Shown in pieces: positions 1 to 39,766 of a stretch of DNA of 39,766 nucleotides. The notes below the pieces were generated by a model. The model was given only the letters and a program-made list of their open reading frames with translations, was not told the origin of the DNA and ran no database searches. How positions within the stretch are numbered: position 1 is the first letter of the stretch; every line of letters begins with the position of its first letter. Source of the stretch: Thermodesulfobacteriota bacterium (GTDB taxonomy: Bacteria > Thermosulfidibacterota > Thermosulfidibacteria > Thermosulfidibacterales > B14-G1); contig JAJSAC010000028.1 of the NCBI GenBank assembly GCA_024274915.1, forward strand, positions 1 to 39,766, read 5' to 3'. Made by a program: the position numbers and the translations under genes.

Positions 1-2
1 AT

Positions 3-116
3 GCCATAGCAGACGGGATAATGGCTCTTTTGACAAAGCATCCGGGGAAAGTGATAGGGAGGGGGGACAGAGAGAAGGATCTGCAGCTCACATTGGGGTT
101 GGTTCCAGGAGGCTGA
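3..116 (+). CDS. Possible 3' end of a truncated gene, unknown product
   Basis: Frame 3 is open from the window edge to a TGA at 114-116 and gives about 37 residues ending GLVPGG. The codons are mostly G/C- or A-ending and look gene-like, and no other frame stays open as convincingly. I do not recognise the family. It could be the C-terminus of a gene starting outside the window or a decayed remnant, since the following 700 bp hold only repeats and a possible IS end. Chance openness cannot be excluded over so short a span. Confidence 0.3.
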   Translation, partial: AIADGIMALLTKHPGKVIGRGDREKDLQLTLGLVPGG

Positions 117-194
117 AAAACTGGGGGAACTCCTGGTCCTGATCCGCTTTTCACCTCCAATTAAAGGTGCTATATATTCTATTTTGTTAGAATC

Positions 195-405
195 CGTTCG
201 AGTTATTCAGCTCAACTCGAGCGTTTCCAGCGCGCTTCAGCGTGCTGGAAACATATCACATGTTTCTGCGTCCTTGACAGAGCTATCCCATATCCCGCCA
301 TCTCCGTCAAGAGTAGAATTGAGGTATATTACCGATGGAAGCCCCATTAATATCTCACCGCAGCAGTATATTGATCGAGATGTCAATGTCACACTGCTGC
401 GGTGA
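195..405. repeat. Cluster of four consecutive inverted repeats (structured block)
   Basis: Four potential stems follow one another. H1 pairs 195-204 with 214-223 (10 bp, one G.U). H2 pairs 223-236 with 239-252 (14 bp, one G.U, almost a pure palindrome). H3 pairs 273-282 with 302-311 (10 bp, one mismatch). H4 pairs 355-367 with 393-405 (13 bp, perfect), with an inner 5-bp stem, 370-374 with 382-386. None is followed by a T-run, so they are not ordinary terminators. A 73-codon frame with a TTG start at 184 spans the block, but it resembles nothing I know. The density suggests a structured RNA or a DNA element acting as folded single strand, such as a mobile-element end. No reverse transcriptase or transposase gene accompanies it here. 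Confidence 0.6.
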
Positions 406-523
406 AAATCAGGGGATAAAGGGAAAAAGGAAGGACCCACGGCTACCAGACATCCTGTCAAACAACATGCCTATTTCGAATAGCGATCCACTCTGATACA
501 AAGGCTACAGAATGCCTGCTCCA

Positions 524-592
524 GTTGAAACTCCCCAGTGATTCCAGTTCAAAGTCCCCACTGATTCCGGTGGAAAGTATCCAATTTTGTCT
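524..592 (-). mobile_element. Possible solo end of an IS21-family element (three tandem ~23-bp repeats)
   Basis: Three units with exact 23-bp periodicity lie at 524-546, 547-569 and 570-592. The first two match at most positions (GTTxAAAxTCCCCAxTGATTCC) and the third is diverged. Read on the minus strand the pattern is GGAATCAnTGGGGA..TTGAAC, repeated. This resembles the multiple terminal repeats at the ends of IS21-family elements (istA/istB), which I recall from the family rather than from any search. No istA or istB is present, so at most this is a left-over end. The surrounding 406-523 and 593-760 hold no supportable gene. On the minus strand 665-745 is a low-complexity AGG-rich run. Confidence 0.4.
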
Positions 593-760
593 GGGTTCTG
601 GAACGGGTGGGGACCTTGGCTGGAATAGGCACCCCCAAAAAAACAATTTCTTCGCCACCCCGCTCCTCTACTGAAGCTGAAACCTAAGCCCATGGCTAAT
701 GCCTGTGCCTTTATTTTTACCTCCACCTCTACCTTAGCCTCAGCTTTTTTATTTTAACCC

Positions 761-793
761 TTGACCTTGGACCTAAGTCTAAGGTCCTATGTT
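761..793 (+). promoter_or_regulatory. MerR-type promoter and operator of the copper operon
   Basis: A near-perfect dyad, GACCTTGGAC at 763-772 and GTCTAAGGTC at 777-786 with a 4-bp centre, sits in the spacer after a -35-like TTGACC at 761-766. A -10-like TATGTT lies at 788-793. The -35/-10 spacing is therefore long (about 19-21 bp), the hallmark of promoters that MerR-family activators open by twisting the DNA. The ACCTT..AAGGT half-sites are like those of copper (CueR) and related heavy-metal operators. It lies 40 bp ahead of the merR start and presumably drives all four genes to 4293, giving autoregulation. Confidence 0.75.
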
Positions 794-831
794 TAAGAAG
801 CAACCAAAAACCGAAAGGAAGGAGAGAACCC

Positions 832-1278
832 ATGAAAGGAATGACCATAGGAAGGATAGCTGAGGAGGCCAGGGTGAGCCGGGATACGGTGAGGTACTAC
901 GAAAGGCTGGGCCTCATAGAGCCCCTGGCCCGGACCCATTCCAACTACCGCCTATATTCTGAAGAGGAGATAGAGCGTCTGAAGTTCATAAAAAGGGCCC
1001 AGAACCTGGGGTTCTCCCTCAGTGAGATAAAGAAGCTACTCCGCCTCCAGGAAAACCCCAACACCACCAAGGCCGAGATCAAGGCCTTCACCGAGGCCAA
1101 GATCAGGGACGTCAAGAAGAAGATCCTGGAACTCACCCGCATCCTCCAAGCCCTAGAACACCTGGCCCACCAGTGCGACGGCCACGGTCCCATAGACGAG
1201 TGCCCCATACTGGAGGCTTTGAGGGAAGACCACTGTCATCCTCTGGAAATAGAGGCAACCCAAGGAGGTGAAAAATGA
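832..1278 (+). CDS. MerR-family heavy-metal-responsive transcriptional regulator (CueR-like)
   Basis: A 148-residue MerR regulator. The N-terminal winged helix-turn-helix covers about residues 4-73 (TIGRIAEEARVSRDTVRYYE, then NYRLYSEEEIERL) and is followed by the dimerisation helix. The metal loop holds C115 and C124 (a C-x8-C spacing ending in CPIL), with an extra C135. At the position where MerR and ZntR carry a third cysteine at the start of the dimer helix (about residue 80) there is none. Monovalent-metal sensors such as CueR also lack it, which with the neighbouring Cu-type ATPase suggests Cu(I), but the x8 loop is longer than the usual CueR loop. ATG at 832 follows a good GGAAGGAG. The stop overlaps the next start in ATGA, so the genes are translationally coupled. 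Confidence 0.9.
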   Translation: MKGMTIGRIAEEARVSRDTVRYYERLGLIEPLARTHSNYRLYSEEEIERLKFIKRAQNLGFSLSEIKKLLRLQENPNTTKAEIKAFTEAKIRDVKKKILELTRILQALEHLAHQCDGHGPIDECPILEALREDHCHPLEIEATQGGEK

Positions 1279-1604
1279 TGACCCTAAGCACCCTTCTCAT
1301 ACTACTGCTCATTGGAGGCTTCTTCTTCCTCATGATGCGGGGCAGTGGCAGCGGTTGTTGCGGGGGAGGCCACAACCACGGAGGACATGGCAAGAAGTCC
1401 CCTGACAATCCCCACAGCCATCATGATGGAAAAGAAGCTTCAGGCCCAGCGAGATCGGCGAAAGATCCCGTGTGTGGCATGGAGGTGACGGTAGGGAAAA
1501 ACAACCCCGAGAGCAGGTACCAAGGGAGAGAGTTCTACTTCTGCTCGGAGCACTGCAGAGAGGCTTTCGAGCGGGACCCTGACCGATTTCTCCCATCAAA
1601 CTGA
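1275..1604 (+). CDS. Membrane-anchored YHS-domain metal-binding protein
   Basis: A 109-residue protein. Residues about 4-21 form one hydrophobic membrane anchor. A Cys/Gly/His-rich linker follows (CCGGGHNHGGHGKK and PHSHH). The C-terminal YHS domain runs from about residue 63: DPVCGM, then YFCSEHCREAFERDPDRF. YHS domains bind metals through these Cys residues and are often fused to Cu-exporting ATPases. The next gene carries its own copy, so this protein may pass Cu to the pump or buffer it at the membrane. The start at 1275 overlaps the merR stop by 4 nt behind a perfect AAGGAGGTGA. The product has no established name. The domain call is firm and the transfer role is inference. Confidence 0.85.
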   Translation: MMTLSTLLILLLIGGFFFLMMRGSGSGCCGGGHNHGGHGKKSPDNPHSHHDGKEASGPARSAKDPVCGMEVTVGKNNPESRYQGREFYFCSEHCREAFERDPDRFLPSN

Positions 1605-1666
1605 CGAACACCGCCTGGTCTTCATAATGGAATATAAAAGAGCAGAGTACAAAGGAGGCAATCCAA

Positions 1667-4036
1667 ATGGAACACAAACATCACAAGCATAACCATAATC
1701 ACAACCACGAAACCAGTAGGGCTAAGTATGTGGATCCCGTGTGTGGCATGGCTACAGAGAAGTCCGGGGATTTCATCCAGCACAAACATGGAGGCAAAAC
1801 CTACTACTTCTGTAGTCCCCATTGCCTGGAGAAATTCAAGAAAGACCCCGACTCTTACGCCGAGGCCGAATCCGAACCAGAACCACCGGAGCAAAGGGAA
1901 AAGGGCAAGGGCCAAAAGTACACCTGCCCCATGCACCCGGAGGTAGTACAAGACGGGCCTGGTAACTGTCCAAAATGCGGCATGGCCCTGGAGCCCCTCA
2001 TAGTCTCCCTGACGGAAGAGGAAGACGATTCCGAATATAAGGACATGCGCAGACGATTCATTGTGAGCACCATCCTTACCACCCCCCTGCTGATCATTGC
2101 CATGCGAGAGTTCCTACCTGGCGGACGACTGCTGGAGAACCTGGTCACTGCCAAGACCTACGAGTGGATAGAAGTACTGTTGGCAACTCCCGTGGTTCTC
2201 TGGGGCGGTTGGCCTTTCTTCGTTCGTGGGGTACAATCCGTTATCAACAAGAGCCTCAACATGTTCACCCTCATTGGGCTCGGCGTTTCAGTCGCCTATG
2301 TTTACAGTCTAATCGCGGTATTCTTCCCCCAAATCTTTCCTGAGACCATGCGGACAGCGGGAGGGGCAGTAGATGTCTACTTCGAGGCTGCCGCTGTGAT
2401 CGTTACCCTCATTCTCCTCGGTCAAGTCATGGAACTCAGAGCCCGAAGCCGCACAGGCGCCGCCATTAAAGCACTTCTGGGCCTTGCGCCCAAGACTGCC
2501 CGAAAGATCAACGAGGACGGCACAGAAGTTGATATCCCCTTGGAACACGTCCAAGTGGGAGACGTGTTAAGGGTCCGACCCGGAGAAAAGATCCCCGTTG
2601 ACGGGGTGGTCCTGGAAGGAATCAGCTCAGTGGACGAATCCATGATATCGGGAGAGCCTATGCCCGTGCTCAAAGAACCAGGGGCTAAACTGATCGGTGC
2701 TACAGTCAACACCACAGGAGCCCTGGTCATGCGAGCCGAAAAGGTTGGCAGCGACACCCTCCTCGCTCGGATCGTACAGATGGTGGCCGAGGCCCAGCGC
2801 AGTAGAGCACCTATCCAGAAATTGGCCGATCTAGTGGCCGGCTATTTCGTACCTGCAGTTATAGGTATAGCCATACTGGCTTTCATAATATGGTACACCT
2901 TCGGCCCAGAGCCCCGCCTGGCCCACGGATTGATTGTGGCGGTTTCTGTCCTGATCATCGCCTGCCCTTGTGCCCTCGGGCTCGCTACACCCATGTCCAT
3001 CATGGTGGCCACTGGTAAAGGCGCCACCATGGGCGTTCTCTTTAAAAACGCTGAGGCCATTGAAACCATGCGTAAAATCGAGACCTTGGTGGTAGACAAA
3101 ACCGGTACCCTCACCGAGGGGAAACCAAAACTGACCGGGGTAGTAACGGCAGATAATGTTGACGAAAAGCAGCTCCTCACCATGGCTGCCAGCCTGGAGA
3201 AGAACAGCGAACATCCCTTGGCCGCTGCTATTGTGGAAGGGGCTTTAGCCCGGGGGGCATCTCCCGTTGAACCCAAAAACTTCGACTCTCACACAGGTAA
3301 GGGAGTCTCTGGCACCGTCAATGGCAAGAAAGTGATCCTAGGCAACCTGAAGCTCATGGAAGACTTCAAAATAGACATAAGCAACCTGGCCGACAGGGCC
3401 GAGGAAATGAGCAAAGAGGGACAGACCGTCATGTTCGTGGCGGTTGAAGGGCAAGCCTCTGGTCTCCTGGCCGTTTCTGACCCCATCAAGGAGAGCACGC
3501 CCGGAGCCATCAAGGCCTTGCACGCTGAGGGCATCCGCATTGTGATGCTGACTGGAGATAATCGGGCAACAGCCGAGGCTGTGGCTTCCAGGCTCGACAT
3601 TGATGAAGTGGTGGCCGAGGTCTTACCCGATGAGAAAGCGGCCGTGGTAAAAAAATTCCAGGACGAAGGACGGATGGTAGCCATGGCAGGAGACGGCATC
3701 AACGACGCCCCAGCCCTAGCTCAGGCCCATGTAGGCATTGCCATGGGTACCGGTACCGACGTAGCCATGGAAAGTGCCAGCGTCACCTTAGTGAAAGGTG
3801 ACCTCTCCGGCATCGTTAGGGCCCGGAAATTGAGTCGAGCCACCATGCGCAACATCAAGCAGAATCTGTTCTTTGCCTTCATTTACAACTCCCTAGGCGT
3901 ACCGGTGGCGGCAGGAGTATTGTACCCCATCTTCGGTATCCTCCTCTCCCCTGTCATCGCTGCTGCAGCTATGAGTGCAAGCTCGGTCTCAGTGGTCACC
4001 AACGCACTGAGACTACGCAAGTTGAACGTAGACTAA
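1667..4036 (+). CDS. copA: Cu(I)-exporting P1B-type ATPase with N-terminal YHS and heavy-metal-binding domains
   Basis: A 789-residue heavy-metal ATPase of the inner membrane that drives Cu(I) out of the cytoplasm with ATP. The N-terminus has a His-rich leader ([15 protein letters not shown]), a YHS domain (DPVCGM..YFCSPHC) and a [15 protein letters not shown] heavy-metal-binding module in place of the classical HMA (CxxC) domains. Next come the transmembrane helices, a SGEPMPV actuator motif, CPC at 433-435 in the transport site, the phosphorylated D477 in DKTGTLT, the HP motif (SEHPLAAAI) and [10 protein letters not shown] in FIYNSLG and M-SS in [12 protein letters not shown] near the end are P1B-1 (Cu/Ag) signatures. 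It has a good AAAGGAGG and is the third gene of the merR operon. Ag(I) is also a plausible substrate. Confidence 0.95.
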
Positions 4037-4050
4037 AAAGGAGGTAACGC

Positions 4051-4293
4051 ATGATGCATATGTTCAGTGAATACGGGCTAGGCATGGGCCTCTTGGGTGT
4101 GATCTTTATGATCTTATTCTGGGTGCTCATCATCACGGGAGGATTCTACCTCATAAAACTCCTCGTGGGTACGTCGAGTAATACCAGCTCGCTCCCCAAG
4201 GAGACTGCCGAAGAGATCCTGAAAAAGCGCTACGCCCGGGGAGAGATCAACAAAGAAGAGTTCAGTAGGATGAAGAAGGAAATACAAAGCTGA
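4051..4293 (+). CDS. Small SHOCT-domain membrane protein
   Basis: An 80-residue protein with one strongly hydrophobic helix (about residues 12-40) and a C-terminal SHOCT motif (AEEILKKRYARGEINKEEF). SHOCT is a short oligomerisation or regulation module at the ends of many small membrane proteins. Such proteins are common beside copper ATPases, but their biochemical role is not settled. It starts 14 nt after copA with a clear AAAGGAGGT Shine-Dalgarno and is the last gene of the operon. The 63 bp between it and the convergent ATPase gene hold a 7-bp inverted repeat (4320-4337) without a T-tract. Confidence 0.8.
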   Translation: MMHMFSEYGLGMGLLGVIFMILFWVLIITGGFYLIKLLVGTSSNTSSLPKETAEEILKKRYARGEINKEEFSRMKKEIQS

Positions 4294-4356
4294 AAATGGC
4301 AAGATTCCCCGGTGGGGTCCTTCATGATACCATGAAGAACTCCACACCCATTAAAA

Positions 4357-6333
4357 TCAGTTCCTCAGCACCCTCATAGAGTTGACTATGGCTATCAAGG
4401 CAACCCCTACATCGGCAAACACAGCCTCCCACATAGTCGCTATCCCCAAGGCCCCCATGGACAGGAACACCCCTTTGACCCCCAGGGCAAAACCGATGTT
4501 TTGCCAAACTATACTTCTGGTCCTCTTGGCAATTTTAACGGCCTCACAAAGCCTGGACGGCTCATCGGTCATTAGAACTATATCAGCAGCTTCTATGGCA
4601 GCGTCTGATCCCAATGCTCCCATGGCCACACCAATATCTGAACGAACCAATGCAGGAGCGTCGTTTATACCATCTCCAACGAATGCAACGAGATCGTTCA
4701 TCCTTCTTTTGTTCTCTATTAGCTCCTCAACTTTCTCAACCTTTTGCTGGGGCAACAACTCTGCATAAAACTCATCTAAACCAACTTTTACAGCGATTTC
4801 TTCTGCTGCTTTCTTGCTGTCACCTGTAAGCATAATCTGCTTTTTAACCCCCATATCTCTGAGTTTTCTGACTGCCGCAATAGCATCTTCCTTTATCTCG
4901 TCCGAAACAATAATGTATCCAATATGCTTGGAATCTACTACAACATGAACACCCGTTCCACCAATGTCACATGTACTATGTCTAATGTTCTCCCGGTGGA
5001 GCAACTTATCATTACCAACCAACACATAATGTCCTTTCACCTTAGCTCTTATGCCGTGTCCTGGAACTTCTTCATAATCTTCAATCAGGTTTTCTTCCAC
5101 TATCCCATCAAAAGCTTCAAGGATAGACTGAGCAATAGGATGGTTAGACTGGCTCTCTGCCAGGGCTGCAAACTTCAGGATTTCATCTTTGGAAAATCCG
5201 TTCAAAGAAACAATATCTGTGACCTTAAATACACCTTTCGTCAGAGTCCCTGTTTTATCCCATACTACAGTATGCAGGTTATTAAGTCCCTCCAGGTAAT
5301 TCGATCCCTTAACAAGGATTCCCCTTTTAGATGAAGCTCCAATTCCTCCAAAGAATCCTAAAGGAATAGAGATAACGAGAGCACAAGGGCAGGAAATCAC
5401 CAGAAATATTAGAGCCTTATATATCCACTCTGAAAGGGTTTCTTGGTGGGCAAACATAGGAGTAAACACCGAAATGTGATAGAGTATCACTGGCACTACC
5501 GCGAGAAGAATGGCCCCAAAAACAACTGCTGGAGTATAATATCTTGCGAACTTAGTGATAAACTTCTCGGTAGGTGCCTTTTTAGTCGCTGCGTTTTCCA
5601 CCAAGTCCAGTATCTTAGACACTGTGGATTCACTAAATCTCTTAGTCACCCGAACGGTTAGAAGTCCCGTCTCATTTATCATTCCCGAAAGGACTTCATC
5701 TCCTGTCGTCACTCTTCTAGGCACGGGTTCTCCTGTCAAAGCCGCCGTATCAACCAGTGAAACACCATCCAGAATAACCCCATCCAGAGGAACTCTTTCG
5801 CCAGGTCTTACTATGATTATATCACCAACGTTAACCTCATTAGGATCCACCGTTTCTACTTCATTATTTATTCTTAAGTTCGCATAGTCGGGTCTTATCT
5901 CAATCAGAGATTTGATGGATCTTCGAGACCGATCTACTGCCATATCCTGAAGCAGCTCACCCACCTTGAAAAACAACATCACAGCCACTGCTTCAGGGAA
6001 TTTCCTAATAGCAAATGCACCGGACGTAGCCACGGTCAAGAGAAAGTTCTCATCGAAAACCTGTCCTCGAAACAGGTTCCTAATAGCCTTCCAGACGATA
6101 TCTCCTGCGATGATAAAATAACTTAGTAAAAATAAAGAAAGCTCCAACCAGAAGGGCAAACTTAACACAAGCACACCAGCGTATATAAAAGCACCTGAAC
6201 ATATTCTTATGAGCTCTCTCTTTATACCAGTTCCCTCTCCATCCTCTATTCCACAGGCATCTTTACAGACCTGTGGATTATCCAAATTACAACTGGAAAT
6301 CGACTTGTCTGGCACATTACCTTCTTTCTTCAT
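4357..6333 (-). CDS. Zn/Cd/Pb-type heavy-metal P1B-2 ATPase (ZntA/CadA-like)
   Basis: A 658-residue inner-membrane metal-exporting ATPase. It has an actuator with LTGEPVP, CPC at 315-317 (SCPCALVIS), the phosphorylated D359 in DKTGTLT, an SNHPIAQSI HP motif, GDGINDAP, and a last helix pair with GVKG and FADVG. The Lys and Asp there are typical of divalent-metal (P1B-2) pumps. There is no N-terminal HMA domain. Instead a short tail carries three cysteines (SCNLDNPQVCKDACG) that may bind metal. ATG at 6333 is preferred over the in-frame TTG at 6336. It overlaps the upstream DUF59 gene by 17 nt. Base composition is lower in GC than its neighbours, suggesting later acquisition. It is convergent to the copper operon. 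Confidence 0.92.
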   Translation of the reverse strand: MKKEGNVPDKSISSCNLDNPQVCKDACGIEDGEGTGIKRELIRICSGAFIYAGVLVLSLPFWLELSLFLLSYFIIAGDIVWKAIRNLFRGQVFDENFLLTVATSGAFAIRKFPEAVAVMLFFKVGELLQDMAVDRSRRSIKSLIEIRPDYANLRINNEVETVDPNEVNVGDIIIVRPGERVPLDGVILDGVSLVDTAALTGEPVPRRVTTGDEVLSGMINETGLLTVRVTKRFSESTVSKILDLVENAATKKAPTEKFITKFARYYTPAVVFGAILLAVVPVILYHISVFTPMFAHQETLSEWIYKALIFLVISCPCALVISIPLGFFGGIGASSKRGILVKGSNYLEGLNNLHTVVWDKTGTLTKGVFKVTDIVSLNGFSKDEILKFAALAESQSNHPIAQSILEAFDGIVEENLIEDYEEVPGHGIRAKVKGHYVLVGNDKLLHRENIRHSTCDIGGTGVHVVVDSKHIGYIIVSDEIKEDAIAAVRKLRDMGVKKQIMLTGDSKKAAEEIAVKVGLDEFYAELLPQQKVEKVEELIENKRRMNDLVAFVGDGINDAPALVRSDIGVAMGALGSDAAIEAADIVLMTDEPSRLCEAVKIAKRTRSIVWQNIGFALGVKGVFLSMGALGIATMWEAVFADVGVALIAIVNSMRVLRN

Positions 6334-6610
6334 CAATAAATTCCACCCTCTTTATAGCAGGATAGCGCAAAAACTCCACAACCAAGGCATCAGTGATACC
6401 TTTCTGGACCAGCCAAGCAATGGGAACACACCCAGGACACGAAGGCATACGCCCCTTGAAGTCAATGTTGATCACCAGGGTGCCATCCTGCTCCCGGTAG
6501 TCTATGTGTCTCACTAAGGCCAGATCAAATAAGCTCTCCTCCGTCTCGGGATCCTTTAAGCGCTGGAGGATAGTTATAATCTCCTCTCTGGTGGGTAAAC
6601 CCTCCTTCAT
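6317..6610 (-). CDS. DUF59/MIP18-like small protein
   Basis: A 97-residue protein with the DUF59 (MIP18/PaaD-like) pattern: [29 protein letters not shown] at the N-terminus, then a central [14 protein letters not shown] segment with two cysteines. Relatives help insert or carry Fe-S clusters, and that is the most I would infer. ATG at 6608-6610 forms ATGA with the stop of the upstream aminopeptidase gene. A longer frame upstream lies inside that gene and is not used. The 3' end overlaps the ATPase start by 17 nt, so aminopeptidase, DUF59 protein and ATPase probably share a transcript. Confidence 0.75.
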
Positions 6611-7713
6611 AGTTCCCCCACAAACCTCCCACCTTTGTAAATGAGATTGCCGTCGGCGTATACCTCTCCCTGGACCATGCCCTTGATGAAGTCCCAATGG
6701 AGGCCCGATTTGTTGGTGCCCCCTGTCTCGGGATAGGCCGCCCCTGCAGCCATGTGGATGGTACCCCCGATCTTTTCGTCAAAGAGGATGTTCTTGGTGA
6801 AACGCTTAATACTTTCATTAAGACCAAAGGCGACCTCCCCCAGATACCGAGCCCCTTCATCGGTGTCCAGCATCTTGACGAGGAACTCCTCTCCCTTGTC
6901 GGCCCGGGCCTCCACGACCTTACCTTCTCTAAAGGTGAGGCGCACCCCATGAACCTCCACCCCCGAATAGCAGGCAGGATAGTCAAAGTAGATGCGCCCC
7001 CCCACGGACCCCTCCACGGGAGAGGTGAAGACCTCGCCGTCGGGCATATTACGCTTACCGTCACAGTTGATCCACCTGCGCCCCTCCACAGAAAGGGTGA
7101 GATCTGTCTCAGGGCCCACAAAGCGCAACTCCTTCACACCCTGGAGACGCTCCCTAATGGATTCCTGGCGAGCAGACACCTCCCGCCAATAGGCCACGGG
7201 GTCTTCCCGGTCCACCCCGCAGGCAGCAAAAAGAAACTCCTCATACTCCACAAGAGACATCTCGGCATCCTGGGCAAAGGCCTGAGTGGGATAAGGAGCC
7301 AGGACCCATCCAAACTCCCCCTTCATCTCCCGCTCGTCCAGGATGTCCCTGATCTCCCGCTGGGCCGCTCGGGCCTTGGCCATTCTGGCAGGGTCCACAT
7401 TGGTGAGTTCCCTGGTATTGGGCTCGCTCAAAAAGGCTATGAGACCGTTGATGGTCCTGGCCGTAACCCGGTCCATCTCGGAGATAAAGGTGAGCTGGGC
7501 ATCGGTGGCCAGGCTATAAAATAGAAAGTTCTGACCCTCAAAAGAAAGCCTCACCACGGGATGGGCGCCTGTACTCAGAACCTCTTTAAAGCAGGCTCTT
7601 ACCACTGGCTCCGCCAGGGTAGTGGCCCGGATCATCACCACATCCCCCTCCTTCACTCCCAGGGAATACTCCACCAACAGCCTGGCCAGACGATCTATCC
7701 TCACATCCTGCAT
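6607..7713 (-). CDS. Aminopeptidase, peptidase family M29 (AmpS/AmpT type)
   Basis: A 368-residue cytoplasmic metallo-aminopeptidase, full length for M29. It removes N-terminal residues from peptides with a two-metal centre. Residues matching the family's metal ligands and Tyr are E227 (in [14 protein letters not shown]), E293 (LGEVAFG), H320 and Y327 ([15 protein letters not shown]), H339 and D341 (LHWD). The ligand assignment is by motif, not structure. M29 enzymes are frequent in thermophiles. ATG at 7713 is preceded by GGAGGTGGAGTA. It is the first gene of a coupled set with the DUF59 gene and the ATPase. Downstream peptide turnover is the only role I can support. Confidence 0.92.
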
Positions 7714-7744
7714 TACTCCACCTCCTTACGGGAATACTGGGGAT

Positions 7745-7772
7745 ACTATAGTAAATGGGTTAAAGGGTGAAT
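7745..7772 (-). promoter_or_regulatory. Candidate promoter for the aminopeptidase gene set
   Basis: On the minus strand ATTCAC (7772-7767) and TATAGT (7750-7745) are 16 bp apart, 32 bp before the start codon. The -10 is good and the -35 weak. The rest of 7714-7835 holds nothing else I can name beyond a TGGA-rich stretch and no clear terminator for the radical SAM gene upstream. Confidence 0.3.
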
Positions 7773-7835
7773 GAGTTATTTCCTTGTCATCCACCCACAC
7801 ATCCTTCCATCCATACTTCCACCCTCTCTGGAGGC

Positions 7836-10313
7836 TCAGACAGGCCTCACTAATGATCCTTGCCCAAGCTCACCCTCATCCAAAATCACCCTGCGGAGTA
7901 CCCTAACCGCCCTCTCTTTTCCCTCTTTTATAGGTAAATGTTCTTTCACTAGCTGATAAGGCTTAATGAAGCTCCCCTTCACGGGCAAGGCCAAAAAAGA
8001 AATGGTCCCCCCTTCAGAGTCCACTTCCAAGTTTGCCATACCCTCCAAGCTCTCCAATCTTTGTGCCAAGTAGGAAGGAAAGGGACTAGTGAGAAGACCT
8101 GGAGGAATATGGATCCTATACTCCACGGCCGCCACCAACTTGGAAAGGGAGGGAGCATCCAGAGATGCTTCCTCCTCGTGGATAATCCTAACACCCCGGG
8201 GCAGCAAGGGGTTGATCTTAGTGGCCAAAGAACCCGGTTCCACCAGGGCCGTGAGGAAGAGGTCACAGGGCTCCCCCAGACTCTCCATGCCTGTGGAGAG
8301 AGCCAGGGCAAAGGCCACTCGGGCTTGGGGATTGAATTTGCCCCTGTAAGCCAAGGGTATTCCCTCCCTCCTTAAAAGGCGGACAAAGAACCGTACAAAG
8401 TGGTTATGACTGTAAAGGGCACCATCCCCAAGAAACTCCAGCCACACCCTCAATCTATAGGTCACCTCCCGTCCAAAAGGAGGAAGAGAAAGGTCTATGG
8501 TCTCCCCTCCCCCTTTGCGATGGGTGATCTCTCGGTCACACAGGCCGCACCCCCCGCACACCTCACGACAGTCTGGTGTGGTTTTCCCCTCCATGGCCCG
8601 CTGGCGCTCCCGCCAAAGGAATTCCTTAGTGACACCTATATCTACAAAGTCCCAAGGAAAGGCCTCGTCCATGTCCCGGGTACGATAAAGGACATCACTC
8701 AAGTTCAACCCCACAGCCTCCATCGCCCCTTGCCACAGGGAAAAGTCGAAGGTCTCCCCCCACTGGTCAAAAAGGGCTCCCCGTGTATAAGCCTCCAAAA
8801 GAAGGGCCTGGGCCTCCTCACCTCCACGAGCCATGAGCGCCTCTATGAGGCTCTGGCGGGGATTGTGGAAACTGAGCTCCACTCCACCCCAAGAGCCCCT
8901 CCGCTTCTTGGAAGACCTCCTACCAAAGGAGATGAGTCTCTTTAAAAGATCTATCTTTTCCCTAAAAGCCTCTTGGGTATCTTGGGGTTCCCATTGAAAG
9001 GGGGTGTGGGGCTTGGGCACAAAGGGGGAGACAGAAACGTGTAGGCGGGGTCTACGCTGGGAGAGCCGTTGAGCCCGGGCCATAATCTCCTTCACCAGAT
9101 GGGCTATCCCCTCCAGATCCTCTCTAGTTTCTGTAGGCAAACCTATCATAAAGTAGAGCTTCATAAGGTCCCATCCAGCCGAGAAGACCTTATCCACCGT
9201 CTCCATAATCTCCTGGGTGGTGATATTTTTGTTTATCACGTCCCGGAGGCGCTGAGTGCTCGCCTCGGGGGCCATGGTAAACCCCGTCTTCCTCACTCGC
9301 CGGATCTCCTGGATGAGATCCTCGGTAAGGGTACCGGAACGCAGAGAAGGAAGGGAAAGGGAAACGAAGGAAGCCTCCCCTGCTTCCATAAAAGCCTTGA
9401 TGATGTGGTGAATGCCCGAATGGTCCGTAGCCGTGAGGGAGAGGAGCGAAACCTCCTCGTAACCCGTTGAAATCAGTCCATCACGGGCCAGCTCCAGGAT
9501 TTGGGCCACACCCCTCTCTCTCACAGGACGATACTGAAACCCCGCCAGGCAAAAACGACACCCTCGGCTACAGCCCCTCATGATCTCAACGGTGACCCGG
9601 TCGTGGACGATGGCCGTGGCAGGCATAAGGACCCTGGTGGGAAAGGGAGCCTTCTCCAGATCCAGAACAACACGACGCCGTACCCCTCCTCCTTTGGCAG
9701 GAGACCACACCCCCTCCACAGTGCTGAGGAGCTCTATCCGCTCTTCTCTAGAAGCCCCCCGAGCCAAGGCATCCACCATGATGTGAGCCATCTCCACCTG
9801 GGCCTCCTCCGACTCTCCCACAAAGACCAGGTCCACAAAGGGCGCGTAGGGCACGGGGTTCACGGCGGCCGCCCCCCCCGCCATGACTATAGGGTCTTCC
9901 TCCCGCCTCTCCCTGGCAAAGAGGGGCACCCCCGAGATCTCCACGGCCTTGAGGAGATTGGTGTAGGCCAGCTCCTGCTGGAGGGAGACCTCCACCAGGT
10001 GAAAGTCCTTGAAAGGCCTGCCCGTCTCCAGGCCCCACAGGGGAATGCCCTCCCTCTCCATGACCGACAGGGCATCCCGCCAAGGCAGATAGGTACGGTC
10101 AGCCAAAACTCCCTCCTGGTCGTTGAGGATGTGGTAGATGATACGCAGTCCCAAATGGGAGAGGCCCACTTCGTAGGCATCGGGAAAGAGCAGCAAGACC
10201 CTGTAGACAGCCTTCTCCCAATCCCTGCATCGAGCATTAAGTTCCTGGTTAAGGTAACGGGAAGGCCGCTCTAGCAAAGGAAGAAAAGGCTTAAGACGAT
10301 CCAGGGGCCTCAC
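7836..10313 (-). CDS. B12-binding-type radical SAM protein fused to DUF2344 (TIGR03960 + TIGR03936)
   Basis: An 825-residue fusion. Residues about 30-210 are the TIGR03960 N-terminal, cobalamin-binding-like part (DAYEVGLSHLGLRIIY, VGESEEAQ). The radical SAM core holds the cluster motif C248-x3-C252-x2-C255 (RGCSRGCRFC). A further Cys-rich segment (CREVCGGCGLCD) lies at about 590. From about 625 a DUF2344 domain follows (YRLRVWLEFLG..FVRFFVRLLRREG). The substrate is unknown. In many genomes these two domains are separate adjacent genes, and the pair often lies near ribonuclease G or ribosomal-protein genes, which are absent here. GTG at 10313 overlaps the rseP stop as GTGA, so the two genes are coupled. 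Confidence 0.93.
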   Translation of the reverse strand: MRPLDRLKPFLPLLERPSRYLNQELNARCRDWEKAVYRVLLLFPDAYEVGLSHLGLRIIYHILNDQEGVLADRTYLPWRDALSVMEREGIPLWGLETGRPFKDFHLVEVSLQQELAYTNLLKAVEISGVPLFARERREEDPIVMAGGAAAVNPVPYAPFVDLVFVGESEEAQVEMAHIMVDALARGASREERIELLSTVEGVWSPAKGGGVRRRVVLDLEKAPFPTRVLMPATAIVHDRVTVEIMRGCSRGCRFCLAGFQYRPVRERGVAQILELARDGLISTGYEEVSLLSLTATDHSGIHHIIKAFMEAGEASFVSLSLPSLRSGTLTEDLIQEIRRVRKTGFTMAPEASTQRLRDVINKNITTQEIMETVDKVFSAGWDLMKLYFMIGLPTETREDLEGIAHLVKEIMARAQRLSQRRPRLHVSVSPFVPKPHTPFQWEPQDTQEAFREKIDLLKRLISFGRRSSKKRRGSWGGVELSFHNPRQSLIEALMARGGEEAQALLLEAYTRGALFDQWGETFDFSLWQGAMEAVGLNLSDVLYRTRDMDEAFPWDFVDIGVTKEFLWRERQRAMEGKTTPDCREVCGGCGLCDREITHRKGGGETIDLSLPPFGREVTYRLRVWLEFLGDGALYSHNHFVRFFVRLLRREGIPLAYRGKFNPQARVAFALALSTGMESLGEPCDLFLTALVEPGSLATKINPLLPRGVRIIHEEEASLDAPSLSKLVAAVEYRIHIPPGLLTSPFPSYLAQRLESLEGMANLEVDSEGGTISFLALPVKGSFIKPYQLVKEHLPIKEGKERAVRVLRRVILDEGELGQGSLVRPV

Positions 10314-11377
10314 TTCCCCCTTCCTACGAGGCGACTAATATCATTGTAGAAAGCCAGAACCATGATGGCGATGATGATGGCCAAGCCCACTTGCTGGGCC
10401 GTCTCCCGGGTACGGGCACTCACAGGCTTACCCCGGATGCCCTCTATGGTGAAGAAGAGGAGATGCCCCCCATCCAAGATGGGAATGGGAAAAAGATTGA
10501 TGATACCCAGGTTAATGCTGATAAAGGCCATGAAGGTGAGGAGGCTGATGAGCCCCGACTTCACCTGCTTACTGGCCATCTGAACAATGAGAATAGGGCC
10601 CCCTACACTTTTGGCAGGTACCACCCGTTGGAGGATCTTCACAACACCCACCAAGGTGAGGTAGATCATGTTCACCGTGTACTCCATCCCCCTGATGAGG
10701 GCCATGAAGGGGTTGGACCGCTCTATCCGATAGGTGCCTGCCGCTATGATACCCACCTTACCCACAATTCTTTTCTCTCCAAAAATGGTCCGGGCCTCCT
10801 GGGGTTTGGGCACCACGGTGAGGCTCACCATCCCACCCCTTCTCTTTACCACCACTTTGAGTGGCCTGCCTGGGTGCTTCTGGACAATGGTGGCCAGATC
10901 CCCCCAAGATTCGATCCTCTTGCCCTCTATGGATACTATCAAATCCCCGGCCTTCAAACCCGCCTTTTCGGCGGGAGAACCGGCCACAACCTGGCCAACC
11001 ACAGGCTCTAAAATTGGCACCCCCCAAAGGTAGACCCCCGTCATGAGCACCACCGCCAACAGAAGGTTAAAAAAGGGACCCGATGCCACCACCGCGGTCC
11101 TGACCCATAAAGGCTTATGGGAGAAGGACCGTTCCCGGATCACCTCTTCCACTACCTCTTCCGGATCCTCCCCCACCAACTTCACGTACCCCCCCAAGGG
11201 AACCAGGGCCAACACGTATTCAGTGTCTCCCCTTTTTACACTCCACAGTTTGGGGCCAAAACCGATGGAAAAGCGCTCCACCCCGACACCCAACATCCTA
11301 GCCGCAAGAAAATGGCCCAATTCATGGACGAAGATAAGAATGCCCAGAAGAACGATAGCAACCAATAGTCCGCCCAT
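10310..11377 (-). CDS. rseP: Site-2 intramembrane zinc protease RseP
   Basis: A 355-residue M50 protease of the inner membrane. It cleaves membrane-embedded anti-sigma factors and signal-peptide remnants. H18-E-L-G-H22 in the first helix is the zinc site. The second ligand motif is NLFPIPILDGGH near residue 300. One PDZ domain lies at about 115-180 (VGQVVAGSPAEKAGLKAGD). E. coli RseP has two, so this is the shorter single-PDZ form usual outside Gammaproteobacteria. ATG at 11377 has GGGGTGAAG ahead of it. The usual dxr neighbour is missing upstream, where the cold-shock gene terminator lies instead. Confidence 0.95.
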   Translation of the reverse strand: MGGLLVAIVLLGILIFVHELGHFLAARMLGVGVERFSIGFGPKLWSVKRGDTEYVLALVPLGGYVKLVGEDPEEVVEEVIRERSFSHKPLWVRTAVVASGPFFNLLLAVVLMTGVYLWGVPILEPVVGQVVAGSPAEKAGLKAGDLIVSIEGKRIESWGDLATIVQKHPGRPLKVVVKRRGGMVSLTVVPKPQEARTIFGEKRIVGKVGIIAAGTYRIERSNPFMALIRGMEYTVNMIYLTLVGVVKILQRVVPAKSVGGPILIVQMASKQVKSGLISLLTFMAFISINLGIINLFPIPILDGGHLLFFTIEGIRGKPVSARTRETAQQVGLAIIIAIMVLAFYNDISRLVGRGK

Positions 11378-11464
11378 ATCTTCACCCCCTTGATGGGGCC
11401 TTATTAATTAAAGGAAAGGGGGAAAGCAAGGAAGATGTGTAAAACCTCCTGCCCAAGGAACCAT

Positions 11465-11493
11465 AAAAAAGGCGGGTCCCTTAGGGACCCGCC
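11465..11493 (-). terminator. Rho-independent terminator of the first cold-shock gene
   Basis: A perfect 10-bp GC-rich stem (11471-11480 with 11484-11493, loop of 3) is followed on the minus strand by six T (11470-11465). It lies 21 bp after the csp stop codon. Confidence 0.85.
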
Positions 11494-11514
11494 TTTCAGG
11501 GTTCAAACAACAAG

Positions 11515-11721
11515 TTAGCGTTTCGAAACGTTGGAGGCCTGGGGGCCTTTCATGCCCTCCACCACCTCAAACTCCACCTCTTCCCCCTCGGCTAGGGAGC
11601 GGAAACCGTCATCCTGGATGGCCGTATAATGTACAAACACATCTGTGCCTGTATCGTCCCGGGTGATGAACCCATAGCCCTTGCTGTCATTGAACCACTT
11701 CACTGTTCCTGTGTACTTCAT
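11515..11721 (-). CDS. Cold-shock protein (CspA family), copy 1
   Basis: A 68-residue single cold-shock domain, an OB-fold binding single-stranded nucleic acid and acting as an RNA chaperone. RNP1 is KGYGFITRD and RNP2 is DVFVHYTAI. The start at 11721 ([10 protein letters not shown]) has AGGAGGAAGT ahead. The 12 extra upstream in-frame residues lack family similarity. It has its own terminator. The promoter-proximal 117 bp (11612-11728) are base-for-base identical to copy 2, while the 3' part differs (for example a VSKR versus VQKL end), suggesting gene conversion. Confidence 0.95.
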
Positions 11722-11844
11722 GCTACTTCCTCCTAAAATTTTTGCACCACAACCCACTAGAAAACTCCCTGGGGGATAAAAGAGGCGAGGGCAAACGCAG
11801 CGCTTTTAGATTCTCCTCTTTTAAAAGGGGAGGGAGAAAGGAGG

Positions 11845-11877
11845 GGAGGCAAACCTCACCGGCTCCGGTTTGCCTCC
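11845..11877 (-). terminator. Hairpin after the second cold-shock gene, possible terminator
   Basis: A perfect 11-bp stem pairs 11845-11855 with 11867-11877, 16 bp after the stop of copy 2. The sequence after the stem on the minus strand is C/T-rich (CCTCCTTTCTCCC) rather than a pure T-run, so termination may be partial and read-through into copy 1 possible. Confidence 0.4.
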
Positions 11878-11893
11878 TTCCACCTCTCCTTTT

Positions 11894-12100
11894 TTACAGC
11901 TTCTGCACGTTGGAAGCCTGAGGGCCTTTTACGCCCTCCACTATCTCAAACTCCACTTTCTCACCTTCGGTGAGGGAGCGGAAACCATCCTCCTGGATGG
12001 CCGTATAATGTACAAACACATCTGTGCCTGTATCGTCCCGGGTGATGAACCCATAGCCCTTGCTGTCATTGAACCACTTCACTGTTCCTGTGTACTTCAT
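11894..12100 (-). CDS. Cold-shock protein (CspA family), copy 2
   Basis: A 68-residue cold-shock domain protein with the same RNP1 (KGYGFITRD) and RNP2 (DVFVHYTAI) as its downstream neighbour. It differs at only about ten residues, nearly all in the C-terminal half (QEDG, TEGEK, EIVEGV, QKL). The start at 12100 has AGGAGGAGAAAGT. The long region upstream (12101-12565) could include a cold-shock-type untranslated leader, but I cannot define its promoter. The two copies lie 172 bp apart in tandem. Confidence 0.95.
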
Positions 12101-12565
12101 GCTACTTTCTCCTCCTTGCTTTGGTACAGATCCCACCCCTACCCAAATAGTTTTAGGGGGGAATCAAAAGAAATGTACTTCCGGTGTTCCAAAAACTCTC
12201 CTTTCTCCCTAAAGCTGGCCGCAGTGGAGCACACCCAAAGAGAGTTGTCAACAAAAAAATGACCCCCAAGGGAGTTTGCCCACGCTCCACAAGCCTAACC
12301 CTATGACAAAACAGAAAAAACGGCGTACATTTTTCCCATGAAAAGAGCAATTTCGGGGAAAGACATACACAAGCTGCCGAGCAAAAAGGCCGTACCAACA
12401 CCATGGAAATCGACCCCCTACACAACCTAAGCCTCTGTACGTCCCTACACGTTGCCACTCCCCACCCTCACCCCAGAGCGAGCCAGGGCCACACCATACC
12501 AAACCAACTGTAAAAGAATCCTCCCCTTCCTGCCCATCACCCCTGTGGAATTAGAATACAAAGGG
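12101..12565. other. 465-bp intergenic region with no supportable gene
   Basis: Divergent spacer between the cold-shock genes and the glycosyltransferase. Short frames in it lack ribosome sites and family features. On the minus strand a perfect TTGACA lies at 12251-12246, but no convincing -10 follows at normal spacing, so a csp promoter there is only a possibility. I see no RNA gene or strong hairpin. Confidence 0.5.
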
Positions 12566-12574
12566 TGATATAAG
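12566..12574 (+). promoter_or_regulatory. Extended -10 promoter element before the glycosyltransferase gene
   Basis: TGATATAAG combines an extended TGn with a TATAAG -10 at 12569-12574. No good -35 is seen. The expected start of transcription would be near 12581, two bases from the ATG, so the message could be almost leaderless. No clear ribosome site fits otherwise. Confidence 0.4.
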
Positions 12575-12582
12575 AGCACCCC

Positions 12583-13383
12583 ATGCGAGAGAAGCTGACA
12601 GTAATAGTGCCCACTTTTAACGAGGAGGAAAACCTTCAGGCCTGCATGGAAAGCGTGGCCTGGGCCGATGAAATCATAGTTGTAGACTCGGGAAGTACCG
12701 ACGCCACCCTAGAAATCGCCCGGCGCTTCACAGACCGCATCCTGGAACACGAATATATCAACTCCGCAACCCAAAAGAACTGGGCCATACCCAAGGCCAC
12801 CCACTCCTGGGTAATGATTGTAGACGCAGACGAGCGGGTAACGCCAGGGCTCAAAAGAGAGATTCAAAAGGTTCTGGAAGCGCCCAAGCACCACGGGTAC
12901 TCCATTGGCCGCCTGAACCATTTCCTAGGCTATCCATTGCGTCATGGCGGCTGGAGCCCAAAAGAAGACCGAAACGTCCGCCTCTTTATGAGGGACAAAG
13001 GCCGATACGAAGATAAAGAGGTCCACGCTGATGTGGTAGTGAAAGGCTCCGTGGGTCACCTGGAACACCCCCTCGTTCACCACTCCTACAAAAGCCTGGA
13101 CCAATACTTCGAAAAAATGGACCGCTACACCCGTTGGGCCGCCATGGACATTGTAAGAAGGGGAAAACCCGTAAAATGGTACCATATTACCCTCCGTCCC
13201 CTTGGCGATTTTATCAGGCTCTACTTTATGAAACTGGGTTTTCTGGATGGTTTCCCTGGACTTATAATCGCCCTCCTGTCCGCCTATTACGTCATGGTCA
13301 AGTACTCCAGGGCCTGGGAGATGGAAAAAAAGGGCCTTGACACCCAGCGAGCAAACCCTGTATCAAGGCATAAAAATAAATAA
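12583..13383 (+). CDS. Family 2 glycosyltransferase (WaaE/KdtX-like)
   Basis: A 266-residue GT-A glycosyltransferase. The nucleotide-sugar fold begins with [20 protein letters not shown] and [10 protein letters not shown], and the metal-binding DxD is D81-A-D83 (VDADERVTP). The sequence after it ([14 protein letters not shown], then [19 protein letters not shown]) is like the WaaE/KdtX group that adds a hexose to the LPS inner core. A C-terminal hydrophobic segment suggests membrane association. The acceptor cannot be told from sequence. No other LPS gene is adjacent. The IclR gene follows after 19 bp and may be co-transcribed. Confidence 0.85.
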
Positions 13384-13402
13384 CGTTTGGAAGGAGAAGA
13401 CC

Positions 13403-14221
13403 ATGGGAAAGAGGGCCAAGTCAGACTATCTCATACAATCCGTATCCAACGCTTGCGACATTATGGAGTGCTTCTCCATAGAGGAAGACGAACTGGGAAT
13501 TACAGAACTGGCCAGAAGGCTGGGGCTCCACAAGAACAATGTTCAGAGATTACTGGCCACTCTGGAGTATCGAGGCTATGTAGAACAGTCCAAGATCTCC
13601 GGCAATTACCGCTTGGGGCTCAAAGTTTTCGAGCTGAGTCAGGTTTACACAAAGCAGCTCCATCTCTTCAAACAAGCACGCCCCATCTTGGAGAAGGTTA
13701 AGGAACAGTGCAACGAGACCACCTACGTGGGGGACATGAGGAGCGGCTTCGTGGTCTATCTCATGTCTGAGGAAACCACCCAGTCAGTAAGGGTCGTTTC
13801 TAGGGTGGGCACCCGCTTCCATCCCCATTCCACCGCCCTGGGAAAAGCCATTTTGGCCCACCTCCCCCAGGCTGAGTTGGAAGCCCTATATCCCGAAGAA
13901 GACCTCCCCGCCTTCACCCCTAACACCATTTCCAGCAGATCCAAACTGTTCGAGCACCTAGAGGAGGTGAGGGAGAGGGGATACGCCCTGGACATGGAAG
14001 AGCAAGAGGAAGGGGTGAGATGCGTAGGAGTGCCCATCTTCAATTACACCCTGAAGGTGATAGGAGGACTCTCCATCTCGGGGCCCATCACTCGATTCAC
14101 ACCCGAGCGCCTGGAGAATGAACTCATCCCCGTAGCTCTGGACGCCGGGCAAGAACTGTCCCAACGCCTGGGCCATGACATTGGCGAAAAGATAAGCAGC
14201 TTTGTCGGAGAGCTAATTTAG
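13403..14221 (+). CDS. IclR-family transcriptional regulator
   Basis: A 272-residue regulator. The N-terminal winged helix-turn-helix covers about residues 10-70 (SNACDIMECFS, LGLHKNNVQRLLATLEYRGYV), and the C-terminal IclR effector domain follows (PHSTALGKAILAHLP, YALDMEEQEEGVRCVGVPI). These proteins usually control catabolic or efflux operons next to them, but no such operon is near, so the effector and targets are unknown. ATG at 13403 follows AAGGAG. Longer in-frame starts lie in the upstream gene's end. Its TAG overlaps the stop of the convergent DUF512 gene. Confidence 0.9.
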   Translation: MGKRAKSDYLIQSVSNACDIMECFSIEEDELGITELARRLGLHKNNVQRLLATLEYRGYVEQSKISGNYRLGLKVFELSQVYTKQLHLFKQARPILEKVKEQCNETTYVGDMRSGFVVYLMSEETTQSVRVVSRVGTRFHPHSTALGKAILAHLPQAELEALYPEEDLPAFTPNTISSRSKLFEHLEEVRERGYALDMEEQEEGVRCVGVPIFNYTLKVIGGLSISGPITRFTPERLENELIPVALDAGQELSQRLGHDIGEKISSFVGELI

Positions 14222-15537
14222 AGAGAACCTTGGGAAAGCCTGGCTACTCTCTGGGACAAAGAGGAAAGCTCCTTCATTAAAGCGGCGGGGTGGGGTGCCA
14301 CCACCTTCACCTCCCTCCCAGAAAGGCGGCTTACCTCTTCTGGAGTGAGATCATCTAAAAACCTCTCCTCGCCGTTGAGCATTACAGAGGGGATAATCAC
14401 TTCCCCCTCCGGAGCCCCCTCCAAGGCATCCAGCACGTCCTTGGCTGTCAAGAGCCCTGCCACAGTCACCCCGGGGCCAAAAAACCGGTTTTTCACCTTT
14501 AGGACCCTCGCCCAAGGGGCCCAAGGGGAAGACCGCAGACAAGTCTCAAGATAAGGGGCAAAGGCCTCCCCTGTTACCAACAAAACAGGGGCCCCGGGTT
14601 CATCTGCTCCAGAGGACACCTGTTCCCGCCACTCTTCCATGAAAAGGGAGACCATTCCCACTCCATCCTCCAACTGGGCCAAGTCTCTATAATAGTCTAA
14701 GGAAGGCAAAGGAAGACCCGCCGCTATGTACCATTCGTCAGCCAAATAAAGGAAGGGCTCTCCTACCAGAGCCACAGCCTTCTCTCGAAAAGCACGGCCC
14801 ATCTCTACCACCGCCCTGGCATAGCCGCCGTCCATGGGTCTCAAAGGATAGAGTCCTTCCCTGTACTTGGTGAGCCCCACAGGTACCAAGGCTACAGAAG
14901 CCACTCCAGGAAAGAGGGCCAAAAGATCTTCCAAGGTCCCCCACAACACTTCACCATCGTTGATTCCCGGGCACAAAACCACCTGGGCATGGACCTTTAT
15001 ACCCAAGGCCACCAGTTCATTGAGTCTCTCATAGCCTCTAGCTGCCCGGGGATTTCCCATCATAAAAGCCCTCACCTGGGGAGCCGTTGCGTGGACGGAA
15101 ACATACAATGGTGATAGGCGCTGCTCTTTGAGCCTTTCCCAATCCTCCCGAGTGAGATTGGTTAGGGTGATGTAGTTGCCGTGGAGGAAAGAGAGGCGAT
15201 AGTCGTCGTCCTTGAAATAAAGGGAAGGCCTCATGCCAGGAGGCATTTGATCCATGAAACAGAATATGCACTTACACGAACAGTGACGAGGCCTTATGCC
15301 CTCCAACAAAAGGCCCAAGTCCTCATCGAGGTCCTTCTCAATCTCCACCTTCCAATGCTCCCCGTTCCCTTTATCCACAAGGAGGACAACCCTCTCCTCA
15401 CCAGAAACATAAAAACGGAAATCCAAAAGGTCCCTAATTTCCCTATCGTTCACCTTCAAAAGCTTATCCCCTGCTTCTAGACCCACCTCGTGGGCAATGG
15501 AGTGGGGAAAAACCCTCTCAATAAGCACTCCCTTCAT
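14218..15537 (-). CDS. DUF512-family radical SAM protein with N-terminal PDZ-like domain
   Basis: A 439-residue protein. Residues about 1-55 are PDZ-like (IERVFPHSIAHEVGLEAGDKL). The radical SAM cluster motif is C86-x3-C90-x2-C93 (HCSCKCIFC, with an extra C88). NYITLTN and the DUF512 domain follow at about 190-390. The family is widespread in Firmicutes, Desulfobacterota and cyanobacteria, and its reaction is not known. ATG at 15537 shares one base with the pgsA stop (TGATG), so translation is coupled. The TTG three bases upstream is less likely. Confidence 0.92.
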   Translation of the reverse strand: MKGVLIERVFPHSIAHEVGLEAGDKLLKVNDREIRDLLDFRFYVSGEERVVLLVDKGNGEHWKVEIEKDLDEDLGLLLEGIRPRHCSCKCIFCFMDQMPPGMRPSLYFKDDDYRLSFLHGNYITLTNLTREDWERLKEQRLSPLYVSVHATAPQVRAFMMGNPRAARGYERLNELVALGIKVHAQVVLCPGINDGEVLWGTLEDLLALFPGVASVALVPVGLTKYREGLYPLRPMDGGYARAVVEMGRAFREKAVALVGEPFLYLADEWYIAAGLPLPSLDYYRDLAQLEDGVGMVSLFMEEWREQVSSGADEPGAPVLLVTGEAFAPYLETCLRSSPWAPWARVLKVKNRFFGPGVTVAGLLTAKDVLDALEGAPEGEVIIPSVMLNGEERFLDDLTPEEVSRLSGREVKVVAPHPAALMKELSSLSQRVARLSQGSL

Positions 15538-16079
15538 CAAAACTCCTCAGACAGGGCCTTGATCCCTCGATAAATATAATCCAGACCCGAAGCCAGGGTC
15601 ACCAAGAAAGTGGCTATTTCCAAAGCGCCCAGGAGGTGGTCCGCGGAAAGGTTTATACCATGGATAAGAAGGGTAGCAAAAACGGTCATCACCTGGGAGA
15701 AGGTGGTGGCCTTCCCCAGGATGGTTGGCTTCACATCTACCACCCCACCGAAAAAGATGGCCGCCAGGACCACCCCGCCCACCAGCAACAGATCTCTGGA
15801 AACCACCGTCACCGCCAGCCAGGGAGGCGAGTACCCCATGAGGGCCATGGTAATAAAAGCTCCATCCAGCAACACCTTATCGGCCAAAGGGTCTAAAAGG
15901 GTGCCAAGATAGCTGCCCTGATGATAACGCCTGGCTATGTAGCCATCCAGCACGTCCGTGACCGAGGCAAAGAGAAAGATGGCTATGGCCACCCCCACCC
16001 TCCTATAAATCAGGGCCGTGATGAGAAAGGGAACGGAGCAAAGCCTCAAGAGAGTGAGCAGATTAGGGACGGTGATCAT
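15537..16079 (-). CDS. pgsA: CDP-diacylglycerol-glycerol-3-phosphate 3-phosphatidyltransferase
   Basis: A 180-residue inner-membrane enzyme making phosphatidylglycerol phosphate from CDP-diacylglycerol and glycerol 3-phosphate. The CDP-alcohol phosphotransferase motif D-x2-DG-x2-AR-x8-G-x3-D-x3-D is complete (DVLDGYIARR, then GTLLDPLADK). Several transmembrane helices follow. Length and MITVPNLLTLLRL start are usual for PgsA. It sits 7 bp after the small secreted protein gene and is coupled to DUF512. Closely related CDP-alcohol transferases are possible, but PgsA is the best fit. Confidence 0.92.
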   Translation of the reverse strand: MITVPNLLTLLRLCSVPFLITALIYRRVGVAIAIFLFASVTDVLDGYIARRYHQGSYLGTLLDPLADKVLLDGAFITMALMGYSPPWLAVTVVSRDLLLVGGVVLAAIFFGGVVDVKPTILGKATTFSQVMTVFATLLIHGINLSADHLLGALEIATFLVTLASGLDYIYRGIKALSEEF

Positions 16080-16086
16080 CGCCTAA

Positions 16087-16524
16087 TTAGCCCCCCTCCA
16101 CAGGCTCTCTCCCAGTGATGGACCTTTGTAGAAGATCCGAATCAATGTAAGCCTTCACCTCCACTTCCCATACACCATAACCTTTTGCCCCCCTTTGTGA
16201 TTCACCCTCCGACTCCCCGGGGAGGAGAAAGACAGCTTTCAACACCTGGTACTTCACCACAAAGTCTTTTATCCTATCCTCTATCTCTCCTTCTAAAGCT
16301 ACCAGATCCTCGGGGTTCTCCACCAAAAGGGCCGCCTCTTTCTTCACTGCATCCACCAAGGCCGCTCTTACCGCCTTTTTAAAGTCAGCCGCCCTGTCGT
16401 CTCCCTCCAGGACGAACCTGGCTTCACCCACAGAGCTCACCAGGGGTATAGAACCCCCATGGGCGCTGTAAGCCCATGGAAAAAAAAACAACATCCCCAA
16501 AAACCATAAGCCCAGTCTTTTCAT
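16087..16524 (-). CDS. Small secreted protein, FlgT/LPP20-like fold possible
   Basis: A 145-residue protein with a clear signal peptide (MKRLGLWFLGMLFFFPWAYSAHG) and no lipobox, so it is probably periplasmic. The body has AVRAALVDAVKKEA followed by acidic helices and a final GVWEVEVKAYIDSDLL strand. The pattern, an Ala-rich helix then a strand pair, resembles the N-terminal domain of FlgT and LPP20-type proteins, but I am not sure. The start overlaps the rdgB stop (ATGA). No flagellar gene is near. Function unknown. Confidence 0.7.
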   Translation of the reverse strand: MKRLGLWFLGMLFFFPWAYSAHGGSIPLVSSVGEARFVLEGDDRAADFKKAVRAALVDAVKKEAALLVENPEDLVALEGEIEDRIKDFVVKYQVLKAVFLLPGESEGESQRGAKGYGVWEVEVKAYIDSDLLQRSITGREPVEGG

Positions 16525-17114
16525 GATCTTCCACCTGCCAGCCTTTCCAGAATGACTTTCATCTTAGCCAGGGCCTGAGCCCGATGGCTTATCTTGTTCT
16601 TCTCCTCAGGAGGGATCTGGGCCATAGTCCTACCGTAAGAAGGGAGGTAAAAAACCGGATCGTAACCGAATCCGTGTCCACCTTTGGGCTTCAAGGCTAT
16701 GTACCCCTCACATGTACCCTCCACCACATACTCTTCCCCGCGGGGAGTGACCAGGGCGATAACACAGCGGAACCTGGCCTTCCTATTTTCCAAAGGAACG
16801 CCCTCCAGTTTCTTCAAAAGGAGCTCACACCTCTGAGCATCGGAGATATCTTCGCCCCCAAAACGGGCCGATTTCACACCAGGGGCCCCATCCAAGATAT
16901 CCACCTCCAATCCAGAGTCATCTGCCAAGGCCATCTCCCCGGTAAACCTCGCCGCTGCCCGGGCCTTCTCCAGGGCATTCTCCCGGAAGGTTTCTCCCCT
17001 CTCCTCCACGGGGGGAAAGGGAGGATAATGATCCAGAGAAAGAATCTCATAACCCAATCCCTCCAGAAGGGCCCGGATCTCACGAATTTTGCCTGGATTT
17101 CTGGTAGCCACCAC
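16521..17114 (-). CDS. rdgB: Non-canonical purine NTP pyrophosphatase RdgB/HAM1
   Basis: About 197 residues. It hydrolyses dITP, XTP and ITP to monophosphates, keeping deaminated purines out of nucleic acids. The start motif ATRNPGK, the central ALADDSGLEVDIL and GFGYDPVFYLP, and the C-terminal KNKISHRAQALAKM are all present. Start choice is odd. The family usually begins MKLVVATRN, and here the codon at the Met position is ATT (17121-17123), with an in-frame stop two codons earlier. GTG at 17114 is given as the start, and ATT or CTG initiation is possible. It is first in a set with the secreted protein, pgsA and DUF512 genes. Confidence 0.93.
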   Translation of the reverse strand: MVATRNPGKIREIRALLEGLGYEILSLDHYPPFPPVEERGETFRENALEKARAAARFTGEMALADDSGLEVDILDGAPGVKSARFGGEDISDAQRCELLLKKLEGVPLENRKARFRCVIALVTPRGEEYVVEGTCEGYIALKPKGGHGFGYDPVFYLPSYGRTMAQIPPEEKNKISHRAQALAKMKVILERLAGGRS

Positions 17115-17140
17115 CAGTTTAATCGTTCAACCCCCCAAGG

Positions 17141-17169
17141 TTGATGGATAAGCCTTTTTCCCATATAGG
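17141..17169 (+). promoter_or_regulatory. Candidate promoter for the DUF507-bamD operon
   Basis: TTGATG (17141-17146) and TATAGG (17164-17169) are 17 bp apart. The resulting leader would be about 80 nt and include the hairpin at 17213-17241. The divergent rdgB promoter probably lies in the same 130 bp. Confidence 0.35.
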
Positions 17170-17212
17170 ATAAAAATGGGTTCTTCAAGGGTACAGGGAT
17201 CACCTTGAAAAG

Positions 17213-17241
17213 GGAGATCCCAAGGACTAAGGTTGATCTCC
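17213..17241 (+). other. Leader hairpin just before the DUF507 ribosome site
   Basis: GGAGATC (17213-17219) is perfectly complementary to GATCTCC (17235-17241), with a 15-nt loop. It ends two bases before the AGGAGGT Shine-Dalgarno (17244-17250). It could modulate initiation, but a 7-bp repeat may be chance. Confidence 0.35.
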
Positions 17242-17254
17242 TCAGGAGGTGAGG

Positions 17255-17539
17255 ATGAAGTTAAAGGATGAGCACATTGAACAGATAGCCAAGGTTTTGG
17301 CTAGGCGGGTGGTAAGGGAAGGTCTAGTTCAAGGCAAGGATCCCTTGGAAGAGAAGGTGGGTAAGGTGATCTTCAAGGTGATCAAAAATGATGTGGATAA
17401 GGAAAAAGCCATTGATGAAGAGGTCCATCGCCTTTTAAAAGACCATGTAAAAGATATAGAAGCCCATCACATTAGCTATCACAAAATGTTTCAAAGAGTT
17501 AAGGAAAAACTGGCCAGAGAGAGGGGTCTGGTACTATGA
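17255..17539 (+). CDS. DUF507 family protein, copy 1
   Basis: A 94-residue, highly charged, helical protein with no membrane segment. It matches the DUF507 family (MKLKDEHIEQIAKVLARRVV near the start, EHVRLL-type EEVHRLLKDH centrally, FQRVKEKLARE at the end), known mainly from Desulfobacterota, Aquificota and Nitrospirota. Function is unknown. ATG at 17255 is chosen because the in-frame GTG at 17249 overlaps the AGGAGG ribosome site. The stop overlaps the next start (ATGA). It heads an operon with a second DUF507 gene, bamD, cvpA and a MEMO gene. Confidence 0.88.
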   Translation: MKLKDEHIEQIAKVLARRVVREGLVQGKDPLEEKVGKVIFKVIKNDVDKEKAIDEEVHRLLKDHVKDIEAHHISYHKMFQRVKEKLARERGLVL

Positions 17540-17808
17540 GCTTCAGTAGGGAACGTATCTTCCATCTAGTGGCCAAGATGATAGATGAGATGGAAAAGGA
17601 AGGCCTTACCCTTACAGATCCAGAAAAACTCAGAAGCAGGCTCACCAAAACCTTCTCCGACGAGTTGAGGGTTCTGGAAACCATAGACCAAGAAGCAAGG
17701 GCAAAGATTGGTAGGATGTCCAAACCCATAGCCGAAGGGAGCGGAGAATGGAAGGCACTGTACGAGCGCTTCTTTGAAGAAGAATGGAAAAGGAGACTTA
17801 GAATATGA
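17536..17808 (+). CDS. DUF507 family protein, copy 2
   Basis: A 90-residue charged helical protein, paralogous in pattern to the upstream gene but diverged: RERIFHLVAKMIDEMEKEG aligns with the first copy's DEHIEQIAKVLARRVVREG, and both end in a basic amphipathic helix (FFEEEWKRRLRI here). The tandem pair with 4-nt overlaps at both ends suggests that the two products form a hetero-oligomer, which is inference. The stop overlaps the bamD start (ATGA). Function unknown. Confidence 0.85.
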   Translation: MSFSRERIFHLVAKMIDEMEKEGLTLTDPEKLRSRLTKTFSDELRVLETIDQEARAKIGRMSKPIAEGSGEWKALYERFFEEEWKRRLRI

Positions 17809-18584
17809 AGAAACTTATAGTTCTGCTCCTCATCCTTCCCTTCATCTCTGGATGCCTCTTTTGGGGCAAAAAGAAGGAGAATGCAACCGAATCCCCAGAA
17901 GAGCTCTACAAGAGTGGGGAACAGGCCCTTTTCAGCAGAAAGTTCGGCACGGCCAAAGAGAGGTTCAAAAAACTCCTGGAATCCTCTCCGGAAAGCGAAT
18001 TTTCCAGAACAGCCCGCCTGGGGCTGGCCGAGGCTTACTACCGGGATGGAGATTACGAAGAAGCCGCCCAAGCGTATCAAGACTACCTCGAACTCCATCC
18101 TCTAAGCCCCAACTCCGATTATGTACAGTACAAGCTGGGCATGTGCTACTACAAACTTATGCTCCCCCCTGACAGGGACCAGAGCTACACGGAAAAAGCC
18201 ATAAAGGCCTTCCAAAAGCTCATCAGGATCTATCCCACCAGTCCATGGGCCCTAAGGGGTAGCCAGATCCTCAAGGAGTGCAGAGAGAGGCTGGCCCAAC
18301 ACGACATATACGTGGGCAAGTTCTACTACAAGGTCAAGGAATATAAAGCTGCCAAACTCCGCTTCCTATCGGCTTATAATCGGGCGAAAAATGGCGAAGT
18401 GGCAGCAGAAGCTCTATACTGGTTGGGCAAGACCTACGAAGAGCTGGGAGAAAAAGGGAAAGCCATGGAATGTTACCAAAAAGTGGTGAAAGAGTACGGC
18501 ATGTGGGGAGATATAGACAAAGCAGAAGACGCTTTAGACGCCCTGAAAAAAGGGAAAAAGAGGAAGAGATTCATCTTCTTCTAA
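17805..18584 (+). CDS. bamD: Outer-membrane assembly lipoprotein BamD
   Basis: A 259-residue lipoprotein of the BAM complex, which folds beta-barrel proteins into the outer membrane. The lipobox is FISGC with lipidated C17 after a basic-hydrophobic leader. Tetratricopeptide-type repeats follow: SPEELYKSGEQALFSRKFGTA, then ARLGLAEAYYRDGDYEEAAQ, then AAEALYWLGKTYEELGEKGKA. The middle DYVQYKLGMCYY is typical of BamD. It ends in a basic tail (KKGKKRKRFIFF). It shows the organism is diderm. Other TPR lipoproteins are similar, but the order of motifs favours BamD. Confidence 0.88.
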   Translation: MKKLIVLLLILPFISGCLFWGKKKENATESPEELYKSGEQALFSRKFGTAKERFKKLLESSPESEFSRTARLGLAEAYYRDGDYEEAAQAYQDYLELHPLSPNSDYVQYKLGMCYYKLMLPPDRDQSYTEKAIKAFQKLIRIYPTSPWALRGSQILKECRERLAQHDIYVGKFYYKVKEYKAAKLRFLSAYNRAKNGEVAAEALYWLGKTYEELGEKGKAMECYQKVVKEYGMWGDIDKAEDALDALKKGKKRKRFIFF

Positions 18585-18605
18585 AGCTGACGGAGAGGTA
18601 AAATT

Positions 18606-19133
18606 ATGGGAATAACCCCCCTGGACGTAGCGATGGCCTTCATCATACTCCTCTTTGTGTCCATGGGGATCTATAGAGGGTTATTCAGAGAGATCCTTTC
18701 CCTGATTGGCTTCGTGGCAGGTATCTATCTGGCAGCCTACTATTACACCCCCCTGGCCAAATGGGCCATGCAATGGTTCCCTTCATTCCCAGCCCTGGTC
18801 AACATCTTCTCCTTTTTCCTCATTCTGGTGGCCGTTGTCTTCGTAATGGGCATCCTGGGGGTCGTGTTCCGTAAACTCCTGATTATTGGTGATCTAAACA
18901 TCATGGACCGGATGCTGGGAGGGGCCTTCGGTCTTCTAAAAGCCCTCCTCATCAACGCTTTTATTATTATCCTCTTGGTCACCTTCGTACCCTGGGGCGG
19001 AAAGATGGTGGAAAAATCCCCCCTGGCCAGGGGGACCCAGTATCTCACAAAGACCGCCATCAAATTTGCACCGCCGGAACTGAAGAATAAATTTTTGAAT
19101 AAGTGGACCAGAATATTTGAGGGAAAAGAATGA
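18606..19133 (+). CDS. cvpA: CvpA family inner-membrane protein
   Basis: A 175-residue protein with four predicted membrane helices. The opening TPLDVAMAFIILLFVSMGIYRGLFREILSL fits the family: an Asp early in helix 1 and a G-x-x-RG-x-x-RE motif after it. In E. coli CvpA is linked to colicin V production and envelope homeostasis, and its molecular role is not firmly known. GGAGAGG precedes the ATG. The stop overlaps the MEMO start (ATGA). Its place in a bamD operon supports an envelope function. Confidence 0.87.
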   Translation: MGITPLDVAMAFIILLFVSMGIYRGLFREILSLIGFVAGIYLAAYYYTPLAKWAMQWFPSFPALVNIFSFFLILVAVVFVMGILGVVFRKLLIIGDLNIMDRMLGGAFGLLKALLINAFIIILLVTFVPWGGKMVEKSPLARGTQYLTKTAIKFAPPELKNKFLNKWTRIFEGKE

Positions 19134-19927
19134 TCAGAAAACCGGCAGTAGCAGGGTACTTTTATCCCCGAGACCCCTTGAGATTGAGGGAGCAGATAGA
19201 GCAGTATCTACTACCCATGGCCCAAAGGATTAAAGCCATTGCAGCCGTCTCTCCCCATGCAGGGTATGTGTACTCAGGACCTGTAGCAGGGGCCGTCTAC
19301 TCTCACCTCCAGATACCCCAAAGGGTGGTACTCCTGGGACCCAACCACACGGGCATGGGCGCCAAAGCCTCCATAATGACCCAGGGGACCTGGGCCACAC
19401 CCCTGGGAGAGGTGGAGGTGGACGAAGGACTGGCTTTGAAGATTCTGGAAAACTCCCAGTTCCTCAAAGAAGACGTCAATGCCCACCTAGCAGAACACTC
19501 CCTCGAGGTACAACTCCCCTTCCTCCAGTATTTCAGGCCCGACCTCAAAATAGTGCCCATCGTCCTCATGGGCACTTCTTTCGAGATGGCACAAGAGATT
19601 GGCCAAGCCCTGGCAAAGACCCTCACGAACGGAGAAGCCCTCATAATATCCAGCACCGACATGAGCCATTACGAGCCCCAAGAAGTAGCTTCACAGAAGG
19701 ACCAAACAGCCATTGAAGCCATTTTACAATTAGACCCCCAATCCCTTTACCAAAGGGTAGTTCAGAAGAACATCAGTATGTGTGGTGTCATGCCCACTGT
19801 AGCCACCTTGGTGGCTTCCCTTCTACTGGGAGCAGAAGAAGCCAGGCTCATAAGTTACATGACCTCTGGGGACATCACTGGAGACTATTCCCAGGTGGTG
19901 GGTTACGCAGGGGTGATCGTCTACTAA
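19130..19927 (+). CDS. MEMO1 family protein (AmmeMemoRadiSam system protein B)
   Basis: A 265-residue full-length MEMO fold related to extradiol dioxygenases. Family motifs in order are RKPAVAGYFYP, SPHAGYVYSG, LGPNHTG, AEHSLEVQLPFLQ, SSTDMSHYEP and CGVMPTVATL. The two His and the Cys in these motifs match the vestigial metal site of human MEMO. It often occurs with an AMMECR1-domain protein and a radical SAM protein, but neither is seen beside it. Biochemical role is unknown. The stop overlaps the convergent HAD gene stop. Confidence 0.92.
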   Translation: MIRKPAVAGYFYPRDPLRLREQIEQYLLPMAQRIKAIAAVSPHAGYVYSGPVAGAVYSHLQIPQRVVLLGPNHTGMGAKASIMTQGTWATPLGEVEVDEGLALKILENSQFLKEDVNAHLAEHSLEVQLPFLQYFRPDLKIVPIVLMGTSFEMAQEIGQALAKTLTNGEALIISSTDMSHYEPQEVASQKDQTAIEAILQLDPQSLYQRVVQKNISMCGVMPTVATLVASLLLGAEEARLISYMTSGDITGDYSQVVGYAGVIVY

Positions 19928-20394
19928 AATCTGAGGGTAGCCTTTATCCTGGCAGGGCTTAATAATAGCTCGAGGGCCTCCAAAACCTTCCCTACCACTA
20001 TATGGCACCTGGAAAGGAGAGGGGCGTAGAGCCCTTCACCCTCCATAACGGCTATGGCCAAATCGGCAGCCTCCACCATGGAAAGATCGTTGGCCCCGTT
20101 ACCCAGAACCACCACCCCGCCAGCAAGGGAAGATATATAACGAGCCTTAGCCTCCCTCTCTCCACCCCCTTCCAAAATGGTGAGGCGAAGCGGTAACCCC
20201 GCCAGCTCCCTGACCGCCCTTCCAAAGGTATCGGCGGTGACCACGTGAATCTTTAGAAGAGGGGAAAGCCCCCTTAGCCTTTCCTTCACCCCTGGCAGAA
20301 TCCTGCCATCACAGGCCAAAGTCCCGTTGTAATCGCACACCAAATGGGAAAGCCTTAGGAAACCAAAACCCGGAACATCAACTTCTATAGGCAA
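19924..20394 (-). CDS. HAD-superfamily hydrolase, COG4087 (soluble P-type-ATPase-like) type
   Basis: A 156-residue small HAD protein with no cap domain. Motif I is D21-Y-N23-G-T (the second Asp is Asn). Motif II is the T of VVTADTFG. The last motif is GNGANDLSM, with Asn replacing the first Asp of the classical GDGxND. These variants are those I know from COG4087 proteins, so the enzyme is not obviously broken, although its substrate is unknown. The TTG start at 20394 overlaps the M23 gene by 17 nt and has a poor ribosome site. ATP-dependent activity is not expected without a membrane domain. Confidence 0.8.
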   Translation of the reverse strand: MPIEVDVPGFGFLRLSHLVCDYNGTLACDGRILPGVKERLRGLSPLLKIHVVTADTFGRAVRELAGLPLRLTILEGGGEREAKARYISSLAGGVVVLGNGANDLSMVEAADLAIAVMEGEGLYAPLLSRCHIVVGKVLEALELLLSPARIKATLRF

Positions 20395-21322
20395 GGAAGG
20401 TCCGTCCCAGTTTCATATAGTAATAGGGATTGACGGCCATTTTCCCCACCCTCACTTCATAATGGAGATGGGGAGCCGTACTCCTCCCCGTATTGCCCAC
20501 CTTGGCTATAACTTGCCCCCTTTTCACCTTTTGCCCCACCTTCACCAGGATCCTACTGCAGTGGCCGTAGGCCGTGGAATAGCCATAACCATGATCCACC
20601 ACCACCATCTTACCATAACCGCCATTGATCCCGACAAAAACCACCACCCCATCGGCGGCGGCCTTAACGGGGGCACCAACTGGAGCCGCTATGTCAATAC
20701 CCTCGTGAAACTCCCTCCTACCGGTAAAGGGGCTCCTCCTGTAACCATAGGGTGAGGTGATCCAGCCCCTCACCGGGAAACCCAAAGGAGTATGGGCCAG
20801 AAGGGCCTCCCGACTCCTAAGAAACTCCTCCAAAACGTGGAAGCTCTCCTCTTGCTCTGCGGCCACCCTCCTTACCCTGAAGAGATCCCTTTTGACCTCC
20901 ATAATGAGCCGCTGGGTGTTCTCCCGGAGACCTCTCATTCTCTTCCTCAAAGAGAACTCCTCAGGACCTCCCAAGGCCAAAACCTTATTACCCGAATCCA
21001 AATGGGCCAGCTTCCTGATCCTAGTATCCATGATTTGAAGCCTCACCATCCTGTCTTCCATCTCTTTCAACTCAGCGGCCAGCTTACGAAACTCTAACTG
21101 ATACTGGGCCAGATCTTCCTCCAGCCTATCAGCCTGGGAGGCTCTGGCCCTCTTCTGCAGGTAGTCCTTGATGAGGAGGGTGTTAGCCCCTACCAAAAGA
21201 AAAAGGAGAATAGAAATGATAAAAGGGGCAAGGAGGGTGAAGCTGACCTCTCTCTTTTTTTCGTATTGGGAGAAGAGCAGAAGCGAGTAGTTCTTAGAGC
21301 GCAACCTCCTAAACAAGCCCAC
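20378..21322 (-). CDS. M23 family metallopeptidase, membrane-anchored
   Basis: A 314-residue envelope peptidase. A single membrane helix lies at about 27-52 after a cytoplasmic basic stretch. A long coiled coil follows (about 58-95, then a second helical region to about 165). The LytM/M23 zinc domain is at about 190-305, with HEGIDIAAPVGAPV, a YGKMVVVDHGYG..YGHCSRI central part and PHLHYEVRV with the last ligands. The zinc motifs are intact, so an active D,D-endopeptidase or an amidase activator is possible. GTG at 21322 has GGGGAGGT ahead. The HAD gene overlaps its 3' end. Confidence 0.9.
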   Translation of the reverse strand: MGLFRRLRSKNYSLLLFSQYEKKREVSFTLLAPFIISILLFLLVGANTLLIKDYLQKRARASQADRLEEDLAQYQLEFRKLAAELKEMEDRMVRLQIMDTRIRKLAHLDSGNKVLALGGPEEFSLRKRMRGLRENTQRLIMEVKRDLFRVRRVAAEQEESFHVLEEFLRSREALLAHTPLGFPVRGWITSPYGYRRSPFTGRREFHEGIDIAAPVGAPVKAAADGVVVFVGINGGYGKMVVVDHGYGYSTAYGHCSRILVKVGQKVKRGQVIAKVGNTGRSTAPHLHYEVRVGKMAVNPYYYMKLGRTFLAYRS

Positions 21323-21353
21323 CGGTACCTCCCCTTTCCCCTCTTCTTTCCCT

Positions 21354-21382
21354 TTTTAAGCACATCCCCAAGGGCTTTTCAA
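21354..21382 (-). promoter_or_regulatory. Candidate promoter for the M23 peptidase gene
   Basis: TTGAAA (21382-21377) and TTAAAA (21359-21354) are exactly 17 bp apart on the minus strand. The start codon follows 32 bp after the -10, leaving room for the ribosome site. Confidence 0.35.
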
Positions 21383-21405
21383 GAATAAAAAACCTCCTTC
21401 TTTTC

Positions 21406-21434
21406 TTGACCTGAAAGGCTGGGGGACGTAAAGA
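21406..21434 (+). promoter_or_regulatory. Candidate promoter for the PAP2-murJ genes
   Basis: TTGACC (21406-21411) and TAAAGA (21429-21434) lie 17 bp apart. Transcription would begin near 21441, about 4 bases before the ATG at 21445, and no Shine-Dalgarno is present, so a nearly leaderless message is possible. Confidence 0.35.
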
Positions 21435-21444
21435 TGGCCCTTTG

Positions 21445-22317
21445 ATGAGAAAGAAAATTCGCATAGAAGATCTTCTCACCATAGTCTTTTGTGGAATCAT
21501 GACTCTTCTAACCATTCTCAACCGGGATAGGATCCCCAACTGGGTCATACACACCACCATAAACCTACTAACTGCCCTGGCTTGCTTCCTCATCCCTTGG
21601 GCCACAGCCGGGGAAAAGGACCCCTTCTCCTTTCACCTGCGCCACTGGTACGTCCTCATTGTGGTCCCCCTCAACTTCATGAATCTCAAAGGGGTGATCC
21701 ACGGAATAAACCCCAACAACTATGACCCCCTCCTCATCCGCATCGACCACTGGATCTTCGGCGTGAATCCCACCCAATGGCTGGAAAGGTGGATCAATCC
21801 CTGGTTGACCGAATATCTACAGTGGGCTTACATGTCCTATTTTTTTATACCCATCGTCCTAGGCGTGCTCCTTTACAAGAAAAAGAACTACAGAGGTTTC
21901 AGGCTCTCAGCCACCGTGATCCTTCTGGCCTTTTATCTCTCCTACCTGGGATACCTGGTGGTCCCTGCCATTGGCCCCCGCTTCACCCTTCCCCACCAGG
22001 TCCCTTTGAAAGGTATCTTCCTCACAGACCAGCTCAAAGCCTTGCTGAACATATTAGAACCAACCCCCCACGACTGCTTCCCCAGTGGCCACACAGCCGT
22101 GGCCCTGGTTTGCCTCTTCCTGGCAGCCAGATTTAGCAGAAGACTCTTTTGGGTATACCTACCTCTAATCTCCAGCCTCATCCTTTCCACGGTGTACCAC
22201 CGCTATCATTATGTGGTAGACATCATAGCGGGTGTCTTCCTTGCCCTCATATCATGGTGGGCGGGCAACGCCCTCTTCTCGTGGTGGGAGAAGGGAACCA
22301 CGAATCACGGGGAATAA
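21445..22317 (+). CDS. PAP2-superfamily membrane phosphatase/phosphotransferase (Aur1/Ipt1-like)
   Basis: A 290-residue membrane protein with about six helices. The PAP2 catalytic motifs PSGHTA (about residue 213) and TVYHRYHYVVDIIAG are intact, with the His nucleophile and the HxxxD pair. The long N-terminal part with DPLLIRIDHWIFGVNP is typical of the inositol-phosphotransferase-like (PAP2_3, Aur1/Ipt1) group. The substrate is likely a lipid pyrophosphate or phospholipid. Its position one base before murJ suggests undecaprenyl or envelope-lipid recycling, which is inference. ATG at 21445 is preferred over the TTG before it. Confidence 0.85.
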   Translation: MRKKIRIEDLLTIVFCGIMTLLTILNRDRIPNWVIHTTINLLTALACFLIPWATAGEKDPFSFHLRHWYVLIVVPLNFMNLKGVIHGINPNNYDPLLIRIDHWIFGVNPTQWLERWINPWLTEYLQWAYMSYFFIPIVLGVLLYKKKNYRGFRLSATVILLAFYLSYLGYLVVPAIGPRFTLPHQVPLKGIFLTDQLKALLNILEPTPHDCFPSGHTAVALVCLFLAARFSRRLFWVYLPLISSLILSTVYHRYHYVVDIIAGVFLALISWWAGNALFSWWEKGTTNHGE

Positions 22318-22318
22318 C

Positions 22319-23896
22319 ATGGCCCAGGACCATAAAAAAGGCGTGGCGGGAGCCACCCTGGTTATCAGCTCCTTCACCCTCTTGAGTCGCATTCTGGGCT
22401 TTGTTAGAGATATTCTTATAGCCAGCCTCCTAGGGACCTCCAACATAGCAGACGCCTTCTTCGTGGCCTTCCGGATTCCCAACCTTTTCCGTAGGCTCCT
22501 GGGTGAAGGAGCCCTAAGTGCTGCCTTTATCCCCGTCTTCACCCAGTACCACCTAAAAAACTCCCAAGACGAAGCCCAGGAGTTCCTCAACAGCGCTTTC
22601 TCCTTCTTTCTCCTCATCCTCACCCTCCTCCTCATCCTGGGAGAGCTCTTCACCCCCTTGTTGGTAAAAGCAACTGCACCGGGATTTTCCCGGCTCCCCC
22701 ACAAAATGGCCCTCACCGTGAGCCTCACCCGCATCACCTTCCCCTACATCTTCTTCATGGGACTGGCCATTCTCACCATGGCCCTCCTCAATGCCTTAAA
22801 ACACTTCGCCATACCCGCCTTCAGCCCTGTACTCCTTAACATCTCCATGATCACCGCCCTCCTGGTAGCCTATGGTAAGAAGAATATTGTTTTCGCCCTT
22901 GCCTGGGGCGTCTTCATAGGCGGGGTCCTCCAATTGATCTTGCAAATCGCCACCGTGTACAGGAAGGGTTGGAAGCTAAAACCCACCTTCCGTATCTTCC
23001 ATCCAGGGGTGCTAGAGACGGTGACCCTCATGCTCCCCTCGGTCTTTGGCCTGGCCATCAACCAGATCAACACCTTTGTAGACACCATCCTAGCCTCCCT
23101 ATTGCCCCCAGGGAGTGTGTCCTACCTTTACTATGCCAACAGGCTGGTCCAGTTTCCCCTGGGCCTCTTTGGAATCGCACTGGGAACAGCCATTCTCCCC
23201 ACCCTCTCCCAACAACAGACCTTGGAAGACGAAAACGCCTTCCGGGAAACCTTCACCTTCGGCCTGTCCCTCGTACTCTTCATCACCCTCCCAGCCCTGG
23301 CGTGGCTTCTCATCTTTGCCACCCCCACCATCTCCACCCTTTTCCAGAGGGCGGCCTTCACATGGCAGGCAGCCCAGGCTACGGGGAAAGCCCTCTTTTG
23401 CTACGCCCTGGGGTTAGGAGCTTTCGCCACCGTTAAAGTGGTGGTTCCCGTTTTCTACGCCCAGAAGGACATGAAGACCCCCGTGAAGGTGGCCATTGCC
23501 ACCTTGATAGTGAACATCGTATTGAACCTTATCCTCATGATCCCCCTAAAACACGCAGGATTGGCCCTAGCCACATCCCTGGCCTCCGCCTTCAATCTGA
23601 CAGTCCTCCTGATTCTCCTGGAAAAGCGGGGACAGGGACCCAACTGGGGCGCCTTCATAAAAGCCACATTAAGAAACCTTCCCGCTCTAGTCCTACTGAT
23701 AGGGGGCTCCCTCTTCTACCTCCATCTAGCCCCCTTTCACCATCAGGCCCCCACCATCAAGAAGGCCACATGGATAGGGGGAGCCTTACTCCAGGGGGGG
23801 ATTTTGTACCTCTCGGGGGCCTGGACAGCCAAAAGCCAGGAACTAAAAGTTCTCAGAGACACCCTCCTGAGAAAAACTGGCGTGAAAGAGGGTTAA
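22319..23896 (+). CDS. murJ: Lipid II flippase MurJ (MviN)
   Basis: A 525-residue polytopic inner-membrane protein of the MOP exporter superfamily. It flips lipid II for peptidoglycan synthesis. The start LVISSFTLLSRILGFVRDILIASLLG and the FRIPNLFRRLLGEGALSAAFIPVF segment are hallmark MurJ regions with the essential Arg residues. About 14 helices follow. ATG at 22319 lies one base after the PAP2 stop, and longer in-frame starts lie within the PAP2 gene. The last 54 bp overlap the convergent sensor-kinase gene, so both C-termini are encoded by the same DNA. Confidence 0.95.
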   Translation: MAQDHKKGVAGATLVISSFTLLSRILGFVRDILIASLLGTSNIADAFFVAFRIPNLFRRLLGEGALSAAFIPVFTQYHLKNSQDEAQEFLNSAFSFFLLILTLLLILGELFTPLLVKATAPGFSRLPHKMALTVSLTRITFPYIFFMGLAILTMALLNALKHFAIPAFSPVLLNISMITALLVAYGKKNIVFALAWGVFIGGVLQLILQIATVYRKGWKLKPTFRIFHPGVLETVTLMLPSVFGLAINQINTFVDTILASLLPPGSVSYLYYANRLVQFPLGLFGIALGTAILPTLSQQQTLEDENAFRETFTFGLSLVLFITLPALAWLLIFATPTISTLFQRAAFTWQAAQATGKALFCYALGLGAFATVKVVVPVFYAQKDMKTPVKVAIATLIVNIVLNLILMIPLKHAGLALATSLASAFNLTVLLILLEKRGQGPNWGAFIKATLRNLPALVLLIGGSLFYLHLAPFHHQAPTIKKATWIGGALLQGGILYLSGAWTAKSQELKVLRDTLLRKTGVKEG

Positions 23897-25015
23897 ACCC
23901 TCCTCCCTCCTCACCACCAATCTCCCTCCGTGCTTCTTCACCACCTCGTTGAAGATAGCCACACTCCAGTGGTGGAAAGATGGCTCCTGTCGAGCATGGG
24001 TCCAGGGTTGAAACATGGTGACCAAGAGGCTCTCGGGAATCTCCACGCCCCGAAGTCTACCCAGCAAGACCAGAGCCCCAGGTCTCACTTCTGCCTCTAT
24101 TTCGAAGCTGCCGCCACTTTCACAAAACTCATGGCAGACCTGAAAGCCTCCCTTCACCATATAGAGAAGGCCCTTGACAAAAAGATCCCTGTTGCCCAGG
24201 ATAACGAAAGAGCCAGGGCGGATGTGGAAGGTGAGAGGAATCCCATTCATGTATCGGTGAAGACCTACCTTCTTGGCCTCTTCCCCCTTTATCAGCTCTG
24301 GTAGTGACTGAATCACCTCCATAAGATCTAAAGTCTCGCAAGCACCCTCTCCCTTAACCTTAATGAAATCGGTGTATTCGTCCACCGCATCCTCTAAATC
24401 TTCCAAGGCCCTCTCCACTATGCGAAAATAGGGGGCCGTCTTGTCATTCTCACACTCCCTGGCAATTATTCTGATATACCCTCCCATGGGCACCATGGCA
24501 TTTCTCACGGTGTGGGCCATGTACTTGGAAACCCCTGCCAAGATCTGGAGCTCTTCTACGGCCCTCCTATGGGTCACGTCAGTGAAGGTCCTGATCACCC
24601 CTTTCACAGCCCCATCCCTAACACTCCAGGGGTAAGTTCTCACCTCAAAGATCCTCTTCTCACCATCAATGATGAGCACCAGCTCCTCTTCTTCTCCCTC
24701 TCCCTTGAGCATGGCCCTCCGACAAGAGCTTCCTCGACATGGAATGACCGAACCCTGGATCACCTGATAGCATTTCTTGCCTCGGTAATCCTCCCTAATT
24801 CTAAAGAGCTCCCGCATGTACTTGTTAAGGACCATGACGTTCATCTCTTGATCAATGATGAGGATACCTTCTCGGAGAGCGTCAAAGGCGGCCTCCAGAA
24901 TCTCCCCCAGATCCTGGAGCCTCCTGCTCTTTTCCCGAGCCCTTACCCTTAACTTGGTAAGGTTCCTGGAAGATACGCCCAAGACCTCATTATGACGACC
25001 GATCCGAACCTTCAC
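23843..25015 (-). CDS. PAS-domain histidine-kinase-like protein with degenerate ATPase domain
   Basis: A 390-residue soluble protein. A PAS domain (about 38-150) holds a Cys triad C82, C93, C98 (KCYQVIQGSVIPCRGSSC). The dimerisation helix follows with H168 in YMAHTVRNAMVPMGGYI, a plausible phospho-acceptor box. The ATP-binding half is poor: the N-box reads NRDLFVKGLLYMVKGG without the usual Asn repeat, no D-x-G-x-G is seen where LRGVEIPESLLVTMFQPW should carry it, and no GxGLGL follows (ARQEPSFHHWSVAIFNEV). It is probably unable to bind ATP. The start overlaps the active kinase gene upstream by 26 nt. Confidence 0.85.
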   Translation of the reverse strand: MKVRIGRHNEVLGVSSRNLTKLRVRAREKSRRLQDLGEILEAAFDALREGILIIDQEMNVMVLNKYMRELFRIREDYRGKKCYQVIQGSVIPCRGSSCRRAMLKGEGEEEELVLIIDGEKRIFEVRTYPWSVRDGAVKGVIRTFTDVTHRRAVEELQILAGVSKYMAHTVRNAMVPMGGYIRIIARECENDKTAPYFRIVERALEDLEDAVDEYTDFIKVKGEGACETLDLMEVIQSLPELIKGEEAKKVGLHRYMNGIPLTFHIRPGSFVILGNRDLFVKGLLYMVKGGFQVCHEFCESGGSFEIEAEVRPGALVLLGRLRGVEIPESLLVTMFQPWTHARQEPSFHHWSVAIFNEVVKKHGGRLVVRREEGLTLFHASFSQEGVSENF

Positions 25016-27098
25016 CTTCTTCCCCCAATGGTAAGTAAATAACGAAGGTGGCGCCTATAGGGGGATTGTTCACCACCCGGATCTCACCCCCGTGGAGCTC
25101 CACTATCCTCTTGACGATAGAGAGCCCCAGCCCCGTGCCGGTGCTCTTAGTGGTGAAGAAGGGATTAAAAATGTTGGGCAATACATCTTCAGGTATCCCC
25201 CCCCCTGTATCAGAGATCTCCACCTTCACATACTCCCGGCCGTTACTTTCCTCCTTAGAAGTGGAAACAGCGATGGAACCCTTCTTCCTTATGGCCTGGA
25301 GGGCATTAGAGACGAGGTTCATGAAAACCTGCCTCATTTGAGCTGGGTCTATGGAAACAGGAGGCAGACTTCGATCCAACTTTTTCACCAAGGCGATATT
25401 CCTGTCTCTCATCTCCTCGGCATGGAGGAAAAGAACATCATCCAGAAGGGAATTGATATCGGCGAACCTCTTCCTTAGACTGGGAACCCTGGCGTATCCC
25501 AGAACGTTGGAGAGTATCTTCTCCGCCTCCTCTACCTCCTTGAGAATGGTCCCCGTGTACACCTTATCAGGGCAATCCTCTGCCATCTTTTCGTGGAGGC
25601 GACGAGCAAAGCCCCCTATGGCAACGAGAGGGTTTTTAAGGTCATGGGCCACCCTAGCCGCCAACTCCCCCAAGGCAGCCAGCTTCTCGGAGTGGAGGAA
25701 TCTCTCCTGAGCCTCCTTCAACTCCCTCCCCGTCACCTTCAATACCTCCTGGAGTCTGGCACTCTCCACGGCCAGGGCCAACTGATGGGAGAACATGGTG
25801 AGAAAATGGACCTCCTCAGAATCAAATCCTCCCTCCTTCCCCACCAGAATGGCTCCCACTAGATTATCACCTGCCATAAGGGGGAAGACCACATAAACCA
25901 TCCCCTCATTCATGAAGGGCAAGGTACTACCATGGCAAAGGTACACCACCTCCCCCCTCTCCAACTTATTCCAGGGAGGACCAGATGGGACCACATCCTT
26001 CAAATCGCGAAAAGCCGGAGACCCCTCTATCCTTCCAATATACTCTTCATCCACGGTCCAATCCTGGTCACCCCAGGGAGACACTTCGGACCAAGAGATT
26101 CCCATCACTCCTTTAAGAACCCCCTTGGCCTCGTCCCTGATAAAAAAGTAGGCCTCGGGCAATCCCAAACCTTTCTGGGGATCGGTGAGGGCCCGAAGGG
26201 CCAGGAAAAACCGCTTCCTCAGTTCAGAGGTCCACCTATAGGCGTTACCCACCTGATAAAGGATGGAAAGAAACCTGATCCTCTTTTCCCTCTCCTCCAA
26301 AAGGAACTTCAGACGGTCATAAAGGGTGATGTTCTCCAGAAAGGTGCCCGCCAGCTCCGCCAATATGTGAATGACCCTCTTCTGGTGGCGACTAAAAGTG
26401 GCCTCCCGGGGTAGATAAAACTCCAGCACCCCCCAGTTGCCCTTGGTAGTAGCCAGAGGTACCACCACCCTTCTGTAGAGACCTTCATTGTAAAACTTGA
26501 TGATGTCCCCATCTTCCTTCCCCACAAAAAGGGCCAAGGAGGAATGCTTCCCTTCACCCTCAAAAAGGGTGATATTCACTAGATCAGCCCCTGAAAACTC
26601 CCGGGCATATTCGGCCAGCTTCTGGGCCAGTTCCTTCCTGTCCAAAACGGAACCCAGCTCCCGACCTGCAGAATACAGATCCAACAAGAGCCGGGCACCC
26701 GCCTTCAGTTCTTTCTGGATCCGGACATGCCGCAAAAACTGGGCTAATTGTCTGGCCACCACTTCCAAGAGCCTCTTCTCTTCGGAAGACAGAACCCTCT
26801 TCCTCCTCACCACCAGATACCCTCTCCCTTCCCCCCTCATTTTGGGCAAGGGAACCACTTCCATACCCTCCACTGCCCCCCCCTCCAAGGCCATCCGGTA
26901 TTCATGGAACTCAACATCATCCGGCCACACATAGACCCTCCCTCTTGTAAGAAAAAGGCAGGCCCCTTCCAGGGAGAGGTTGTCCACCAAAAGGGATAGG
27001 ACAGCCCTTATCCCCCTCTTGAGGCTGGTATAGGCACAGATGATCCCACAAACGTCAGAAACCAGGGTTAGAAAGTCCACCCTCCCCCCTCCCTCCAT
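24990..27098 (-). CDS. Sensor histidine kinase with repeated GAF domains
   Basis: About 702 residues, with no transmembrane helix. Three GAF-like regions lie at about 8-125, 150-270 and 295-455. A coiled segment leads to the kinase core with H485 in VAHDLKNPLVAIGGFARRL, the N-box QVFMNLVSNALQAI, G1 DTGGGIPED, F-box FNPFFTTK and G2 GTGLGLSIVKRI. All are intact, so it should autophosphorylate. There is no receiver domain and no response regulator nearby. The start is uncertain. ATG 27098 lacks a ribosome site, whereas GTG 27080 follows a GGAGGGAGG stretch, so GTG may be the real start. Confidence 0.92.
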   Translation of the reverse strand: MEGGGRVDFLTLVSDVCGIICAYTSLKRGIRAVLSLLVDNLSLEGACLFLTRGRVYVWPDDVEFHEYRMALEGGAVEGMEVVPLPKMRGEGRGYLVVRRKRVLSSEEKRLLEVVARQLAQFLRHVRIQKELKAGARLLLDLYSAGRELGSVLDRKELAQKLAEYAREFSGADLVNITLFEGEGKHSSLALFVGKEDGDIIKFYNEGLYRRVVVPLATTKGNWGVLEFYLPREATFSRHQKRVIHILAELAGTFLENITLYDRLKFLLEEREKRIRFLSILYQVGNAYRWTSELRKRFFLALRALTDPQKGLGLPEAYFFIRDEAKGVLKGVMGISWSEVSPWGDQDWTVDEEYIGRIEGSPAFRDLKDVVPSGPPWNKLERGEVVYLCHGSTLPFMNEGMVYVVFPLMAGDNLVGAILVGKEGGFDSEEVHFLTMFSHQLALAVESARLQEVLKVTGRELKEAQERFLHSEKLAALGELAARVAHDLKNPLVAIGGFARRLHEKMAEDCPDKVYTGTILKEVEEAEKILSNVLGYARVPSLRKRFADINSLLDDVLFLHAEEMRDRNIALVKKLDRSLPPVSIDPAQMRQVFMNLVSNALQAIRKKGSIAVSTSKEESNGREYVKVEISDTGGGIPEDVLPNIFNPFFTTKSTGTGLGLSIVKRIVELHGGEIRVVNNPPIGATFVIYLPLGEEGEGSDRSS

Positions 27099-27109
27099 AT
27101 TTCACATCA

Positions 27110-27138
27110 AATTTAATCCTTAAAAGGAAGATTGGCAA
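27110..27138 (-). promoter_or_regulatory. Candidate promoter for the two sensor-kinase genes
   Basis: TTGCCA (27138-27133) and TAAATT (27115-27110) are 17 bp apart, directly after the nuo terminator. Transcription would start near 27103, which fits the GTG start at 27080 better than the ATG at 27098. Confidence 0.45.
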
Positions 27139-27141
27139 AAG

Positions 27142-27176
27142 AAAAAAGGGGAACGACTCTCTTCGTCCCCCTTTTT
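27142..27176 (-). terminator. Terminator of the nuo operon (bidirectional in form)
   Basis: A 9-bp A/G-C/T arm (27043+100, that is 27143-27151, with 27068+100, that is 27168-27176), one mismatch, and a 4-bp ACGA/TCGT extension enclose a 6-nt loop. On the minus strand it ends in TTTTTT, 19 bp after the nuoN stop. The plus-strand copy also ends in five T. It separates nuo from the kinase genes. Confidence 0.8.
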
Positions 27177-27194
27177 ATATACGAAGGGGCTTCC

Positions 27195-28640
27195 CTAGAA
27201 GGTGAACCAGGCAAAAGAACTGTAAGAAGCAGAAAGAAGCCCCCCGGGAATAATGCCCAGTTGGAAAATACCCACCACTATCACCAAAAGGGCGAAAACA
27301 GCAGCAGGATGGAAGACAATCTGGTACTCCTCCTTGGGCTCCTCCATGTACATCATGTAGACCACCCTGAGATAGTAATAAGCCGCCACGGCGCTGTTGA
27401 TGACGGCGATGACCACCAAGGGGATTTGGTTAGCCTTCACACCCGAGGCAAATACGTAGAACTTCCCCATAAACCCCGCAGTGCCCGGGATACCCGCTAA
27501 AGAGAAGAGGCAGATGGCCATTGCTGCCGCCAAAACAGGCCTCTTGGCCGCCAGCCCGGCGTAGTCGGATATGTTCACATAGCCCTCCCCTTGACGTCCC
27601 ACCAAAGCCACTACACCAAAGGCCCCCAGGTTCATAAGAGAATAAGCCAGCATATAGAAGACCACAGCAGCTCCACCCTGTCGGGAAGCTGCAGCCACAC
27701 CCACCAAAGCATAACCGGCATGGGCAATGCTGGAGTAGGCCAACATCCTCTTAATATTCTCCTGGCGCAAGGCGGCAAAGTTCCCTATCACCATAGAAAG
27801 GACGGAGACCACGGTAACCATGGCCATCCAATGACTCCTCAATGGGAAGACCGCCGAATCCAGAAAACGTAGGAGAACGGCAAAGACGGCTACTTTAGCA
27901 GCGGTGGCCATAAAACCAGCCACGGGAGCAGGGGCGCCACCATAGACATCTGGAGCCCATGCGTGGAAGGGAGCTGCCGATATCTTGAAGAAAAAGCCCA
28001 CCATCACCAAGCTCATGCCCAGGATAAGGGTGGACGAAGCCCCATGGGCAACCACATAACTGGCCACCCCACGGAGGTAAAGGGTGTCCGTCACACTGTA
28101 GATGAAGGCAAGCCCCAGGAGAAGAATAGAAGAAGAGAAGCCTCCCAAGAAAAGATACTTGAGGGCCGCCTCGTTGCAAAGGTCCCTCTGGCGAACAAAG
28201 CCCGCCAGGGCATACAGGGCTATGGAGAGAACCTCCAAGCCCACAAAGAAGAGGATGAGATGCTGGGCGGAGGTCATGAAGATGAGGCCCACCACGGCGA
28301 AAAGGACCAAGGCATAATACTCACCCAGATTCCTCCCCTCGTGGTGGAGGTATCCAGGAGAAAAGAGAAAGGTGAGGGCGGCTATAAGGAGATAAATCAA
28401 AGTGGTCAGCACAGAGAGTTTATCTGTGATAAAGGTCTGGGTGAAGGTTAGGCTCCCCTTACCCCAGAGCCCCAAGGCGAACCAAGCTGCCAGGGCAATA
28501 CCCGCCACTCCCAGATAGCCATAGTGGCTCTCCCTTTCCCTGGGGCTAAAGACATCCACAAAAAGCACCACCACAGCTGTCACCGTGAGGACTACAACAG
28601 GCAATAGGGGCCTTATACTGATATCAATCCCACCTGTCAT
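27195..28640 (-). CDS. nuoN: NADH-quinone oxidoreductase subunit N
   Basis: A 481-residue antiporter-like membrane subunit of complex I with about 14 helices, part of the proton-pumping arm. Family features are GLEVLSIALYALAGF with the key Glu of helix 5, the FFFKISAAPFHAWAPDVYGG loop with the Lys of helix 7, and KRMLAYSSIAHAGYALVG. It is the last gene of the operon, starting 4 bp after nuoM, and is followed by the terminator. Nothing is unusual in length or motifs. Confidence 0.95.
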   Translation of the reverse strand: MTGGIDISIRPLLPVVVLTVTAVVVLFVDVFSPRERESHYGYLGVAGIALAAWFALGLWGKGSLTFTQTFITDKLSVLTTLIYLLIAALTFLFSPGYLHHEGRNLGEYYALVLFAVVGLIFMTSAQHLILFFVGLEVLSIALYALAGFVRQRDLCNEAALKYLFLGGFSSSILLLGLAFIYSVTDTLYLRGVASYVVAHGASSTLILGMSLVMVGFFFKISAAPFHAWAPDVYGGAPAPVAGFMATAAKVAVFAVLLRFLDSAVFPLRSHWMAMVTVVSVLSMVIGNFAALRQENIKRMLAYSSIAHAGYALVGVAAASRQGGAAVVFYMLAYSLMNLGAFGVVALVGRQGEGYVNISDYAGLAAKRPVLAAAMAICLFSLAGIPGTAGFMGKFYVFASGVKANQIPLVVIAVINSAVAAYYYLRVVYMMYMEEPKEEYQIVFHPAAVFALLVIVVGIFQLGIIPGGLLSASYSSFAWFTF

Positions 28641-28644
28641 GATC

Positions 28645-30219
28645 TCACCTCAACTCCTTATTTTCCACAATAAAGGCCGCCATAGATACCCTTTCCTTTC
28701 CCTGGGGAGAAAACTCCTTCTGGGCAGACACCCTCCCCTTCACCTGGGAGATGAAGTTCAGCACTGAAGGCTCCATCCTCTCCAGAACAGGCTTGGGATA
28801 AAGTCCTATCCAGAACATAGGAATAACCACCATGAGCATGATCATGAACTCCCTAAAAGAGAGATCCTTGAGCTCCTTGTTAGCCTCCACTGTCACCTCG
28901 TGGAAGAAAACTCTCTTGTACATCCAGAGCATGTAGGCAGCAGACAGGACAGTGGCTGTAGTACCCAGTACGGCAAAGACGGGATAGGTCTTGAAGGCAC
29001 CCACCAGAGAAAGAAACTCACCAATAAACCCGTTAAGTCCAGGCAGACCTATGGAGGAAAAGGTGGCGATCATGAAGAAGGTGGCAAAGATGGGCATCAC
29101 CTTGGCGATACCGCCGAACTCTTTGATGAGCCTGGTGTGTCTCCTGTCGTATATCATACCCACCAGAAGGAACAGCGCACCCGTAGATAGGCCGTGATTT
29201 ATCATTTGAAGGACCCCACCCGAGACGCTTTGAAGATTCAGGGCAAAGAGTCCCAACATCACGGTACCCAAATGGCTCACCGAAGAGTAGGCCACCAGTT
29301 TTTTCACGTCGTCCTGAACCATGGCCACTAAAGCACCGTAGATGATGCTGATGACTGCCAGGGTGAGAAAGAGATAGCTGAAGTGGAGGGTGGCCGTGGG
29401 GAAAAAGGGCATACAGAAACGGAGAAAGCCGTAGGTCCCCATCTTCAGGAGGACGCCCGCCAGGATAACAGAGCCCGCAGTGGGGGCCTCCACGTGGGCG
29501 TCAGGCAACCACGTGTGGAAGGGCCACATGGGCACTTTGATGGCAAAGGCCAGGGCAAAAGCCAGAAAGAGCCAGGGAGCCACCGACGCCGCCACAGGAG
29601 TGGAAAGGAGACTGGCCAAGTTAAAGGTGAGATCTCCTGCCACCTTGTAGTGGTGATAGTAAAGGTAGATGATGGAGACAAGCATGAGCACGGAACCCGC
29701 CATGGTATAAAGGAAGAACTTGATGGCGGCATAAACCCTCCTAGGACCTCCCCACACCCCGATGAGGAGATACATGGGCACCAGCATGGCCTCCCAGAAG
29801 AGATAGAAGAGAAGGAGATCAAGGGAGCAGAAAACGCCCACCATCGTGGTCTCCAACAACAAGAAAGAGATCATATACTCCTTCACATGTTTATCTATAG
29901 TCCAAGAAGCCAGGATAGAGAGCATGGTGAGGAAGGTAGTTAGAAGCACTAAAAAGAGGGTAATTCCGTCTATGCCCAAATGGTAATAAGACCCCAAGAT
30001 CTTTATCCAGGATATCTTCTCCACAAACTGAAAATGATGAGTACCCAGCTGGAATTTAAAGTAGAGTGGCAGAGAGAGGAGGAACTCCACCACCGTGGTG
30101 ACAAAGGCCGTCCATCGCAGAACTCTTTTGCTCCCCTTGTCCACAAAGAGGAGAATCAGAACCCCTACCAGGGGAAAGAACGTGACCACGGTCAAAATAG
30201 GGAAACCCAAACCACCCAT
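28645..30219 (-). CDS. nuoM: NADH-quinone oxidoreductase subunit M
   Basis: A 524-residue antiporter-like subunit of the complex I membrane arm. Its helix 5 Glu is in [14 protein letters not shown], and the helix 7 Lys and the amphipathic turn are in [33 protein letters not shown] and [18 protein letters not shown] are typical of the family. The C-terminal tail ([18 protein letters not shown]) is charged and a little longer than usual. It lies between nuoL and nuoN as in most bacteria. Confidence 0.95.
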
Positions 30220-30234
30220 CTCTCCACTCCTTTA

Positions 30235-32112
30235 CTAGAATAGTCTCCCGATCCAGTAGATCACCACGGCCCCAACTAATATCATCCAGGCATAGTCGGG
30301 TATGAAACCCGTCTGGATATATCGGAGCCCCCCGCCCACCAGCCGGCAGAGCCTTCCCACGCCATTGACAGCCCCATCAATGATGATCACGTCCACAAAC
30401 TTCCACAGCGCGTATCTGGAGCCCCCAACCACAGGATTGACTATGAAGGCAAAGTAGATCTCGTCCACGTAGTATTTATTGTAAAGCAGGGTGTATACGG
30501 GTCTGAAATTCCTGGCCATGGCTACAGGGTCAGGCATACGCTTCATGTACATGAAGTAAGCCAGGACAACGCCCGCCACCCCCATAGCCACAGAGATAAC
30601 CATAAGTATGTAAGTGAGACCCCCTTCGTGGCCAGCAGCTTCGTGGGCCTCACCCAGAGTCCTGTTAAGGAATCCCACAATACCGCCATGGGGAGCCAGG
30701 GCCAGAAGTCCCACCACTGCCGATCCCACAGCTAACACTATAAGGGGAATGGTCATTACAGGGGGCGACTCGTGGGCGTGGTCGTAGAGGTGTTTCTCCC
30801 TGGGTTCTCCAAAGAAGGTGAGGAAGATGAGCCGGAACATATAAAAGGCTGTGAGGAAAGCGGTAAACGTGCCCACAGCCCAGATGATCCTATGCCCTCC
30901 CATGAAAGCCCCAGCCAGGATTTCATCCTTGGACCAGAAACCAGCCAAGGGGGGAATACCCGCTATGGCCAAAGCACCCACCACAAAGGTCCACCCCGTG
31001 ATGGGCATCTTCTTGATGAGCCCTCCCATCTTCTGTAAGTTCAACTCACCATGGAGGGCATGCATGACGGAACCCGCCGTGAGGAACATGAGGCCCTTGA
31101 AAAAGGCATGGGTAAAGAGATGGAAAATACCCGCCGCATAAACACCCACACCTACACCTACAAACATGTAACCCAGCTGACTCACCGTAGAGTAGGCCAA
31201 TATCCTTTTCAAATCGTTGTTCACCAAAGCCATAGTGGCAGCCATAAGGGCCGTGGCTGCCCCGATGGAGGCCACCACCTCCATGGAAAGGGGAGCCATA
31301 TTGAAAAGGGCATGAGTCCTTGCCACCATGTAGACACCCGCTGTCACCATGGTAGCAGCGTGGATGAGGGAGCTGACAGGGGTGGGACCCTCCATGGCAT
31401 CAGGTAACCACACATAGAGGGGAATCTGGGCCGATTTACCGGTGGCCCCGGTAAAGAGGAGTAATGTGATGAGGGTAGCCACTCCTACGCTCAATTGTTC
31501 GGCGCTGGCGAAGGCCTGGGAGAAGAGGAGGGTTCCCAAGTGTTTGTAGATCAAGAAGAGGCCAATCATGAAACCAAAATCACCAATCCTGTTTACCACG
31601 AAGGCCTTCATGCCGGCATTGGCAGCACTGGCCTTCTCGTACCAGTAACCAATGAGTAGATAAGAGCAGAGGCCCACTCCTTCCCAGCCCACAAACATGA
31701 GGAGGAAGTTGTTAGCCAGACACAGAGTGAGCATGAAGAAGACGAAAAGGTTGAGATAGCAAAAGTACTTGGCATATCCCCTAGGGGTTTCGTGGTCCAT
31801 ATAACCTATGGAGTAGACGTGAATCCAGGTAGCAACAAAAGTGACAGTAGTTATCATAATGGCCGAGAGCTCATCCAAGAGAAAGCCAATGGGAACCCGA
31901 AAATCCCCTAGAGGAATCCACCAATAAAGCACCTGATCAAATCGCTCACCTTGCAATACCCTAGCCAACAAAATGAGGGAAACGATGGCCGGTATAGCAA
32001 TAGCTGGAACAGCAATGATGTGAGCCTTCCTCTTGGTAAACCAACAGAAAAGACCATTTATAGTGGCTCCCAGAAGGGGGATAAGGACTACGGCTAAAAT
32101 TAACACCATCAT
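30235..32112 (-). CDS. nuoL: NADH-quinone oxidoreductase subunit L
   Basis: A 625-residue distal antiporter-like subunit of complex I. Its motifs are GWEGVGLCSYLLIGYWYEK (helix 5 Glu), GATGKSAQIPLYVWLPDAME (helix 7 Lys), SLIHAATMVTAGVYM and KRILAYSTVSQLGYM. The C-terminal region holds the long lateral helix and the last helix (PDYAWMILVGAVVIYWIG). It starts ATGATG with GAGAGGAG ahead and lies 13 bp after nuoK. Length is normal. Confidence 0.96.
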   Translation of the reverse strand: MMVLILAVVLIPLLGATINGLFCWFTKRKAHIIAVPAIAIPAIVSLILLARVLQGERFDQVLYWWIPLGDFRVPIGFLLDELSAIMITTVTFVATWIHVYSIGYMDHETPRGYAKYFCYLNLFVFFMLTLCLANNFLLMFVGWEGVGLCSYLLIGYWYEKASAANAGMKAFVVNRIGDFGFMIGLFLIYKHLGTLLFSQAFASAEQLSVGVATLITLLLFTGATGKSAQIPLYVWLPDAMEGPTPVSSLIHAATMVTAGVYMVARTHALFNMAPLSMEVVASIGAATALMAATMALVNNDLKRILAYSTVSQLGYMFVGVGVGVYAAGIFHLFTHAFFKGLMFLTAGSVMHALHGELNLQKMGGLIKKMPITGWTFVVGALAIAGIPPLAGFWSKDEILAGAFMGGHRIIWAVGTFTAFLTAFYMFRLIFLTFFGEPREKHLYDHAHESPPVMTIPLIVLAVGSAVVGLLALAPHGGIVGFLNRTLGEAHEAAGHEGGLTYILMVISVAMGVAGVVLAYFMYMKRMPDPVAMARNFRPVYTLLYNKYYVDEIYFAFIVNPVVGGSRYALWKFVDVIIIDGAVNGVGRLCRLVGGGLRYIQTGFIPDYAWMILVGAVVIYWIGRLF

Positions 32113-32125
32113 GGGTCTTCTCCTC

Positions 32126-32431
32126 TCACCACTTCATTAGGTCTGCCCTATCCACACCAATGCCCCCCCTACTTCTGTAGAAGGAGGTGATGATGGCCAT
32201 ACCTATAGCCGCCTCGGCAGCTGCCACGGCCATAACAAAAAGGACTATGACCTGCCCCTCCACGGAGCCTTTGCTCCTGGCCAGGGCCATGAAGAGAATG
32301 TTCACACCGTTGAGCATAAGCTCCATGCAGAGAAACATGATAATGGCATTCCTCCTGATCATGAGACCCAGAGCCCCCAAGAGGAAGACCAACACACTAA
32401 GAACCGTGTATTGAAAGAGTCCCACACCCAC
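32126..32431 (-). CDS. nuoK: NADH-quinone oxidoreductase subunit K
   Basis: A 101-residue small subunit with three helices. IMFLCMELMLNGVNILF carries the conserved Glu in helix 2, and the later AAEAAIGMAIITSFYR carries the second Glu. It helps link the quinone site to the pumping subunits. GTG at 32431 is behind AGGGGAGAAAG. A second GTG two codons later is possible. It sits 12 bp after nuoJ. Confidence 0.95.
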   Translation of the reverse strand: MGVGLFQYTVLSVLVFLLGALGLMIRRNAIIMFLCMELMLNGVNILFMALARSKGSVEGQVIVLFVMAVAAAEAAIGMAIITSFYRSRGGIGVDRADLMKW

Positions 32432-32443
32432 CTTTCTCCCCTC

Positions 32444-32947
32444 CTACAGCTTCTTCTTGGCCAGGGCCACAGCTCCCAAAGCCGCCACAAAAATGAGAAC
32501 GGAGACCAATTCGAAGGCCAGAATGTACCGAGTAAATATGAAATGGGAGAGAGCCTTCACCCCAAAGCCCCCGGCCCCAGGGGAAAGAACCCCCCTCCAC
32601 TCACCCGCCAGAATAAAGATCTGAAAGGCGAAGAGAGCGGCCGCCCCCAAACCCAACAAAAGCCTCCAAGGGACCGCCCTTTCCTGATACTCTCCCTTGC
32701 TCAAGTTCATGAGCATTATGACAAAGAGGAAGAAGACCATTATGGCCCCGGCATAGACGATGATCTGGACCATAGCTATAAAAGGGGCCCCCATAAGGGA
32801 AAGATAGAGTATGGCCGTCACACAGAGGTTGGCCAGGAGGGAGAGGGCCGAGTAAACAGGATGTCTGATAAAGACCACCCCCAAGGCCGACAAGAGAATC
32901 AGCCCGGCCAGAAAGAAAAAGACCACGTCCCAGGCATTGATCATCAT
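32444..32947 (-). CDS. nuoJ: NADH-quinone oxidoreductase subunit J
   Basis: A 167-residue membrane subunit with five helices. NuoJ features are VVFIRHPVYSALSLLANLCVTAILYLSL and VQIIVYAGAIMVFFLFVIMLMNL, containing the flexible pi-bulge helix region that couples quinone chemistry to pumping. It starts right after nuoI, the two genes being separated by only 2 bp. Confidence 0.95.
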   Translation of the reverse strand: MMINAWDVVFFFLAGLILLSALGVVFIRHPVYSALSLLANLCVTAILYLSLMGAPFIAMVQIIVYAGAIMVFFLFVIMLMNLSKGEYQERAVPWRLLLGLGAAALFAFQIFILAGEWRGVLSPGAGGFGVKALSHFIFTRYILAFELVSVLIFVAALGAVALAKKKL

Positions 32948-32949
32948 GG

Positions 32950-33381
32950 CTACTCTCCACCTCTTTTCTCAAAAAGCCAGTTCTTATCCTTGTATAGATG
33001 GCCCCTGCCAGGGCCAGGTACCGTAAGCTCGTAGTCCGTGGTCATGATTATGGCTCCCCTGGGACATGCATCCACGCAATAACCGCAGAAGATGCACCTG
33101 GAATAGTCTATCTCATAGACCTCGGCTATCTTCCCCACATCTGATCTCTTGAACTCGGGGTCTTCAGCACCGTAAAGGGTGATAGCCCCAGCAGGGCACA
33201 CAGCCTCACAGAGGCCACAGGCACAACACTTCTCTCTCCCGTCTTCGTCCAGTTTGAGGACGTGACGCCCCCGGTATCTTTCAGCCACAGGTCTCTTTTC
33301 ATAGGGATACTTGACGGTTATCGCAGGTTTAAAGAGATGGCCAAAGGTGACCCTTAGACCCTTAAGTAGTGGCCCAACCAT
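32950..33381 (-). CDS. nuoI: NADH-quinone oxidoreductase subunit I (two 4Fe-4S clusters)
   Basis: A 143-residue ferredoxin-like subunit carrying clusters N6a and N6b, which pass electrons from NuoG to NuoB. Both CxxCxxCxxxCP motifs are intact: C52, C55, C58, C62 and C96, C99, C102, C106. The N-terminal amphipathic helix (LLKGLRVTFGHLFKP) docks it on NuoH. It lies 3 bp after nuoH. No residues are missing. Confidence 0.96.
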   Translation of the reverse strand: MVGPLLKGLRVTFGHLFKPAITVKYPYEKRPVAERYRGRHVLKLDEDGREKCCACGLCEAVCPAGAITLYGAEDPEFKRSDVGKIAEVYEIDYSRCIFCGYCVDACPRGAIIMTTDYELTVPGPGRGHLYKDKNWLFEKRGGE

Positions 33382-33384
33382 GGC

Positions 33385-34389
33385 TTAAATCCCCCCAAAA
33401 AGGATCATCACTCCACCCGTGGCCAGGATGTTCACAAGGGCCAGGGGCAAGAGGTACTTCCAAGAAAAGACCATGAGCTGATCATAACGAAACCTAGGAT
33501 AAGTCCAGCGGAGCCAGAGGAGGAAGAAGAAGACGGCAACGAGCTTTACAACAAACCAGATGGGACCCGGTATCCAGGAGAGAAAGGAGACAGGGCTGTA
33601 CCATCCACCCAAGAACAGGCATACGGCCACCGCCGAGGTGACCGTCATGTTGGCATACTCCCCCAGGAAGAACATGGCAAACTTCATGGAGCTGTATTCA
33701 GTATGGTATCCACCCACCAACTCCGACTCAGCCTCGGGCAGGTCAAAGGGAAGACGGTTCAGCTCAGCAGTGGCAGCGATCATATAAATGATGAAGGCCA
33801 AGGGCTGATAAACCACCATCCACATGCTCTTTTGGTAGTGAACGATATCCACCAGGCTGAAGGAGCCCACCACCATGATGACTCCCATAATGGAGAGACC
33901 CAGGATAAGCTCATAACTGATAAACTGAGCGGCAGATCTCAGCCCCCCCAGAAGGGGATACTTGGAGTTGGAAGACCACCCGCCAAATACGATGGCATAA
34001 ACAGAGAAGGAAGAAACGGCCAATAGATACAAGAGGGCCACGTTGATATCGGTGACCACCAGGTCGATCTTCCTGCCGAAGAGGGTGATACTCTCCCCGA
34101 AAGGGATAACCCCAATGGCCAGGATCGCTGGAACAATGGCTATCATGGGGGCCAGATAGTAGAGAATCTTGTCTGACTCCGCAGCTACAATATCCTCTTT
34201 GAAAAAGAGCTTGAGACCGTCAGCTAGAGGCTGTAGTAGACCATGAGGCCCACAGTGATAAGGACCCAACCTATCCTGGATGTGTCCAGACACCTTCCTC
34301 TCCGCCAGCGTGCCGTAGGCCACAAAGAGCATGAGGACCGCAAAGAGAATCAACAGCTTTACTGCCACTACAATAATGGCCACTATCAT
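33385..34389 (-). CDS. nuoH: NADH-quinone oxidoreductase subunit H
   Basis: A 334-residue membrane subunit with eight helices that forms much of the quinone chamber. Typical segments are QDRLGPYHCGPHGLLQPLAD, LKLFFKED and NRLPFDLPEAESELVGGYH, which holds the conserved acidic loop. It lies between nuoG and nuoI with a 3-bp gap to each. The length is normal. Confidence 0.96.
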   Translation of the reverse strand: MIVAIIVVAVKLLILFAVLMLFVAYGTLAERKVSGHIQDRLGPYHCGPHGLLQPLADGLKLFFKEDIVAAESDKILYYLAPMIAIVPAILAIGVIPFGESITLFGRKIDLVVTDINVALLYLLAVSSFSVYAIVFGGWSSNSKYPLLGGLRSAAQFISYELILGLSIMGVIMVVGSFSLVDIVHYQKSMWMVVYQPLAFIIYMIAATAELNRLPFDLPEAESELVGGYHTEYSSMKFAMFFLGEYANMTVTSAVAVCLFLGGWYSPVSFLSWIPGPIWFVVKLVAVFFFLLWLRWTYPRFRYDQLMVFSWKYLLPLALVNILATGGVMILFGGI

Positions 34390-34392
34390 GGC

Positions 34393-36687
34393 TCACTCCT
34401 TGGCAGCTCTCAGTTCTATCCCCCTATACCAAAGGCCCTTCAGCGCTCTGGTGATGGGGAAGTCAGAGAAGCCCCTAGAGACTATGGCCCCTCCCCTGGG
34501 CACCTCATCCCTGAAGAAGAGCTTCATACGGAACTGATTTCCGTCCACCTCCATGATGACTATATCACCGTTCTTGAAGCCCAGCTCGTCCCCGTATTCC
34601 GGATTGAGGGTCACGTATGGCTCAGGGACAAGTTGAACAAAAGCGTTGCAGAAATCGGTTCTCATCCCTGCCCTGTAGAAGGGATACTCAAAGAGAGCGG
34701 GGATATCCCCTTTCAGGTGGGCAGCCTTTACACCACCAAGGGTGGAGGGTGCCTCCACCACCTGAGAGAGCCTTTCTCTCACCAGGGGGGTGACATCCTC
34801 TACGGTTCCAAAGTCTCCCAGAGGCCTTCCCCACTTCCTGGAGAGACCCAAAGCCACCTGCCACAGGGGCATAGATTCGTCCTTTGGCTTAAAGGCCCTG
34901 TTCCTCTTCTTGGCCTCCCAGAACATGTTAACCACGGTGCCGCCATCTTCAGCAAAGCTGGTAGCTGGGAGATAACAGTCAGAGTAGGCCACTGTCTCGG
35001 TGAAGAACATGTCGTGAACCACCAAAAAGTCCAGATTGGAGAGGGCCTCCTTCACCAAGGTACCATTGGGATAGTCCCTGAAGAGGTCCATAGAAGAGAC
35101 AAAGAGACCCTTTATCTCTCCAGAGACACACTTATTGAGGATGTCCTCAACGCTCTCCCCTCCTGGAGACCAGAAGCCCATCTGGAAGGCCCCTTTGGAG
35201 TTGCTCCCCCAGTCCAGGAAGAGAGGCGTAATCCCCAGCCTTTCGCCCACCCCCTTGAGAAGGACCCTCCCCTCAGGGGTGAGCCGGCTTCCGCCAATGA
35301 TAAGGGGTTTCTTCTCCTGCAGGCCCTGAGCCATTGCCTTCAGGGTATCCTCAGAAACTTCGGTGCCCTCCAGAAGAGACGCGTAATCTTTGCCCCCCAA
35401 GACCGACGCCAGGGCCTCTAACACTTTCTCTTCCTTTCCAGGAAGGGGATTGGCGTGTTCAGCGGCAAACTTAAAGAGGAAAGAATCGCCGGTGACTATA
35501 AGATAAAGGGATGCTCTTCCCTCCTTGCAACCCTTAGCCACGCTCAAGGCCAGGACGGGGTGGTGGACACTCAGGTCCTCTCCCACCACCAGATAGGCTT
35601 CGGCCTTCTCCACGCCTTCCAGAGAGTCTACGGCAGGCCTCTCAGGATAGGTGTTGCCCCCGTAGAGGCGGTAATCCAGATAGTCACTGCCCACCACCTC
35701 CTTCATGAAGCTACCCATGAGGAGATAGTCCTCACAAGTGAGGTGGGGGGAGACCAGAGCAGCCACTTTCCCGCCACTTTCCACCAATCCTTTCAGCCTT
35801 CCGGCCACAAACTCCAGGGCCTCATCCGTGGTGACCCCCCTCAATCTGTTGCCTTCCCTCCTGAGGGGAACAGTGATCCTCTCTGAATGGTTCACATACT
35901 CAAAACCGTACCCTCCCTTGTCACAGATCCAGGGGGAAGGATAACCCCTCCTATGGAGGACCTTCAGGAGCTGACCATCCCTTTCACCCAGGTCCAGCCA
36001 GCAACCCACCTCACAATGAGCACAGACACTGTTGGTAAAGTCCAGCTTCCAGATCCTGGTCTTATAGCGATAAATGTTGGAGGTGATGGCACCCACGGGG
36101 CACAAAGCCTCCATATTGAACGTATACTTCTGGGCAAACACGTCCCTCTCATAGGGCCCCACGATGGTCCTGTAACCCCTCTCGTAAACGCCCCAGTCTG
36201 TACCCCCCATCGCTTCGTCGCTGAACCTCACACACCGCCTGCACAGTACGCACCTGTTCATCTGATGGACTATGAGAGGACCCAGATAACGGGTGGGATA
36301 CTTGAAAGGCTCATCGTAGAGGCGCTTCCTGGGCTCCCCAAACTTGAAAACGAAGTTCTGAAGCTCACACTCCCCGGCCTCATCACAAATGGGACACTCC
36401 AAGGGGTGATTCACCAGGACGAACTCCAACAGCCACTCCCTGGCATCCTTCACCCGATCGCTGTTGGTATAAATCTCCCATCCATCCTGGACCTCTGTAA
36501 TACATGCCGGGAGAAGGCGAGGCATCCCTTCCACCTCCACCAGACACATCCTACAGATGCCCGCTGGCTTCAAATAGGGATGATAACAAAAGACCGGGAT
36601 CTCCACGCCAACCCGCTGTGCAGCGTTCAGGATGGTTGTCCCTGGGGGAACCTCGATCTCTATTCCGTCAATAACCACTTTGGGCAT
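34393..36687 (-). CDS. nuoG: NADH-quinone oxidoreductase subunit G
   Basis: A 764-residue Fe-S subunit. Ligands for the 2Fe-2S cluster N1b are C34, C45, C48, C62. N5 uses H94, C98, C101, C107. N4 uses C146, C149, C152, C196. N7 uses C222, C225, C229, C255. All are present, including the optional N7. A molybdopterin-oxidoreductase-like domain follows to about 700, without visible cofactor-binding Cys. It starts 16 bp after nuoD with no nuoE or nuoF between them, which is the reverse of the usual order (D-E-F-G), so its electron donor must be encoded elsewhere or differ. Confidence 0.95.
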   Translation of the reverse strand: MPKVVIDGIEIEVPPGTTILNAAQRVGVEIPVFCYHPYLKPAGICRMCLVEVEGMPRLLPACITEVQDGWEIYTNSDRVKDAREWLLEFVLVNHPLECPICDEAGECELQNFVFKFGEPRKRLYDEPFKYPTRYLGPLIVHQMNRCVLCRRCVRFSDEAMGGTDWGVYERGYRTIVGPYERDVFAQKYTFNMEALCPVGAITSNIYRYKTRIWKLDFTNSVCAHCEVGCWLDLGERDGQLLKVLHRRGYPSPWICDKGGYGFEYVNHSERITVPLRREGNRLRGVTTDEALEFVAGRLKGLVESGGKVAALVSPHLTCEDYLLMGSFMKEVVGSDYLDYRLYGGNTYPERPAVDSLEGVEKAEAYLVVGEDLSVHHPVLALSVAKGCKEGRASLYLIVTGDSFLFKFAAEHANPLPGKEEKVLEALASVLGGKDYASLLEGTEVSEDTLKAMAQGLQEKKPLIIGGSRLTPEGRVLLKGVGERLGITPLFLDWGSNSKGAFQMGFWSPGGESVEDILNKCVSGEIKGLFVSSMDLFRDYPNGTLVKEALSNLDFLVVHDMFFTETVAYSDCYLPATSFAEDGGTVVNMFWEAKKRNRAFKPKDESMPLWQVALGLSRKWGRPLGDFGTVEDVTPLVRERLSQVVEAPSTLGGVKAAHLKGDIPALFEYPFYRAGMRTDFCNAFVQLVPEPYVTLNPEYGDELGFKNGDIVIMEVDGNQFRMKLFFRDEVPRGGAIVSRGFSDFPITRALKGLWYRGIELRAAKE

Positions 36688-36703
36688 CTCGAAAACCTCC
36701 CCT

Positions 36704-37903
36704 TTACTTGTCTACGTCACCAAGAACAATGTCCAAGGTGCCTATAATGGCCACCAAGTCTGCCACTTTGTGTCCCCTAGAGAGCAGAGGCAAGGTCTGA
36801 AGGTTCATGAGAGAGGGAAGCCTTATTCTCAATCGGTAAGGCTTGGGACTACCGTCACACACAATGTAAAACCCCAGCTCACCCTTGGGAGCCTCTATAG
36901 ACTGATAGACCTCCCCTTTGGGAGGATGGAACCCCTCCACCACCAGCTTGAACTGATGGATGAGGGCCGCTATGTCTCTGTGTTCACCCCTCACCCAGTC
37001 GGGATCGGGGAAGTAGAGTTTGCCCTCCATGGCGTGGATGGGGCCATCGGGCAGCTTTTCCAGGGCCTGGAGGATGATGCGGCGGCTCTGGCGCATCTCC
37101 TCCATCCTCACCAAATACCTATCATAGACGTCTCCATTCCTGCCCGTCGGTATATCAAACTCAAACTCGCCGTATCCTGAGTAGGGGTAGGCCTTTCTGA
37201 TGTCCCACTCCACCCCGGAGCCCCTGAGCATGGGGCCTGTAGCCCCCAGGGCGATAGCATCCTCTCTGCTCAAAACCCCCAGGCCCTCCGTTCTCATCCT
37301 CCAGATCTTGTTCTTGGTGAGGAGGTTCTCATACTCCTGGATCTTGGAGGGCAAAATGTCCAAAAACTCCCTGAGTTTGGGGATGAATCCCTCAGGCAGA
37401 TCCCAGCGCACACCACCCACCACAAAATAACTCTGGTGCATCCTGACACCAGCAGCCATCTCCAAGAGCTCGTAAGTGATCTCCCTCTCCCGAAAGGTAT
37501 AGAGGAAGACGGTAACAGCCCCTATATCCATGGCGTGGCTTCCCAGCCATATGAGGTGACTGGCGATCCTGGCCAACTCTGCCAGGATCACCCTTATGTA
37601 CTTAGCCCTGGGAGGCACCTCTACACCTAAAAGCTTCTCCACGGCCAGGCAGTAGGCAAAGTTGTAAGCAGGGCATGCCAGGTAATCCAACCTGTCGATC
37701 AAGGGGCTCACCTGTTGGTAGGTCTTAGATTCGGCCAGCTTCTCGGTGCCCCTGTGAAGGTAACCAACAACGGGCCTGGCATCAACTATGGTCTCCCCTT
37801 CCAGCTCCAAGATCACCCTCAATACACCATGGGTACTAGGGTGTTGGGGACCCATGTTGAGGGTGTAAGTTCTCCTCTCCGTATGCTCTGCCACCGTCTT
37901 CAT
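36704..37903 (-). CDS. nuoD: NADH-quinone oxidoreductase subunit D
   Basis: A 399-residue 49-kDa-type subunit forming the quinone-binding site with NuoB. MGPQHPSTHGVLRVILELEGE and GYLHRGTEKLAE carry the conserved His residues of the quinone pocket. The C-terminus (GHKVADLVAIIGTLDIVLGDVDK) matches the family end (usually ending GEVDR). It is separate from nuoC, not fused as in E. coli. It starts 3 bp after nuoC. Confidence 0.96.
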   Translation of the reverse strand: MKTVAEHTERRTYTLNMGPQHPSTHGVLRVILELEGETIVDARPVVGYLHRGTEKLAESKTYQQVSPLIDRLDYLACPAYNFAYCLAVEKLLGVEVPPRAKYIRVILAELARIASHLIWLGSHAMDIGAVTVFLYTFREREITYELLEMAAGVRMHQSYFVVGGVRWDLPEGFIPKLREFLDILPSKIQEYENLLTKNKIWRMRTEGLGVLSREDAIALGATGPMLRGSGVEWDIRKAYPYSGYGEFEFDIPTGRNGDVYDRYLVRMEEMRQSRRIILQALEKLPDGPIHAMEGKLYFPDPDWVRGEHRDIAALIHQFKLVVEGFHPPKGEVYQSIEAPKGELGFYIVCDGSPKPYRLRIRLPSLMNLQTLPLLSRGHKVADLVAIIGTLDIVLGDVDK

Positions 37904-37906
37904 CCT

Positions 37907-38374
37907 TCACTCCTCAAAATCATAGCCTTCAGTGGGATAATCCTTTCTTAGAGGGTAACCGGGGAAGTCGTCCGCCAGATAGAGACGGGTGAGATCAGGA
38001 TGGCCCTCAAACTCAATGCCGAACATGTCGTAGGCCTCCCTTTCCATCCAATTGGCGCCGGGCCAAACACCGCAGGCCGTGGGTATCCCTTCTCCATCTT
38101 TAAGTCCCACCTTCACCCTCAACTGGGCCCTGGTGGTCATATTCCTGAGATGATAGACTACATAGAAGCGGGGCTCTTGATCCACACCCATGTCCACACC
38201 ACACAGATCCACCAGACAGTCGAAACCGAATTCCCCCTTCAGCACCTCCAGGGCCCCCGGCAGGGAAGACTTATCCAGCAACAGGGTATATTCCCCCCTG
38301 AACTCAAAGTCCTCCAGCACCGACCCTCCTAACCTCTCCTTCACTTTTTCCAGCCAGTCACCCATGGCCACCAT
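37907..38374 (-). CDS. nuoC: NADH-quinone oxidoreductase subunit C
   Basis: A 155-residue 30-kDa-type subunit of the peripheral arm. WMEREAYDMFGIEFEGHPDL and DDFPGYPLRKDYPTEG are the family signature. It is a stand-alone gene. ATG at 38374 is used, and a second ATG three codons later (MGDWLEKV) is also possible because the ribosome site is weak. It lies 8 bp after nuoB. Confidence 0.95.
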   Translation of the reverse strand: MVAMGDWLEKVKERLGGSVLEDFEFRGEYTLLLDKSSLPGALEVLKGEFGFDCLVDLCGVDMGVDQEPRFYVVYHLRNMTTRAQLRVKVGLKDGEGIPTACGVWPGANWMEREAYDMFGIEFEGHPDLTRLYLADDFPGYPLRKDYPTEGYDFEE

Positions 38375-38382
38375 CCCGCTTC

Positions 38383-38934
38383 TTATATCTTGTTGTTGAA
38401 GGATTCTTTCTCTATCTGCTTCTGGAGCATTAGAACGGCCTGAAGCAATGCCTCAGGCCTGGGAGGGCATCCTGGGACGTAATAGTCCACAGGGACGAGC
38501 TTATCCACCCCCTGAACCACGGCATAGCTCCTGTAGATCCCCCCTCCAATGGCACAGGCGCCCATGGCGATGACCCACTTGGGCTCCGGCATCTGGTCGT
38601 ACACCCGCTTGAGCACAGGAGCCATCTTCTTGGTGAGGGTACCTGCCACAATGAGGAGATCGGCCTGCCTGGGAGAAGGCCTAAAGACCTCAGCCCCGAA
38701 ACGGGCCATGTCGTAGTGAGAAGCAGCCGTGGCCATCATCTCAATAGCACAACAGGCCAATCCAAAGGTACAGGGCCAGATAGACCACTTCCTAGCCCAG
38801 TTCACCATCTTATTCAGGGTGGTCAGAAGGACCCCTCCCCTCTCCAACATCTCCAGTTCCTCAGGGGTCACCTCCTCTGGCGTGACCAGCCTGGGAATCT
38901 CAATCTCTGTTATGGGTGTCCTCTTCACTCCCAT
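38383..38934 (-). CDS. nuoB: NADH-quinone oxidoreductase subunit B
   Basis: A 183-residue subunit carrying the terminal 4Fe-4S cluster N2. Ligands are C61 and C62 ([13 protein letters not shown]), C127 (GACAIGGG) and C156 ([11 protein letters not shown]). ATG at 38934 is chosen because AAGGGGGG lies just ahead. The upstream in-frame ATG at 38955 has no ribosome site. The gene overlaps the end of nuoA by 10 bp, so the two are coupled. Confidence 0.96.
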
Positions 38935-39281
38935 TCCAGGGCCCCCCTTCCCCATACATAGATAAAGATGGCCAAGAACACGGCAATGAAGACCACCATC
39001 TCCAAAAGGCCAAATAGGCCCAACTTCTTAAAGTAGACCGCCCAAGGATAAGTGAAGACCACCTCGATATCGAAGATGAGGAAGAGCAGAGCAACCACGT
39101 AGTAATGGACGAAAAAGGGCATTCTGGCATCTCCCACAGGGTCCACACCACACTCATAGGGAGAGAGTTTTATGGGGTCGGGTTTCTTGGGACCCAGAAG
39201 GGTAGACATGAGCACCGCTACAACCCCAAAACCCACGGCCAACAGCAGGACCAATATCAGTGGCCAATACGCATCTTTCAT
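38925..39281 (-). CDS. nuoA: NADH-quinone oxidoreductase subunit A
   Basis: A 118-residue membrane subunit with three helices. [21 protein letters not shown] contains the conserved Cys loop near the quinone site, and [15 protein letters not shown] holds the acidic helix residues. ATG at 39281 has AGGAGGTGT ahead. It begins the operon, with a promoter at 39307-39336. Confidence 0.96.
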
Positions 39282-39306
39282 TGGACACCTCCTGAAACCC
39301 TCGGGC

Positions 39307-39336
39307 TACATACCACCCACATCTGAAGCCTGTCAA
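39307..39336 (-). promoter_or_regulatory. Candidate promoter of the nuo operon
   Basis: A perfect TTGACA (39336-39331) and TATGTA (39312-39307) are 18 bp apart on the minus strand, 26 bp before nuoA. An A/T-rich stretch (39340-39360) just upstream could act as an UP element. Read-through from the upstream flavoprotein gene is also possible, since no terminator is seen. Confidence 0.5.
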
Positions 39337-39422
39337 TAGAGAAAATTTGTTTTTTCACAATATCCCCCTACCTGCCCTTCAACAGCATCTCTCTTCGAAA
39401 CGGTCTTTTGGCCCCTCTCCCT

Positions 39423-39766
39423 TCATACCTCCACTTTTTCCACCTTCTTTCTCATCTCCTCTTCCTCTTCTTCCTCCACCTCTTCAGGAGGCCTATCACA
39501 GTGGAGACAACGCCTGGCCTCCTCCACAGCCTGGTCGAAGGTGAGCCCCATGTTCACCTCGACAGAGCCTTTCCGCTCCTCCAAGGGGAGAAGGTTAGGC
39601 TTGGTCTTGGTAATGGTGACCAGATAGGCATCCTCGTCATAGGTGGTCTCCACCACCTGCCTTTCAGGGAAGGGCAGCTTACCCTCATAACCAAAGTACC
39701 TGTCTATCTCCATGGCGGCTATACGACCGTGGGCCACGGCTTCCACCACCGTGGCGGGGTTGACGG
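39423..39766 (-). CDS. C-terminal part of a GltD-like FAD/NAD(P)-dependent oxidoreductase (cut by window edge)
   Basis: About 114 residues, open to the window edge. NPATVVEAVAHGRIAAMEIDRYFG is the final glycine-rich segment of the FAD domain of glutamate-synthase small-subunit-like proteins (GltD, NfnB, SfrB and related). It is followed by LTFDQAVEEARRCLHCD, common in this group, and a long acidic tail (EEVEEEEEEEMRKKVEKVEV). Such proteins, alone or fused to NuoF-like domains, feed NAD(P)H electrons into partner enzymes. Given the missing nuoE and nuoF, it may belong to the electron-input module. The N-terminus and any fusion lie outside the window. Confidence 0.75.
   Translation of the reverse strand, partial: VNPATVVEAVAHGRIAAMEIDRYFGYEGKLPFPERQVVETTYDEDAYLVTITKTKPNLLPLEERKGSVEVNMGLTFDQAVEEARRCLHCDRPPEEVEEEEEEEMRKKVEKVEV

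Follow-up and report, generated by a model that had tools for sequence, protein, structure and literature searches.

The window analyzed here is a complete contig (C19, 39,766 nt), of which one end, on the minus strand, carries the genes and elements listed below together with their continuation on a second contig, C36, of the same genome (G000).

39423..39764, minus strand: 3' end of a NuoF-GltD fusion gene (C-terminal 113 codons, with the end of the GltD domain, an RCLHC cysteine pair and an acidic tail; the remainder is C36:1-2869)
39331..39360, minus strand: promoter-like element TTGTGAA-N7-ATTTTCTCTATTGACA, 62 bases past the fusion stop and 49 ahead of nuoA
C36 6456-6485, minus strand: second copy of the promoter-like element, upstream of nuoE
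38925..39281, minus strand: nuoA (NCBIfam, below the curated cut-off)
38383..38955, minus strand: nuoB (NCBIfam match)
37907..38374, minus strand: nuoC (NCBIfam match)
36704..37903, minus strand: nuoD (NCBIfam match; 73% identity to NuoD of sister family f3)
34393..36687, minus strand: nuoG (N1b, N5, N4 and N7 ligand patterns; NCBIfam, below the curated cut-off)
33385..34389, minus strand: nuoH (NCBIfam match)
32950..33381, minus strand: nuoI (NCBIfam match)
32444..32947, minus strand: nuoJ (NCBIfam, below the curated cut-off)
32126..32431, minus strand: nuoK (NCBIfam match)
30235..32112, minus strand: nuoL (NCBIfam match)
28645..30219, minus strand: nuoM (Pfam Proton_antipo_M)
27195..28640, minus strand: nuoN (Pfam Proton_antipo_M)

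The window thus encodes the A, B, C, D, H, I, J, K, L, M and N subunits of complex I together with NuoG, and the order A-B-C-D-G-H-I-J-K-L-M-N given in an earlier note on this DNA agrees with the open reading frames and with the NCBIfam (A to L, with A, G and J below cut-off) and Pfam (M and N) assignments. Between the end of nuoD at 36704 and the start of nuoG at 36687 there are 16 bp, as the note had it, and neither NuoE nor NuoF is encoded there. The NuoG sequence contains what we take to be the ligand patterns of clusters N1b, N5, N4 and N7, and the 3' end of a GltD-like gene with an acidic tail indeed lies upstream of nuoA. No RNA family reaches its gathering score in the window.

The description of this operon as devoid of nuoE and nuoF holds for their usual position between nuoD and nuoG but not overall: the apparent absence arises because the window stops at a contig end, which falls inside the GltD-like gene, and both genes are encoded upstream, in a neighboring transcription unit on the overlapping contig C36. 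C36 and C19 overlap by exactly 141 bases, and joining them yields a single open reading frame of 1023 aa, so that the NuoF-GltD fusion suspected earlier exists, with nuoE and six small genes preceding it on C36. A chance overlap is ruled out because two related MAGs, G003 and G004, carry the order nuoE-module-nuoABCD-G on unbroken contigs, with fusion frames of 1024 and 1025 aa, respectively, and nuoA next on the same contig, and because in G000 the 141 bases match only C19 and C36, if a short hit on the second promoter-like element is disregarded. The nine genomes of the order (G000-G008) are all incomplete MAGs (71-96%).

Within the family, nuoE, the six small genes and NuoF are found in all five genomes examined, the copy in G002 being split across two contigs that reach the same stretch of the fusion gene without an exact end overlap. 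The GltD part is seen in four of the five; in G001 the contig stops at residue 345. Two of the small genes (134-136 aa) are presumably of the 'DRTGG' type and one (126 aa) presumably of the 'HndB' type; a Pfam search with these three genes gave no match at 1e-5. In G003 and in G004, only two NuoF proteins are encoded: the fusion and a homologue (614 aa) of a protein encoded on contig C15.

The C-terminal region of the fusion matches Pfam Fer4_20 and Pyr_redox_2, i.e., GltD, with no ferredoxin domain in that place; the C-terminal 4Fe-4S ferredoxin domain of BfuB (IPR017896; clusters B3 and B4) was not found in the fusion by a Pfam search. The cysteines of the N-terminal 2Fe-2S site (B5) and of the NuoF 4Fe-4S cluster (B1) are present, as are those of the 2Fe-2S cluster (C1) of NuoE. 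The ligands of the B2 site, numbered following PMC9304861, are C437, T475, H524, C530 and C535, and the histidine and the three cysteines are conserved in all 58 fusion rows of the alignment. This pattern is, on sequence grounds, not fully distinctive of the fusion type: the ordinary NuoF proteins of the sister-family genomes G005-G008 end in HI-x4-CP-x-GG, which supplies the histidine and one cysteine of the pair, and those of G005, G007 and G008 also have the first cysteine; the last B2 cysteine and a ferredoxin or GltD tail are missing from them. In the GltD domain, Lys609, which corresponds to K170 of StnC, is found in 55 of the 58 rows, and the NADPH-type arginines in 55 and 57. When the G003 fusion was modeled with AlphaFold2 (mean pLDDT 89.1, pTM 0.84), a fold comparison retrieved in its top six rows the B chains of bifurcating Nfn-ABC, NiFe-Bfu, StnABC and Thermococcus NfnABC (Z 49.8-55.5), followed by complex I NuoF (Z 46.5), with alignments that cover mostly residues 5-540. 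As judged by its sequence, this NuoF belongs to the electron-bifurcating HydB/BfuB type, with a StnC-like GltD domain (FAD/NADPH) in place of the ferredoxin-docking domain.

Comparison of the gene order with related genomes sets this family apart from its sisters. Two sister families in this order, f2 and f3, encode a canonical 14-subunit complex I, with counterparts of the other subunits in their operons, and in four of four sister-family genomes NuoE and NuoF (422-426 aa) are encoded between nuoD and nuoG, whereas here the fusion module lies upstream. Because the sisters keep the ordinary pair in this position, the family appears to have replaced it. The subunits shared with the canonical complex are similar to various degrees (identity to G008: NuoB 81%, NuoD 73%, NuoH 77%, NuoL 75%; NuoN 48% and NuoJ 50-52% to the sister families), and NuoG is 60-62% identical to the sister-family proteins over residues 1-230 and 37-45% in the remainder. 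In contrast, NuoE and NuoF are nearer to proteins of hydrogenase modules: the NuoF core of the fusion shows 49-51% identity to the four sister NuoF and 75% to two Aminicenantes fusions, and NuoE 37% to its counterpart in G008 and 56-57% to two Aminicenantes NuoE, although low identity to the sisters, as NuoJ and NuoN illustrate, is not limited to NuoE. Plain relocation of the ordinary nuoEF genes does not account for the upstream NuoF, a GltD fusion of the HydB type that is closer to the Aminicenantes proteins than to the sister NuoF, and is therefore rejected. The most plausible reading of these sequences, to which we assign a probability of about 0.7, is that complex I of this family lost its own NuoE and NuoF and uses a HydC/HydB-type (BfuC/BfuB-type) module with a StnC-like GltD domain. 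The proposal of the earlier note that electrons enter through a non-standard or relocated module accordingly gains support from the fusion itself, its HydB-type NuoF and its NADPH domain.

A search of the genome for other nuoEF copies identified a second pair at C36:8335-10516, on the opposite strand and about 1.6 kb from nuoE (measured to the leading small gene), which is present in G000 and G002. The case raised in the note, ordinary nuoEF genes nearby that would make this a mere rearrangement, is thus borne out insofar as this pair exists, but it lies outside the nuo operon, a search of G003 and G004 did not find it, and the NuoF upstream of nuoA is of the HydB type. Proximity to the module and the lack of the B2-site residues, which are absent from NuoF_2, would fit a role of this pair as the true NADH module of complex I; nevertheless, we consider this very improbable, given that a NuoF of this type was not found in G003 and G004, two genomes that retain both the fusion and complex I, that the promoter-like element was not found ahead of the pair, and that its Aminicenantes homologues come after the fusion gene in hydrogenase operons.

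The 30-base element is present in exactly two copies per genome in four of four family genomes searched, one ahead of nuoA and one ahead of the module (the controls gave 0 hits, and the expected number of exact hits is 3e-8). Its end is TTGACA, which we read as a putative -35 hexamer; a sigma-70 scan of 39100-39766 gave no site under the scanner's rule, and a longer pattern with a fixed spacer recovered the nuoA copy alone. Because nuoA-N has its own promoter-like element, the module could form a separate soluble complex, namely an independent transhydrogenase or the remnant of a former hydrogenase, in which case complex I would be fed directly through NuoG/NuoI by ferredoxin or another donor and the two units would share only regulation. 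The relatives of the fusion outside the family are compatible with such independence. In a tree built by a quick method, with two truncated fusions left out and the sister-family NuoF not among the sequences, the nearest relatives are Aminicenantes proteins, mostly encoded beside [FeFe]-hydrogenase, and HydA is found near the fusion in 21 of 44 loci outside the family, compared with only 2 of 44 in nuo operons. A further complex I in the genome comprises 11 subunits and lacks E, F and G; therefore, EF-less complexes do occur in it. On the other side, NuoG in the window keeps the cluster patterns expected of an acceptor for NuoF, the H-cluster domain of HydA (PF02906) was found in none of the nine incomplete MAGs of the order, an NfnAB-like pair on contig C77 is already available as a candidate for transhydrogenation, the sister lineages encode NuoEF within the operon, and the only two copies of the element found in the genome belong to these two units. 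On balance, an independent module seems unlikely, and the NuoE/NuoF-GltD module very probably serves complex I. As candidate StnC partners, a 1134-aa GltD protein encoded on contig C48 and the C77 pair were set aside, the former for its HdrA-like context and the latter for its NfnAB-like identity.

The best reading of these sequences is a putative variant of the "Nuo-Bfu" complex I, a bifurcating complex that is predicted, not measured, in Schut et al. 2022 (PMC9304861). As described there, the BfuABC genes lie mid-way in a 14-gene nuo cluster and ferredoxin is the second substrate. In both cases, the NADH module of complex I is replaced by a BfuB/BfuC core, and the B1, B2, B5 and C1 residues are present here; however, BfuB carries GltD instead of a ferredoxin domain with two 4Fe-4S clusters, the module genes are upstream of nuoA with their own promoter-like element rather than in mid-operon, and the second substrate is probably NADPH. 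The beta subunit resembles that of the trimeric [FeFe]-hydrogenase of Vallitalea guaymasensis L81, in which (PMC6163223) HydB is likewise fused to GltD in place of the domain with two 4Fe-4S clusters; there the partner is a hydrogenase, whereas here complex I adjoins and no such hydrogenase was found. StnABC and Nfn-Bfu (PMC10482914, PMC7483475, PMC9304861) share the HydBC-type core and a GltD domain with the lysine at the K170 position and the C-terminal RCLxC motif, but in Stn this domain belongs to StnC, the NuoG-like third subunit, whose NuoG-like clusters carry its electrons onward, and StnB retains extra 4Fe-4S sites, unlike the present fusion of GltD to NuoF. GltD-fused HydB has been reported for hydrogenase; for complex I, we recognized no paper on a NuoF-GltD fusion in the literature covered, which included few subscription papers.

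In the proposed mechanism, the module would dock on NuoG where NuoEF would otherwise sit, electrons from NADH would enter at FMN, and those from NADPH would travel via the GltD FAD and its pair of 4Fe-4S clusters in the direction of the B2 site; once merged, the electrons would leave by way of the 4Fe-4S cluster of NuoF (B1/N3) and pass to NuoG and quinone. The reverse would be equally possible, with quinol and the proton-motive force yielding NADH and NADPH together. Complex I would then draw on two electron carriers simultaneously. NADP(H) is the probable substrate of the GltD domain. Obligate coupling of the NADH and NADPH inputs by con- or bifurcation is a somewhat less than even prospect, slightly lowered because the ordinary NuoF of the sisters share part of the B2 pattern.

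Alternatively, the GltD domain might not feed complex I, being a structural remnant or serving another partner, e.g., ferredoxin, and we know of no measurement for a GltD domain at the C-terminal position of NuoF. This appears improbable in view of its conservation (of six GltD cysteines examined, C582 is present in 53 of the 58 rows and the other five in every row, and the NADPH-type residues overall in 55-58) and of an exchange seen in the unrelated family f110, where the fusion is placed inside nuo operons. In the congeners G386 and G115, the layout is A-B-C-D-E-F-G-E'-F'-G'-H-to-L, the stretches ending at nuoL; the F' cores are 86.6% identical, and the tail is a ferredoxin domain in G386 and GltD in G115, which takes its place directly past the CPxxxC motif. 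Because the congeners swap the two domains at one point, a functional GltD input is favored. The f110 case is not identical to that of the window since the fusion there has an ordinary NuoF and an additional NuoG next to it; the B5 2Fe-2S site of the f110 fusions is also incomplete, with G/G at two positions.

A broader proposal, which we offer tentatively, is a three-substrate complex I in which NADH, NADPH and quinone would be coupled through a HydB-type bifurcation center, in the forward direction or in reverse driven by the proton-motive force, with the ferredoxin and NADPH inputs as plug-in domains that can replace one another, even from one congener to the next. If true, complex I and bifurcating hydrogenases would have mutually exchangeable electron-input modules, and one domain swap would change the second substrate of complex I; G386 and G115 would provide a natural matched pair for the question of ferredoxin- versus NADPH-driven complex I. 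Two further f110 genomes, G378 and G391, contain an A-to-M run, ending with the stretch at nuoM, with a ferredoxin-type BfuB in mid-cluster.

The window, which spans the whole of contig C19, one of the 77 contigs of a 2.03 Mb genome, carries on the reverse strand the genes nuoA, B, C, D, G, H, I, J, K, L, M and N with a gap of only 16 bp between nuoD and nuoG, as the earlier note described. The ligand sets that it assigned to NuoG, which we take from their patterns to be N1b (from C34), N5 (H94), N4 (C146) and N7 (C222), are all present, and the GltD-like 3' end upstream of nuoA indeed encodes the C-terminal region of a GltD-type protein, in a reading frame still open at position 39764. The window ends in 141 bases that are also the first 141 bases of another contig of the same genome (C36). 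When the two contigs are joined there, the GltD end forms the C-terminus of a protein of 1023 residues consisting of an N-terminal 2Fe-2S thioredoxin-like domain, a NuoF core (FMN-binding and 4Fe-4S domains) and the Fer4_20 and Pyr_redox_2 domains, i.e., the GltD pair. The suspected NuoF-GltD fusion thus exists; the proposed absence of nuoE and nuoF holds between nuoD and nuoG but not for the genome, given that both are found on C36. A search of the genome identifies three NuoF matches, two of them on C36; the NuoE (2Fe-2S thioredoxin-like) family has four, three of which lie on C36, one being the fusion itself.

Genes upstream of the fusion gene on C36, counted away from it
First: 126-aa protein, Cys-free
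Second: HATPase-domain protein
Third: PHP protein
Fourth: 134-aa protein
Fifth: another HATPase-domain protein
Sixth: 136-aa protein
Seventh: nuoE

In two other genomes of the family (G003 and G004), fusion frames of 1024 and 1025 aa, respectively, are directly continued by nuoA-B-C-D-G; the G003 contig ends within nuoG, and G004 runs without a break from nuoE to nuoM, the end of the stretch examined. In G002, two contigs, for which no exact end overlap was found, reach the same stretch of the fusion gene, and nuoE lies at the end of a third; in G001, the contig stops at NuoF residue 345. Thus, the module is represented in all five family genomes examined, its GltD part in four and the unbroken link to nuoA in two.

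In four genomes of two sister families from the same order, nuoE and an ordinary nuoF of 422-426 aa are located between nuoD and nuoG (the NuoF loci are L113 9505-10782, L114 1776-3053, L115 10417-11694 and L116 1084-2349). In comparison with the sister genome G008, identities are 81% for NuoB, 73% for NuoD, 77% for NuoH, 75% for NuoL and 62% for residues 1-230 of NuoG. NuoE is 37% identical to that of G008 versus 56-57% to two Aminicenantes NuoE, and the NuoF core of the fusion has 49-51% identity with the four NuoF of the sister families versus 75% with two Aminicenantes fusions; other diverged parts are the remainder of NuoG (37-45%), NuoJ (50-52%) and NuoN (48%). Judged by these sequence comparisons, the change of nuoE and nuoF in this family is a replacement rather than a loss.

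Schut et al. 2022 (PMC9304861) use a set of InterPro domains, a ferredoxin domain among them, to define the bifurcating BfuB; the B2 site of NiFe-Bfu is given there as C438, C476 or Thr, H525, C531 and C536. The fusion lacks such a ferredoxin domain, and GltD follows the CPxxxC motif. In an alignment with the NiFe-Bfu chain 7t2r_B, the B2 places are occupied by C437, T475, H524, C530 and C535, and the four Cys/His positions are retained in all 58 aligned fusions; the second NuoF of C36 lacks them. As aligned, this pattern is not fully distinctive of the bifurcating type because the four sister-family NuoF, whose C-termini read HI-x4-CP-x-GG, share its histidine and one cysteine, without the last cysteine; these proteins were possibly shortened from a HydB-type ancestor. 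The closest relatives of the GltD part are the A subunit of Thermococcus Nfn-Bfu and two large subunits of the Nfn/Stn transhydrogenases. The position of StnC K170 is occupied by lysine in 55 of the 58 fusions and by histidine in three; according to PMC10482914, NfnB has glutamate there and the FAD of StnC is non-bifurcating. A nearly invariant RCLxC pair at the C-terminus of the fusions corresponds in the alignment to the RCLQC at the N-terminus of NfnL, so that the fusion C-terminus probably provides two ligands of one cluster.

In the models of the cited papers, electrons from the third site pass B1 on their way to FMN, and the connection to ferredoxin runs via the C-terminal domain and B2. 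In the fusion, with sites assigned from sequence, NADPH would be oxidized at the GltD FAD and its electrons passed through two 4Fe-4S clusters to B2, NADH would react at FMN, and B1 would deliver electrons to NuoG for onward transfer to quinone; the docking, wiring and coupling we infer. With the potentials given by Schut et al. (E' of -280 mV for NADH and -380 mV for NADPH; E0' of -74 mV for menaquinone; PMC9304861), forward flow would be downhill from both NADH and NADPH; in reverse, proton-motive force could drive joint NADH and NADPH formation. A GltD-substituted HydB is also reported from the genome of Vallitalea guaymasensis L81, for a hydrogenase (PMC6163223); the bifurcating complex I predicted by Schut et al., Nuo-Bfu, has a ferredoxin-type BfuB (PMC9304861). 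Our literature search found no paper joining the two; given that both parts are known and their combination was not found, we consider this variant new.

The 141 bp between the fusion stop codon and nuoA contain TTGTGAA-N7-ATTTTCTCTATTGACA, located 62 bases past the stop and 49 ahead of nuoA.

Window 39331-39360 and C36 6456-6485: 30-base element, half-site TTGTGAA upstream of a -35 box

A genome-wide search allowing up to 3 mismatches in eight genomes (G000 and G002-G008) detects exactly two copies in each of G000, G002, G003 and G004, one before nuoA and one before the nuoE module (in G004, a 222-aa ORF intervenes between the latter copy and nuoE). Among the sister genomes, there are two tandem copies before nuoA in G005, one copy in G006, with a NuoA-like reading frame next downstream, and one in G008; none was found in G007, where the nuo contig starts within nuoD. 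The reversed element, used as a control, has no matches in any of the eight genomes, and about 3e-8 exact matches are expected by chance in the genome. The shared element links the module and complex I at the level of regulation; it shows just as well that nuoA-N may be transcribed from a start of its own.

Across 386 genomes, with two candidates scored per genome and low scores cut off, fusions are present by our reading in at least 48. Of the 44 fusion genomes outside the family, all but G317 were examined (43 genomes, 44 loci): 21 loci have the [FeFe]-hydrogenase gene HydA nearby and two lie within a nuo operon, the remaining ones having other or unseen partners. In a tree built by a quick method, the sister group of the family's four fusions consists of six Aminicenantes fusions (SH-aLRT of 87, short of the 95 mark), four of which have HydA close by; Bipolaricaulota fusions form the next branch. 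HydA (PF02906) has no match in the nine genomes of the order (71-96% complete). The module appears to derive from a hydrogenase module that lost HydA and became attached to complex I.

The two other nuo-linked fusions (G115 and G251) belong to an unrelated family (f110) and occupy a separate place in the quick tree. In five of the 12 genomes of f110 searched (G251, G115, G389, G394 and G390), the fusion lies between an extra NuoE' and NuoG' in the nuo operon, on stretches that reach nuoL at most (the G390 contig starts inside the plain NuoF). G393 has E'-fusion-G' on a short contig, and in G387 the nuo-operon NuoF-GltD gene is found in two distant parts of one contig (L218 and L219), as if by inversion or misassembly within the gene; this search detected no full fusion in G388 or G392. 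In three genomes (G386, G378 and G391), a NuoF encoded in the nuo operon carries a ferredoxin tail; outside its nuo operon, G378 also has a second fusion. G386 and G115, which share a genus label, are 92.1% identical in NuoD and 86.6% in the NuoF' core; the NuoF' tail is a 2x4Fe-4S ferredoxin domain in one and GltD in the other, which we interpret as a naturally occurring exchange of the second entry point for electrons.

The genome of the window encodes several related gene sets. C36 (L008 7836-10516) encodes a small protein free of Cys together with NuoE and a 544-aa NuoF that lacks the B2-site and B5-site residues, next to presumable topA-like and dprA-like genes. This NuoE/NuoF pair, present also in G002, resembles proteins encoded 3' of the fusion gene in the hydrogenase operons described above; G003 and G004 gave no NuoF of this type, their two NuoF matches each being the fusion and a 614-aa homolog of a protein from contig C15. 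The latter contig (L010 6339-12382) encodes NuoE, a 612-aa NuoF that has both B2-site residues and ferredoxin motifs, and a protein of 236 aa resembling the NuoG N-terminus, preceded by what we take to be a 2-oxoacid:ferredoxin oxidoreductase-like set, an arrangement similar to Por-Bfu. A second complex I-like operon, nuoABCDHIJKLMN (C62, L118 7322-17555), comprises 11 subunits without E, F and G; each of the nine genomes from the order (G000-G008) has a second NuoD-like match, with 56-60% identity. Finally, C48 (L209 2906-13925) encodes HdrBC-like proteins, a 1134-aa HdrA-like/GltD protein and a second HdrA-like protein, all so named from their domain make-up, together with FlpD and an FrhB-like protein; this set is possibly a further bifurcating complex.
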